This document shows, one piece after another, positions 1 to 64,000 of a DNA stretch of 64,000 bases (position 1 is the stretch's first letter; every line of letters begins with the position of its first letter). The stretch is from NCBI RefSeq assembly GCF_001715535.1, contig NZ_CP017015.1, forward strand, positions 62,001 through 126,000. Direction: 5' to 3'. The translations under genes were made by a program, and so were the position numbers. Origin of the DNA: Spiroplasma helicoides. Its GTDB lineage: Bacteria; Bacillota_I; Bacilli_A; Mycoplasmatales; Mycoplasmataceae. The notes under the pieces are model-generated. The model did no database searches, was not told the origin of the DNA, and worked only from the letters and a program-made list of their open reading frames with translations.

Positions 1-560
1 TTGGGAAAAAAAGTGACTTTGGTGTAACCAATGCAAAAATTTTAAATAACATAGTAACTTGAATAAAAAGTACATACAACCCTGAGGAAATCGGAATAGT
101 CGGAGTTAGTATGGGTGCTTCAACAGGTTTATTATTTGCAAAAGACTACTATCAACAAAATAAAGTTAATTGACTTATTGCAGACTGCCCATTTATTGAA
201 GCGGTTATTCAAATTAGATTTTTTTTGAAAAAGTATGTGAAGTTACCTTGAATTTTTATGTCATTGGCTATAAATAGAAACTTCAAGAAATATGCAAAAT
301 CAGACATTTCAAAAATGAATCTTTTTAATGGTTATGAAAATTTTAAAGAACTTCCAATTTTATATCTACACGGATATAAAGACAGATTTATTACATACAA
401 CTGCAGTGTTGTTATGTTTAACCTCAAAAAAGAGGTTGAGGAAAAACCAATAAGTGATATTGTGTTGTTTGATAATGCAGATCACTCATCTTGCTATCAC
501 AAAAATGAACAACAATACGTTGAACAAGTTTTTAATTTTATAAGTAAAGCAAGTGCATAG
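1..560 (+). CDS. Alpha/beta hydrolase, 3' part only
   Basis: The gene enters from the left edge (first complete codon at base 3), so its start and N-terminus are missing. About 185 residues remain. Seen: a nucleophile elbow GVSMGAS (Ser codon at 108), a late acidic motif HGYKDRF and a final ADHSSCYH, which match the Ser-Asp-His triad order of alpha/beta hydrolases. Three in-frame TGA codons read as Trp. The layout resembles the complete hydrolase at 44195-45274, including the GxSMGA elbow, so the two may be paralogues. The substrate cannot be told; esterase or peptidase-like activity is possible. A hairpin terminator follows. Confidence 0.8.
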
Positions 561-581
561 CGTTTTATATCTTTAATTAGA

Positions 582-613
582 TTAAAAAATTGGTGTAAAA
601 ACCAATTTTTTAA
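582..613 (+). terminator. Intrinsic terminator after the hydrolase
   Basis: AAAAAATTGGT and ACCAATTTTTT pair around a short loop, followed by more T/A-rich sequence. It separates the hydrolase from the ATP synthase operon. Confidence 0.7.
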
Positions 614-694
614 TTTAAAAACCTTTTGCTTGCTATGCAAAAAAAATTTCTTAATTTATAAATTCACTTAAAACATATTTACTATTTTAAAAAT

Positions 695-743
695 AGGAGT
701 ATTATATTTGAGATGGAACCTTTTGAGGGTGAACAATGCTTAA
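695..743 (+). other. Possible short leader ORF with its own SD, overlapping atpI start
   Basis: AGGAG at 695-699 lies 8 bases before a TTG at 708 that opens a frame of 11 codons plus stop (ending 743). The stop overlaps the atpI ATG (736) by 8 bases, and atpI has a second, weaker SD (GAGGG, 725-729). This layout could couple atpI translation to a leader peptide. An alternative out-of-frame ATG at 713 opens a 31-codon frame. Coding is not shown; chance is possible. Confidence 0.25.
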
Positions 744-1101
744 AACTCTTTTCAAAAAAAACATTAAATATATTTACATGATATTACTACCAATTTACAT
801 CGCGTTAACCGTAATATTGGTAGTTTTAAATTTATTTAGTGTAATCGATTATTCTTGAATAGTTGGTTTTATAGCAGCAGCAGCTTTTGGGTTTGCATCA
901 TTTTTACTATTATACGTATCATCAAAGAAACTAGCACAAAATCAAAATCCTCATCTCTATGTATTTTTTTCAATACTGAGATTAGGATTATATATGGTTC
1001 CACTCCTTATAAGCATTTATTTACCTAATTACGTAAGTAGTTTTGGTGTATTGATTGGTTTTTTAATATCTTTAATTTTTCCAATGATATTAAAAAATTA
1101 G
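736..1101 (+). CDS. atpI: ATP synthase operon protein I (AtpI-like membrane protein)
   Basis: First gene of the ATP synthase operon, 121 residues. Four hydrophobic segments are visible (about 15-35, 41-62, 78-96, 99-118) with basic loops. This fits AtpI/UncI, a poorly conserved inner-membrane protein reported to help assemble the c-ring. One TGA codon encodes Trp. The assignment rests on size, topology and position directly before atpB more than on sequence motifs. No other start exists upstream in this frame. The gap to atpB is 43 bases, with a good GGGGGAG SD before atpB. Confidence 0.7.
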
Positions 1102-1144
1102 TTAAATAAATGTTTGTCAGGTATTTTTTAAATAGGGGGAGAAT

Positions 1145-2017
1145 ATGAGTCAACTTACTGAAAACTGGAATATCATAACCCCGCAGTTATTTTCTATAGT
1201 AGCAACTTTAATTATTATTTGCTCTTTTTGCATTACATATAATGTAAAAATCAGAAATATTAAAGAAGGTGAACAGTTAAGTGGTTTTTTAGTTCTTACT
1301 GAATCCTTCATAACTTCAATAGAAAATATGGTTGTTACAACTATGGGTAAAAAATTTAGACATCTTACCCCATATGCTATGTATATTTTTATGTACATAC
1401 TTGTTTCATCAGTCATTTCGCTGCTTGGTTTTGAACCGTTAACTAGCTCATATACAGTAACATTATCAATGGCAATAGTTTCATTTATAGGAATTTATTA
1501 CTATGGATTGAGATATCAAAAATTTTTATTCTTTATAAAATTTTTACACAACCCAATAGAAATATTTACACAATTTGTTCCTATTCTATCATTGTCATTT
1601 AGGTTATTTGGTAATATGATTGCTGGATCAATTATTTTGGGATTGCTATATGGAGCACTTATTAATGCTGAAGGAGCAATTTTTGGACATAGAGGAATGG
1701 CTAATGAAATTTGAGGTTCAGATTTCTATGCACAATACAAATATTGATGAGGTGGATTCAACTTTATTTCAGTCATAATGCTACCATGGTTGCATTTATA
1801 CTTTGATTTATTTGATGGATTTATCCAATCAATAGTATTTACAATGTTAACTCTTTCTTACTGATCAAACGCAAAAGATGGTGAACATAGTGAAAAAGAA
1901 TCATCTAATGAACACGATCATACTAGAAAAGCTAAAAAAATAAAAGCAAAAGAAATTAAATTAGAAGCAAAAGAAATTAAATCAAAAGGAAAAGAAATGG
2001 CACAAGCTGTGCAATAA
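1145..2017 (+). CDS. atpB: F0F1 ATP synthase subunit a
   Basis: Subunit a of F0 (290 residues), which forms the proton half-channels against the c-ring. Seen: several membrane spans and the signature SFRLFGNMIAG, whose Arg (residue 153) corresponds to the essential proton-channel arginine. The SD GGGGGAG stands just before the ATG. Many TGA codons encode Trp after residue 190. The C-terminus is an unusual soluble tail rich in Lys, Glu and His, with a 7-residue near-repeat (AKEIKLE/AKEIKSK) encoded by a 21-base tandem duplication near 1946-1987. Third-last operon neighbours follow the usual order, with atpE 12 bases on. Confidence 0.97.
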
Positions 2018-2029
2018 AGGAGAAAAATT

Positions 2030-2350
2030 ATGTTCGCACAATTATTTACAGTAGCTTCACAATTTAGTGAAGCTTGAATTTCAATTTTACCAGCAATAAT
2101 GTTCGAAAGTACAATTACTGGTGATTTACAAAAAGGTTTATACGGGGTAGGTGCAGGTCTAACTGGTATAGGTATGATCGGTGCTAGTGTTGGACAAGGA
2201 GTAGTTGGTCACGGTGCTTGTCTTGCAATTGGACGTAACCCCGAAGTTGCAGGTAAAATTACTTCAACACTAATTATTACTGCAGGGATTTCAGAGTCTG
2301 GTGCTATATATGCTTTAGTTATTGCTATGTTGATCTTATTCGTTCTTTAA
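2030..2350 (+). CDS. atpE: F0F1 ATP synthase subunit c
   Basis: Rotor ring subunit, 106 residues, longer than the usual 70-80 because of an N-terminal extension of about 30 residues carrying a hydrophobic stretch, as is common in mollicutes. Two Gly/Ala-rich helices follow, joined by the polar loop GRNPE. The proton-carrying carboxylate is Glu89 in [10 protein letters not shown]. The start at 2030 is chosen because AAAGGAGAAAA precedes it; a later ATG at 2099 would remove the extension and lacks an SD. One TGA (Trp16) lies in the extension. Confidence 0.96.
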
Positions 2351-2365
2351 TAAGAGACTCAAAAT

Positions 2366-2914
2366 ATGTTTGAATGAATAAGTAGTATCACTTTATATAG
2401 TGAAGATCAGGCTGGAGTTCCAGAAGTAACAAAAGCATTATTTCCGAATTTACCAAACTTTATAGCACATATTTTATCAACAATAATAATTATTATTTTG
2501 TTAGTAAAATTTGTTTATAAACCATTTAAAAAAATGGTAGAAGAACGTAGACGTAAAATTAATGAACTACTAGATGATGCTGCTTCAAAACAAGCTCAAG
2601 CTAATAGACAAAAAAAAGACGTTGAAAAATTACTTATAAGTGCAAAAGATGAATCAAAACAAATTTTGGTTAAAGCTAAAACTGAAGCTGACGAAATGAA
2701 GTTTGAAATCATTGATAGTGCAAAACAAGAAGCACAAAATATTCAAGAACATGCTAAACAAGCTATTGAGTCTGAAAGAAGCGAAGCTCAAGAAGACATA
2801 AGAAAAGAAATCATTGATTTAGCTTTTGAGGCTGCTCAAAAAATTTTGGCAAAAAATGTTTCTAGCGACACAAACAAAAAACTTATTGAAGAATTCTTAA
2901 ACAATATTGATTAA
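2366..2914 (+). CDS. atpF: F0F1 ATP synthase subunit b
   Basis: Peripheral stalk subunit, 182 residues. A short N-terminus is followed by one membrane helix (about residues 37-54, Ile/Leu-rich) and then a long charged coiled coil rich in Lys, Glu, Ala and Gln, the typical b-subunit build. It holds the alpha3beta3 head against subunit a through delta. The start ATG lies 15 bases after atpE, with only a poor SD, so translation may be coupled. No lipobox is seen, in contrast to some mycoplasmas whose b subunit is a lipoprotein. Confidence 0.95.
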
Positions 2915-2920
2915 CTTTAA

Positions 2921-3469
2921 ATGTTTGCAAAACAGAGTTTAATTAAAAATTGATCAAGTGCAATTACAACAATTGCAACTGAAAATAAAAAAGTGGAAGA
3001 ATTCTTAAGTACTGCTAGAGATTTAAATGCTTTATTTTTAAAAGATCATGAAATAATTGATTTTTTCTCAAACAGAAGTATTGATTTACAAGATAGAATA
3101 AAAATGTTAGATAAAGCATTTGCATCAAAAATTGATGTTAATTTATTAAATACTTTAAAACTTTTGATTTGTCGTAATTTATTTCAAGCAACAATTGATA
3201 TATTTAGACAAGTTATAACAGATTTACTAAAAGTATCTGACTCTTTATACGGTACAGTTTACTCAATTTCACCTTTAGATTCAGCAACAATCAAAAAAAT
3301 TGAATCTAAACTATCAAACAAAACAAACAAAAAAGTTATTTTAGAAAATGTTATACGTGAAGAACTTATAGCAGGAATTTTGGTTGAAATTGATGGCAAA
3401 AGATTTGACTCATCAGTTCAAGGTAAAATGCTTGATATGAGAAGAAAAGTCATTATAAATAGAAAATAA
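2921..3469 (+). CDS. atpH: F0F1 ATP synthase subunit delta
   Basis: Delta subunit, 182 residues, normal for the family, linking the b stalk to the top of the F1 head. The N-terminal half is helical (six-helix bundle region), and the C-terminal part carries the conserved stretch VIREELIAGILVEIDGKRFD followed by a positively charged end. It starts 6 bases after atpF with no clear SD. One TGA encodes Trp near residue 11. Position between atpF and atpA confirms the call. Confidence 0.95.
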
Positions 3470-3484
3470 AGGTAAGGTGATATT

Positions 3485-5059
3485 ATGCCACTAAAAATAA
3501 ATGAGATATCTGAAGTAATTAAAAAACAAATTCAAGATTATGGAAAAGATCTTGTCGTTCAAGAAGTTGGTACTGTTGCCAGTATTGGTGATGGTGTTGC
3601 CTTATTATTTGGACTAGACAAAGCTATGATGGGTGAACTATTAATTTTTAATGACAACATTTATGGAATGGCCTTGAACCTAGAGGACGGTGCAGTTGGT
3701 GCTGTTATTATGGGTGATGATAGTGAAATTAAACAAGGTGATAAAGTAAAAAGATCAAACAGAGTTGTTGAAACTCCAGTTGGAGATGAACTACTTGGAA
3801 GAGTTTTAGATGGAATTGGTAATCCAATTGATGGTAATGGACCATTAAAAAATAAAAAATGAGCTCCTGTTGAAAAAATTGCTTCAGGAGTTATGTCAAG
3901 AAAATCAGTTGACCAACCTTTAGAAACTGGTATTCTTTCAATCGACTCAATTATTCCAATTGGAAAAGGTCAAAGGGAGTTAATTATTGGTGATAGACAA
4001 ACAGGAAAAACATCAATTGCAATTGACTCAATTATTAATCAAAAAGGTAAAAATGTTAAATGTGTATATGTTGCTATTGGACAAAAAGAATCAACAGTTG
4101 CACAAGTTGTAGAAAAATTAAAACAAGCTGGAGCAATGGAATTTACAACTGTTATTTCTGCTTCTGCTAGTGAATCAGCACCTATGCAATATATAGCTCC
4201 TTATACTGGAGTTTCAATTGCAGAAGAATGAATGGCTGGTGGAGATGATGTTTTAATTATTTATGATGACCTATCAAAACACGCTATAGCTTATCGTACA
4301 CTAGCACTATTGCTAAGAAGACCACCAGGTAGAGAAGCTTACCCAGGGGACGTTTTCTACTTACACTCAAGATTATTAGAAAGAGCTGCAAGAGTTAACG
4401 AAAAATTTGGAGGAGGAAGTATTACTGCTCTTCCAATTATTGAAACACAAGCTGGAGATATCTCAGCATATATTCCAACTAATGTTATTTCAATTACTGA
4501 TGGACAAATATTCTTGTCAGAACAATTATTTAACTCAGGAATTAGACCTGCTGTTGATACAGGACTTTCAGTTTCTAGGGTTGGTAGTTCAGCACAAATT
4601 AAAGCCGTTAAACAAATGGGTGGTACATTAAAACTTGAGTTAGCTCAATACTATGAATTGCAAGCATTTGCAAAATTTGGTAGTGATTTGGATGAATCTA
4701 CAAAAGCAACTCTAGATCACGGAGCAAAAATTGTTGAATTATTAAAACAAAGACAATATAGTCCAATTAGTCAAGTTAAACAAGCAATCATTCTTTTAGC
4801 AATTAAAGAAAGATTGATTAAATGATTACCAGTTTCAGAAATGGTTGGATTTAAGGTTGAACTTTTAAAACACTTTAAATCAAATGAAAAAGCAAAAGCT
4901 TTAGTAAAACAACTAGAAGCTGAAAAAGCATTTGATGATGATTTAACAACAAAAGTTAGAACTGAAATTATTAAAGTAATTAAAGAATATACAAATCACT
5001 TAAAAGATTGAAAAGCAACAAACTACGGTTCACAAGAAGAATGGAATAAATTAAAATAA
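3485..5059 (+). CDS. atpA: F0F1 ATP synthase subunit alpha
   Basis: Alpha subunit of F1, 524 residues, the non-catalytic nucleotide-binding partner of beta. Seen: N-terminal beta-barrel with [13 protein letters not shown]-loop GDRQTGKTS (Lys175), and the ring-contact region [23 protein letters not shown]. The C-terminal helical domain is complete. TGA encodes Trp at four or more sites. AAGGTAAGGTGA precedes the ATG. The next gene, atpG, begins 1 base after the stop. Confidence 0.98.
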
Positions 5060-5060
5060 T

Positions 5061-5909
5061 ATGCCTAACCTAAGTGAATTAAAAACACAAATAGCTTCTG
5101 TGAAAGATATTGGGAAAATTACAGGAGCAATGGAACTTGTTGCGACAGCCAAACTTAAACGTATTTCAAAAAGAGTTGGAGATATTCATGCTTATTTGGA
5201 TGAAATCTATAATGTTTTTAATTACATAATTTCACACTCAGAAGACTCAATTTTTTTAAAAAAACCAAACAAAGAAATTAAAAAAACTTTATGAGTTATT
5301 ATTTCTTCTAACCTTGGTTTATGTGGTGGATATAATGCCAATATTTTTAAAAAAATTAAAGGACTTATTGGTCCTGATGACGAAGTGGTGGCAATAGGTA
5401 ATAAAGCTGTTAGTTATTGCAACTCAAATAAATTAACAATTCGTAGAGCTATTACCAATGTGGATGTAAATTACACAAGTCAAGAAGCAAACTACTTAGC
5501 ATCAGATTTATTGGGTTGATATTCTCAACAAGAAATAGATGCATTAAATATTGTTTATACAAAATTTATTAACAATGTAACTTATGAACCAACTATTATA
5601 AATTTATTTCCAATAGTAAAAACTAATGAAAGCAAAAATACTGGAGAAGATATTTTACTAGAACCAGATGCTGAAACAGTTCTTGCAACAGGAGTATCTT
5701 TATATTTAAATACAATTATTTTTGGAACCATTTTAGAATCACAACTTTCAGAACAAGCAAGTAGAAGAACTGCTATGGAAGCTGCTACAAAAAATGGTAA
5801 AGAATTATCAGAAACTTTAAGTATTGCTTACAACCGTAAAAGACAAGAAAACATTACTCAAGAGATTAGTGAAATTGTTGGTGGGGCCAATGCTCAAAGT
5901 GATGATTAA
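5061..5909 (+). CDS. atpG: F0F1 ATP synthase subunit gamma
   Basis: Central shaft of F1, 282 residues. The N-terminal signature KTQIASVKDIGKITGAMELV and the C-terminal helix with SRRTAMEAATKNG are the coiled-coil parts that turn inside the alpha3beta3 ring. The middle Rossmann-like portion has SSNLGLCGGYNAN. The ATG lies 1 base after the atpA stop, with no separate SD, so coupled translation is likely. TGA encodes Trp twice. Confidence 0.96.
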
Positions 5910-7319
<1,410 letters not shown>

Positions 7320-7322
7320 TCT

Positions 7323-7616
7323 ATGAGTTCTTTAAAACTTAAAATAATTACTCCAAATGGAATTTTTCTAAATTCTATTGAGGTTAATCACGTTGGTGTT
7401 CAAACAACAGCTGGTGACTTAACAATTTATGCAAGACATACACCAATTGTTTCTACATTACAAATTGGAACTGTTAAATATACAAACTCTGAGGGTGTGA
7501 AATATGTTCATGTTCACAGGGGGATTTTGCAAGTAACCAGAGAAGAGGTTAAATTATTAACTCCATGGTTATATGAAATTGATGATAAAGGTAAACAAAT
7601 AGGACCAAAAATATAA
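7323..7616 (+). CDS. atpC: F0F1 ATP synthase subunit epsilon, short form
   Basis: Epsilon subunit, only 97 residues against about 130-140 in most bacteria. The N-terminal beta-sandwich (TPNGIFLNSIEVNHVGVQTTAGDLTIYARHTPIVSTLQ) is present, but the chain ends shortly after the last strands, so the C-terminal two-helix domain that inhibits ATP hydrolysis in other species is absent. The stop is followed at once by a terminator, and I see no leftover helical coding sequence, so this looks like a real short form and not a frameshift. It starts 3 bases after atpD. Confidence 0.93.
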   Translation: MSSLKLKIITPNGIFLNSIEVNHVGVQTTAGDLTIYARHTPIVSTLQIGTVKYTNSEGVKYVHVHRGILQVTREEVKLLTPWLYEIDDKGKQIGPKI

Positions 7617-7618
7617 TT

Positions 7619-7647
7619 AAAAAAACTTCTTTTTTAGAAGTTTTTTT
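7619..7647 (+). terminator. Intrinsic terminator of the atp operon
   Basis: AAAAACTTCT and AGAAGTTTTT form a stem around a T-rich loop, ending in a run of seven T. It starts directly after the atpC stop. Confidence 0.8.
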
Positions 7648-7680
7648 GTACACTTTTTACAAAATTTTCCAAAATTTCCA

Positions 7681-7723
7681 AAAAAAATAAAAAAAACCAA
7701 AAAAAACCAAAAAAAACCAAAAA
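7681..7723. repeat. A-rich tract with three copies of a 10-base unit
   Basis: AAAAAACCAA occurs three times in exact tandem (7691-7700, 7701-7710, 7711-7720), inside a longer A-rich run, upstream of the sucrose operon. Phased A-tracts at about 10-base spacing can bend DNA and may act as an UP-like element. Slippage-prone sequence is the simpler reading. Confidence 0.7.
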
Positions 7724-7741
7724 TTTGTGTTTTAATAATAC

Positions 7742-7786
7742 CAAATAGAAATTAGATGTTTGTATTTTTAACACCATTTCTATTTG
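7742..7786 (+). promoter_or_regulatory. Inverted repeat in the leader of the sucrose operon
   Basis: CAAATAGAAAT (7742-7752) and its perfect complement ATTTCTATTTG (7776-7786) flank a 23-base spacer in which TGTT/AACA can pair further. The right arm ends 2 bases before the SD GGAGG (7789-7793) of the PTS gene. It could be an operator, a protein-binding RNA hairpin or an SD-sequestering structure. Which of these applies cannot be told from sequence. Confidence 0.5.
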
Positions 7787-7798
7787 ATGGAGGAAGGT

Positions 7799-9445
7799 AT
7801 GAAAATATTTAGTTCTAAAAGAAACATAGATAAAGATGTTTCTTTGATTGCTGATTATTTTGGTGGCTCAGAAAACATTGAAAACGTTAGTCATTGTGCC
7901 ACTAGAATGAGGATTAGAGTTAAAAATATTGAACTTGTTAAACTAGACGAAATTGAAAAATTAGAGCTAGTTAGCGGTACAATTGCAAAAGAAAATCTAG
8001 TTCAGTTTGTAGTTAAAACAAATCTTGAAGAATTCAATAAAGACTTTTTAATTACATTGGGAGTTTCTTTAAAAAGAGTTCCAAACTTATTTGATGTAAA
8101 ATTAACTGTTAAAAAGAACTTTTTTAAAACAGTGACAGATGGGATTGGGGTACTAGTAAAACCAATTATCCCTTACTTGATAACATTATCAATAATATCT
8201 ACGTTTGCAAATATTATTAACAATATTGAAGTTAAAGGCTCAACAATTAAAGATACCGGAGAAGTTGCAGCCACTATGGGTAAAATGTTTGCTTCATTAC
8301 AGAACGCTATGACATTAGCATTTAGTATTTTAATTCCATGATCAGTATTTAAAATGATGAGAGGTAGTCAAGCAATTGGTATTTCCATTGGGGTAGTTCT
8401 TTGTGCCAAAGACTTTGCACAAACAAATGACTTTATGAGCGGAAACAAAGGGTTATTTGATTGAGGACAAAGTTATGTCGATTCAAATGGTGTTGAGACT
8501 AGTTGATCATTTTCAAGTTTTGAAAGTGGATATCCTTGAAAAATATCTTATCAAGGTCAAATTTTACCATTGGTATTAATTGCTTTCATGGCAGTTTATC
8601 TAGAAAGACTTGTTAGAAAAATTAAATATGGAGTTGTAAAAGAATTACTTGGAATTCCATTAGTAACATTGGTATCATTCTTTGTTGGTTTATTAATATT
8701 AGCGCCAATAGGAATGCTTATAACTTACGGAATGAACGTTGGTGTTTTATGAGCATCAACTCACCGAATTGCTAAATACATCTTTAACCCACTATTTGGT
8801 ATACTACTTCCTTGACTGGTAGTTACTGGATTTATACAAATATTTGTTGTTGTTAGTTTACAACAATTTATGACATATGGAGCAATATCAATTAATGCGA
8901 TGTTCACTCAATTGAACATCGCTGTGGCAACGAGCTGTTTAGTTTTTGCGGTTATGAATAGACAAAATAAAGAGCTACAAAAAACAGCTGTACCATCATA
9001 CTTAATTGCATTTATTGGAGGTTCAACTGAACCCGCATTGTTCGGAGTTACACTAAGATTCTTATTCCCGGTAATAGCAGCAAGTATAGGAACAACTGTA
9101 GGAATTGTAATTACAACAATGTCAGACGTATTAACAACAATGGGTCCTGCATCATTCTTGGTATTCTTATGTATAATTCCTTATGCCCAAGATCCACAAT
9201 ATGCTGCTTTCAATATGACTACGTGAGCACCGGGTGGATTCTTCTGAATGGCAATAGCATTAGTTGCAACAATTGGGACAACAGTTTTAGCAACAATATT
9301 ACTTTCAAGAGTAAATTACTTTAAAAAAATGACTAAATCAATTTTAGATAGAGATTTTGCACCAATCCCAGGAGCAGAGATTATTACAAATAAAATAAAA
9401 AATAAAAAAGAAAAAGTTAAAAAAGTAGGTAAAGAAAATGAATAA
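7799..9445 (+). CDS. scrA: PTS sucrose-type enzyme IIBC
   Basis: Membrane permease of the phosphotransferase system, 548 residues. The N-terminal EIIB domain has the phospho-cysteine in SHCATRMRIRV (Cys33). The EIIC domain (from about residue 110) has about ten membrane spans and the substrate-site motif GGSTEPALFGV. No EIIA domain is fused; the Crr protein at 62013 could donate phosphate. Sucrose is inferred from the two downstream genes; trehalose- or beta-glucoside-type EIIBC are close relatives. The ATG at 7799 is chosen for SD GGAGG 5 bases upstream; an ATG at 7787 in the same frame overlaps that SD. Confidence 0.88.
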
Positions 9446-10892
9446 AATAAAAGAAATTGAATGAAAAAAATGCACAGAAATAGATCAAAAATATTATGAC
9501 GAATCAAATAAGCTAGTGGCAAGTGATAAATATTATAGACCAACTTACCATATAGCTTCACCAAATGGTTTAGTAAATGATCCAAATGGTTTGTTATTTA
9601 AAGATGGCGTTCACCATATTCATTATCAATGAACTCCAGTTGAACCATACCATGGATTTAAACATTGAAGATATTTAACAACAAAAGATTTTGTTAACTA
9701 TGAAGATCAAGGAGTTTCTGTTGTTCCGGATCACGAAAAAGAACAGTACGGAGCTTTTTCAGGAAGTGCACATGACTTTGGTGATACTGTTAAAATTTAT
9801 TACACAGGTAATATGGAAGATGGTAAAGGAGAAATGACAGAAGAGGTTCAACTTGTAGCAGATTTTGAAAATGGAAAAGTTATCAATAAAAGAATTGCAG
9901 TTCCTTGAGATGGTTCAAAATTCACTCCACACGCTAGAGACCCAAAAATATTTAGACATGAAAATAAAGATTATATGGTTTTTGGTGTTAGAATGAAAGA
10001 CGATGATCTTGGAGGACTTGCAGTTTATGAAATGATTGACTACGATAAATTTGAATTTAAAACCGTTTTAAGACCATCAATTAAAAATAATACATATGGA
10101 TATATGTGAGAATGTCCAAACCTTGATAAAGTTGGAGATAAGTATTTATTTTTTATATCAGCAGAAGGTTATTTTGACAAAAATGACAAATATGAATTAA
10201 ACAACTCTAGAAATGTTGTTTACACACTATTAAGTAAATTTGACGTTAACAGTAAAGAACTACACGAAGATTTTGCAATGAGAACCGTAGACTTCGGTCA
10301 TGATTTCTATGCTCCTCAAACCTACTGAGCTCAGGATAAATTATTGTGATTCGGTTGATTTGGTGGATGTGATATACAATACCCAACAGACAAATATTCT
10401 TGACATTCATTAATTACAATACCAAGAGAACTAAGTGTTGAAGGTGAATGATTAGTTCAAAAACCTTATAGCGACTTTAGTAAAAATGTTTTACATAACC
10501 AAAAAAGTTTAAAAACAAACTCAGTTGATGTTCATAAAGCAAAACATTTAAAATTTAAACTTGACGGAAATAATGGGTTTAAAATTATGAATAAAAATAA
10601 TGAGTTTGTGGAAGTTGAATTTACAAAAGATGAAATTATTTTAGATAGATCTCATCAATCTGAACAAGTGGACTATGCTTTTGAAGCTCCAAGACATGCT
10701 ATTAGAAAAGTAAAAGATAAAGAACAATGAGTTGAAGTTTTCATAGATTCTTCAACTATAGAGTTATTTGCAGATGATTATAAAACCATTTTCACTTCAA
10801 GATTTTTTGTTAAAGATTTTGATAAAATTGTTTTTGGAAAAGAGCTAGATTTAGAAGTTGCAGATATTAAACCAATGAAAGTAAGCAACTAG
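9438..10892 (+). CDS. scrB: Sucrose-6-phosphate hydrolase (GH32)
   Basis: Glycoside hydrolase family 32, 484 residues, splitting sucrose-6-phosphate into glucose-6-phosphate and fructose. Seen: nucleophile motif VNDPNG (Asp48), FSGSA, the transition-state motif HARDPK and the acid/base motif WECPNL, in the family order, then a C-terminal beta-sandwich. The reading frame contains very many TGA (Trp) codons, so under the standard code this gene breaks into short fragments. It overlaps the end of scrA by 8 bases, indicating coupled translation. Confidence 0.95.
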
Positions 10893-10902
10893 GAGAAAAA
10901 TT

Positions 10903-11808
10903 ATGAAAAAAGTATTGTGCATAGGGGAATCATTACTTGATATAATTGTTCAAGACAATAAAGTTTTGGAAGCTAACGTGGGTGGGGCACCACTAAACGT
11001 TGCTTGTACTATAAACCATCTAGGTGGCCAATCATCTCTTTTGAGTTCTATAGGCGATGATGATAACGGAAAAAATATTTTAAATACCTTAAAAAAATAC
11101 AATGTAGATACTGATACAATACAAGTTTTAAAAAATCACAAAACAACAGTAGCATATGTTTCAATATTTGAAGATGGAGAAAGAAACTTTACATTTGAAT
11201 TAGATGCAGATCAAAACATGGAATTTGAAGTAGTGAAAGATAAATTAAAAGATTTTTCAATACTACATTTCGGTAGCGCCACTGCTCTTCTTGGAAATAA
11301 ATCTGAAGAAACTTATAAAAAACTTTTGACTGAATCTAAAAAATTGAAAAAATTTATAGTGTTTGATCCGAACTGAAGAAACTTATTGTGAAATGAAGAC
11401 ACAAAAACTTTTAATAAAAAAATTTCTGAATATTTAGAAAGTGCTGATTTTATAAAAATTAGTGATGCAGAATTAGAAGTAATAACTGGGGAAAAAGATT
11501 GTGATAGAGGATTTGAAAAGTTAATTAAACTTTATCATAATGCTACATTCTTTATCACCTTAGGTCCGGATGGATGTTTTGTTGGAAACAGTGAATGAGC
11601 GAAAAGATATGATGTCGAAAGAGCAGTTAACCCGGTTGACACAACAGGAGCTGGTGATGCTTTTATTGGCTACATAATTTATAAAATTTCTGAACTTGAA
11701 AACAGGGACAGTTGACAAAATAAAGTTGACGAAATTATTTTAGAAGCTAACGAGTATGCGAAAAAAAGCATCTACTATAAGGGAGCTCTTACTTTCTTAG
11801 ATAATTAA
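10903..11808 (+). CDS. scrK: Fructokinase (PfkB family)
   Basis: Ribokinase/PfkB-type sugar kinase, 301 residues. The N-terminal GESLLDIIVQ and GGAPLNVACTINHLGG match the sugar-binding part, and DTTGAGDAFIG near the C-terminus holds the catalytic Asp252 and anion hole. It follows scrB by 10 bases with SD AGGAGAAAA (which includes the scrB stop). In this operon the likely substrate is fructose released by ScrB. Three or more TGA codons encode Trp. Confidence 0.9.
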
Positions 11809-11813
11809 AAAAT

Positions 11814-11845
11814 AAAAAAGCATTTTAGCAAATGCTTTTTTATTT
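11814..11845. terminator. Bidirectional terminator between scrK and the exonuclease gene
   Basis: AAAAAAGCATTT and AAATGCTTTTTT form a perfect stem with a 4-base loop, flanked by A and T runs on opposite sides. It can therefore end transcription from both converging genes. Confidence 0.8.
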
Positions 11846-12916
11846 TTTAGTTTTATCATTGAAATTAAGGTTATTTACTTTTGTTGAACTTTTATCAGAC
11901 AATGGTTTTTTTAAGTGATTTGGAGTTTTAGTTTTGTTAATATTAAAACTCTTAGATACATTATTATTGCCATTAACTTTTTCTAAATCATTATTATCCT
12001 TATTCATTCTTTTTTGTCTTTCCAAAATCTGTTCATTTCTTTTTTGCTCTATAACTTTTGTAAATGCCCACATTCTTTCTCTCTTTAAAAACCCCATAAA
12101 TCTAACATAATTAATTTGTAAAGGTTTAAAATTAATTCTACCGATATTAACATCTTTTAATATTCTTGCTATTTTTTTATTAAGTAGCACCTGTTCTTTA
12201 CATTGTTCCATTTTTACGCGATTTTTAGCAGAAAGTTGATCTAAGTTTTCAAATATGTTTTCTACACACCCAAATTTTTGAATTAAACTAATTGCTGTAT
12301 TGTAATACATTCCTTTAACCCCTTTGATGTTATCGGAATGATCACCCAGCAGACTTTTTATATCTGGAATTTGACTTGGTTTACATCCAAACTTTTCAAT
12401 AACTTCTTTTTCTGTTATTACCTCTTTTTTAGTTTTTTTAGATTGTTGAGAAATTATGTTTACATCATCAGAAACAAGTTGATAGGTATCTTTGTCATTT
12501 GAAATGATATCAACTTTATAACCTAGTTGAACAGCTATTCTTGTTATAGTTCCTATTATGTCATCACCTTCAAAATAATTTTTTTCATACCAAGGAATAT
12601 TGGCTGCCGATAAAAAATCACGAACAAGTTGCATTTGTGGTATCAAATCATTAGGAGTTTCTTTTCTTGTTGCTTTATATGCTGGATACAATTCTCTCCT
12701 TCAACAATCCTTTCCTACATCAAATGTAACAATCACTGTGTGATATTCTTTACTTGCCACCATTTCATTGATTTTTGCAACAAAAACATAAACAGCGTTA
12801 ATTAGAACACCATCTCTATTAACAGCAACTTTTTTTCTTTTTAATGATCCATAATATCCCTTATGTAATAAGTGATATCCGTCAACAATAACTATTTTTT
12901 TCTTTTCTGTTTGCAT
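11840..12916 (-). CDS. Stand-alone 5'-3' exonuclease (PolA N-terminal domain type)
   Basis: Flap/5'-3' exonuclease of the PIN-FEN superfamily, 358 residues, without polymerase domains. Seen: N-terminal IVIVDGYHLLHKGYYG, metal-site motifs YFEGDDIIGT and NDKDTYQLV, then the helix-hairpin-helix region GDHSDNIKGVKGM, which replaces the usual GDSSDNIPGVPGIG. One TGA (Trp74) splits the frame. A C-terminal tail of about 80 residues is rich in Asn, Lys and Ser and looks disordered. Likely used for Okazaki primer removal and repair. It lies 12 bases downstream of the YigZ-family gene, probably one transcript. Confidence 0.9.
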
Positions 12917-12928
12917 AAAAATTCCTCT

Positions 12929-13525
12929 CTAATAAAAATCTCTATTTTTTTCAACAACCTCTACTATATTTAAAATCGTGTTTAATTTTTCAATATTGTC
13001 AATTTTAAACTCAAAAAAAACTTCTTTTTCTTTAAAAGATTGATTATAATCAAAAACTTTAATAGTATTTAAAAAATTATTAATCATTTTGATATTTGTT
13101 ATTGAAAATTTTATTTTTACACTATATAAAAGCTCTAATTGTTTGGTATTAGCTTCTTTAAGTAAGGTAATAGCACCATTGCTATAAGCTTTTTGTAAAC
13201 CACCAGTACCCAATTTTATACCGCCAAAATATCTCACACAAAAAATTACTATATTAGTTAAATCGTTTGTTTCTATTAATTTTAATAAAGGCTCACCAGC
13301 AGTTCCTGTAGGTTCACCATCATTGTTATATCCATACTTTGCGGTAATAATGTTATTTCCTATTCTATAAGCCCAACAATTATGTCTAGCATCTTTTCTT
13401 CTATATTTAGAAATAAAATATTCTAATTGCTCTTTATCTTTTATCGTAGCAATGTAGGTTATAAACTTGGATTTTTTTATTGTTTCTTCAAATGTATAAA
13501 CTGTATTTTCTGAAAGAACCTTCAT
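12929..13525 (-). CDS. YigZ/IMPACT-family protein (UPF0029)
   Basis: Protein of 198 residues with the YigZ signature: KSKFITYIA, DARHNCWAYR, then DGEPTGTAGEPLL and the strongest block VRYFGGIKLGTGGLQKAYS. The family has an N-terminal IMPACT fold domain and a C-terminal ferredoxin-like part; it is linked to translation control in eukaryotes, but the bacterial role is unsettled. Start chosen at the ATG with AAGGAT upstream. No TGA codon in frame. First gene of a two-gene minus-strand unit. Confidence 0.9.
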   Translation of the reverse strand: MKVLSENTVYTFEETIKKSKFITYIATIKDKEQLEYFISKYRRKDARHNCWAYRIGNNIITAKYGYNNDGEPTGTAGEPLLKLIETNDLTNIVIFCVRYFGGIKLGTGGLQKAYSNGAITLLKEANTKQLELLYSVKIKFSITNIKMINNFLNTIKVFDYNQSFKEKEVFFEFKIDNIEKLNTILNIVEVVEKNRDFY

Positions 13526-13623
13526 TATTTAATCCTTATTATAATCATTAATATTGTACCCATTTTTACTAAAAAACTCAATGTAAAAAAAATAATTAGT
13601 ATTTATAGGATTTTAAAAGATAC

Positions 13624-13651
13624 CTCTTATATTAAAAACTTAAAATAAGAG
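13624..13651. promoter_or_regulatory. Inverted repeat between yigZ-type gene and secA
   Basis: CTCTTAT (13624-13630) and ATAAGAG (13645-13651) are perfect complements with a 14-base spacer, 22 bases upstream of the secA -10 box, in the 207-base divergent intergenic region. It could be an operator. AT-rich chance is a real alternative. Confidence 0.3.
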
Positions 13652-13673
13652 TGATTTTATATTTAAAAAATTA

Positions 13674-13679
13674 TATAAT
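13674..13679 (+). promoter_or_regulatory. Candidate -10 box for secA
   Basis: Perfect TATAAT, 59 bases before the secA ATG. No convincing -35 is seen at the usual distance. Confidence 0.4.
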
Positions 13680-13712
13680 AAATTTGATGCTTAAAAACTT
13701 TTTATTTAATAC

Positions 13713-13746
13713 AGAAGGGAAGTCAATGCTTAATGGCAAGAGATAA
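13713..13746 (+). other. SD plus 6-codon ORF overlapping the secA start
   Basis: The SD-like AGAAGGGA (13713-13720) is 5 bases from an ATG at 13726 that opens a 6-codon frame ending at 13746, out of frame with secA. The secA ATG (13733) is 12 bases from the same SD, a poor spacing. Ribosomes may therefore start on the short ORF and re-start on secA, a possible translation brake. It is inferred from spacing only. Confidence 0.3.
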
Positions 13747-16678
13747 AAGTATTATTAATAAACATGCAAAGAAAGCTAATTTAATAATTAATAATGAAAG
13801 TGTTTATTCACAATTAAGTGATGAACAGTTAAAAGCTAAAACACAAGAATTTAAAGATCGTATTGCAGAAGGTGAATCTGTAGATAGTCTTTTAATAGAG
13901 GCTTTTTCGGTTGTTAGAGAAGCAGCTTGAAGAGTTTTAAAAATGAAAGCTTATAAAGTTCAGTTAATCGGAGCAATTATCTTACATGAAGGAGATATTG
14001 CTGAGATGAGAACTGGGGAAGGGAAAACCCTAACAGGATTATTTCCAGCATATTTAAATGCACTATCTGGACAAGGTGTACATGTTGTAACAGTTAACGA
14101 ATACCTTTCAAAAAGAGATAGTGAAATAAATGGTCAAGTTTTTAATGCATTAGGATTAACAGTCGGGTTAAATAGTAGAGAATCATCTAAAGATCAAAAA
14201 AGAGAAGCGTATGCTGCAGATATTACTTACACAACCAATGCTGAACTAGGTTTTGATTATTTAAGAGATAACATGGTTTATACTTTTGAACAAAAAGTAC
14301 AAAGAAAATTAAATTATGCAATCATCGATGAGGCCGACTCAGTACTTATCGATGAGGCAAGAACTCCACTAATTATTTCTGGAGGAAGTCAAAATAGAAT
14401 TAATTTATATAAAGCAGCTGATGCCTGTGCTAAATCACTGAAAGAACCAGAAGATGTAGAAATTGATTTGGAATCTAAACAAGTTTATTTGACAGATGAA
14501 GGAATTAAAAAAGCACAAAAATATTTTAGTATTGAAAATCTATTTGATTTTAGAAATACTGAAGTTTTTCACTTGATTATGAATGCTTTAAAAGCTAACT
14601 TTACATTTAAAAAAGAAATTGAATATACTGTACAAGAAAATGAAATACTTTTGATTGATCAATTTACAGGAAGGGTTATGCCTGGTAGAGCATATAGTGA
14701 CGGATTGCAACAAGCTTTACAAGCAAAAGAAAATGTTGAAATCGAAGAAGAAACATATACATTAGCAACAATTACATACCAAAACTTTTATAGATTATAT
14801 AACAAACTTTCTGGTATGACAGGAACAGCAAAAACAGAAGAAGAAGAATTTTTAAAAATTTATAACACAAGAGTTATTGTTTGTCCAACTAATGTTCCAG
14901 TAATTAGAAAAGATGAACCTGATTTAACATTTGCAACTAAACAAGCAATGTTTAAACACTTGATAAAAGATTTAAAAGAATTAAATGACCAAGGTAGACC
15001 GGTTCTTATAGGAACAACTAGTGTTGAATCATCTGAACAAGTTGCGAGAAATTTAGAAAAAGCAAATCTAAAATTTGAGATGATTAATGCTAAGAACCAC
15101 TTAAGAGAAGCAGAAATTGTTGAAAAAGCAGGTCAATTTAAATCTATTACGCTAGCAACCAATATGGCTGGTCGTGGTACAGATATTAAATTGTCAGAAG
15201 AAACTAAAAAACTTGGTGGATTATTTGTTATGGGAATAGAACGTAACGAAGCAAGACGTATTGACAACCAGTTAAGAGGACGTGCTGGTCGTCAAGGTGA
15301 TCCTGGAACATCAAGATTTTATATCTCAATGGAAGATGAACTAATGATTAGATTTACAGCTCCAAAATTGAGAGAATATTTCTTAAAAAAATTAGGTGAG
15401 GATCATATCAAGTCAAGAATGTTTACAAGAGCAATTACAAATGCCCAAAAAAAATTAGAGGGTTTAAACTTTGACCAAAGAAAAAATGTTCTTGATTATG
15501 ATAATATTCTTTCACAACAGCGTGAAGCTATGTACTCTCAAAGAGATGACATCTTATTGCAAGAAGACTTAAAGTTTGTTTTGTCTAGGTTTCAATACAC
15601 AGTTGCTTTTGAACTTGTAGATGAATGTTCAGAACTTGTGAGAGGTGAAAGAACAGTTAATGTAAATATGTTGATTGGTAGAATTAATAATATTTATGTT
15701 CCAGAAAACTCTGTTAAAGAATCTGATTTAGTTGGTCTTGAAAAACACCAAATGGCTAAAATAATTCAAGACCAAATGATGGAACTTTATAAAAGAAAAA
15801 TTGATGGTGTTCCAGACAATGTTATTCATGAAATGGAAAGAAGAACTATCCTACAAGCGTTTGATAAATTTTGAACACACCACATTAACTTATCTCAAAA
15901 ACTAAGAAGTGGTATTTATTTACAACAATATGCACAAAATAATCCACTAAGTGAATATGTAGAAGAGTCTGCAAAATTATTTAATAGAATGAAAATAAAT
16001 ATTGCATTTGAAGCTATTGAAAAACTAAATAATTCATTCTCAGCAAGTGGTCAAGAACAACAATCTGGTCCAGAAATAAAAATAAATCTTGGTGATTTAG
16101 AGAAGAAAGATGAAAGACCAGTAATTAATGTTACTGAAAAAGATATTGATGAAATTCTAAAAGAAATCGGAATTGCACCAGAAGAATTTGCAAGAAACAA
16201 TGTTGAAAAACGTTTCCAAGAACTTAAAGAAAAATTCATTGATGATCCAGAAAGACAAAGAAAACTAGAAATTCAAGAACACATAATTTCAGGATTGATG
16301 GATAAACTTGATGAAGTGGTTGCTCAAAGAAGACAAAAAGCGCAAGAACTTACTCAAGAAAACATGGACGCAATGGTTCAGAAATTCGGCTTAATGGGAA
16401 AATTATTTTCAGTTTCTGATGTAAAACAAGCTTATGAGAAACTTTTAGCAGAGGCAAAACCAGAAGATGTACCTCAACTTGAAGTTGAAGTTCAAGTATT
16501 GTTAGCAATAGCATCTGAGTTAGATAGCAAATTTGTAAAAGATCAATCTGGTGAGTATGTGATGAAAGACTCTGAAGGTAACATTGTCAAAAGAATAAAA
16601 ACAAATCCAGACGGTACGATAAAAGAAGACGAAATTGAAGATACAGAACAAGTACAAACAAAAGTAAAAATAGGTTAA
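13733..16678 (+). CDS. secA: Preprotein translocase ATPase SecA
   Basis: Motor of the Sec pathway, 981 residues, longer than the usual 800-900. Seen: Walker A MRTGEGKT (Lys98), [19 protein letters not shown], the preprotein cross-linking region, GRGTDIKL and [13 protein letters not shown] of the second helicase domain, then the helical scaffold. After about residue 770 there is a long acidic extension rich in Glu, Lys and Gln that carries no zinc-binding Cys cluster. Three in-frame TGA codons encode Trp. The partner SecG is at 31542. A strong terminator follows. Confidence 0.97.
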
Positions 16679-16681
16679 TTA

Positions 16682-16720
16682 ATTACAAAAAAATTTCTTA
16701 AAATTTTTTTGTAATTTTTT
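16682..16720 (+). terminator. Intrinsic terminator after secA
   Basis: ATTACAAAAAAATTT and AAATTTTTTTGTAAT pair over 15 bases around a tiny loop, followed by a T run. The stem is AT-only apart from one GC pair. Confidence 0.75.
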
Positions 16721-16732
16721 TATTACTTTATG

Positions 16733-16741
16733 TGTTATTAT
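16733..16741 (+). promoter_or_regulatory. Candidate extended -10 for uvrB
   Basis: TGTTATTAT fits TGnTATTAT, an extended -10 that can work without a -35. The expected start point is near 16748, upstream of the leader hairpin. Confidence 0.4.
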
Positions 16742-16761
16742 TTAATAGCAACACAGATGAG

Positions 16762-16778
16762 CTAGGAGCAATTCCTAG
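16762..16778 (+). promoter_or_regulatory. Short hairpin in the uvrB leader
   Basis: CTAGGA and TCCTAG pair around a 5-base loop, followed by TATTTTT, just before the uvrB SD (AGGTGA). It resembles a weak attenuator or a dyad operator. It does not match the Gram-positive LexA box. Confidence 0.4.
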
Positions 16779-16799
16779 TATTTTTATGTAGGTGAAAAA

Positions 16800-18782
16800 A
16801 TGAAGAAAGAAAGAAGAAATTTTGAATTAGTTACAGAATACAAACCGAGTGGTGATCAACCACAAGCAATATCACAATTGCTAGAAGGTTTGGCTAAAAA
16901 TAAAAAGCATCAAGTTCTAATGGGGGCAACTGGTACAGGTAAAACTTTTACAATGGCCAACATTATAAAAAACGTCAATAGACAAACTCTTGTTTTGGCT
17001 CACAATAAAACTTTGGCAATGCAATTGTATATAGAATTAAAAGAACTATTTCCTAATAATAGAGTTGAGTATTATGTTTCTAACTTTGACTTTTATCAAC
17101 CAGAAGCATATTTACCAGCAAGAGATTTGTACATTGATAAAGATGCGAAAAGAAACAATGAATTAGAAATGATGAGACTTAGTGCTAAAAATGCATTAAT
17201 CACAAGAACAGATGTTATTGTAGTAGCTTCCGTAGCTGCAATTTATGCAAGCCAAAACCCAGTGGAGTACGGTGAAGTTTTTTTTGAATTGAAAGTTGGA
17301 CAATCCATTTCTAAGAGAGACTTATTATCATTTTTGGTAAAAACAGGATACACAAGAAATGACAATAATCTTAGCATGGGAGAATTTAGCGCAAAGGGAG
17401 ATATTATACAAATATCACCAAGTTGAACAGACTCATTTTATTTAAGAATATCAATGTTTGGAGATGAAATAGAAGCTTTGGACATAATGGATGTTTTAAA
17501 CAACACAGTTAAAGAAAAGTACAGAATGTTCACAATATTTCCTGCAGCAGATTATGTAACTCAATGAGATAAATTAAATCATGCTATAGAAAATATAAAT
17601 AAGGAATTAGAAGAAAGAGTGCAATGATTTTTAGATAACGGAAAATTATTAGAGGCTGATCGTTTAGCTAAAAGAACTAAATACGATATGGAAACATTGG
17701 CTGAGTTTGGAATGTGTAGTGGAATTGAAAACTATTCAGCACACTTGGACTTCAGACCTAAAGGTGCAACGCCATTTACTATTTTAGATTATTTCGAAAA
17801 AGATTTTTTAACTATAATCGATGAGTCTCATATGATGATTCCCCAAACTAGAGGAATGTACAATACAGATAGAAGTAGAAAAGAAACATTAGTTGAGTAT
17901 GGATTTAGATTGCCTAGTGCTTTAGATAATAGACCTCTTAACTTTGAAGAATTCACATCTAAATTAAATGATGTTATTTATACATCTGCAACACCAGGCG
18001 ATTATGAATTACAATTAACAAACAATGAGTATGTTGAACAAATAATTAGACCTACAGGACTAATTGATCCAACAATTACAATTCTTCCAACAACAAATCA
18101 AATGGAAGTTATAATTGAAAACATTCATAAAGTTGTCGAAAAAAAACAAAAAGTTTTTATAACAGCACTTACCATTAAACAATCTGAAGATATAACAACA
18201 TTTTTACAGGGAAGAAATATCAAAGTTGCTTATCTTCATTCAGAATTGAAAACTCTAGAACGTAATGAAATTTTGGTTGATCTTCGTAAAGGAGTTTATG
18301 ATGTAATTGTTGGTGTTAACTTGTTGCGTGAGGGATTGGACATACCTGAAGTAAGTTTGGTGTGTATACTCGAAGCAGACAAACAAGGATTTTTGAGAAA
18401 TACAAGAAGTTTAATTCAAACGGTTGGTAGAGCAGCGAGAAATGCTGAAGGTAGAGTAATATTTTTTGCAAACTCTATTTCACAAGCGATGAAAGAAGCT
18501 ATGGAAGAAACAGATAGAAGAAGAACAAAGCAAATTGAATATAATAAAATAAATAATATTATTCCAAAAACAATTATCAAAAAAATTAGTGACTTTGGTA
18601 TTACAGATTCAAAAATAAGAAGTGCCATAGATCAAATAAATAAATCTAAAAAAGATAAGCAAAAACAAAAAGAGAACTTGATTGAAAAAATTAGAAAAGA
18701 AATGTTGGAAGCTGCAAAAGAACAAAACTATGAGAAAGCTGCAGAGCTTAGAGATTTAATTTTGGAAATTCAAGCAGAATAG
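16800..18782 (+). CDS. uvrB: Excinuclease ABC subunit B
   Basis: Damage-verifying helicase of nucleotide excision repair, 660 residues, full length. Seen: [12 protein letters not shown] (Walker A), the beta-hairpin region [25 protein letters not shown] in the helicase core, QTVGRAARN (motif VI), and a C-terminal UVR motif ([17 protein letters not shown]) that contacts UvrC. Three TGA codons encode Trp between residues 200 and 280. uvrA follows 9 bases later, so the two are one operon. Confidence 0.98.
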
Positions 18783-18791
18783 GAGTAAGTT

Positions 18792-21635
18792 ATGAGTCTA
18801 GACAAAATAATTGTTAAAGGTGCAAGAGAGCACAACTTAAAAAATATTGATATTGAAGTACCAAAAAATAAATTAATTGTTTTCACTGGATTATCTGGAA
18901 GTGGAAAATCATCTTTAGCTTTCAACACAATTTATGCTGAAGGGGAAAGAAGATATGTAGAATCACTTTCATCTTTTTCTAGACAATTTTTAAAGTCAAC
19001 TGAAAAACCTGATGTAGATGATATTGAAGGACTTAGTCCAGCTATATCAATCGATCAAAAAACAACAAGTCATAATCCAAGATCAACGGTTGGAACAACA
19101 ACTGAAATTCATGATCATCTAAGATTACTTTATGCAAACGTTGGAACACCTTATTGTATAAATGGGCACGGTAAAATTGAAAGTCAATCATTAAAAGAAA
19201 TTGTCAAATCAATGCAAAGTAAAACAACAAATGGTGAACAAGTTTATGTTTTATCTCCTGTGGTTAGGGATAAAAAAGGAACTCACAAAGATTTATTCTC
19301 AAGATTACAAAGAGAAGGTTTCATTAGAGTTTTAGTAAATGGTGAAGTAAGAAACTTGGATGAAGAAATTGAGTTAGAAGGAAATAAAAGACACGACATT
19401 GATATTGTAGTTGATAGATTAGTTTACAATTTAGAAGATGAAGATATGCAATCAAGACTTTATTCTGCAATTGAAGTTGGACTAACTTATTCAAATGGAT
19501 TAATAAAAATAAATTATCCTAAAAAAGATAATTTAACAACTTTATACTCAACAAAATATTCTTGTAGAGAATGTGGTTTTATGATACCCAATTTAGAACC
19601 AAATTTATTTTCTTTTAACAAAAAAAATGGAGCATGTGAAACTTGTTCAGGATTAGGAGTTAATTTAGAAGCTGATTTAGGATTAATTGCACCAGATACA
19701 AATCTTTCTATTAGACAAGGTGCAATAATTTATTTTAAAAATATAGTTGATACACAAAATTTAGAGTGACAAGACTTTAAGTTTTTATGTGATTATTATT
19801 TAGTAGACATAGACACTCCATTAAATCAACTAAGAGAAAATCAATTACAAGCAATTTTTTATGGTAGCGATGAGCCCATTGAAAGATCTATAAGCTCTTC
19901 AAGTGGGAATGTTTTAAATAGATTTAATTATGTAGAAGGTGTAGCAACTTTAATTGAAAGAAAATATTTAAGTACCAAGTCTGAGGAAAATAGAAAATTC
20001 TATGGAAAATTTATGTCATCCAAAGTTTGCAAAACTTGTGATGGTAAAAGACTAAATGAAATTGCTTTAAGTGTAAAATTAAATGGTTTAAGCATAGCAG
20101 ACTTTGTTGATATGACAATTGAAGATGAGTTAAATTTTTTACTACACTTGGAGTTAACTGAACATCAACAAAAAATTGCTAGCTTAGTTTTAAATCAATT
20201 ACTATCAAGAATAAGTTTTTTAAACGAAGTTGGTTTAAACTACTTGACACTTTCTAGAAGTGCTACAACTTTATCAGGAGGAGAATCTCAAAGAATTAGA
20301 CTAGCAAAGCAATTAGGTTCAAAGTTATCTGGAGTGCTTTATGTTTTAGATGAACCTTCAATTGGACTTCACCAAAGAGATAATGACAAACTAATCACAA
20401 CATTAAAAAAACTAAGAGACTTAGGTAATACATTAATTGTTGTTGAACATGATGAAGATACAATGAAAGAGTCAGATTGAATTGTTGACATCGGACCGGG
20501 GGCAGGAGTAAACGGTGGAGAAGTAGTTGCAGAAGGAACTTATGATGATATTTGTAATAATGAAAACTCATTAACGGGAAAATACTTGTCTAAAAAACTT
20601 TCTATACCAGTTCCAAAAAATAGAAGAGGAGGTAATGGAAAAAAACTAGAAATACTAGGTGCATCAGAAAATAATTTAAAAAACATCGATGTAACTATTC
20701 CATTGGGAAAATTTGTTACTATAACTGGAGTTAGTGGTAGTGGAAAATCAACCTTACTAGAAGAAGTAATTTATAAAGGTTTAAAAAAAGAAATAGCAAA
20801 AGAATTTATTAGACCAGGTAAGTATAAAAAAATAAAAGGTGCAGAGAATATAGATAAAATAATTTACATTTCACAAGATCCAATTGGAAAAACTCCAAGA
20901 TCTAACCCAGCAACATATACATCAGTTTTTGATGACATAAGAGATTTGTTTGCAGCAACTCCAGAAGCAAAAATGAGAGGGTACAAAAAAGGAAGATTTA
21001 GTTTTAATGTACCTGGTGGACGATGTGATGCATGTTGAGGAGATGGTGTTGTAAGAGTTGACATGCAATTTTTAGGATTTGTAGAAGTTATGTGTGAAGT
21101 TTGCGAAGGTAAAAGATATAACGATGAGACTTTACAAGTTAAATTTAAATCTAAAAATATTTGAGATGTACTTAATATGACAGTTCAAGAAGCAGCGGAC
21201 TTTTTTGAAAATATTCCTAAGATAAAAGATAAACTTGATACTATTTTAGCTGTTGGACTTGGCTATATTAAATTAGGTCAAAATGCAACCACTCTTTCTG
21301 GTGGTGAAGCACAACGTGTTAAGTTATCAACTTTTTTACTTAAAAAATCTACTGGAAAAACTTTATTCTTACTTGATGAACCAACAACCGGTTTACATAT
21401 TGATGATGTAAAAAGATTAATTCAAGTTTTAAATATTTTAGTTGATCAGGGTAATACAATCTTAACAATCGAACACAATCTTGACTTTATAAAAGTTTCA
21501 GATTATGTAATTGATTTGGGTCCAGAAGGAGGAAGTGGTGGTGGAAGAATACTTGCCACTGGAACTCCAGAGCAAGTTGCAACAAGCAAAGAGAGTTATA
21601 CAGCAAAATACTTGAGAGAATATTTGAATGATTAG
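18792..21635 (+). CDS. uvrA: Excinuclease ABC subunit A
   Basis: Damage-sensing ATPase of nucleotide excision repair, 947 residues. Two ABC modules: Walker [10 protein letters not shown] (Lys39) and GVSGSGKST (Lys652), with two LSGGE signatures ([19 protein letters not shown] and [14 protein letters not shown]). Zinc-finger cysteines are seen in CRECGF...CETCSG, in [10 protein letters not shown] and in CDACWGDG...CEVCEGKRY. The Trp in CDACW is encoded by TGA. The AGGAGTAAGTT SD overlaps the uvrB stop. The last 8 bases overlap folC. Confidence 0.98.
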
Positions 21636-22731
21636 TGTTAGTCAAGAAATAATACCATCAAGTATTTTATTTAGAAAGCAGTATAACTTAAAAAAATTGT
21701 TGGAAGACCTAAATAACCCGCAAGATAATTTTAAAGTTATCAATGTTGTTGGTACAAATGGTAAAGGATCTACATCAACATTTATTTACAAAAATTTATT
21801 TCAAAAATATAGAAATGTAGGTCTATTTACATCACCGGCTTTTCTTTATCACAACGAAAGAATACAAGTAAACAATGAATTTATACCAGATGATTTTTTG
21901 AAGAAAAGCATTGGTAATAATTTTGATCTTTTTAAAAAATATGAATTAACTTTTTTTGAAATTTGAACTTTTATTGCAATTGAATATTTTAATTTTAAAA
22001 AAATTGAAATAGCAGTTATTGAAGCTGGTATTGGTGGTGTAAAAGATGCTACATCAGTATTTAATAATCAAATTTGTGTTTGTGTAACGTCTATTGGATT
22101 AGACCATATAGAAGTTTTAGGAAACAAAATTGAAAACATAATTGAAAATAAAATAAAAATTGCTAAACATAACTCAAAAATATATACAACCAAAAAAAAT
22201 TATAATTATTTGGAACATTTTAAGAAGTATACAAGTAATGAAATAATTTTTTGTGAAGACTTTGATGACAAGACATATCAAAAATATAACAAAGGAATAG
22301 CCAAAAAAGTTTTAGAAAGTTTGGGTATAACTTATGATATAAATACAGAGCCGCCTCTAGGAAGACAAACTATATTAAATAAAGATCCACTTTTCATAAT
22401 AGATGGTTGTCACAATTTAGATGGTGCTCAAGAACTTGTGAAATCAATTAAAAATATAGAAGAGTTTACAATATTATTTGGCTCTAGTGTAGGTAGAGAA
22501 AATAATGATATGGTTAAATTTTTGGATAGTAGGTTTAAAAATTTTTATGTAACAAAGTTTGACCATATGAAAGCCTGAGATTTAAATTTAGTCAATGCAA
22601 AAAATAAAGTTTACGACTGAAAAGAATTTTTAAAAAATAGCGATTGTAACATTTTAGTGTGTGGAAGTTTATACTTTATACCTTTAGTATATGATTGATA
22701 TAAGGAGGAAAAAAATGATTTGATATATTAG
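21628..22731 (+). CDS. folC: Folylpolyglutamate synthase / dihydrofolate synthase
   Basis: Mur-ligase-type enzyme that adds glutamate to folates and so keeps them in the cell, 367 residues, somewhat shorter than the usual 420. Seen: P-loop [13 protein letters not shown], the folate-loop region [13 protein letters not shown], and the Mur-ligase C-terminal domain with [21 protein letters not shown] encodes Trp at four or more sites. It begins inside the end of uvrA and its last 17 bases overlap the next gene, a folate-type ECF S component, which suggests a folate salvage unit. Confidence 0.92.
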
Positions 22732-23380
22732 TACAAATGTTATTGGTTTGGTATTGGTACTTGGCATGCTAATTTTAGCCTTTGCCCTAGAAGGGTTTAC
22801 ATTTAAAAAAATTTCAATTAAACACATAACAATCATGGCAACTTTTGGAGCTGTGAGTGTAGCACTTACAAATTTTGTTGGTTATAGTATACCTATATTT
22901 GGTAATGTTAGGTTAGCTTTTGGTGATTGAATTATATTTTTATTGGGAATGTGTTTTGGTCCTTTATGCGGAGTAATATCTGGTATTTCAATTGATTCAA
23001 TTGGTAATGTAATACCAAACTCTTTTGGATATCATGCGGGTTATATGTTAAATAAAGCAGTTCTAGGTTTTTTTGGAGCCTTAGTATTTTTGATAAAATC
23101 AGAAAAAAGATTATTTTTGAAAGTAGCTCTTCTATATTCTATTCCTTATGTTTTACAAAGCTTGGTATTAAATCAAATTTGAATGTATTCATGAAAAGGA
23201 GATTTAGTTTGATTGGATATGATAGCTAAGTTAATTAAGCTTCCAATAGCTCTACCGATTTACATAAGTGTAACATATTTTTCATTTAGAGTTGTGAAAA
23301 AACTTCTTGATAGATGACAAAATGAATATATTTGGTGTTTCAGAAATCAGCAAAATCAAGAACTTGCGTTAATAAATTAA
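22715..23380 (+). CDS. folT: ECF transporter S component, folate type
   Basis: Six-span membrane protein of 221 residues. The stretch MATFGAVSVALTN, FGNVRLAFGDW and FGPLCGVISG followed by DSIGNVI match energy-coupling-factor S components of the FolT class (substrate-binding subunit that uses a shared EcfAAT module encoded elsewhere). Its overlap with folC supports folate or 5-formyl-THF as substrate. The SD AAGGAGGAAAAAA lies inside folC. Riboflavin- or queuosine-type S components have similar topology, so the substrate is inferred. Confidence 0.8.
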
Positions 23381-23402
23381 AAGTCTATCAAGACTTTTTT
23401 AT
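23379..23402 (+). terminator. Intrinsic terminator after folT
   Basis: AAAAGTCT and AGACTTTT form a stem with a 4-base loop and a T tail; it begins at the folT stop codon. Confidence 0.7.
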
Positions 23403-23436
23403 TTATAAAGATTTTTTAAATAGTCTATCATTAATA

Positions 23437-23442
23437 TATAAT
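23437..23442 (+). promoter_or_regulatory. Candidate -10 box for the hprK operon
   Basis: Perfect TATAAT, 20 bases upstream of the hprK ATG, which leaves a short leader with SD GTGGGGTG. The -35 region is not evident. Confidence 0.4.
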
Positions 23443-23462
23443 ACAAATAGTGGGGTGTTCAT

Positions 23463-24395
23463 ATGAAAAAACTAACTTTAAAAAAAATTGCTGAAAAGTT
23501 GGATTTAGAAGTTTTATCAGGAGAACAAAATATAGATAATATTATAAAAGTTTATGGAATAAATAGAGCAGGTTTAGAATTAACAGGATATTTTGAACAA
23601 GGGGAAAAATCACATAGATTAATCTTAATGTCAACAAAAGAATTTAATTATATTAAAAATTTTGGTGAAAATGACAGAAGGGGTAGATATGTGCTATTAA
23701 TGAAAAAAAATATTCCTGGAATAGTTATAACAAAAAAATTTGAAGATGAGTTACTAATAAAAATAGCAGAAGAGATGAATGTACCCATTTTAAGAACTAA
23801 ATCAGATTCGACAAGCGATTTTACAAAAGATATTTTGGATCTAATGGATGATTACTTTGCACCTTCAGAAGAGATGCATGCATCTTTTATAAATATTTTT
23901 GGTAAAGGTACATTATTAATTGGGGAATCAGGTATTGGTAAATCAGAATTGGCAATGGATTTGATAAAATCAAACCACTTATTTGTAGGAGATGACAGAA
24001 TCGTTGTTACCAAAAAAGCAGGTAATTTATATGGTAGAAGCCACCCAATCTTAAAAAATCTAGTAGAGGTTAGAGGTATTGGAATAATTGATGTTGCTAA
24101 AACCAATGGTTATAAAGTCATAATGGACGAATCACCCGTGGACCTTGTGGTAGAGCTATCAATTTTCAAAAAAGATGGTGTTGATGATTCAGATAGATTA
24201 GGTCATGTTTATAATACATATTCAATATTAGGAACAGATGTACCATACTTAAAAATACCAGTATCATCTGGTAGAAATATTCAAAACATAATAGAAACCG
24301 CAGTATCAAAATTAAAAATTACACTAAGTGGATTGTATGAAGATGATGCGACTTTATTAACAGAAAGAGTTAAGGAGTTTAGTGATGATGATTAA
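23463..24395 (+). CDS. hprK: HPr kinase/phosphorylase
   Basis: Bifunctional enzyme of 310 residues that phosphorylates HPr on Ser46 in response to ATP or glycolytic intermediates, and removes the phosphate with Pi. Seen: P-loop GESGIGKSE (Lys160), the signature VEVRGIGIIDV, and the C-terminal helices that contact HPr. Its substrate HPr is at 51827 and retains Ser46. No TGA codons in frame. The stop overlaps the start of the first lgt gene. Confidence 0.97.
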   Translation: MKKLTLKKIAEKLDLEVLSGEQNIDNIIKVYGINRAGLELTGYFEQGEKSHRLILMSTKEFNYIKNFGENDRRGRYVLLMKKNIPGIVITKKFEDELLIKIAEEMNVPILRTKSDSTSDFTKDILDLMDDYFAPSEEMHASFINIFGKGTLLIGESGIGKSELAMDLIKSNHLFVGDDRIVVTKKAGNLYGRSHPILKNLVEVRGIGIIDVAKTNGYKVIMDESPVDLVVELSIFKKDGVDDSDRLGHVYNTYSILGTDVPYLKIPVSSGRNIQNIIETAVSKLKITLSGLYEDDATLLTERVKEFSDDD

Positions 24396-25767
24396 TTCTT
24401 TAGCTTCAGATAATCCGTTTTGAGATGCTTGAAAAAATGGAAATGGAGATGGTGATAAGTTTTCATTTTTATATAGTGTTTTTTTAACAATAGGAGTTAT
24501 GGTTACTGTTATGGCTTGTGCCATAAACCTATGAACTAGAAAAATGCCAATGAAAGATTTTATGAACGCAATTTATATCGTTGTGGGTGCTGGTGTAATT
24601 GGTGGATCTATATTTGGTAAACTGGGTACTGGTATACCAATATATAAAATAGTTTTCTTTTGAGAAGCTGGTATGAGTTTTTTTGGAGCATTTTTATGTG
24701 GATTTGTAGGTGGTTTTGTTTTTCTTTATTTAAAAAGAGATAAAACTAAAATATCTATATGAACTTATGCTGACTGTATAGTGCCACACGTTTTATTAGG
24801 TCAAGCAATTGGTAGATGGGGTAATTTATTTAACCATGAAATTTTAGGTAGACCAATTGATATAAAAAACTTTCAATGATTACCATCGTGAGTATGACAA
24901 AGATTATTTTACTATGCAGACCCTTCAACATCTGAATTATCAAAAGAACTAATATATAGAGAACCATTATTTTTGTATGAAATGATTGGAACTTTTCTAA
25001 GCTGATTTATTATAGTATTTTTTATTAAAAATTTAGGAATAATTTTTAGTAAAAAACCTTGAAAAGTTGATCCATTAGCATTTCCTGTTAAAAAAGGAAT
25101 TAAAAAAGAAGAACTAGTTTATAGAGACACTTATGAGGATATAAAATATAAAATTGAGCTCAACAGCGAAGGAGAATTATATAGGTTGTCTAAACGTCAA
25201 GCTTGGATGAAGGCTTATTTTTTATACCAAGCAAACATAAGTGATGTCAATAGAGCTCAAAAGATTATTGATAATCATGTCAATATATATTTAAAAAGTG
25301 TAGAAAAAATTAATAATTATAAATACAAATTAAATGAACAAATAAAAAAAGAAAAAGAGAATTTTAAAAATAAAAAAATAGAACAAGAAAAGTTGAAAGC
25401 AAACATAATTTTACTTAAAAATACTTATAAGGAAAACATTAAAGATTTGATACCAAATTCATCAAGATTTAAAAATTTTATAACAAGAGACTCAAGTGAG
25501 TTATATGCAATTAATAATCCTGATAAATATTTTGTTATAAATAGTGGTGTTCTTGCAAGTTCTTATATTATAATTTATTCAATGATAAGGTTAATATTGG
25601 ACTCATTTAGAAATAGATATGAACTTGCTTTTAAATGAAACCCAGTTATGAACTACTTATCAATTGGTGGAATCTTTGTATTAGGAATTATAGTTTTAAT
25701 TATTGCACAATTTATAGCACCAAAAAAATGGCGAGAAGAGGGTTGATTATATGAAAAGTCTTACTAA
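24385..25767 (+). CDS. lgt: Prolipoprotein diacylglyceryl transferase paralogue 1, His motif lost
   Basis: Lgt-family membrane protein, 460 residues. The signature [19 protein letters not shown] (the Arg and Asn of the family) and a late IRLILDSFR are kept, but the block that normally reads MSFHGG is MSFFGA: the family's essential His is Phe (residue 100). About 180 residues, charged and coiled-coil-like, sit between the core and the last spans, making it much longer than the usual 260-300. Start 24385 has SD AAGGAG 7 bases upstream; it overlaps hprK by 11 bases and trxB by 17. Confidence 0.85.
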
Positions 25768-26683
25768 TGCTGATTATGATTTAATTATTGCTGGAGCAGG
25801 TCCGGCAGGATTAACAGCTGCAATTTACGCTTGCAGAGCTGGACTAAATGTTATTGTTTTAGAAAAAGATGTACCTGGGGGTAAAATTGTTAAAACTGGA
25901 GATATTGAAAATTATCCAGGTTATACAAATATACAAGGAGTTGATCTTGCATTAAAATTTGTAGAGCAAGCAACTGAACTGGGAGCAAAAATCGAATATT
26001 CTGGATTAAAAAGTTTTAAAAAAGATAAATTCTTTTATGTAGAATTAACAAATGGAAACATTATTACTGGTGGAGCACTAATAATTTCCACAGGTTCAAA
26101 AGAAAATACTTTAGGTGTGCCTGGTGAAGAAGAGTTTTATGGTAAAGGTGTATCGTATTGTGCAGTCTGTGATGGAGCAAATTTTAAAGGTCAAAAAATG
26201 GCTGTTGTCGGTGGTGGATATGCTGCCGTTGAAGAGGCTATTTACTTAACAAGATTTGCAGAAAAAGTATTTTTAATTCACAGAAGACAAGGGTTTAGAG
26301 TAGACTCAAAATTATTAGATAAACTTAATAAAAATGACAAAATTGAACTTGTGCTTGATAGTGTTGTGAAAACTATTAATGGTGACAACAATGTACAAAG
26401 TGTAACAATACAAAATGTTAACGATAAATCTGTTTCAACTATTCAAGTTGGTGCAGTATTTCCATTTATTGGTCAATACCCAATAACCGAATTTATTCAA
26501 AACAAAGAAATTTTAAACGAAACCAATCACATTAAATCAGACATAAATATGTCAACAAAAATTGAAGGGCTATTTACAGCGGGTGATGTTAGAGATACAC
26601 CACTTAGACAAATAGCTACAGCTGTTTCGGATGGTGCAATCGCTGGTCAAAATGCAGTTAAATACATTGAAAACCTTAATTAG
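25751..26683 (+). CDS. trxB: Thioredoxin reductase
   Basis: FAD/NADPH-dependent reductase of thioredoxin, 310 residues. Seen: FAD motif GAGPAGLTAAIYACRAG, redox pair CAVC (Cys137, Cys140), the NADPH motif GGGYAAVEEAIYL and the C-terminal FAD contact GLFTAGDVRDTPLRQI. It is encoded between two lgt genes, and its start lies inside the first. The SD GCGAGAAGAGGG lies within lgt paralogue 1. No TGA codons in frame. Confidence 0.97.
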   Translation: MKSLTNADYDLIIAGAGPAGLTAAIYACRAGLNVIVLEKDVPGGKIVKTGDIENYPGYTNIQGVDLALKFVEQATELGAKIEYSGLKSFKKDKFFYVELTNGNIITGGALIISTGSKENTLGVPGEEEFYGKGVSYCAVCDGANFKGQKMAVVGGGYAAVEEAIYLTRFAEKVFLIHRRQGFRVDSKLLDKLNKNDKIELVLDSVVKTINGDNNVQSVTIQNVNDKSVSTIQVGAVFPFIGQYPITEFIQNKEILNETNHIKSDINMSTKIEGLFTAGDVRDTPLRQIATAVSDGAIAGQNAVKYIENLN

Positions 26684-26701
26684 TTGAGTTAAGGTTTTTT
26701 A
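26670..26701 (+). terminator. Hairpin with T run at the trxB stop
   Basis: AAAACCTTAA and TTAAGGTTTT pair around the trxB stop codon, then T. Because the second lgt begins only about 40 bases later, it may be a partial terminator within a longer operon. Confidence 0.7.
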
Positions 26702-26737
26702 TTTGTGGTAGAATTTTATAAGTTAGAGGTGAAATTA

Positions 26738-28114
26738 ATGGAATACTGACTAGATGAATGGTTTCAATCAGACTCTTCAAAGTGAACCATTAAAAGTGAT
26801 TATGGATTTTTGCATGTATATGCTTTAACTATGACACTAGGTGTTTTAGCAGCAATTGCTTTAGCTTGTTATCAAATGTGAAGAAAAAAACTTCCTTTAC
26901 AAGATATATTGATTGCAGCAATTTTTATAGTTCCTAGTGGACTATTTGTAGCAAGTTTTTTTGGAAAACTAAATTCAGATGGTAAATCAATGCTTGGAAA
27001 TTACGGTTTCTTCGGCTTATTTGCATTTTGAAAAGAAGGAATGTCAATTCACGGGGCAATTCTTGGTGGTGGTATTGCCGCCCTTATATCTCTTTATTTC
27101 TTAGGTAGAAGAACCAGAATTTCTGTTTTTACTTATGCAGACTGTGTTGCTCCTGGAATATTGATTAGTCAATCAATTGGTAGATGAGGTAACTTTTTTA
27201 ATCATGAATTAACAGGAAAACCAATTGGTATTTATGGTTCTGATGCTTTAAGTAATATGCCTAAATGATTGCAAGATAACTTAGCTTTCAAAGCTACAGC
27301 AGAAGGAATTGGTAAAACTCTAAATGGATTTACCTTAGAAGATAATGTAACATATGTAATGCAACCATTATTTTTATACGAATCAGTTAGTTTTTTATTC
27401 TTATATCTATTTATAGTTTTATTTATTCCAGGAATTGGAAAATGGGTAGGTAAAAAACCTTGAAAAGTACATCCAGAAACATACAATCTTGATTGAAAAA
27501 AATCTTGAAAATATGCTTTTACTTGAAATAAAAGTTTAAAAGATGATACTTATTTTCAAATTTGAAGAGATGCCTACTTTACAAAAGTAGAAACAAACAG
27601 AAATGCTTGGTATGAGCAGAAACTTTTAGAAATATCAGCTACAAATAAGATTAAAAAACGATGGTTACAAGGAAAGGCTTTATTAGAAGCTAATAATCCT
27701 GATGGATACAGCCCTACTAGAGTGGGTGTTCAGTGTGGAGCTTATTTCTTATGCTGAAATTTAGTAAGATTCTTTATTGAAATTGATAGATCACAAGAAG
27801 GATTTTTTGTAATGTACAATTTCGGGCTTTCTATAGCGCTAATTGTTTTGACAGGATTGTTTGGTTTAATACTAATAATTCTTGCACAATTTATTTCTCC
27901 ATACCTTACAAGAAGACCTGGTTGCATATATGAAAAACCTTATTTCTATACAGAACAAATTGTAGAAGAAGTTATTAATAAATCATCCAATTCAATTTTC
28001 AAAAAATCTAAAAAAGTTGAACAGTCAAAAATTGAAGAAAAAAGAAAAAAAGCTTTAGAAAAACTTGAGAAACTTTCTAAACAAAATAACTCATCAAAAG
28101 ACCAACAAAAATAA
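26738..28114 (+). CDS. lgt: Prolipoprotein diacylglyceryl transferase
   Basis: Enzyme that moves diacylglyceryl from phosphatidylglycerol to the lipobox Cys, acting in the membrane; 458 residues. Seen: MSIHGAILGGG with the conserved His105, the signature SIGRWGNFFNHELTG, and VRFFIEIDR (family ...RFxxExxR). A cytoplasmic-looking insert and a Lys/Glu-rich C-terminal tail of about 60 residues make it long. At least 15 TGA codons encode Trp. It keeps all motifs lost in paralogue 1, so it is the likely working enzyme for lipoproteins such as the one at 60387. Confidence 0.93.
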
Positions 28115-28143
28115 AAATATTTTGAAGACAAGTAGGTGATCAA

Positions 28144-29082
28144 ATGTCATTTGCCAGAAACGTGAAAGAAGAAGTTTTAGATCACATCTTTACCCCCGAA
28201 CAAACGATTATGCTTTTGTCGGGTTTTATAAAATATAACGGAGAGTTCCTTTATACTAATAAAGGAACAATTTTAAGATTGTCTTCACAATCCAATAAAA
28301 TTACTAGACAAATACTAACACTATTGAAGACTATATATGACGGGAATATCGAAATATCAATTAAGCAAACTAATAAACTTAGAAAAGATAAAGTTTATGA
28401 ATTACTAATCGCCGAAAATGTACATGATTTTTTATCAAAATACTATATATATGATATTGATAAAAATGATAAAATAATAAGGATTAATTTAAAAGGTGAT
28501 TTTGACCATAGTTGATTAAGAGCATATATTTCCGGAGTTTTTATTGCCGTTGGCAGCGTCAATAGCCCGGCAACTAGTAACTATCACTTAGAATTCCAAA
28601 CTAAAGATTTGGAGTCTGCTGAATATATAAGAGATTTATTAAATCAATTTGAATTCGGTTTTAAAGTAATCGCAAAAAAAAACAAATATATTTGTTATAT
28701 TAAAAGATCCTTGTATGTCTCAGATTTTTTGAGATTTATTGATGCACCAAAATCGGTGCTTGAGTTCGAAAACACAAGGATCACAAGAGACGTCAGAAAT
28801 AATATTAACAGGATGACGAACATTGATATTTATAATCAACATAAATCTGAAAACGCTGGGGCTAAACAAACTCAGCAAATAGAGTTGATTAAAAATAACA
28901 AACTTTTTAGCGAGTTGTCAGAAAAGGCTCAAAATTTAGCAAACATACGTTTGGAACACCAGGATGCGTCTTTTTCAGAATTAGAAAAAATGATGAATGA
29001 AAAAGGCATTGAAATTACCAAATCTGGTATTAGCAACTTGTTTAAAATAATTGCAAAACTAGCAGAAAGCATAGGTGGATAA
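28144..29082 (+). CDS. whiA: WhiA-family DNA-binding protein
   Basis: WhiA homologue of 312 residues. The N-terminal part begins MSFARNVKEEV as in Firmicutes WhiA, with a LAGLIDADG-like core (YISGVFIAVGSVNSP) and a C-terminal helix-turn-helix (ASFSELEKMMNEKGIEITKSGISNLF). The family is a sporulation regulator in Streptomyces and affects cell division in Bacillus; its mollicute role is not known. One TGA encodes Trp. SD AGGTGAT precedes the start. The base composition is slightly less AT-rich than in neighbouring genes. Confidence 0.93.
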
Positions 29083-29083
29083 T

Positions 29084-29305
29084 ATGATTAAGAGCGATGT
29101 TATAAGCATTTTTAGCCAAAATATGAAAGAATTGCGTGTTAAAAAAGGCTTAACTCAAGAAGAATTGAGTTTCAAAGCTGGCTTACACAGAAATTACATT
29201 TCTGATACTGAACGTGGTAGAAGAAATGTGTCATTAAAAGCAGTACAAAAAATAGCTTCAGGTCTTGAAGTAACAATTCAAGAACTTTTCGCACAAACTA
29301 TTTAA
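29084..29305 (+). CDS. XRE-family transcriptional regulator
   Basis: Small helix-turn-helix protein of 73 residues. The segment MKELRVKKGLTQEELSFKAGL and RNYISDTERGRRNVSL match the Cro/C1-type five-helix domain, with no effector domain. It starts 1 base after the whiA stop with GGTGGA as SD; an in-frame GTG at 29075 is the alternative start. The target is unknown; such single-domain proteins can be autoregulators or restriction-system controllers, but no such system is nearby. Confidence 0.9.
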   Translation: MIKSDVISIFSQNMKELRVKKGLTQEELSFKAGLHRNYISDTERGRRNVSLKAVQKIASGLEVTIQELFAQTI

Positions 29306-29337
29306 AAAAAACAAATCATTAAGATTTGTTTTTTTTA
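29303..29337. terminator. Bidirectional terminator between xre gene and rhodanese-like gene
   Basis: AAAACAAATC and GATTTGTTTT form a stem with A and T runs on the outer sides. It serves both converging genes and overlaps the stop of each. Confidence 0.75.
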
Positions 29338-29733
29338 TTCATAAATAGTTATTATTGTATGTCTATCAACTTCTGGTTCTAAAATTAAATCATTGTAATT
29401 TGAATAAAGAAGATAAACTTTAAAATGTTTTTTCTTAAGAGTTCTATACAGATTTAAATTACTTCTGTAGTCATGATTTATTAATAAAATCTTTTTACTT
29501 CTATCTAATACTTTGTAATACTTGTAATTAAATGTAAGGATAGGCAGATTAATTGTATTTTCTATGTGATTGTCAGCATAAGCTACAACATTTCTAAGAT
29601 CAGCAACTTGTCATTTTTCACTTTTAAGTATTTTTAAAAAATTTTTAGCTGGTTTTGTTCTATATTTTTTCTTAAATGAATTTGTTTTGAAAATTTTAGC
29701 CATAAATTTAAAAACATAATCTAGTCATTGCAT
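29335..29733 (-). CDS. Rhodanese-like protein lacking the catalytic cysteine
   Basis: A 132-residue protein read across two TGA (Trp) codons. WQVADLRNVVAYADNHIENTINLP fits the first rhodanese CH2A-type block, and ILLINHDYRSN sits where the active-site loop CxxGxRS belongs, with Asn in place of Cys. It can therefore hardly transfer sulfur and may be a binding or regulatory domain. A short hydrophobic/basic N-terminus is present. The SD GGAAGTGA precedes the ATG. It was found by reading the minus strand with UGA as Trp; an open frame of this length and fold pattern is unlikely by chance. Confidence 0.75.
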
Positions 29734-29850
29734 ATAATCACTTCCTTAAACGCATCTAATTGATATATAATTATTTTAATTATATATAACTTATTTATAT
29801 ATTTAAAATATAAAAATAATATATCACATATTATTTTTAGGAAAGGTTCT

Positions 29851-31434
29851 ATGAAACTATTTAATGGAAGAATTTGATTCAATTATATTTCTTACTCAAT
29901 AATTCAACTTTTAAGTAATTCATGCTATATTGCAATGACTTATTCTTTTTCGTTTATAATTGAGGGAGTTCAAGAATACGATACCAGTAAATTTTTAATC
30001 TCATCTATAGCTAGTTGTGCATTTATAATTGCACATTTATTATTTGAATATTTTAGTCAATTGATTTTAAATCAATCTATTAAGTTAATTAACACAAAAC
30101 TTAGAGTCATAACAGCAAAAAACTTTTTTACAGAGAATTACAAAGTTAGTTTAGATACAGGAGAGTTTATAAATATTAATTCAACTAAAATTAACCAATT
30201 GGCAGACAATTATTTTACATCAATTTTTGATATTTCTAGATGCATCATAGCAATAATAATAAGTTATGGTTTTTTGTTATATATAAGTTGAATAGCAATG
30301 TTGGCTGTGATGATTCTTTCATTACTAGTTTTAGTTATTCCGATGCTAATGTCTAAAATTGGACAAAAAAGAATAAATGTAGCTAATGAGGAAAATGATA
30401 AATTTTTGCAAACGACAAAAGATACTTACAACTCATATTGAGTATATTGAAGCATGAACCAAACAAATAAGCTTATTAACCAAATTGTTGAAGGATCAAA
30501 AAAGTTGGAAGTTAAGAACCAGAAAATGAAAAACGTAATATCCACAACTAGGTTTTTAGATGAAATTGTTGTTTTTCTTGGACAGGTTATTTTAATAATA
30601 TTTTTTTGTTGAATGTATTGAGCTGGATATATTATGAATATTGGTTTAATATTTACACTAAACATTTTATCAAGTGTTTATTGTTTTTTTAGTAGTTCAA
30701 GTGCAAAAGCACTAATGAATATAATAAATCACAGAAAAGTTTATCTTTCAAATTATAAACAGGATAATAAAATCAATAATAATACTGTTATTGGAGAAGA
30801 TTTAAAAACTATAGAGTTTAAAAATGTTGATTTTAAATACAAAAATAGTTCTAATTTAATTATAGAAAAGTTCAATTTAAAAATTAACAAGGGAGACAAG
30901 GTTCTTATTAAAGGTAAAAGTGGTATAGGAAAAACCACTTTATTAAAAACATTGTTTAATCCTTCTTTTAGAAGCAATGGTCAAGTGTATGTTAATGAAC
31001 AAGAAGTTGAAGCTTATGATATAAGATCTTTATGTTCATACATAAGTCAAGATATTGTTTTTAGCAAAGGTAAATTGATAGATATGCTTAAAATAGCAAA
31101 TGAATCTGCAGAAGAAAAACAAGTATTAAGTTTATTTGAGTTACTTGGTCTAAATCAACTGTTAGAAAAATTACCCGAAGGGTTAAATACAAAAATTGAT
31201 GATAATAGCTCAAATTTCTCTGGTGGTGAAAAACAAAGATTTTCGATTATAAGAGGATTGTTGGAAAATAAAAGTTGATATTTTTTAGATGAAATCATAT
31301 CTGCATTAGACGAAAGTAGTTCTAATAAGGTTTTAGATTTGTTTTTATTAGATAACAAAAAAACCGTTATTCTTGTAACACATAAAATAGATGATAAATA
31401 TTTATCGCATTTTGATAAAATTATTAATCTTTAA
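29851..31434 (+). CDS. ABC exporter, fused membrane and ATPase domains
   Basis: Half-transporter of 527 residues: a membrane domain of about six spans (1-300), then an ABC ATPase with Walker A GKSGIGKTTLL, signature NFSGGEKQR and Walker B-like WYFLDEIISALDE, in which the usual Asp-Glu pair is kept. It would work as a homodimer. The family includes exporters of peptides, lipids and drugs; no C39 peptidase domain and no adjacent peptide precursor are seen. The 117 bases upstream are AT-rich and hold only SD AGGAAAGG and weak -10-like sequence. Ten or so TGA codons encode Trp. Confidence 0.85.
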
Positions 31435-31541
31435 ACTTAATAATTTTATTTAATTGCATTGTATTACTAATAATAATGGTTTAAAATCATATAGAAATAT
31501 GTTAATAATTTATTAATAACAGCTAAGATAGGAGGAAGATT

Positions 31542-31847
31542 ATGTTTGTTGATTTACTTGCAAGTACATCAGAAAAATTGACTGGAAATAGAATAGTTTT
31601 TGCATTTGAAATAATTGCATTAGTAGTCTCAATTTTAATGATAACAGTTGGTATGATTCAAAATAAAACTTCACAAACTGGACTGAGTGCATTAAATGGG
31701 GGTAATGATGAATTATTCTCAAACTCTAAGGAAAGAGGAATGGACAGAACAATGTCTATTTGAATGTTTAGTTTAGGATTTATAATGTTTGCAGTCACTA
31801 TTACTATTGGAGTTGTAACAAATTTATTAATAATTGGAACATCTTAG
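31542..31847 (+). CDS. secG: Preprotein translocase subunit SecG
   Basis: Two-span membrane protein of 101 residues. An N-terminal span (about 20-40) is followed by a polar loop containing GLSALNGGNDELFSNSKERG, close to the conserved SecG loop (GLSG...G..E.F...K.RG), then TGA-encoded Trp and a second span. SecG helps SecA-driven export with SecYE. AGGAGGAAG is a strong SD. Position before rnr and smpB is the common Gram-positive order secG-rnr-smpB. Confidence 0.92.
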
Positions 31848-31862
31848 AAAGATGTTTTTTTA
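31838..31862 (+). terminator. Attenuator-like hairpin between secG and rnr
   Basis: AACATCTT and AGATGTT form a stem over the secG stop, followed by seven T. Since rnr starts 23 bases later, read-through is needed or rnr has its own promoter. Confidence 0.6.
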
Positions 31863-31884
31863 AAAGAAAGTAAAATAGAACGTT

Positions 31885-33978
31885 ATGGAAGAAAATATAT
31901 TATCTCTAATAAAACAAAAACAAAAACTACATTTAAATGAATTACTTAAAACTTTTAAAGATGAAGAACTTTTAATGAGTTGTTTAAAAGAGCTACAAGA
32001 TCAATATAAAATTAGTTGGTCAAAAGAAAATGTAGTTTATTTTATTGGGGAAAAATATAAAGTAGGTTCAATTAAAATTAATGAAAAAGGCTTTGGTTTT
32101 GTAAAAGATTTAAATGATGTGGAACAAGATTATTTTGTACCACCAGATAGTCTTAATAAATCAATTACAACTGATGAAGTTGTTTTTACAGTTTACAAAG
32201 AAAGCGAAGAAAGATATCGTGCAAATGTTGAAGATATTTCTTTAAGGGTTAAATCTTTTTTAATAGGAGAAATTCAGCCATCAAGAGATGGTCGTTTTTT
32301 AGATTTTATCCCTAGTGAACCCGGTTTTAAAAATTACAGAATTGTAATGATTAATTCAAAGGATTTTAAATTAAAAAAAGATTTACTAGTTAAAGTCAAA
32401 ATTTTGAATGTAAAAGAAAAAAAACTATTCACCAAAATTCAAAAAATAATTGGTGACTCAAATAAAGCTGTTGACAGAATTATTTCAATTGCATATGAGT
32501 TTAATATAAACCCAGATTTTAATAGACAAACATTAGAGAATGCAGACCAAGTTGCAATACCAATTAACTATGAAGATGAACAAGTAAAAAGAAGATTAAA
32601 AAACTCACTAGTAGATAAAAATTTAGTAACTATAGATGGTTCTGACTCAAAAGATTTAGATGATGCAATTTACGTGGAAAAAACTAAGGACGGATATAAA
32701 TTATTTGTAGCAATTGCTGATGTAAGTTATTATGTTTTACCTTTTTCACCTTTAGATAACACAGCTTTATATAGAGGTAATTCGACTTATCTTGCAAATA
32801 AAGTAATTCCAATGCTTCCAGAAAAACTTTCAAATGGAGTTTGTAGTTTGAATCCAAATGAAGATAAACTTTGTATGGTTTCTGAAATGGATTTTGATAA
32901 TAATGGAGTTATGAAAAACAAAAAAGTTTATGAATCAATCATGAATTCAAAAGCAAGACTAACATATAAAGAAGTAAATGATTTATTTGAAAAAAATGTT
33001 TCAAATAGAGATAAAGAAATTGTTGATATGCTTTTGGTTTCAAAAGAGCTACATGAATTAATTGATAAAGAAAGAGTATCAAGAGGTTCAATCGATTTTG
33101 ATGTTCCTGAACCAAAAATTGTTCTGGATAAAGAAAGCAATGTAGTAGATATAGTTCCAAGAGATAGAGGAGTTAGTGAAAGACTAATCGAAAATTTTAT
33201 GGTTAGTGCTAATGAATCGGTTGCACAAATAATTTTTGAAAAAAATCTACCATATGTTTATAGAAACCACGGTGCTCCTAAAGAAGAAAACTTGATTGAA
33301 TGACATACTTTGATTAGAGCTTTGGGTATTAATGTGAAACTTACAGATTTAGAAAAAGTAAATCCCAAAACTATAAGAATGGCATTAGACCAAATTTCCA
33401 AACAGATTGAGGATCAAACAGAAAGAGATGTTATCAATGTTACATTGCTTAAGTTTATGGAAAAAGCTGCATATGAACTTGAAAATATAGGTCACTTTGG
33501 TTTAGCTAGTGAATGCTACACCCACTTTACAAGTCCGATAAGAAGATATAGTGATTTAATGGTCCATAGATATTTAAAACAATATTTGATTGATAAAGAT
33601 TTACGAGATTTCAAACTTGATTTAAATGAAAAATTTATAAATAAAGCTTGTAAAATAATTAATGAAACAGAAAAAAACTCAGTTAATGCCGAAAGAGAAG
33701 TAAATAAAGTTTGTATGGCAGAGTTTATGACTAAACATATTGAGAAAGAGTATGAAGGGGTAGTTGCTGCTGTCTTGAAGTTTGGGTTATTTGTTCAGTT
33801 ATCAAATTGCGTTGAAGGACTAATTCACATATCTGAACTTCCAGAATTTACTTTTGATCCCAAAACCAATATCTTGGTAAACAAACAAAATAAAGTGTTT
33901 AGACTTGGTCAAAAAGTTAAAATAAAAGTTAAAAATGCTGATGTAAAAAAAAGAATTATTGACTTTGTGCTAGTATAA
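31885..33978 (+). CDS. rnr: Ribonuclease R
   Basis: Processive 3'-5' exoribonuclease of 697 residues. Order seen: N-terminal helix-turn-helix-like part, cold-shock domain (about 55-130), RNB catalytic domain with DGSDSKDLDDAIYVEK (the metal-binding Asp cluster), FTSPIRRYSDLMVHR, and a C-terminal S1 domain (YEGVVAAVLKFGLFVQL). One TGA encodes Trp at 33301. RNase R degrades tmRNA-tagged messages and structured RNA, and smpB follows 24 bases on, which fits that role. The start ATG has a weak SD. Confidence 0.96.
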
Positions 33979-34002
33979 TCATTTTTGTAAGGAGTCATAA
34001 TT

Positions 34003-34443
34003 ATGGGAGAGCACATACTTTTAAAGAATAAAAAGGCTTATTTTAATTATGAAATTTTAGATACTTGAGAAGCTGGAATTGTTTTAACGGGACCAGAAAT
34101 AAAATCTATTAGAGCAAAAGAAGTTTCTATCGATGAATCATTTATTTTAATAAGAAAAGGACAAGTTGAAATACTTAATATGAATATAAAAAAGTATGAG
34201 TATGCTAATTATGTTAAACAAGACCCAACAAGAACTAGAAAACTATTGCTAAATAAAGATGAAATTAAAAAAATTTTAAAAAGAGTACAATTAGAAAATC
34301 TAACCATAATTCCATTAAAGTTGTATTTAAAGGGCAATTATGCAAAACTGGAAATCGGAATCGGTAAGGGTAAAAAACTTATAGATAAAAGAGAGACTAT
34401 CAAAAAAAGAGATATAGAAAGACGTTTAAATAAAATTAAGTAA
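34003..34443 (+). CDS. smpB: SsrA-binding protein SmpB
   Basis: tmRNA partner of 146 residues that brings tmRNA to stalled ribosomes. Seen: [32 protein letters not shown] (the OB-fold signature), then [13 protein letters not shown] and the basic C-terminal tail with [13 protein letters not shown]. One TGA encodes Trp. SD AAGGAGTC is good. The tmRNA gene lies 1.9 kb downstream, past ldh and a GNAT gene. Confidence 0.97.
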
Positions 34444-34459
34444 GTCCGGGGGTTTAGAC

Positions 34460-34708
34460 ATGGATTCTTATAAATGAATATTTTTAACCATTTCTATAGT
34501 TTTTTTAATATTGATGATTATTTTAATTATTATAAAACTACTTTTAGATAAAAAAAGAGCGGCAGCTGCTGAAATTATAACTTTAAAAGAAGTAAATTAT
34601 ACAGGCTGAGCAGGAGTTTGAATTTTTATTAAAAAACATTTATTTTCCTTCTTGATAGGACTTTGTTTGATAATGGGTGTTGGATCAGTTATTTTGATGT
34701 TTCAGTAA
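34460..34708 (+). CDS. Small two-span membrane protein, unknown
   Basis: An 82-residue frame not recognised as any family. Two hydrophobic stretches (about 6-27 and 58-80) flank a charged middle (LLDKKRAAAAEIITLKEV). Three Trp are encoded by TGA. An unusually G-rich SD-like CCGGGGG stands 7 bases before the ATG, 2 bases after the smpB stop. The frame ends in a hairpin terminator, consistent with being the last gene of the secG-rnr-smpB unit. Function unknown. Confidence 0.65.
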
Positions 34709-34739
34709 AAATAATTAAAAAAAATTTTCAATTATTTTA
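34707..34739 (+). terminator. AT-only hairpin after the small membrane protein
   Basis: AAAATAATT and AATTATTTT pair around an A/T loop. The stem has no GC pair, so strength is uncertain. Confidence 0.45.
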
Positions 34740-34764
34740 AGATAACAAATAGTTGTTTAGTTTG

Positions 34765-34773
34765 TGGTAATAT
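34765..34773 (+). promoter_or_regulatory. Candidate extended -10 for ldh
   Basis: TGGTAATAT fits TGnTAATAT, 34 bases before the ldh ATG with no -35 needed. SD AAAGGAGAAAA follows at 34795. Confidence 0.5.
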
Positions 34774-34807
34774 GAAATTGTTTAAAAAACAATAAAGGAG
34801 AAAAAAT

Positions 34808-35761
34808 ATGTCAAACGGTAGAAAAGTTGTTTTAGTTGGATGTGGAGCTGTAGGTACTAGCTTCGTATATTCAGCAATTAATCAAGGAATTGCATCACAT
34901 TATGTATTAATTGATGTTGTAAATGATATAGCAGAAGGAAATGCAATGGACTTATCAGATAGTCATGCTGTGTTACCCAGTCCATTTAGTAGTATCAAAG
35001 CAGGAACTTACAGTGACTGTGCAGATGCTGATGTAATTGTTATTACTGCAGGTAGACCACAAAAACCTGGGGAAACTAGATTAGAAATGGTTGCAGATAA
35101 TGCAAAAATTATGAAATCAATAGCATTAGAAATTAAAAAATCTGGATTTAATGGAATTACTGTTATTGCATCAAACCCAGTTGATATTCTAACTCATGTT
35201 TATCAAGAAGTAACAGGATATGAATCAAATAGAGTTATTTCTTCTGGAACCACTCTTGACTCATCAAGATTGAGAAAACTTTTAGGAGAAAGATTAAATG
35301 TTGCTCCTAGATCAGTTAAAGCTTACCTAATTGGTGAACACGGTGATTCATCAGTTGCTGTATGAAGTAGATCTATTGTTATGGGTAAATCAATTTTAGA
35401 GTATGTTGAAGAAGGGGCTATAACAATTGATGAACTACAACAAGTTAAAGATGATGCTACAAACATGGCTTACAAAATCATTGAGAAAAAAAGAGCAACA
35501 TTTTATGGAATCGGAGCGTGTTTAGCAAGAATCGTTAAATCAATTCTTAATGATGAAAAATCTTCTTTAATGGTTGGGGCTTTATTAAAAGGTCAATATG
35601 GTGTTGAAAATGTATATATTAGTGTTCCATGTATTGTTGGTGCACATGGTATAGAAGAAATTATTGAATGAAGATTATCTGAAGAAGAATTACAAGGTTT
35701 AAGAAAATCATGTACTCAATTATCAGAGGTATTCAAAACAGCTCAAGCAGCTATAAAATAA
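34808..35761 (+). CDS. ldh: L-lactate dehydrogenase
   Basis: Reduces pyruvate to lactate and regenerates NAD+ at the end of glycolysis, 317 residues. Seen: nucleotide-binding GCGAVGTSFVY, the substrate loop region TAGRPQKPGETRLEMV, SNPVDILTHV and the catalytic GEHGDSS with its His. The Arg of the mobile loop is retained (ETRLEM). Two TGA codons encode Trp. The gene has its own promoter and terminator, typical of a high-expression single gene. Malate dehydrogenase is excluded by the loop sequence. Confidence 0.97.
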
Positions 35762-35772
35762 TCACTAATAAT

Positions 35773-35807
35773 AAAAAATCCTACACAAGTTTGTGTAGGA
35801 TTTTTAT
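35773..35807. terminator. Strong bidirectional terminator after ldh
   Basis: AAAAATCCTACACAA and TTGTGTAGGATTTTT are perfect complements with a 2-base spacer. It also serves the converging GNAT gene, whose stop lies within it. Confidence 0.9.
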
Positions 35808-36241
35808 AACTTAAGTTTCATACTTATATGTTCTATTCCATCTTCTATAAATTTATCGCCATAACTTTCAAAGCCAGCTCTTTCATAAAAATGTTTTGCA
35901 TAATACTGGGCATGTATATGCACCTCGTCAAAGTCGAAATTACTCTTTGAAAAATCTTTTAAAAAATTTAATAACTTTATACCAATGTTATTTTTTCTAA
36001 AATTAATATCCACTGCAATTCTACCCCACACTAAAAAACCATCTTTTACAAAAATTCTTGCACAACATATAGGTATTTTATTATAGTATCCAACAACGTG
36101 TTGTGAAATCAGATCTTTTTCATCTTCGTCTGGAACATCATAGCATTTCTGTTCAACAACAAATGTGGCTCATCTAAGTTTTACAGCATCTTTATAAACA
36201 CCATTATTTTGACCTAAATATGTTTTATAACTTATATTCAT
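35804..36241 (-). CDS. GNAT-family acetyltransferase, ElaA-like
   Basis: N-acetyltransferase of 145 residues. LRWATFVVEQKCYDVPDEDEKD matches the ElaA pattern (R..VFVVEQ.CPY...D..D). The acetyl-CoA motif A is weak (VDINFRKNNIGIKLLNFL, where R/QxxGxG/A is usual), and HAQYYAKHFYERAGFE is the typical GNAT end. One TGA encodes Trp. The ATG at 36241 has SD AAGGAGAAGA. The acceptor substrate is unknown. Confidence 0.85.
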
Positions 36242-36342
36242 TTTCTTCTCCTTAACAACAATAAATACATAATACCACATTGCTGTTATCTAAAAAAATA
36301 TTGAATTTAACAAAAAAGTTTATTTTTTCTTCTAGAATAAAT

Positions 36343-36348
36343 TATAAT
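36343..36348 (+). promoter_or_regulatory. Promoter -10 of the tmRNA gene
   Basis: Perfect TATAAT ending 8 bases before the mature 5' end of tmRNA, the spacing expected for direct initiation. A weak TTTATT at 36319-36324 is the only -35 candidate. Confidence 0.6.
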
Positions 36349-36356
36349 TAATGTAT

Positions 36357-36767
36357 GGGGGTGTCCCGGTTTCGACAGGATATGTCTCGTCCATAACGGC
36401 AGTGGATTGGTCACCTAATGACTTCTAGGTTTGATAAAATGCAAACAAAAAACAAAATGAATTTGAAATGCCAGCATTCATGATCAATAATGCATCAGCT
36501 GGGGTAGCTTTAGCTGCCTAATAAAGATTTAGTCTTTATAGCATTCAACGTTAGCAAGGATTTTTGGTGCTTACCAAGTTAACGTATTACCAAGTACCAT
36601 AGAATATGTGATTTTAGTAATAAGCATATTTGAATTAATATTACTAACGCTGTAGATGAAATCTCGTTTCTTCTGTTGGTTTACAGTGTAAGTTAGAAGA
36701 AACTAAACTGTAGAAGTTGTGGTTCGGAGTATTTTGGACGCGGGTTCGATTCCCGCCATCTCCACCA
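36357..36767 (+). ncRNA. ssrA: Transfer-messenger RNA
   Basis: tmRNA of 411 nt. The 5' GGGGGTG pairs with CATCTCC at the 3' end (acceptor stem, two G-U pairs), a T arm GCGGGTTCGATTCCCGC precedes it, and CCA is encoded. The tag frame begins at the Ala codon 36441 and has 26 codons: ANKKQNEFEMPAFM near the start, then ending GVALAA before two stops at 36519 and 36522. The tRNA-like part shows the expected GTTTCGACAGG. With smpB and rnr upstream it rescues stalled ribosomes. The MPAFM core is shared with other mollicute tags. Confidence 0.97.
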
Positions 36768-36814
36768 TTTTTTTTATTTAAATTGTAATATAAGAAAGGA
36801 ATGTAACTATATTT

Positions 36815-38761
36815 ATGAATATATTATCTTCAATAATTGCATGTCTTTCTTATACTGCAATAACAGCAATTGTTTATACAATAACTTGAGGTTTATCGAG
36901 ACATATCTTTGAAAGGGTAAAAATATATTATGAGTTAACTCTTGGTGTCATTTTTGGAGTTATCTCAATGTTTGGAGTAATAATACTAACTATTTCTGCA
37001 AATGGTAACCAAAATAGTTTGTTAACCATACTGCTACCAATTTTTTTATTTTGAACTTGTTTATTATTTATTTCAATTTATGCTTCATTAGGAGTTTTTG
37101 TTTGTAATATTTTGGGTTTGACAGTATTTCCCAACTTATTTCCACAATACTATGGATCATTAAACAATTTAGAAATAAAAATAATAGTTGGTATAAGTTA
37201 CTCAGTTGCTTTTGCTATGTATTTAATAAATTATTTTACAAAAAAAGGTACTCCGTGAAGTGCTTGATCAATAACAACCATTGCATCACTAGCAACAGCG
37301 TTGGCTTGTGTACTACCAAACATACAACAATCAGGAGTAATAGATTTTTTAGTAACAATACTATTATGATTGGGTATCGGATACTTAACATATGCATATA
37401 TTTCTATGATTAACCAAATTCATAAACACGCTATACAACTTCAGAATGTAGTTTCATATGATCATAAGTTTTATTTGAATCAAGCATCAGCACATGACGA
37501 AATACTAAGATATATTCATGAAGAAAAAACTAGATATGGAGCTTACTTTACTTTTTATATTTCAAATTATGACATGTTTGAAAAAAAAGTAAGCAACTCT
37601 ATCAGAGAAGCTGTTGTTTCAGAAATAGCCAAACAAGCACATGATGAATTTCTAAAAAGTTTTAGTGAAGCCATATTTTTTAAACCGAATTACAAAACTT
37701 TTGGAGTATTTATACCATTTGAAAATATTTTAGATTTGGTTGGGGAAGATGAGCAAAAAACTTTTTTAGCAAAATTAAGTTCATGTATAGGTGAGGTACA
37801 GAGTGTATATAAATTTGAAAAGTTCAAGGTAAGTATTAAAATTAAAGGAATTGTTTCTCTTTATGGTATACAATCAAGTAGTTTAGAAACTTTATTTGAT
37901 TACAATGTTGTTATGCAAAGACTATTCTCGTCAAACGAATTTAAAAATGTAACAATAGTTGATCCAATGAAAGTAATGAATGAAAAGAACAAAAATAAAA
38001 AAATATTAACATTGAACGAAATAGTATCTTTAAACAACTGTGTATCAGTGTTCCAACCAATTTATAATGGCTCAACAAAAAATTTTGATTTCTTTTATTT
38101 GAACAACTCGATTGATGGGATTGAAGTAAATTCATCCTTATTTGAACCTCGATGAGAGGTCATAAAAAAATATGGTTTGGTAAGTTTGTTTTTACGATAC
38201 CTTGCATTAAATTCAGCTAAGTCGATTGCAAAATATAAAAATCAAAATTATATTAATGTAATTAACTATGATTCAATATTTGTTTCTAGTGATGGATTTG
38301 ATTACGAAGTATTTATATTAAAATTGCGATCATTAAAAATAAATTTGAACACTTTAGTTTTAAATTTTAACATAACTGAGGAAGTAGAAAATAAAAAAAT
38401 GTTAGAATCAAATATAAATAGTTTAAAAAAATCCGGTATAAAAATATCAATATCAGAATTTGGTTCAGAATTTACAGACTATAATTTAATAAGTATTTAT
38501 AAACCAGACTATTTATTTATGGATAGAACTATTGCTAAAAAAATAAATTTTGTCAAAGAGGTTGAAACGCTTGTTAAAAACTTGGTTAATATAGCTAAAA
38601 AAATAGAAGGAAAACTGGTTGCAACAAATGTAGACACATATATGATGTTTAAAACTTTAAAACAAACTGGTGTAAAATACTTTGAGGGTAGTCTAATTGG
38701 TCACTCATTAGAACCACAACAAACGATTGATCCAGAATTAAAATATTTATTGTCAAAATAG
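36815..38761 (+). CDS. Membrane protein with degenerate GGDEF/EAL-like domains
   Basis: 648 residues. About six membrane spans occupy 1-200. A region of about 215-390 begins YDHKFYLNQ and has GGDEF-domain length but no GGDEF motif. Residues from about 400 to 640 follow EAL-domain order: VFQPIYN (Gln414) for QPI, SEFGSEFTDYNLI for DDFGTGYSS, KPDYLFMDR for the KID block, and TLKQTGVKYFEGSLIG for the ELGCDYVQGYLFG block. The EAL triplet itself and the metal-binding acidic residues are replaced, so phosphodiesterase activity is unlikely. The role is unknown. An SD (AAAGGA) lies rather far, 14 bases, upstream. mgtE follows 12 bases later. Confidence 0.7.
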
Positions 38762-38773
38762 GAGGAGTCAAAA

Positions 38774-40234
38774 ATGAAAAAGAAATTGTTATCCCCGCAG
38801 GAGTTAGCAGAAAAATTAGAAAAAATTCTCAAAAACAGTGATGTAGATTTATTTAGAAAAATGGTTAATGATTACTACCCCGCAGATTTAGCAGAAGCTT
38901 TAAGTGAATTTCCTCTAGAAAGATTAATTATAGCATTGAGAATTTTATCAACAGATCAAATGGCTGAGATATTTACTTTTTTCACCAATGACATTCAAGA
39001 AGAGATTATTAAATCCTATTCTTCAAAAGAGATCAAAGAACTTTTTGATAATATTTTCACCGATGACATAGTGGATATATTAGAAGAGTTACCATCCAAC
39101 TTAGTAAAAAAGGTTTTGAGATCAACAACACCTGAATCAAGACTACAAATAAATTCAATTTTGAAATATGCAGACTACACCGCTGGTAGTATAATGTCTG
39201 TTGACTACACTAAACTTTTATTAACTTCAACAGTTAAAGAAGCAATTGAATTAATAAAAAAAGAAAGAGATGAGTCTGAAGAAGTTTACTTTTTTTATGT
39301 AGTTGACGATTTAAATAATTTAAAAGGTGTAGTTGAGTTGAAAAAATTAATTTTTTCTAGCCGTGATGCTTTAATAAAAGATATCATGGAAGATAGAATT
39401 ATTTTAGCCAATACAACAACAGACCAAGAAGAGGTTGTGAATATTTTTAAAAAATATGACATTACAACTTTACCAATAATAAATAGTCAAAATAAATTAG
39501 TTGGTATCATAACTGTTGATGATGTTCTAGATGTTTTAGAAGAAGAAACAACAGAAGACATTCACAAAATGGCAGGTATTGCTCCAACAGAAGAAGAGTA
39601 CTTTAAAACAAGTGTGTGAAAAATGGTTAAGTCTAGAGGAATCGGTTTACTATTTTTGATGTTGTTCGCTACAATTTCTCAAGTGATAATTTTATTATTT
39701 ATGAGTTTATATGAATTAAATAGCGAAGAAAAAAATGTATACCAGAATGGTTGATCAATAAATTACATTGTTACAATATTGTTAATACCATTGTTAACGG
39801 TTATATATGGAACAAGTGGTTTTGCAAGAAGCCAATCAGCAACTATGGTTGTAAGAGCTTTATCTTTAAGTGAAGTTTATAGTAAAGATATATTAAAAAT
39901 AATTTGAAAAGAATTAAGAGTTGCATTAATAACAGGAATTATTTTAGTTGGTGTAAACTTTTTAAGATTAATAATTATTTATTCAGTTCAATATAAGGGT
40001 GACATAAATCATAAAGAATTATGATATGCTTTAGCAACAGTCTCTATAACAATTTTTCTAACAGTTATATTTTCAAAATTGATTGGAAGTACTTTGCCAG
40101 TTATAGCTAAAAAAATAAAAATGGACCCTGCGACAATGGCGTCACCAATAATATCAACTGTGGTGGATGGAATATCAACAGCATTATTTTTTTCAATAGG
40201 TTATGTATTTTATGCATATCTTTTGGTGGCATAA
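38774..40234 (+). CDS. mgtE: Magnesium transporter MgtE
   Basis: Mg2+ channel/transporter of 486 residues. Order: N-terminal acidic helical domain (SEFPLERLIIALRILSTDQMAEIF), two CBS domains (about 130-260) that sense cytosolic Mg2+, a plug-helix region (EETTEDIHKMAGIAPTEE), then five membrane spans from residue 290 on with PLLTVIYGTSGFARSQSAT, like the family's pore motif. SD AGGAGGAG is strong. TGA encodes Trp in the membrane part. It lies between the EAL-like gene and trmB in one transcript. Confidence 0.93.
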
Positions 40235-40236
40235 TT

Positions 40237-40881
40237 ATGAGATTAAGAAATAAAAATTGAACAAAAGATTTTTTAGAAATTAATAAGCAACATTTAATTC
40301 AGGATAATCAAAAAATAAATATAAATAATTATTTTAAAAATGAGGCTAAAGTATTTCTAGAAATTGGTTGTGGTAAAGGAAAATTTATAATAAACAATGC
40401 AATCAAAAATTTAGATAAAAACTTTATTGCTATGGAAAAAGAAACTACTGTAGTAGGCGTAGCACTTAAAAATGCCATTAGTACATTAGGAGACAATTTT
40501 AAAAATATAAAATTTTTAAATACTTTTGCCGAAAACTTAGATGAATTATTTGAAGAAGAAACATTTGACGGAATATATTTAAACTTTTCTGATCCTTGAC
40601 CTAAGACAAGACATTATAAAAAAAGACTTACCTATAGCAAGTTTCTTGAAGTGTATTATAAAATTTTAAAAAAAGATGGTAAGCTTGAAATAAAAACTGA
40701 TAATGATAATCTATATAGTTTTTCATTAGAACAACTTCAAACATCAAAGTTTAAAATTGTTTATCAAACAAATGATTTATATAGTGATTTAAATCAATTA
40801 GAAAATAATATTGCAACAGAATACGAAGAAAAATTTCATAGTCAAAATAAAAATATAAATAAAATTATTGCTATAAAATAG
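40237..40881 (+). CDS. trmB: tRNA (guanine-N7)-methyltransferase
   Basis: SAM-dependent enzyme that makes m7G46 in tRNA, 214 residues. Seen: N-terminal MRLRNKNWTKDFL, SAM motif EIGCGKGKF, the signature SDPWPKTRHYKKRLT and a C-terminal Rossmann strand. Two TGA codons encode Trp, one within the conserved DPWP. It starts 2 bases after the mgtE stop with no own SD. The stop nearly meets that of the opposite-strand gene. Confidence 0.95.
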
Positions 40882-40909
40882 AATTTAGTCAATAGTTTTA
40901 TTTTTTTTA
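40873..40909. terminator. Weak hairpin between converging genes
   Basis: ATAAAAT and GTTTTAT (one G-U) may pair around the stop codons of trmB and the minus-strand gene, with eight T after. AT-only and uncertain. Confidence 0.3.
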
Positions 40910-41448
40910 TCACTAATTTCTTTTTTAGTGTTTTCATATCATTCAATATAGCTGTTTTTAAAAACATCGCTATTATTTAATAAATACTGATTAAATGAAA
41001 ATAAAAAATAAAAGTGAGCAATATTAAAAATATAAACAATAAAAAAAACTCATCAATTTGATTTAGCATACTCTGCTCAAGATACGTTTTTTATTTGTGA
41101 TCCACTTGTTAATTCTATGAAAAAAAATATTATTGTAAATAAACAAATAAATATATGACAATATCTACTTTTTTTAACCTCTACTTTTATTTCGTTTGTT
41201 TCTAAATTTTTCTCAGTGTAAACATCTAAGAAAATACTAACCGATGTTTTTGACAAATTTAATAATAAAGTAATTAAAAATAATAATAAAAAGTTTAATA
41301 TAAGTTGTGATGCTCAAACTATTTTTTCACTTTTAGATATTGATATAGAAAATACTGTAACTAAAATTGCGATTATGATTGCAAAAATTCCAGAACCTAA
41401 TCATAAGATAGGTTTTTTTAAAATTGGTTTAATTAGTTTAAAATCCAA
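40885..41448 (-). CDS. Four-span membrane protein starting at TTG, unknown
   Basis: A 187-residue frame that opens only when UGA is Trp (six such codons) and a TTG start is accepted. AGGTGAT lies 7 bases before the TTG and a TATAAT is further upstream on the same strand (41467-41472). Four hydrophobic segments (about 14-36, 44-66, 96-114, 130-155) are joined by charged loops, with a Lys-rich soluble C-terminus. I do not recognise a family. The stop codon lies 3 bases from the trmB stop. A real gene is likely because no other coding sequence fills this 660-base gap. Confidence 0.65.
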
Positions 41449-41547
41449 AATATATCACCTAAAACTATTATATATAAATAATAAACATTGTTTTACTTTT
41501 ATGAAAAAACTAGTAAAATCAATTAAGAAGTAAAGTAGAGGTAATTT

Positions 41548-42252
41548 ATGACACCACATATACAAGCAAAAAAAGAAGATATAGCAAAATTAGTTTTAAT
41601 GCCAGGAGATCCATTAAGAGCTAAAAAAATAGCTGAGACTTTTTTAACAGATGTTAAATTAGTCAATGAAGTTAGAAATATGTACATGTACACAGGTAAG
41701 TATAAAGATAAATTAGTAACTATAGCAGGAAGTGGAATGGGATGTCCAAGTATTGGAATTTATTCATATGAACTTTATAAATTTTATGATGTAGACTGCA
41801 TAATTAGAGTCGGTTCATGTGGAAGTTATAAAGAAGGCATAAATGTTTATGACATTTACAATGTTAAAGAAGCTTTTGGAGAAAGTAACTATGCAAAAAT
41901 AGCTGCTAATATTGACAGCAATATTATTCCTGCAAGTCAAGAAGTTTTTGATGTAATTGAACAAGTTGCACAAGACAAAAGTATTAAAACTCACAAAGGT
42001 TTGGCTCATTCATCCGATGTATTTTACAGATTTGAAAGTTCACTAGAATTTGCAAAAAAAAATAATTTAGATGTTGTTGAAATGGAATCATACGCTTTGT
42101 TCTCAAATGCAATTGCAATTAACAAAAAAGCAGCATGCTTACTAACAGTGTCTGATAGTTTTATAACTAAAGAAGAAACAACACCTGAAGAAAGACAAAA
42201 TAATTTTTTAACAATGATCGAGTTAGCGTTAGAGGCAGCAATAAAATTATAA
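41548..42252 (+). CDS. deoD: Purine nucleoside phosphorylase DeoD type
   Basis: Hexameric phosphorylase of 234 residues that splits purine (deoxy)nucleosides with phosphate; central to purine salvage in mollicutes, which cannot make purines. Seen: MTPHIQAKKEDIAKLVLMPGDPLRA, IRVGSCGSYKEGI and VVEMESYALFSNA with the Glu that binds ribose, and SDSF with the catalytic Asp. SD AGAGGTAA precedes the ATG. No TGA codons. The final tsaD-proximal gap is 18 bases. Confidence 0.97.
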   Translation: MTPHIQAKKEDIAKLVLMPGDPLRAKKIAETFLTDVKLVNEVRNMYMYTGKYKDKLVTIAGSGMGCPSIGIYSYELYKFYDVDCIIRVGSCGSYKEGINVYDIYNVKEAFGESNYAKIAANIDSNIIPASQEVFDVIEQVAQDKSIKTHKGLAHSSDVFYRFESSLEFAKKNNLDVVEMESYALFSNAIAINKKAACLLTVSDSFITKEETTPEERQNNFLTMIELALEAAIKL

Positions 42253-42270
42253 TTACAAGAAAGGATTTAT

Positions 42271-43224
42271 ATGAATATACTAGCAATTGAATCTAGTTGT
42301 GATGAGTTTGGTGTATCAATAATGGTTGATGGTAAAATCAAATCCAATATTATATCATCACAGATAAAAGATCATGAAGAATTTGGTGGAGTAATTCCAG
42401 AACTAGCTTCTAGACTTCATGTAAAAAATTTTGCATATGTTTTGCAAACATCATTAAAAGAAGCTGGTGTTAAAATTGAACAAATAAACCAAGTTGCATA
42501 CACAGCTAAGCCGGGTTTAGTTGGAAGTTTAATTGTTGGAAAATTAGTAGCTCAAACAATTGCTCTATATTTGGATGTACCAATCATGGAGTTAAATCAT
42601 TTAGAAGGTCATATTTATGCAGCAAGCATTGAAGAAGATTTTGATTATCCAGTACTTGCTCTAGTTGTAAGTGGTGGTCATACACAACTTGTATACATAA
42701 AAAAATCTTTATCATTTGAAATTGTTGGTACTACACAAGACGATGCTGTTGGTGAATGTTATGACAAGGTTGCAAGAGCAGTTGGTTTGGGATATCCAGG
42801 TGGACCTAAAATTGATAAACTTGCTCAAGAAGGCAATGAATTAAAATATAAACTACCAATAAGCAAAAACGATGAAACACTAGATTTTTCATTTTCTGGA
42901 TTAAAAACTGCAAGCCTTAATCTTATAAATAAAATAAAACAAAACAATAAAGAATTAAACATTTTAGATTTTTGTGCAAGCTTTCAAAAAACCGCTATTG
43001 ATACTCTGGTAACTAAACTAGAAAAAGCGATCAAGATATACAAACCCAAAACATTAACAATAGCTGGAGGAGTTTCTGCAAATAAAATGTTAAGAAAAAA
43101 AATTTTTGAGATATCTTCAATGTATAATATAGGTAGAACAATTATACCAAAAATTGAATATTGTAATGATAACGCAGCCATGATGGCCAAATTATGTAAT
43201 GAATACTTAATTAACAAAAAATAA
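42271..43224 (+). CDS. tsaD: tRNA N6-adenosine threonylcarbamoyltransferase
   Basis: Transfers threonylcarbamoyl to A37 of ANN-decoding tRNAs, 317 residues. Seen: AIESSCDEFGVSI at the N-terminus, GGVIPELASRLHVKNF, the metal-site LNHLEGHIYAA with two His, the nucleotide site VSGGHTQL and GGVSANKMLR near the end. SD AGAAAGGA. Works with TsaB, TsaC and TsaE, not in this window. No TGA codons in frame. Confidence 0.97.
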   Translation: MNILAIESSCDEFGVSIMVDGKIKSNIISSQIKDHEEFGGVIPELASRLHVKNFAYVLQTSLKEAGVKIEQINQVAYTAKPGLVGSLIVGKLVAQTIALYLDVPIMELNHLEGHIYAASIEEDFDYPVLALVVSGGHTQLVYIKKSLSFEIVGTTQDDAVGECYDKVARAVGLGYPGGPKIDKLAQEGNELKYKLPISKNDETLDFSFSGLKTASLNLINKIKQNNKELNILDFCASFQKTAIDTLVTKLEKAIKIYKPKTLTIAGGVSANKMLRKKIFEISSMYNIGRTIIPKIEYCNDNAAMMAKLCNEYLINKK

Positions 43225-43260
43225 TTTATTAATTAATAACTACAAAGGAGAACAAAATTA

Positions 43261-44046
43261 ATGAGATCGTTTCTTAGTAAACTCACTACTATTGATGAGA
43301 AAGATTTAACAACCAAAGAAAAAAAAATAGTGGATTATATTAAAAATCATTTAAAAGAGATTGTTGAAACGAATATGAAAATTGAAAGGATGGCACAAGA
43401 AGCGGGTACAGGATATAGCGCTATATATGGACTTCTAAAAAAGCTTAATATTAAAGGTTTTCGTGACTTTGCTATTTCATTGGCAAACGATGCTGAGAAT
43501 CAAGACATTAATATTGCGAAAAATGATGAAAATGTTGTTGCTGGTTATATAAATTTAATTAAGCAAAATTATGCGTTAACTGAAAAAAGATCAATATTTG
43601 AAACTTTGAATATAATTAAAAATGCACATGGAGCAAGAATATTCTTTTGTTACTGAGAGAACTTGCTTTCTGGTCCAGCACAAGAACTATTTAACTTTTT
43701 TTATAAAGAAGGATACAACTCAGTTTTACTAGATAGTGATCAAGAAATTTTAAGAGACCGTATCAACTCTTCAATTGAAAATGATGTATTTGTTTTTTAC
43801 ACAAGATATGGAAATTCTACTAGATTAAATAATTTTATAGAGAGTATAGGGAAGTTTGGGCGTAAAATTATTTATGTATCAGGTAAAATAGCATCAAATG
43901 ATATTACACAATATTTGTCTGCGATTCACACACTAATTGTTGATAATCCAGATAAGACTATTTACAAAGGTCATATATCAAATTCTGTACCATTTAACTA
44001 TTTTAATGATTTATTAATTTATCACTATTTAAATTCACAAGATTAA
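43261..44046 (+). CDS. MurR/RpiR-family transcriptional regulator
   Basis: Regulator of 261 residues: an N-terminal RpiR helix-turn-helix (TTKEKKIVDYIKNHLKEIVETNMKIERMAQEAGTGYSAIYGLLKKLNIKGFRDF) and a C-terminal SIS fold (about 120-255) that binds sugar phosphates. The key SIS residues (for example SxxS) look eroded, with GNSTR in their place. It might control a sugar operon in trans, such as the sucrose operon at 7799, but no operator match was found. SD AAAGGAGAAC. Terminator follows. Confidence 0.85.
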
Positions 44047-44059
44047 TAGTAAAGAAGTT

Positions 44060-44094
44060 AAAACTTTTAATTGCTAAGCAGTTAAAAGTTTTTT
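44060..44094 (+). terminator. Intrinsic terminator after the RpiR gene
   Basis: AAAACTTTTAA and TTAAAAGTTTT enclose a smaller TGC/GCA stem, followed by T run. Confidence 0.7.
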
Positions 44095-44156
44095 ATTATA
44101 ACTAAAGTTTTATTAAGTTTACACTTTATTTAATGTTTCTATAATTATTAAAGTAG

Positions 44157-44162
44157 TATAAT
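44157..44162 (+). promoter_or_regulatory. Candidate -10 box of the hydrolase-asnS unit
   Basis: Perfect TATAAT, 32 bases before the GTG start of the hydrolase; no clear -35. Confidence 0.4.
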
Positions 44163-44194
44163 TAATATGCAACTTACTAACATAGGAGGTTTTT

Positions 44195-45274
44195 GTGGAT
44201 AAAAAATACAAGAAAAAAGATACATTACTAAATAAAATTAAAAAAGGATTTAGATCTTTTTATCGTAATTTGGAAAAACCATTTGAACCTCCAAAACATC
44301 AGGTAAAAAAGTTAAGACCAGAAGTTAGAAGTTTTGTAAGAACCAATAATATATGTAGAAGATATTATAAAAGACCAGAACTATGTATTGAAGATTTAGA
44401 AAACATTCAGAAATTTTCATTTGAAGCTAGAGATGGAATTAAGCTAGCTGGTTATACTTATAAGCCACATAAAAATAGCAATAAGTGACTAATAGCAGCA
44501 CATTGATTTGCAAGTTATAAAAATTGAGCATTACATCATGCTAAAACTTTTATAAAAATGGGTTATAATGTTTTAGTTTTTGATTTTAGAGGACATGGTG
44601 AATCAACAGAAACTACAACTACAATGGGAGCAAGAGAGATCAATGACTTAATGGGAGCCGTTGATTGATTAAAACAAAATGAAGTAATTGACAGTTTATC
44701 TTTTATGGGAACAAGTATGGGTGCATTTTGTGTTAACTATTGTTCATTAAAATATGCCAAAGAGTTGAAAAATGTTAATTTTAAATTTGTTGTATCAGAT
44801 TGTACATACGGAAGTGTATTTAGATTATTGATGCATGTTAAAAATATCTACTTATGATTTATTAGAAAAAGAAAAACCAAACAATTTGTAAAAAGATTTA
44901 TTGAAAAACACAACAAAAAAGAAACGGATGTTGATTTGAATGAGGCAAGTGTTTTTCAACTTTTAAGAGATGGATATAAAGCACAATACCCAACCTTATT
45001 TTTTCACAGTAAAGATGATAAAGTAACACCGCCAACAGATACGTATGAGTTGTTACTGCACAGATCCAAAAACTTCAATGAAGATCAATGACAAGTTTAT
45101 TATTATGCAATGCATACACAATCAATAAGAATGCATTTCAAAACTTATAATTATAAATTGGCTGAGTTCATAGCACAGCAAGATAATAATTGAGAAGATT
45201 TTAATAAGCTAGTAGATGAATGAAGCTTACTCGATTATGACAAATTAGACAGATTATCAATAGAATTAAAATAA
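44195..45274 (+). CDS. Alpha/beta hydrolase
   Basis: Protein of 359 residues, GTG start chosen for SD AGGAGGT 5-6 bases upstream. A Lys/Arg-rich N-terminus of about 60 residues precedes a hydrolase fold: KWLIAAHWFASYKNWA, VLVFDFRGHGES, elbow FMGTSMGAF (Ser174), FFHSKDDKVTP with the acidic residue, and YAMHTQSIRMH for the His. Ten or more TGA codons encode Trp. It resembles the partial hydrolase at the left edge. Such proteins are numerous in Spiroplasma-type genomes; substrate unknown, perhaps a lipid or peptide ester. Confidence 0.88.
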
Positions 45275-45285
45275 GGGGGTTCATT

Positions 45286-46650
45286 ATGGACGTAAAAAAA
45301 ATATTCGAAGTATATAAAGAATACGAGAAAAAAGAAATAAAACTTTTAGGAAGAGTAAGAAGCCACAGACAAGGAAAGGTTGTTAGTTTTATTGTTTTAA
45401 ATGATGGTACAACTTTAAAAGACTTACAAATTGTTTACAAAGCCGATGTTAAAGGTTTTGATAAAATACAATCTGCAAGAGTTAGCAGTATTATTGAAGT
45501 TACTGGTATGGTTGTTTTAACTCCTGATAAACTACAACCATTTGAAGTGCAAGCAACTGAACTTGTTCTTTTGGATCAATCAATTGAAGATTATCCTTTA
45601 CAAAAAAAAGAGCATTCACCAGAGTTCTTGAGAGAGATTTCACATTTAAGAGCAAGAACAAAAACCTTTCAATCAATTTTTAGATTGAGAAGTGCAGCGG
45701 CCTTTGCTATTCATGAGTTTTTTCAAAAAAATAATTATGTTTATTTAACATCACCTATTATTACCGAAAATGATGCTGAGGGTGCTGGTGAATCTTTTAT
45801 AGTTACAACAAGAGCTGACAATAATTATGAAGAAGATTTTTTTGGTAAAAAAGCAAACTTATCTGTTTCTGGTCAACTTCACGCTGAGTCTTTTGCTCAA
45901 GCATTTCAGTCAACATATACATTTGGTCCAACATTTAGAGCAGAAAACTCAAACACTTCAAGACATGCAGCAGAATTCTGAATGATTGAACCAGAAATTG
46001 CATTTATTGATTTAACAGGAAATATAAAAGTAATAGAAGATATGTTGAAATATGTAATAAATTACATATTTGAAAATAATATGGATGAATTAAATTTTTG
46101 TGATGAAAACTTAGAAAATGGATTAATAAAAAAATTAGAAAATATAAAAAATTCAAATTTTGTTAAAAATACTTATTCAGAAGCTATAGAGGTTTTATCA
46201 CAAGCAGTGAAAAATGGACATAAGTTTGAAGAAAACGATATCAAATTCGGAATGGATTTAGGATCTGAACATGAAAAATATATATGTGAAGTTGTTAATA
46301 AATGTCCAACATTCTTAATAAATTATCCTAAAGAAATTAAGGCATTTTATATGAAACAAAATGATGATGGTAAAACTGTAGCTGCGGTTGATTTACTTGT
46401 TCCTGGTATAGGTGAACTTGTTGGTGGAAGTCAAAGAGAAGATAACTATGATTTATTAATGAAAAGATGTAAAGAAATGAATATTAATACTGAAGAGTTA
46501 AAATGATATTTAGATCTTAGAAAATTTGGGTACTTTAAATCAGCTGGATTTGGTTTAGGTTTTGAAAGATTGGTTATGTATATAACTGGTGCTTCAAACA
46601 TAAGGGATGTGTTGCCATTCCCGAGAACACCAAAAAACCTTTTATTCTAG
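45286..46650 (+). CDS. asnS: Asparaginyl-tRNA synthetase
   Basis: Class IIb synthetase of 454 residues charging tRNA-Asn. N-terminal OB-fold anticodon-binding domain ([29 protein letters not shown], in part), motif 2 ([20 protein letters not shown]), and motif 3 ([29 protein letters not shown]). Two TGA codons encode Trp, one in the conserved EFW. SD AAGGGGGTT. AspS is excluded by the Asn-type motif 2 context. It lies 11 bases after the hydrolase stop. Confidence 0.97.
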
Positions 46651-46657
46651 CAAATTA

Positions 46658-46699
46658 TTAAATAAATTTTTACAACAATAAATGTTAAAATTTATTTAA
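46658..46699. promoter_or_regulatory. 13-base inverted repeat overlapping a promoter
   Basis: TTAAATAAATTTT (46658-46670) and AAAATTTATTTAA (46687-46699) are perfect complements with a 16-base spacer. The right arm overlaps an extended -10, TGTTAAAAT (46683-46691). It may be an operator for the glycosyltransferase cluster or the terminator of asnS, though it lacks a T run and GC pairs. Confidence 0.45.
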
Positions 46700-46730
46700 C
46701 GATAAAGAAAGAATAAAAGGGGGTTATTTT

Positions 46731-47699
46731 ATGCTAGTTTCATTTGTTTTAGTTACAGACGGAAAACATAATACATTAGAAAAATCAATAGATAGTATTT
46801 TTACACAAACTAATGAAGATTATGAAGTTATATTAATTTGTGACAACACAATGTTTGAAAACGCAAAAAATGATTATGTAAAAAATTTATTTTGAAAAAG
46901 TAAAAATATAAAGTTGATTTTGAATAGTTCATTTCAAGGAGCCTCAGTTTCATGAAACAACGCAATAGATTTGGCTGAAGGACAATACATAAAGTTTTTG
47001 GGTCAAGGTGATTATGTACATAAAAATTATGTAGAAGAAATTAAAAATGTAATTGATAGAAATGCAACAAATAAAATTGATGTCTTGGAGTATAAAGTTA
47101 AGTTTACAGATTTAGGTGAAGGTGAAGAAACAAAAGTTTTTTTAGAATCTAACAAAATTTATAATTTAAAATCAGAGTTTCATCCTTTTGCTTTAACTAA
47201 TGTATCTCTATTTAATAAAATATATAGATTAAAACTTCTCAAAGATTTCGGGTTTAGGTTTAGAAGATTCGTTAGGTTTGATTTGCTTTTTGTTTACAAA
47301 GTTTTAGGACAAACAGAAAATTATATTTACATAGGAGATAACTTTTTAGAAGAAAAAAGTATTCAACCAGTACAACACTCTGCATTTGATCAAGTTAACC
47401 AATGAACACATATCACAAATTATTATAGAAGAATTGCTAAGTATAAAGAATTGAAAGATTATTTAAATTATGCATACTATAAAGCTATGTGTCATATATG
47501 ATTATGACTAATTATCAAATACGATAATAAGTTACTAATTAAAAAAGCTGCAAACTTTGTATTAAAAAAATTTTCCGACAAAAGAGAAGACTTTATTCAA
47601 AACAACAAAGTTTTTATAGAAAAAAGAGATTCAGAATTTACAGAAGTATGTTTAGATTTTAGTAAATATATTAAAGATATTTTAAAGCAAGCAAAATAA
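46731..47699 (+). CDS. Glycosyltransferase family 2-like protein
   Basis: Protein of 322 residues. VSFVLVTDGKHNTLEKSIDSIFTQTNEDYEVILI is the GT-A nucleotide-binding start, and NSSFQGASVSWNNAIDLAEGQYIKFLGQGDYVH is the GT2 core in which the usual D-D-D/DxD metal site reads GQGD, so the motif is incomplete. Remaining sequence is helical with several Trp (TGA). No membrane span is evident. It may glycosylate a lipid or surface polysaccharide, or be inactive. SD AAAGGGGGTT. The RDD gene follows 13 bases later. Confidence 0.8.
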
Positions 47700-47712
47700 T
47701 AAAGGAGCTTAA

Positions 47713-48417
47713 ATGTCTAATTTAAAAATAAACAACAACAATGATAAGGTTGTTGAAGAAATATTGGAATTAAAAACTCCCCATTTAGGTAGAGTTTTTT
47801 TTGCTAGACTTTTTGATTTATTATTCTGCTCAATACCAACAATTTTTTTATTCTTTTTTTATCCTAGTAGAGATTGATCGTCAGCATTTGTTTCAGTTGC
47901 TGTCAACTTACTTGTATTATTTTTTTACTTGGTGGTTTTGTCTTTTATATTAAAAGGAAATTCTTTTGGTAAATTAATATTTAATTTAAGAATAAAAAAA
48001 TCAGATGAAAAAAAATTATTATTTAGGGATGTTTTTTATAGAGAAATATACTATGTTTTCATACCAACTTTTATTCAAATATTTTTTCAAATAATAATTA
48101 TTTTAGTTTTTCAAAAAGTTACAAATGAAGGCAAAAGGGACGAGGATGCTGAAAACTTAATAATACTTTTGCAAAATTTAAGTTATTTATTTTATTTTTG
48201 TTGATATTTATATATTTGTATTACAATAGTATTACAAAAAAATCATTTATCATCAATCGATATAAAAAGAAATACAATCATATTACATAAATTAAAAACA
48301 ATTAAAATAAATAAAAAAATAGAAGAACCAAACGAATCTCATATTCACTTGGACAAAAATAGACCCGGTATTGTCGATTTAAATGATTTAGTTCTGGAGG
48401 ATGAAGACGATGACTAA
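47713..48417 (+). CDS. RDD-family membrane protein
   Basis: 234 residues, with the RDD pattern FARLFDLLF (Arg, Asp) in span 1, and NSFGKLIFNLRI in the loop typical of RDD proteins. Four spans (about 34-52, 62-80, 112-134, 158-178) and an acidic C-terminus ending in DEDDD. Some RDD proteins act as Na+(K+)/H+ antiporters, but most have no known role. TGA encodes Trp. SD AAAGGAG. Its last 8 bases overlap the next gene. Confidence 0.8.
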
Positions 48418-49600
48418 TTTTAAAAATTCTATTAGCAAATTAGAAGATTTTTTTTCTAAAAAATATTTTGCTGGTGCTGTTATGGTTGTTTCTCATGAAA
48501 AAAAAGTTATTTTTTCTAAAGCATTAGGATACAATGACCTAGAAACAAAATCAGAAATGAGTGAGAATTTATTATTTAGAGCATATTCTATGACAAAACC
48601 AATTACTGTAGCTGCGTTTTTAATTTTGGTACAGAAAAAATTAATTTCAGTAGATTCTTTTTTAGAAGATATATATCCAGAATTTAAAATGACAAAAGTT
48701 TTAGTTGATGAAAATAGTAATGACTTAGAAAATCAAAAAAGTAAAATAACAATGAAACATCTACTAACTATGAGTGCTGGTTTCACTTATCATGGTAATA
48801 AAAATTTAACACAAAAAAAACTAACAAGTTTTTTGAGAGAGTATGTCTCATTACATGAGGGTAAATTTTGAAATTATGATGATTTTTGTGCAAACTTATC
48901 TGAGATACCATTAGCATTTCAACCGGGTGAACAATGATTTTATAGCATAGGTCTAGATGTTTTATCTGCAGTTATAGAAAAAGTTTCACAAAAAAAATTT
49001 TATGAATTTGTAACAGAAGAAATTTTTAAACCTTTAAATATGTTTGACAGTAAATTTTATGTATGAGATAAAGAAAGAGAAGCTTGTGTTTATAATGCAA
49101 TATATGAAGATGATGGATATAACTTACAAAAAATTAATGGATTTAGCTTTTTGTTTCAAAAAGTTTATGAAGAAACACCAATAGCAATGGGCGGAGCTGG
49201 GCTAGTAACTACAGCTAAGGATTACAATAAGTTTTTAAATTTTTTATTAGATGGTAAGGATGAAAATGGTAATCAGATCTTAGATTTTGATTTAATAAAA
49301 GAAATGCGCACTAATCAAATTTCTGATATTCAAGAATCATTTAAGTGAACTCTAAATGAAGATTATGGATATGGTTATGGAGTTAGAGTTCGATTATCAA
49401 ATGATCATTTTCCAAAAACAAATATTGGTGAGTTTGGTTGAGATGGTTTATTGGGTTCAACAGGATTGGTTGACCCACAAAATCAAATAACAATGAATGT
49501 TATGCTTAGTTCAAAACCCGGTAATAACAAGTTGGTAGAGTCTGAGTTTTTTGATGCATTTTATAGTGATTTGGAAAATTTGAAAATAGTTAAGAGGTAA
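48410..49600 (+). CDS. Serine hydrolase, beta-lactamase/esterase (class C-like) family
   Basis: 396 residues. AYSMTKPITVAAF gives the SxxK pair (Ser60, Lys63) and YSIGLDVLSAVIEKV occupies the Y-x-N position, with Ile in place of Asn (Tyr178 kept). WDGLLGSTGL fits the C-terminal H/W-x-G box. There is no signal peptide, so it is cytoplasmic and, since mollicutes have no wall, probably an esterase or peptidase. Start 48410 is chosen for SD GGAGG 9 bases upstream; the ATG at 48401 has no space. Several TGA codons encode Trp. Confidence 0.85.
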
Positions 49601-49602
49601 TC

Positions 49603-51771
49603 ATGGCAGAATTTTTAAAAAATTTAAATGAACAACAATTAGATAGTGTCATTACAACGGACGTACCGTTAAGAATAATTGCAGGAGCTGGTAGTGGTAA
49701 AACAAGAGTAATCACAACTAAAATTGCCTACTTAATAGAAAAAGAAAATATATTACCCAACAAGATTTTGGCTGTTACTTTTACAAATAAAGCAGCCAAC
49801 GAAATGAAAGAAAGAATCTTGAAACTTTCAAATAACTTATATAAAGTTAATCACATTATGACGTTCCACTCTTTTTGTGTAAGAATATTGAGAGAAGAAT
49901 TTGAACTTCTAAATCTTAAACAAAATTTTACCATTATTGATACATCGGAACAAACCAGGATTATAAGAAGAATTTTAAAAAGTTTAGATATTGTCGATCA
50001 AAAATCAAAACCTGAAAAAAAAATAATCTCTAAGATTAGTAGATGAAAAAATTCTTTAACAGATTGAGAGGAAGCCTATGAGTCTTCTTTTAATAATCAA
50101 GATAAACAATTTGCAAAAGTTTATAGGGATTACCAACAATATCTTTTAGAAAATCATTTGCTTGATTTTGATGACCTACTTTTAAAAGCTCATACACTAT
50201 TTAAAAATAATTTAGAAGTTAGACAAAAATGAGCAAATAGATTTAGTTATATATTGGTTGATGAGTTTCAAGATACAAATTATATTCAATTTGACTTGGT
50301 TAAGTGAATTACAAACGGAAGAGGTTGCCTAACAGTTGTTGGTGATCCGGACCAAACAATTTATTCATGAAGAGGAGCAAAGGTTAATATAATTTTGAAC
50401 TTTGAAAAGGAATTTAAAAATGCAAGAACTGTACAATTAAATCAGAATTATAGATCAACAAAACCGATTTTAGATTTAGCAAATAGCTTTATAGACAATA
50501 ATAAAAATAGAGAAAAAAAAGATATTTTTACAAATAAAAAAGAGGGTACTATTGTTGCTGTTAAGGAATGTGCATCAAGAAATTTTGAAGCTAAATATGT
50601 TGCTAAAAAAATCAAAGAGCTAGTTGAAGAAAAAAAATATAAATATTCTGATTTTTATGTGCTTTATAGAACTAATGCTTGGTCTTTTGAGTTTGAAAAA
50701 GAATTTTCTAACTCCAAAATACCTTTCCAATTAGTTGGGGGTTTTGAATTTAGAGAGAGAAAAATTATTAAAGATATTACAGCCTTATTAAAGGTTGTGT
50801 GCTTTCAAGATGAATTGTCTTTTGAAAGAGTATTTTCTTTCGTTCAAAAAGTTGGACCAGTAACAGCGCAAAAATTGATTGATTGTGCACGCAGAAATGA
50901 TTTGAGCTTATTTGATTTAATAACACAACGACAAGATTTATTAATTACTATTTCTAAAAATTTAAATAGTTTAGCCAACGCTCTTAATGAGGGGTACAAA
51001 CTATTTATGAATAACGAGAGGGTATTAGACATTTGTAAAAAACTTGTTAATTTGTCAGGATATAAAGAAATTTTAGATCTAAAAAGCAAAGAAGACCAAG
51101 AGGCATTACAAAATTTAGAGGCTTATTATGATCAAATGGCTCAATTTGATAAAGATTATGAGCAAGAGGCTAGTAGGGTAAATAGACTAACAAAGTTCTT
51201 ACAAGAAGAAACTTTAAGCATTAATTCTGATGGTAATATTGAAGTTCCCAATAAAGTTACCCTTTTGACAATACACTCAGCTAAAGGGCTAGAAAATAAA
51301 GTTGTCTTTATTGTTGGTGTAAACAAAGATGTTTTTCCATCAAGAATGAGTTTATCTTCTATCGAAGCATTAGAAGAAGAAAGAAGAGCGCTTTATGTTG
51401 CGATAACTAGAGCACAAGAGTTGTTATACATATCTTATGTAGTTGGTGAATATTCATACATATCTAGCGGTGAATTGGGAGCAAGTAGGTTTATAACTGA
51501 ACTTGATCCAGAACTATATGAACTTGAAAAAAACATATTTTTCCATAATCCAACAGATATGACAAGCCAAAAAGTATATTTTGAAAAAAAAGAAAATATA
51601 AAGTTAAATCACGATGTAGCAGTTTCGAAGGGTGACGTCATTGAGCATATGATGTTTGGAGAAGGAATCGTGGACAAGGTTATGGACAAATATATCCAAA
51701 TCGCTTTTATTAATCCAGCATTTGGTGTAAAAGCTATACCAATAAATTCAAACTCTTGAAAGAAAAAATAA
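49603..51771 (+). CDS. pcrA: ATP-dependent DNA helicase UvrD/PcrA
   Basis: Superfamily 1 3'-5' helicase of 722 residues. Seen: Q motif and Walker A AGAGSGKTRVI (Lys33), motif Ia TFTNKAANEM, motif II DEFQDTN, motif III GDPDQTIYSWRGA, motif IV RSTKPILD, motif V TIHSAKGLENKVV and motif VI EERRALYVAITRA. A C-terminal extension ends with a PcrA-like GDVIEHMMFGEGIV segment. TGA encodes Trp at seven or so sites, including within motif III. Acts in excision repair after UvrABC and in replication conflicts. Starts 3 bases after the serine hydrolase stop. Confidence 0.96.
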
Positions 51772-51796
51772 CTATAAAAAAGTAAGATTTTATATA

Positions 51797-51809
51797 TATA
51801 ATATATAAT
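51797..51809 (+). promoter_or_regulatory. Two overlapping -10 boxes for ptsH
   Basis: TATAAT occurs at 51797-51802 and again at 51804-51809, 18-30 bases before the ptsH ATG, in a TA-repeat tract. SD TTAGGAGGAA lies at 51811-51820. Confidence 0.45.
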
Positions 51810-51826
51810 GTTAGGAGGAATTAAAT

Positions 51827-52090
51827 ATGACTTCATTTACAGCAAAAGTGATTGATCCAGTTGGATTGCACGCAAGACCTGCATCTGTTTTAACAAAAGA
51901 AGCTTCAAAATTTGCTTCTGATATTAAAATCAAGTGCGGAGAAAAAGAAGGTAATCTAAAATCAATTATGAACGTTATGGCATTAGCTGTTAAATCAGGT
52001 GCAGAAATCACAATTGAAGCATCAGGGGATGACGAAAAACAAGCTATTGTAGCTATCGAACAAGCCATGAAAGACAACTCAATAATTTAA
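51827..52090 (+). CDS. ptsH: Phosphocarrier protein HPr
   Basis: PTS carrier of 87 residues. His15 in VGLHARPAS takes phosphate from enzyme I, and Ser46 in LKSIMNVMALA is the target of HPr kinase (23463). It passes phosphate to EIIA domains such as Crr. Strong SD AGGAGGAA. No TGA codons. It is separated from ptsI by about 6.5 kb of ABC transporter genes, unlike the common ptsH-ptsI pair. Confidence 0.98.
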   Translation: MTSFTAKVIDPVGLHARPASVLTKEASKFASDIKIKCGEKEGNLKSIMNVMALAVKSGAEITIEASGDDEKQAIVAIEQAMKDNSII

Positions 52091-52102
52091 TTGGGTTATA
52101 AA

Positions 52103-52139
52103 GATAATAAAAAAGCAACTATGTTGCTTTTTTATTATC
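52103..52139 (+). terminator. Strong terminator after ptsH
   Basis: GATAATAAAAAAGCAAC and GTTGCTTTTTTATTATC are near-perfect complements around a 3-base loop, with T after. Confidence 0.9.
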
Positions 52140-52167
52140 TTTTTTTAAAAAATTACTCTATATATTT

Positions 52168-52191
52168 AATATTCAATGGAATATTTTTTTA
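52168..52191 (+). terminator. Second terminator-like hairpin before the ABC genes
   Basis: AATATTC and GAATATT pair around AATG and are followed by a T run. It lies in the 214-base gap between ptsH and the first ABC gene; remaining sequence there is AT-rich without coding signs. Confidence 0.45.
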
Positions 52192-52268
52192 AAAATTCTA
52201 TATAATATAAATATAATTTATATTTTTAAATATAAAAAAAATTTTAGTTTATGTTTAATTAAAATAAT

Positions 52269-52274
52269 TATAAT
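52269..52274 (+). promoter_or_regulatory. Candidate -10 for the ABC transporter block
   Basis: TATAAT 30 bases before the first ABC ATPase start; AAAGGAG SD at 52291-52297. No clear -35. Confidence 0.35.
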
Positions 52275-52304
52275 CATAACTATAAATTAAAAAGGAGAAT
52301 GTAT

Positions 52305-53057
52305 ATGATTGAACTTAAAAATGTGTCCAGAAAAATTGGTAACTTCAAGTTAGATAATGTTAGTTTTCAGATAAAAAGAGGAGCTGTAGTAGCTTTCGTT
52401 GGAGATAATGGTGCTGGTAAAACAACTACCATTAAAGCTATTTTTGGGGAATTAAAAATTGATAGTGGAGAAATTTTGATGGATGGTCAAAATCTTTTTA
52501 GTAATAATAATTTAACCAAAATAGCATTTTTTCCTGATTCAAACAGTATACCTCTGAATATTAGAGTGCACGATTATATGCTATACATTTGTGCTGCACA
52601 CGGAATACAAACAAAAGACGCTGTAAAAATTATAGATGATGTGTATAGACTGCTAGAATTAAGACCATACAAAAATAAATATATTAAAGAGTTATCAGCT
52701 GGTTGAAAGAAAAAAGCCATCATGGCAAGTGTTTTAATTAGAAAACCTGAATACATAATATTTGATGAGCCAACAGCTAACGTGGATGTTGAATCTAAAT
52801 TATATTTCATGGGTATTTTACACTTACTAATCAATCAAGGAATAACTGTTTTGATCACCAGTCATATTATTGAGGAATTACAAGAGGTTGCAAATTATTT
52901 AGTTCTTATTAAAAAAGGAAAAATAGTTTATGCAGATAACTTTGATAACAAAAAAGAACATATTATGGATGTGTATAAACAGCATATGAAGCACCCAATT
53001 AAAGACTTAAGAATATTACATATGTTATATGGTAAGGAGAATAATAATGGAAACTAA
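52305..53057 (+). CDS. ABC transporter ATPase, pair 1
   Basis: 250-residue ABC ATPase. Walker A VGDNGAGKTT (Lys39), Walker B YIIFDEPTANVD, and H-loop ITSHIIEE are intact. The signature reads LSAGWKKK in place of LSGGQ, its Trp encoded by TGA. It is close to the ATPase at 55196 along its whole length. Start 52305 is preferred to the ATG at 52299, which has only 1 base to the SD. It overlaps the permease gene by 11 bases, so the two are made together. Substrate unknown. Confidence 0.92.
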
Positions 53058-55182
53058 TAATAAAGAATTAGATGTTAAGCTTAGTAAAAAGGCTAGAAAA
53101 TTACAAAAAGACTTTGTTTTAGCTGAAAACTTAGAACAAGTTAGGAGCCACAAAGTTAATACTTCTGTAATATATGGAATAAATCTTAAAATGGCTTTTA
53201 GAAACCCAGGAGTTTTAGTTGGTTTTTTTATACATTTAATACTAACTATGTCACTTATTGTGGTTGAAGTAAATAACGGTATTTTGACTCAAGATATAAA
53301 TAAACTAGGTTTATATAAAACTTTGATCTATGCAATGGGTACTATATCAACAGTTTTTGCTGTTTTATTACATTTGCTTTTTTTGTTTAAAAAACAAAAA
53401 AAATCAGGAATTCATGCTATTGAATTAAGAGCAGGATTGGTTTCATGAAAATCATATGCTATTAGATGTTCTGTATCTTTCACAATAAGTATGGTAGCCA
53501 CAATAATATTATTTATTTTTGGGGCTATTTATCAACAAATGACTAATCCACCAGCTGCTTTGTATGCATCATTTGTTTACTCACAAATCTTTTTCTTAGG
53601 ATTTTTATCAATCATCATTTTACTTATAATGCTACCAATTCTAATTTTTTCATCAACAATGGTTGGAACTTTATTCGCAACTGTAGTAATGTTTGTGTTT
53701 ACACTAACACCAGTTTTTTCATCATTAAAATTTAAATTTACTGGTAGTATGAAAGCTCCTGATGATTACTCTTTAAAACTAAGTTTATTGAATGAATTTT
53801 ACAATAACTTGAAAGACACAAATAATGGAAAAGAAATTTTTGGTGATGAAGCAAATTCTAATGGTGAATCTACAACATTAAAACAACTAGAAAGTAATAT
53901 ACAAAAAATGTCACAAAATAGCAGTGACACAATGGAAAATCTAAGATTAGATTTTTCAAATAATAGACTATTTGGAAATTATGGTTCACAACAATTGCCT
54001 TTAACTGAGTCTGACTTTGCTTCAGGAAAAACAAAATGAAACTTTTATAACAGTGAAACTAGACAATTTAGCACTAACTTTAATAATATAATATCAAGTA
54101 CGATGCTTTACAACTCATTGAATATAGGACAATCAAATTATGATTGATCTTATATAGTTGGAAAACCAAAAAGTATTTTTGAAAATACAACAATACAAAA
54201 AGTTTTAGATGCAATATATAATGCAGTAGACACACACAAAAATCAATTTTCGGCAGATAATAGTTCTAAACTTTCACCATTGTTTTATACACAGTACACA
54301 CAATATAACTACCAAAGTGAACCAACATCAAATGTAATGATAGAAAACTTTACTAATAAACTTATCGATTTACTTCCTGAGTATTCATCACTTATTTCTA
54401 ACATAAGAGATATTTATTCAAAATATTATCCGATATTCATTGCAAGTGAGGCAAAAATTTTAGGTAATCAAAGTCCATACTTATTAGATAATAGAACAGC
54501 CTCAAAATTTAAATCAAAAAATCATTTTTACACAAGTCAGTTAAAAACAACTGGTTATATGGAAGGTGGTTATTCATCTTCTATTGGATTAACAATCGAC
54601 TATAAAGATCTTGTAAGTGGTGGAGCATTCGAAACTGATAACCCAGATTGAGGAAAAACAGGTCTTGCAGATTTAACAGAAGAGCAACAAGCTATATATG
54701 ACAAAAACATAGAAGTTGCTGACATGTATTATAAACATCCAGAGTTAACAATTTTAAATTGATTTATTATAAATTGCTGATATGAAGTATTTACATTAAA
54801 CTTGAGTTCTCCAGATGATTTATATAATTACTATAATCAAGCAAAAGCTGGTTCAGGTTTAACAACAGATATTTCAAGACACTTCGGTGTTATGTCTTCG
54901 GGTATATTCACAAATCCTTCTATTAATGATTCGTATAATAGTTCAATGACTTCAGGAATATATCAAGGACAAACAGTATCAGTATCAAATATTCTAGACT
55001 ATGAAAAATACTTACCAACATATAACAAAAGTTATACACCTCTAAGACCTATTTTAGAGGCTGGTTCTATAAAATACAAACAAGCCTTTATTATTCCATT
55101 GGCATTTGCAATTTACTTGTTGATAGCGGCACCACTATCATATCTAGGTTATCTAGCCTATAACAAAAAAATAAAAGTTTAA
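53047..55182 (+). CDS. ABC transporter permease with large extracellular domain, pair 1
   Basis: 711 residues: a cytoplasmic start of about 45, four to six spans up to about residue 225, then a predicted extracellular region of about 430 residues, and one last span (about 680-705) before a short Lys-rich end. A re-entrant segment HAIELRAGLVSWKSYAIR recurs in the second permease as QIEARAGVALIKSYLVR. The outside part is rich in Ser, Asn, Tyr and is hydrophilic, like FtsX/MacB-type mechanotransmitters or surface antigens. No known domain recognised. Several TGA codons encode Trp. Confidence 0.8.
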
Positions 55183-55195
55183 GGAGAATTACAAA

Positions 55196-55960
55196 ATGAT
55201 AGAATTAAAAAAAGTTTCAAGAGACTTAGGTGGTTTTTCTTTAAATCAAGTGAGTTTCACAATTAAAAAAGGTGCTGTCGTAGCTTTTGTTGGAGATAAC
55301 GGTGCTGGTAAAACCACAACAATTAAGGCTATGTTTGGAGAGTTAAGAATTGATAAAGGTGAAATATTAATGGATGGTGAAAGTCTATTTAAAAACGAAA
55401 ACTTACAAAGAGTAGCATTTTTCCCAGACTCAAATAACGTCCCAATGGATATGACTTTGAAAGATTATGTGAATTATATTTGTGCTGTAAATGGTATGAC
55501 AAAGAAACAAACAAAAGAGAGATCTCATGCTGTCTACAAAATGCTTGGTTTAGAACAATATGTTCACAAAAAAATGGGTAACTTGTCAGCTGGTTGAAAA
55601 AAAAGAGCAATCATGTCTAGTGTTCTTGTGAGATCTCCAGAATTCATTGTATTTGATGAACCAACCGCCAACGTAGACGTAGAAGCAAAAATCTCATTTA
55701 TGAATATTTTGCACGAGCTTTCTAATATTGGTGTAACAATTTTAATTACAAGTCATATTTTAGAAGAACTTCAAGAAGTTGCAAACTACTTGATACTTAT
55801 TAAAAATGGAGAAATAGTTTACGAAAAAGATTTTGACAATAAAACTGAAAGTATAGCTGAAATTTACAAAAAAACAATGGCTGAAAAAACAGATAACATT
55901 AAACTTCTAAAAAATATTTATGAAAAAAATGAATTTGGGGGACGACGCAATGGAAAATAA
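55196..55960 (+). CDS. ABC transporter ATPase, pair 2
   Basis: 254 residues, paralogue of the ATPase at 52305: identical Walker A neighbourhood GDNGAGKTTTIKA, Walker B FIVFDEPTANVDVE, and again the variant signature LSAGWKKR with a TGA-encoded Trp. SD AAGGAGAATT lies 13 bases after the preceding permease stop. The last 11 bases overlap the second permease gene. This repeats the ATPase-permease order of pair 1, so the block arose by tandem duplication and divergence. Confidence 0.92.
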
Positions 55961-58532
55961 TCAAAGTTTTAACGAGATAAACAATACTATTGATAGTGTC
56001 GTTACTAAAAATAAAAAGCCAAAGAAAAAAATTTCATTCAAGTTGCCAGAAGTTAATGGAGTTTGATTATTGTTTTTCTTAAATATTAGAAAAACATTTG
56101 CCTTAAAATCAGGTATTGGTACAGGATTAACATTTTTGATTATTGCATTAATAATTACAGGTATTGGAGTCTCAATGTCTACAGGATTTAGTTTTGACTA
56201 TTCTACTTCAACAATCCCAACAAGTATGGGATATATATTTGTACTATTTTTCTTCATAGTTTTTGCATCTATTTTAATTATAAGTTTGTTTAAAGTGCCT
56301 ATTCTTGAAGGAATACAACAAATTGAGGCAAGAGCAGGAGTGGCTTTAATAAAGTCATATTTGGTAAGAATCTTTACATATGTGATTGTTACATACTCAT
56401 ATATTTTAGTATTTTTGATAATAAGTTTGATTATTGGATCATCTTATCAAAATCAATCAATGACATTCGAAAGTATTGTTATAAGTCCACCTCTTTTCTT
56501 AATGATGTTTAGTTTGATTTGATTCCCAGTAATGTCATTAATTGCTCTAATTTCATCAGTGGCTATGGGGACATTTGCTAATATATTTTTAGGATTTGTT
56601 GTGGCTTTATCACCATTAATTAGTGTGGTAATGAATTCTGTTTCTTCTGAATCACCAGAAAAATTAAGACAACAAAAAATTGTTATTAATAAAAACGCTA
56701 AACTTATTTTTGCCAATGATTTTTATAAAAAATTTGCCAACGATGAAAGTATTAAAAAGATTTTTGAAGACACTAATATTTTACAAACAATCAATAACAA
56801 CGCAAAAGTAATGCACTTTAAAAATCTTTCACTTGATCTTTTTGATACAAATCTTGTTGCAGAAGGAAAAACTAACTCAAGAAACAATAGTGGAAACAGC
56901 GGAAAACCTAGTTATGATAACGGTTCAAGCTCATCAAGCAGTAATTATCAACCAATTATGTCAGCGATATTTCGGGGTTTTGTTGGGGGACAATTTAACT
57001 TAGATTTAGATACTTTGTATAGCGATTATGTATCTACAATAGATAAATTAAATCAAGAAGTTATTGATTCTAGCAACTCAAGTGAAGGAAATCAAAAACC
57101 TCCTTACAATGGAGGTTATCCACCATACGAAGATTATCAAATCAATAAAAAAGATCAACAAAAATTAATTTTAAACAGTAATATAGAATTACCAAAAATT
57201 GAAACCAAAAATATTTTTAGTGGTTTAGAAATAAATAACATTTTACAAAAAATGTTTGATAAAGTTAGAGAATCTTATTTCACAGATAATGAGGCACCAA
57301 TCTCTTATCCTAATTTTGATGGGGGAGTATTGGTTGGTCAAAGTATTAGTAGTGGTGATTCATCAACTATTACTAATTTAGAAATATCTGGAATGGTTAA
57401 ATGACTTAAAAAAGAGTTTCCTGAATATAAAAATCTATTAGATTACATTCAATGACAGTACGAAAATTACAATGAAATTTTATTCTCAAGAGATAAAACA
57501 AGAAGCTCTGCATTTAATTCAACTAATAACCTAAAATCAGTTTTTAGAAGTTTGCCTGATAAAACAAATATTTATACTTTGGGTAGTTCGAGTGTTGACA
57601 CTAATGAAAAAATATCTTCAGTAATGGCAACTTATAAAAGATATCCAGAACTTATGATGATAAATTCATTAATAACACAAAACTGAATGAGTGTTATGAG
57701 TTATTCAGCAGATGAATTGTTTAGTTATATTGGTTCAAATAATTTAAGATATACAGAAGCTTTAAAATCATATGACACTTTGGAAAAACAAGGAGTTCAA
57801 TCAACTATTATTAACCTATTAAATCATTTTGGTTTAATGTTCACAGGATTAGTTGGAAGTGATGCTGCCAAAGATCTATGGTACCAAGATAGAGATTTAT
57901 TGTTTAGCAGGGGTATGACAACAAATGTTTCAAACATTAAACAATTAGGAGCTTATTCTGTAGTAAACAGTTCATCTGAATTGTTAAATTCTAGATACGG
58001 TAATGGTGCTGGCACATCAAGTAATACTGAAAAATACAATATAGCAGATATGAAAAATTATAGTATACATGATAACAAAGTTTATCTAGATCTATCAGAT
58101 AGTTTAGATCCAAGTACTTCAGGACAAGAATTAACTTTACCTATGGTAATGTCTGATATACAATCATTGTTCCCATTCAGTTTTTCAAAAGGTAACATAA
58201 CTTCTCTTGGATTAGAATTGAAAAAAGAAGGTCAAGAATACTATTTACAACCAATTGATAAAATTAATTATTGAAAGTATTCACCAAATAGTGATAGTTC
58301 TTCATCAAGTAGGGCTTCAAGTTCAGAAGAACAGTCAAGTACATTCAAGGCTTACCTTTCTTTCACAAATAAAGGTAATAATGATAAAGTAGTAGAACCA
58401 ATATTCAAAAAAACGCCTTTAGAACAAGGTCTTGGTTTCTCAGTAATTGGAGCAGCTTTCACATATTTAGCACTTTCATTAGCAATTACAGCACTACTAT
58501 TCTTGTTGTATAGAAGTAAATCAAGATTCTAA
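55950..58532 (+). CDS. ABC transporter permease with large extracellular domain, pair 2
   Basis: 860 residues. N-terminal polar part with Lys-rich stretch, spans at about 44-66 and 90-112, the shared GIQQIEARAGVALIKSYLVR segment, two or three more spans to about 230, then about 600 residues predicted outside and a last span near 830-850. The outside region has low-complexity linkers: an Ser/Asn-rich stretch near 330 and a Pro/Gly/Tyr-rich stretch (NQKPPYNGGYPPY) near 385-395. It is paralogous to the permease of pair 1 but its exterior is far diverged. SD GGGGGAC. Confidence 0.8.
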
Positions 58533-58558
58533 AAAATGGGTTTATCCCGTTTTTTTAT
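58531..58558 (+). terminator. Terminator after the ABC block
   Basis: AAAAAATGGG and CCCGTTTTTT pair (one G-U) around a 5-base loop, with a T run. Confidence 0.8.
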
Positions 58559-58610
58559 TTAAAAAAATCTTTTATAAAAATAAAAGAAAATAACTACTAT
58601 TGTTTTTGTG

Positions 58611-58616
58611 TATAAT
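58611..58616 (+). promoter_or_regulatory. Candidate -10 box for ptsI
   Basis: TATAAT preceded by TGTG, 36 bases before the ptsI ATG; SD TTAGGAGGAAA at 58635-58645. No clear -35. Confidence 0.5.
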
Positions 58617-58651
58617 AATTAATGATTAGTAAATTAGGAGGAAATATATAA

Positions 58652-60370
58652 ATGGCAAAAAAAATTAAAGGTATTGGAGCAAGTAGTGGGATTGCTTTGG
58701 CTAAGGTTTATATTTTAGACGAACACCCAATTGTTATACCTACTTCAAAAGCAAAGGATGTAAAAGAAGAGTTAACAAATATTACAGAATCTATTGCAAA
58801 AGCCAAAAAAGATTTAGAAAATTTACAAATGATAGCAAAAGAAAAACTTGGAGAAGAAAAGGCAGCTATTTTTGAAGCTCACGCTTCAATTTTAGAAGAT
58901 CCAGCAATGGCAGAGGAATTTACTGCATTGGTAAATGATAAAAACTATAATGCTGCTAGTGCAATTCATGAAGTTGCAAACAAGTATATTGAAATGTTTG
59001 GTTCAATGGATGATGACTATTTTAAAGAAAGAGCCGCAGATATCAAAGATGTAACTGAAAGATTGATAAGATATGTTTTAAAATTGCCAGTTTTAGATTT
59101 AGCTGCAATCAGTGAAGAAGTTATAATTATAGCTGAAGATTTAACCCCATCTCAAACAGCACAATTAAATCCAACTTTTGTAAAAGGTTTTGCATGTAAT
59201 GTTGGGGGAAGAACTAGTCATGCCGCTATTATGGCAAGAAGTTTAGAAATACCAGCTGTTTTAGGTTTGAAAACAGTTTTAAAAGATGTTAAAGAGGGAG
59301 ACACTATAGCTATTGACGGAGTTACTGGTGAAGTTGAAATTAATCCTTCTAATAAAGATGAATGAAATGATAAAGCAAAAAAATTCTTAGAAGAAAAAGC
59401 CGAATTAGAACAATTTAGAACTAAAAAAACCGTTACAAAAGATGGTTATGATAAATTTATTTTAGAAGGAAATATAGGTAGTCCAAAAGATGTGGCTGCT
59501 GTCTTAGAAAATGGTGGAGAAGGTGTTGGTCTATTTAGATCAGAATTCTTATACATGGATAATGATCATTTCCCAACAGAAGAAGAACAATTTGAAGCAT
59601 ATAAAAAAGTTGTTACAGATATGAACGGTAAATTAACTGTTATTAGAACATTAGATATTGGGGGAGATAAAAAATTATCTTACTTTAAGTTTCCTGAAGA
59701 AATGAACCCATTTTTAGGATATAGAGCAATTAGATTTACATTAGATAGAAAAGATATTTTTAAAGAACAAATAAGAGCTTTATTAAGAGCTAGTGCATTT
59801 GGACCAGTAGGAATAATGTTCCCTATGATTGCAACAGTGGATGAATTTTTAGCTGCTAAAAACTTTACTTTGGATTGCAAAGCAGAACTTGAAAAAGAAG
59901 GTGTAAAAGTAGGTAAAGACTTAGAAATTGGAATGATGGTTGAAATACCAGCAGCCGCAGTTAATGCTGACAACTTTGCAAAACATGCAGACTTCTTTAG
60001 TGTTGGTACAAATGACTTAATTCAATACAGTATGGCAGCCGATAGAATGTCTGAAAATGTTACTTATCTATATCAACCATTCAATCCATCAATACTACGA
60101 TTATTGAAACTAACAATAGATGGGGCTCATAAACATGGAAGATGAGCAGGTATGTGTGGTGAAATGGCTGGAGAACCAGATGCAGTACCTTTATTAATGG
60201 GTCTTGGTCTTGATGCATATTCAATGTCTGCAACAAGTATTTTAAAAGCAAGAAGTATAATGTCAAAATTAACTTTAAAAGAAACTCAAGAACTTGTTGC
60301 AAAAGCACTTGAATGTGAAACATCAGAACAAGTTTTAAAATTAGTACATGATTTAATGAAAGATAAATAG
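58652..60370 (+). CDS. ptsI: PTS enzyme I (phosphoenolpyruvate-protein phosphotransferase)
   Basis: Starts the PTS phosphate chain from PEP, 572 residues, normal. Seen: [14 protein letters not shown] at the N-terminus, active His190 in [25 protein letters not shown], the PEP-binding [12 protein letters not shown] region, and [14 protein letters not shown] and MCGEMAGEP in the C-terminal TIM barrel. Two TGA codons encode Trp. It lies apart from ptsH and has its own promoter. The next gene is a lipoprotein, 16 bases on. Confidence 0.98.
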
Positions 60371-60386
60371 TATATAAGGAGGATTA

Positions 60387-61934
60387 ATGAAAAAGCTAAT
60401 TGGATTTTTATCATCATTATTAATTACAGCTCAATCAAGTGCAATTGTAGCATCTTGTGGTTGTCAAACTAAGACAACAAGCGAAGAAGATGCAAATAAA
60501 AACCCTAATTTAGATACTTTCAAAATTGACGATCAATATATTTATGAAAATTCTGGAAAAATAATAGTTGCCAGAATTCCAGAAGCTATAAAAGATGCTG
60601 AAATCAAAGTAACTGATTATGATAAAAATAACTTATATGTTCACACATCAATTGACAAAGATAGTGAACAGTTAGGTTATTTTGAGATACGTATTTTAGC
60701 CAAAAAAGTTAGTGAAAGCACTTTAAAAGTTAAGTATGGTGAATCAGAAACAACCTTTAAGGTTAATGTAGTAGATTCAAAACACGATGATCCCAAAGTA
60801 GAACTTGAAAAAGAACAAAAAATAGCTGTAAACCAAACAGCACCAATAAAAGCAGTTATTTTGAATCCGGTAAAAGATGCAAAATTTAGCATCGATTCTA
60901 TTGACAGATCAGTTGCTCAAGTAATCAATACAACCGGAGTTGACAGCGAAGGTAAGGGACTAATTGAATTTAATATAAAAGGTCTTAGAGAAGGTGAAAC
61001 AAGAGTTCTTGTTAACTATGGTAATGCTCAAGGTGTTTTAATTTTAAAGGTTGTAAAACAATCCGAATCAAAAGTACCATTGATACATACATATGATGTT
61101 GACATGCAAAAAAATCAAACTATAGATAGGGACTTTTTGGTAGAAAATGCTGTAAAGGGTTCAAAAATCTCAATGGTTTCAAGCAAAAACGATGTAAAAG
61201 TTACTTTAAAAAATACAATGGATGATTCAGGTGATGGAGTTATTTTATTTGATGTAACATCTCCTGATAAAGTTATAGATGACTGTGAGATAACTGTTAT
61301 ATATGGTGAAAGTGTTGGCAAATTTAAAGTAAATGTTTTAGATGCACCAAAATTTACAACATCACCTAAATCACCAATAACAATAAATGAAGGAATGCAT
61401 TCAAATAACAATGAGTTTAAAGTAGAAAATCATTATCAATATGCTCCAATTAAAGTAGAAGTTAGTGATAATGACAAAAAATACATTGACGCATTTTCAA
61501 TGTCAGATTATGATATGGAAAATACTGGAACTTTTATCCTTGTTGTTTATGGCTTGGAACCAACATCATCTGAGGGATGTATAGTAAATGTTTCTTATGG
61601 TGACACTTCAATAAAAATAAAAGTAATTGTTAATAAAGTTGAAAAACCTGCACCATCAATTTTTGGTCTTAGTGAAGATAGTGTTTACGAACTTAAAACA
61701 TCACAAGGATTAGCTGTTTTGTCTTATATAAATAACCCTATATCAGAAGGAATTTTAACAACTACATTTGAAAATAATGATAATTTAGATGTTGAAATAA
61801 CAGGTCACAAAGGTAGTGATCACTACAACATATTCTTGATTTCAGGAAGCAAACCTTCTGAAGAACAAGAAGTTACATTTCAATATTCTGGAGCAAAAGA
61901 TGTTAAAATAAAAGTTAAAGTAACAAGTAGATAA
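60387..61934 (+). CDS. Lipoprotein with tandem Ig-like repeats
   Basis: 515 residues: signal peptide and lipobox IVASC-G (lipidated Cys24), then a Lys/Glu/Asp-rich linker and about five tandem units of 85-95 residues. Each ends with a short strand pattern V-x-Y-G...K-x-K-V-x-V (LKVKYGESETTFKVNVV; VLVNYGNAQGVLILKVV; ITVIYGESVGKFKVNVL; VNVSYGDTSIKIKVIVN; VTFQYSGAKDVKIKVKV), like BIG/cadherin-type modules. It is surface-exposed by inference. No TGA or Trp codon seen in frame. Placed between ptsI and crr, an odd site. SD AAGGAGGA. A host-contact or adhesion role is possible but unproven. Confidence 0.85.
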   Translation: MKKLIGFLSSLLITAQSSAIVASCGCQTKTTSEEDANKNPNLDTFKIDDQYIYENSGKIIVARIPEAIKDAEIKVTDYDKNNLYVHTSIDKDSEQLGYFEIRILAKKVSESTLKVKYGESETTFKVNVVDSKHDDPKVELEKEQKIAVNQTAPIKAVILNPVKDAKFSIDSIDRSVAQVINTTGVDSEGKGLIEFNIKGLREGETRVLVNYGNAQGVLILKVVKQSESKVPLIHTYDVDMQKNQTIDRDFLVENAVKGSKISMVSSKNDVKVTLKNTMDDSGDGVILFDVTSPDKVIDDCEITVIYGESVGKFKVNVLDAPKFTTSPKSPITINEGMHSNNNEFKVENHYQYAPIKVEVSDNDKKYIDAFSMSDYDMENTGTFILVVYGLEPTSSEGCIVNVSYGDTSIKIKVIVNKVEKPAPSIFGLSEDSVYELKTSQGLAVLSYINNPISEGILTTTFENNDNLDVEITGHKGSDHYNIFLISGSKPSEEQEVTFQYSGAKDVKIKVKVTSR

Positions 61935-61980
61935 TATTTTATTAATATGTTAGTTAATTTAAATACATTTATTAATTATT

Positions 61981-61989
61981 TGTTATAAA
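61981..61989 (+). promoter_or_regulatory. Candidate extended -10 for crr
   Basis: TGTTATAAA fits TGnTATAAA, 24 bases before the crr ATG. No terminator is seen between the lipoprotein and crr, so read-through is also possible. Confidence 0.4.
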
Positions 61990-62012
61990 ATATTTTTGAA
62001 AGGAACATTAAA

Positions 62013-62489
62013 ATGAGATTATTCACAAAGAAAAAAAATTTAGAAATATTTGCACCTGTAGATGGTGAAATAATAGATATTCACACTGTTCAAGATGAAG
62101 TGTTTGCAGAAGGTATGCTAGGAGAAGGTTTAGCTTTTGTTCCAGATAACGGTGAATTTGTTGCACCAGTTGATGGAAAACTTGTTACTGTTTTTCCAAC
62201 AGGTCACGCATACGGGATCAAAAATAAAAACGGCGTAGAAATTTTATTACATATTGGTTTAGATACTGTTTCACTAGAAGGTGAAGGGTTCGATGTAAAA
62301 GTTAAACAAGATCAAGAAGTTTCTGTAGGAGACTTACTTGTTATAGCTGATTTAGAATCGATTGCTAAAAAAGTTCCATCAACTCAAACACCATTAATTT
62401 TTGTACCTGAATCAATGAATGGTAAGTCATTGGAAATTGTTGCTAAAGGAAAAGTTAAAAAAGGTGACTTAATAGTTATTATTAAATAA
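62013..62489 (+). CDS. crr: PTS EIIA(Glc)-type protein
   Basis: Stand-alone EIIA of the glucose family, 158 residues. PVDGEIIDI, His65 in PTGHAYGI and His80 in LLHIGLDTVSLEGEGF are the two active-site His. It can phosphorylate EIIB domains that lack EIIA, including the sucrose EIIBC at 7799. SD GAAAGGAAC. No TGA codons. It is the third general PTS gene of the window, with ptsI 2 kb upstream. Confidence 0.96.
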   Translation: MRLFTKKKNLEIFAPVDGEIIDIHTVQDEVFAEGMLGEGLAFVPDNGEFVAPVDGKLVTVFPTGHAYGIKNKNGVEILLHIGLDTVSLEGEGFDVKVKQDQEVSVGDLLVIADLESIAKKVPSTQTPLIFVPESMNGKSLEIVAKGKVKKGDLIVIIK

Positions 62490-62498
62490 TATCATCAC

Positions 62499-62528
62499 AA
62501 AAATGTTCATAGTAGAACATTTTTTTAT
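62499..62528 (+). terminator. Terminator after crr
   Basis: AAAAATGTTC and GAACATTTTT pair around a 6-base loop with a T run. Confidence 0.8.
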
Positions 62529-62566
62529 TTAAAATAGTACAATCATTTTATAGACATTTTGGAGTT

Positions 62567-63820
62567 GTGAATACATTGGAAACAAAAGATTACTATGAGA
62601 TTTTAAAATTAAAAAAATCTTGTAATTCAAAACAAATTAAGACTTCTTTTATAAAATTAGCTAAAAAACATTATCCTCAAAATAATAAAGAAAAAAAACT
62701 AGAATTAAGTTTTGTTGAAATAGCTGAGGCATATGAAATTTTAATAGATAAAGAAAAAAGACATATTTATGATTCATATGGATTAAAAGGTTTGTACGGA
62801 GAAGGTTTTGAGAATTATAAAACATTATCATTTAACGAGGCAATTTCTATTTTAAAAGGTTTGACAGATAACTCATCTCAAAAGAGTTTTTTAGATTTTC
62901 AAAATAAATATTATGAAACATCTGAATCATTTAATTTTAATGGTTTGAACTGAAAAGTAGATGGAATCATATTTGTTACTGCCGGCTTATTTGTACCTTT
63001 ATTTTTCTCAATTATAGCAGTAACTCTTTTTGGTCTAAAAACTAACCCATCCGCTCAAGTTGTAATACAGTTTGTTCAGATTATTTCGGTTATGCTTGGA
63101 TTTATTGTCTTATTCCAAAAACATAGATCTATTTATTTGAAACAAGGTTATGCCTGAGAATTTTTTTATTTTGTATTACCAATTGTTTTCATTTTGATAG
63201 CCTCTTTGTTATCTGCTCTTGAAAATAATATCAAAGTAATGATGCTAGAACTAATTCCTAAATTAATTTTGGCAATATTTATAATAGTTTATGACAAAAG
63301 ACTAGTTAAAAAAATTAAAGAAACATTCAAAAATCATCTAGGTTCACTAGTTGTTACTGTTATAATTGGAACTATTGTTATGGTTGGTGTAAGTCTATTT
63401 TTGACCGAGATTGTGGAAACTAGATTATTCAAACTTGGTGATTCTAATAATCAAAATGCATTAATTGGAGTATTAAATGATCCAAATGCTGCTAAATCTA
63501 CAAAAATAGGTTATGCTATACTTTTAATGGCTTATGCTGTTATTGTCGCTCCTTTTGTAGAAGAAGTTGTTTTTAGATATTGCTGATTTTTAAATTCTTC
63601 AAATAAATGATTTGGACTTATAACTAGTGCTATTGTATTTGGTTTTATCCACTACGGAATAACGGGTGATTATGAGCATTTACTATCATATACATGAGGT
63701 GGGGCGGTTTTAGGTGGAGTATTTGTTTTTACAAAAGGAAATACAACACACACCTGGTTAATGCACTTTTTAAATAATTTATATAGTGCTATAACAATTT
63801 TTGCTTTTGCAAGCTGATAG
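62567..63820 (+). CDS. Degenerate J-domain fused to CPBP intramembrane protease
   Basis: 417 residues in one frame read through six TGA codons. Residues 7-75 follow the DnaJ J-domain (DYYEILKLKKSCNSKQIKTSFIKLAKKHYPQ, then LSFVEIAEAYEILIDKEKRHIYDSYG), but the HPD motif reads YPQ (residues 36-38). Several spans follow from about residue 130. The C-terminal part has CPBP motifs: EEVVFR (Glu332, Glu333, Arg337), FGFIH (His362) and HFLNN (His400, Asn403). All key CPBP residues are kept, so proteolysis is plausible, while Hsp70 stimulation is not. GTG start has GGAG 3 bases before; TTG at 62576 is an alternative. Confidence 0.85.
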
Positions 63821-63827
63821 GAGAAAC

Positions 63828-64000
63828 ATGACATTATTTGAAATTAACAAAAATGACGAAAATCAAACAATATTTAATTATATTAAAAAAAATTTTAAAA
63901 ATACAAGCTTATCAATAATATATAAATGGTTTAGAACTGGAAAAGTAAAATTAAACGATAAAAAAGTTAAAGATCTTAAAACAATTTTAAATAATGGAGA
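63828..64000 (+). CDS. RluA-family pseudouridine synthase, 5' part only
   Basis: Cut by the right edge after 57 codons. The N-terminus (LFEINKNDENQTIFNYIKKNFK, then SIIYKWFRTGKVKLNDKKV) matches the S4 RNA-binding domain that opens RluC/RluD-type synthases. The catalytic Asp domain lies beyond the window, so the exact target uridine cannot be told. AGGAGAAAC is the SD, 7 bases after the previous stop. Confidence 0.8.
   Translation, partial: MTLFEINKNDENQTIFNYIKKNFKNTSLSIIYKWFRTGKVKLNDKKVKDLKTILNNG

Follow-up and report, generated by a model that had tools for sequence, protein, structure and literature searches.

The window analysed here is a 64,000-nucleotide stretch of the Spiroplasma helicoides genome. 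Near its 3′ end, a single open frame under genetic code 4 encodes a J domain followed by a membrane protein of the CPBP family (Table 1). The frame comprises 417 codons from a GTG, and its six TGA codons are read as tryptophan. An earlier note, made from the letters alone, had described one uninterrupted frame joining the two parts into a 417-residue protein. The frame and both Pfam domains are confirmed, and a chance origin is excluded because two relatives carry the same two-domain frame. The start codon is more likely TTG 62576 than the GTG 62567 of that note, giving a protein of 414 residues. The GGAG sequence ends only 2 nt before the GTG but 11 nt before the TTG. The ATG codons at which the two homologues begin (MKNKQDYY and MINKKDYY) also align with this TTG. 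Residue numbers are counted from GTG 62567.

Table 1. Features of the fusion gene and its immediate neighbours in the window.
Feature	Position	Strand	Evidence or comment
crr (PTS EIIA), upstream neighbour	62013..62489	+	Pfam PTS_EIIA_1, 1.1e-46
J-CPBP fusion gene (code 4)	62567..63820	+	Probable start TTG 62576; alternative GTG 62567
J domain, residues 8–69	62588..62773	+	Pfam DnaJ, AlphaFold helices, PDB match 5nro_B
YPQ replacing HPD, residues 36–38 (Y36-P37-Q38)	62672..62680	+	Sequence, alignment
Linker with extra helix, residues 70–107, specific to fused clade	62774..62887	+	Alignment with unfused orthologues; AlphaFold helix 89–100
Ancestral CPBP N-terminus (FxxFQxKYY...F-F...G motif), common to J-less genus members	62888..62950	+	Alignment
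CPBP membrane domain, residues 129–414, multiple transmembrane helices	62951..63808	+	Pfam Rce1-like, AlphaFold, VIA
Catalytic motif EExxxR (EEVVFR), residues 332–337	63560..63577	+	E, E and R in 60/60 orthologues
Catalytic motif FxxxH (F358..H362), residues 358–362	63638..63652	+	F and H in 60/60 orthologues
Catalytic motif HxxxN (H400..N404), residues 400–404	63764..63778	+	H and N in 60/60 orthologues
RluA-family pseudouridine synthase, downstream neighbour, runs off the window	63828..64000	+	NCBIfam RluC/rluA_subfam

The N-terminal part adopts a predicted J fold. The Pfam DnaJ profile matches residues 8–69 with an E value of 2.2e-17 and 63 bits, against a cut-off of 27.8. The full chain was modelled by AlphaFold2 from an alignment of the window and locus proteins, with a mean pLDDT of 94.3 and a pTM of 0.84. 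In this model, the J helices lie at residues 9–12, 21–35, 43–60 and 62–77, with block pLDDT values of about 81–97. Residues 6–67 superpose on the J domain of DnaK-bound DnaJ (5nro_B) with a Z score of 9.0 and an rmsd of 1.1 Å over 62 residues. Pfam, AlphaFold and the 5nro_B match thus agree on helices I–IV with the J core. The earlier note had claimed this fold and would have given it up had a structure prediction lacked it in residues 1–75; the prediction contains it.

The membrane part shares the EExxxR, FxxxH and HxxxN motifs and the fold of the CPBP, or type II CAAX protease, family (PF02517), which includes Rce1, the myxosortase MrtX and MroQ. What sets the fusion protein apart from these members is the J domain at its N-terminus, together with additional transmembrane helices in the N-terminal part. 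The Pfam Rce1-like profile matches residues 317–405 (E 7.9e-12, 45.7 bits, curated cut-off 22.4). The three motifs are intact, as first read from the sequence, and their residues E332, E333, R337, F358, H362, H400 and N404 are invariant in all 60 orthologues of the host's family. Modelled alone, the membrane part reaches a pLDDT of 93.7 and a pTM of 0.92. Foldseek by itself returned no significant match for it. The top three matches by VIA-align are SpdC (Z 8.0), archaeal Rce1 (4cad; Z 7.6 over 183 residues) and APH-1 (Z 4.3), of which SpdC and Rce1 are clear of a background of about 4. All three are known members of the CPBP fold, in agreement with the fold originally proposed. The membrane part is most likely a glutamic intramembrane protease, and we infer that it is proteolytically active.

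A CPBP protein may also serve as a non-proteolytic scaffold. Such a role would be compatible with SpdC being the best structural match, tied with Rce1, and with the presence of lipoprotein genes nearby, as some CPBP proteins serve lipoprotein tailoring (PMC7387801), among them S. aureus LnsB in lipoprotein N-acylation. However, LnsB and SpdC lack the catalytic residues (PMC7387801), all of which are kept in 60/60 orthologues here. A scaffold of the LnsB or SpdC kind is accordingly improbable, and LnsB-like N-acylation is disfavoured.

Hydropathy and loop charges place the N-terminus in the cytosol, on the same side as the basic loops 186–196 and 243–257, so the J part is probably cytosolic. 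In known members, access to an Rce1-type active site is from the cytosol. The J part would then lie on the side expected to hold the opening of such a site.

The CPBP protein is present in all 60 family genomes searched, with PF02517 found exactly once per genome. The single copy and the invariant catalytic residues suggest a conserved, probably active enzyme with a general, housekeeping role. In the loci whose neighbours were read, the gene is flanked, with few exceptions, by crr or genes of the ptsI region on one side and by an RluA-type pseudouridine synthase on the other. crr precedes it in most loci of the same genus, and the synthase is the next gene in nearly all. A terminator scan gave no match, although an A/T-rich hairpin with a T-run is visible by eye after crr. 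Across the order, PF02517 occurs in 102 of 320 genomes. Its distribution outside the host's family is patchy (42/260), compared with 60/60 within it, and it occurs in no listed genome of one large family of the order (f7), a clear split between presence and absence.

CPBP proteins include bacteriocin-immunity members, and the earlier note had pointed to a part in bacterial immunity. A role in immunity or in bacteriocin self-protection, of the Abi type, would fit this general property of the family. It is at odds with the single copy in 60/60 genomes and the conserved, mostly syntenic crr-CPBP-rluA setting. In addition, no bacteriocin or defence genes were noticed nearby, and no defence-type model in PADLOC matched the fusion gene. 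On copy number, neighbourhood and PADLOC, the immunity role is rejected as highly improbable.

The J domain is found on the CPBP protein in only three of the 60 genomes, that of the window and two others (G036 and G044), a recurrence in related genomes that the earlier note had named as support for its claim. The three proteins carry about 100 extra N-terminal residues. The other 57 genomes encode one-to-one orthologues that mostly share the neighbourhood and have the same catalytic residues, but lack a J domain and have only 21–63 residues before the first conserved motif. When a tree is built from the membrane part alone, the fused proteins form one clade (99/99), recovered in 100% of bootstrap trees, and G036 and G044 are sisters (100/97). 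This monophyly among 60 proteins points to a single fusion event, and the simplest history is one lineage-specific gain in the ancestor of the three species.

The junction lies near residues 100–108. From F108 onward, at the FxxFQxKYY motif, the protein aligns with the unfused orthologues of the genus. The start codon lies 80–86 nt from crr in the fused loci and about 70 nt from it in the unfused ones. This spacing has changed little, suggesting that the J domain was added in frame just behind the start codon. The earlier note would have counted relatives with the two parts in separate genes against its claim. Half of this holds: the CPBP gene stands alone in 57/60 genomes, but no stand-alone J gene was seen beside an unfused CPBP gene, and among the matches listed for the genomes examined the J genes lie tens of kilobases away. 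The fusion therefore appears to be a derived addition and not an ancient composite system.

Wider searches returned no further example. With a profile of the three proteins, none of the matches listed from a class-wide sample of 395 genomes covers both parts outside the clade. Plasmid and phage collections contain no place covering 80% of the query, and the matches listed there are to the J half only. Two scans of a genome-contig collection, from which near relatives may be absent, yielded only a single DnaJ of Lachnospiraceae; nothing related to the CPBP part was among the matches. In a tree of J domains, the fused J parts group with DnaJ and not with the small membrane J proteins (83/83), while their own monophyly reaches 55/52; two of the three are long-branched, and so short a tree does not establish that they derive from the dnaJ of the genus itself.

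The placement of the J domain on DnaK is set in DnaJ by residues R22, K26 and R27, and replacement of H or D in the HPD motif abolishes stimulation of the ATPase (PMC8215388). The HPD site reads YPQ in the window protein, NVN in G044 and HPD in G036. Because G036 and G044 are sisters, HPD must have been lost twice independently. At the helix-II sites 22, 26 and 27, the window protein has K22, I26 and K27, G036 has I22, E26 and S27, and G044 has K22, K26 and D27. These correspond to the changes R26I in the window protein, K22I, R26E and K27S in G036, and K27D in G044. The whole DnaK interface is intact in none of the three, and G036 lacks the basic helix-II residues despite its HPD. With each genome's own DnaJ as reference, the J-core positions retain 37 of 48 cells and the DnaK-interface positions 12 of 27 (Fisher p 0.005; this figure is rough, as cells are not independent and the sites were chosen by the analyst). 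In the same genomes, the stand-alone small J proteins with a membrane anchor still have HPD, K22 and R26, indicating that the erosion is specific to the fused copies. Judging from these comparisons, the three species share the J fold but differ in how the surface that contacts DnaK has eroded.

The window protein, with YPQ and R26I, thus falls outside the canonical DnaK co-chaperones of classes A–C, which combine HPD with a basic helix-II surface. The protein and its G044 counterpart can be assigned to the J-like, or type IV, proteins, defined by a J fold with a corrupted HPD; G036 does not belong there. The loss of HPD described in the earlier note is therefore a property of the window protein and not of the architecture. 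Its proposal of DnaK independence is plausible, as each fused J lacks part of the DnaK interface, with the reservation that G036 keeps HPD itself.

The J domain could instead recruit DnaK together with a misfolded client to the protease, in membrane quality control of the kind expected of a class C J protein tethered to the membrane. HPD must have been present in the ancestor, and G036, which retains it, might recruit DnaK. The host genome contains dnaJ as well as a dnaK recognised by its sequence signature, and several other J proteins of the genus are anchored in the membrane. DnaK-coupled quality control is nonetheless quite unlikely, given that two of the three fused proteins have lost HPD independently and that the third is without the basic helix-II patch.

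The small membrane-anchored J proteins of the genus begin with a transmembrane segment and end in a J domain whose HPD is intact. Five of them are about 120–145 aa long (L077, L078, L080, L081 and L082) and two about 288 aa (L084 and L085). J-domain matches number 4–6 per genome in the five genomes searched.

The J domain may also be a passenger: a 5′ fragment of dnaJ captured neutrally and in frame at a weakly constrained N-terminus and now decaying, with the protease working as in the 57 unfused species. The N-termini of the orthologues vary freely in length and sequence, and their shortness in the unfused proteins indicates weak constraint there, so that the J domain may matter little. The J parts are 40–46% identical, compared with 62–71% for the CPBP core, and the DnaK interface is eroding. 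However, all three lineages still have the frame and the J fold, although their membrane cores are just 62–71% identical. All three J parts score above the Pfam gathering threshold, and the linker is conserved in parts. The J-core positions are kept, including the invariant residues DYY, L, I, A, F, A, L, D and YD. These features suggest selection on the J fold, which we infer rather than measure, since there are only three sequences and two are long-branched in the J tree. A passenger is on balance unlikely, though it deserves serious consideration.

The reading we favour, with a probability of roughly one half, is that a J-like module tethered to a membrane protease serves in docking or regulation and has ceased to depend on DnaK. 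A single, probably housekeeping CPBP-type glutamic intramembrane endopeptidase would have gained a dnaJ-type J domain once, in frame, after its start codon. As a DnaK-independent, type IV module, this domain could dock a cytosolic partner, or a cytosolic segment of a membrane substrate, at the protease. Alternatively, its part in the same arrangement may be regulatory rather than docking. A more far-reaching version, which we regard as speculative, is that the J domain now acts, independently of DnaK, as the substrate receptor or gate of an intramembrane glutamic protease. This would be the first such fusion, with HPD, YPQ and NVN as stages of conversion from co-chaperone to adaptor.

Proteins with a J fold and a corrupted HPD or helix-II DnaK surface include E. 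coli DjlB, human DNAJB13 and Pam16/Tim16 (PMC10349383). The fused proteins resemble them in the corrupted DnaK surface but are joined to an intramembrane protease, and the HPD of the fused clade ranges from intact to lost. Closer in layout is CJD1 of Arabidopsis chloroplasts, in which an HPD-less J-like domain at the N-terminus is followed by the transmembrane helices of a multi-pass protein. CJD1 fails to substitute for DnaJ, and its binding partner is another J-like protein (PMC3196505). It is thus an earlier example of a membrane protein whose J-like domain lacks HPD and whose partner is not Hsp70. Its membrane part is not described as CPBP, and its origin differs from that of the fusion protein.

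To our knowledge, most bacterial CPBP proteases have no known substrates. Unlike Rce1 and the myxosortases, the fusion protein has no known CAAX or MYXO-CTERM substrate. Myxosortase is proposed to cleave next to a lipid-modified cysteine, as Rce1 does (PMC11980579). As CPBP relatives cleave beside such cysteines, lipoproteins would be a natural guess for the substrate of the J-CPBP protease.

The fusion joins two modules, J and CPBP, that were not found joined in the literature searched, which extended to sources other than subscription journals. The three species form a small natural series of one fused J domain, with the DnaK surface partly intact, changed or gone. The tethered adaptor domain also offers a handle for finding partners of a protease that every family member keeps.

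The surroundings of the locus display two further features. Lipoprotein genes with an MKKL...C signal lie directly upstream of crr in all three fusion genomes (60387–61934 in the window, 5068–7256 in L062 and 5335–7588 in L063) and in none of the three unfused loci that have crr and were read at length (G033, G030 and G028). Two of these genes are common to G036 and G044, and the one in the window is weakly similar only. Farther upstream, positions 52299–58532 contain two tandem ABC transporter pairs with similar ATP-binding subunits (52299–53057 and 55196–55960). Each ATP-binding subunit is followed by a very large permease-like protein (717 and 870 aa) whose hydrophobic ends are separated by a long region.
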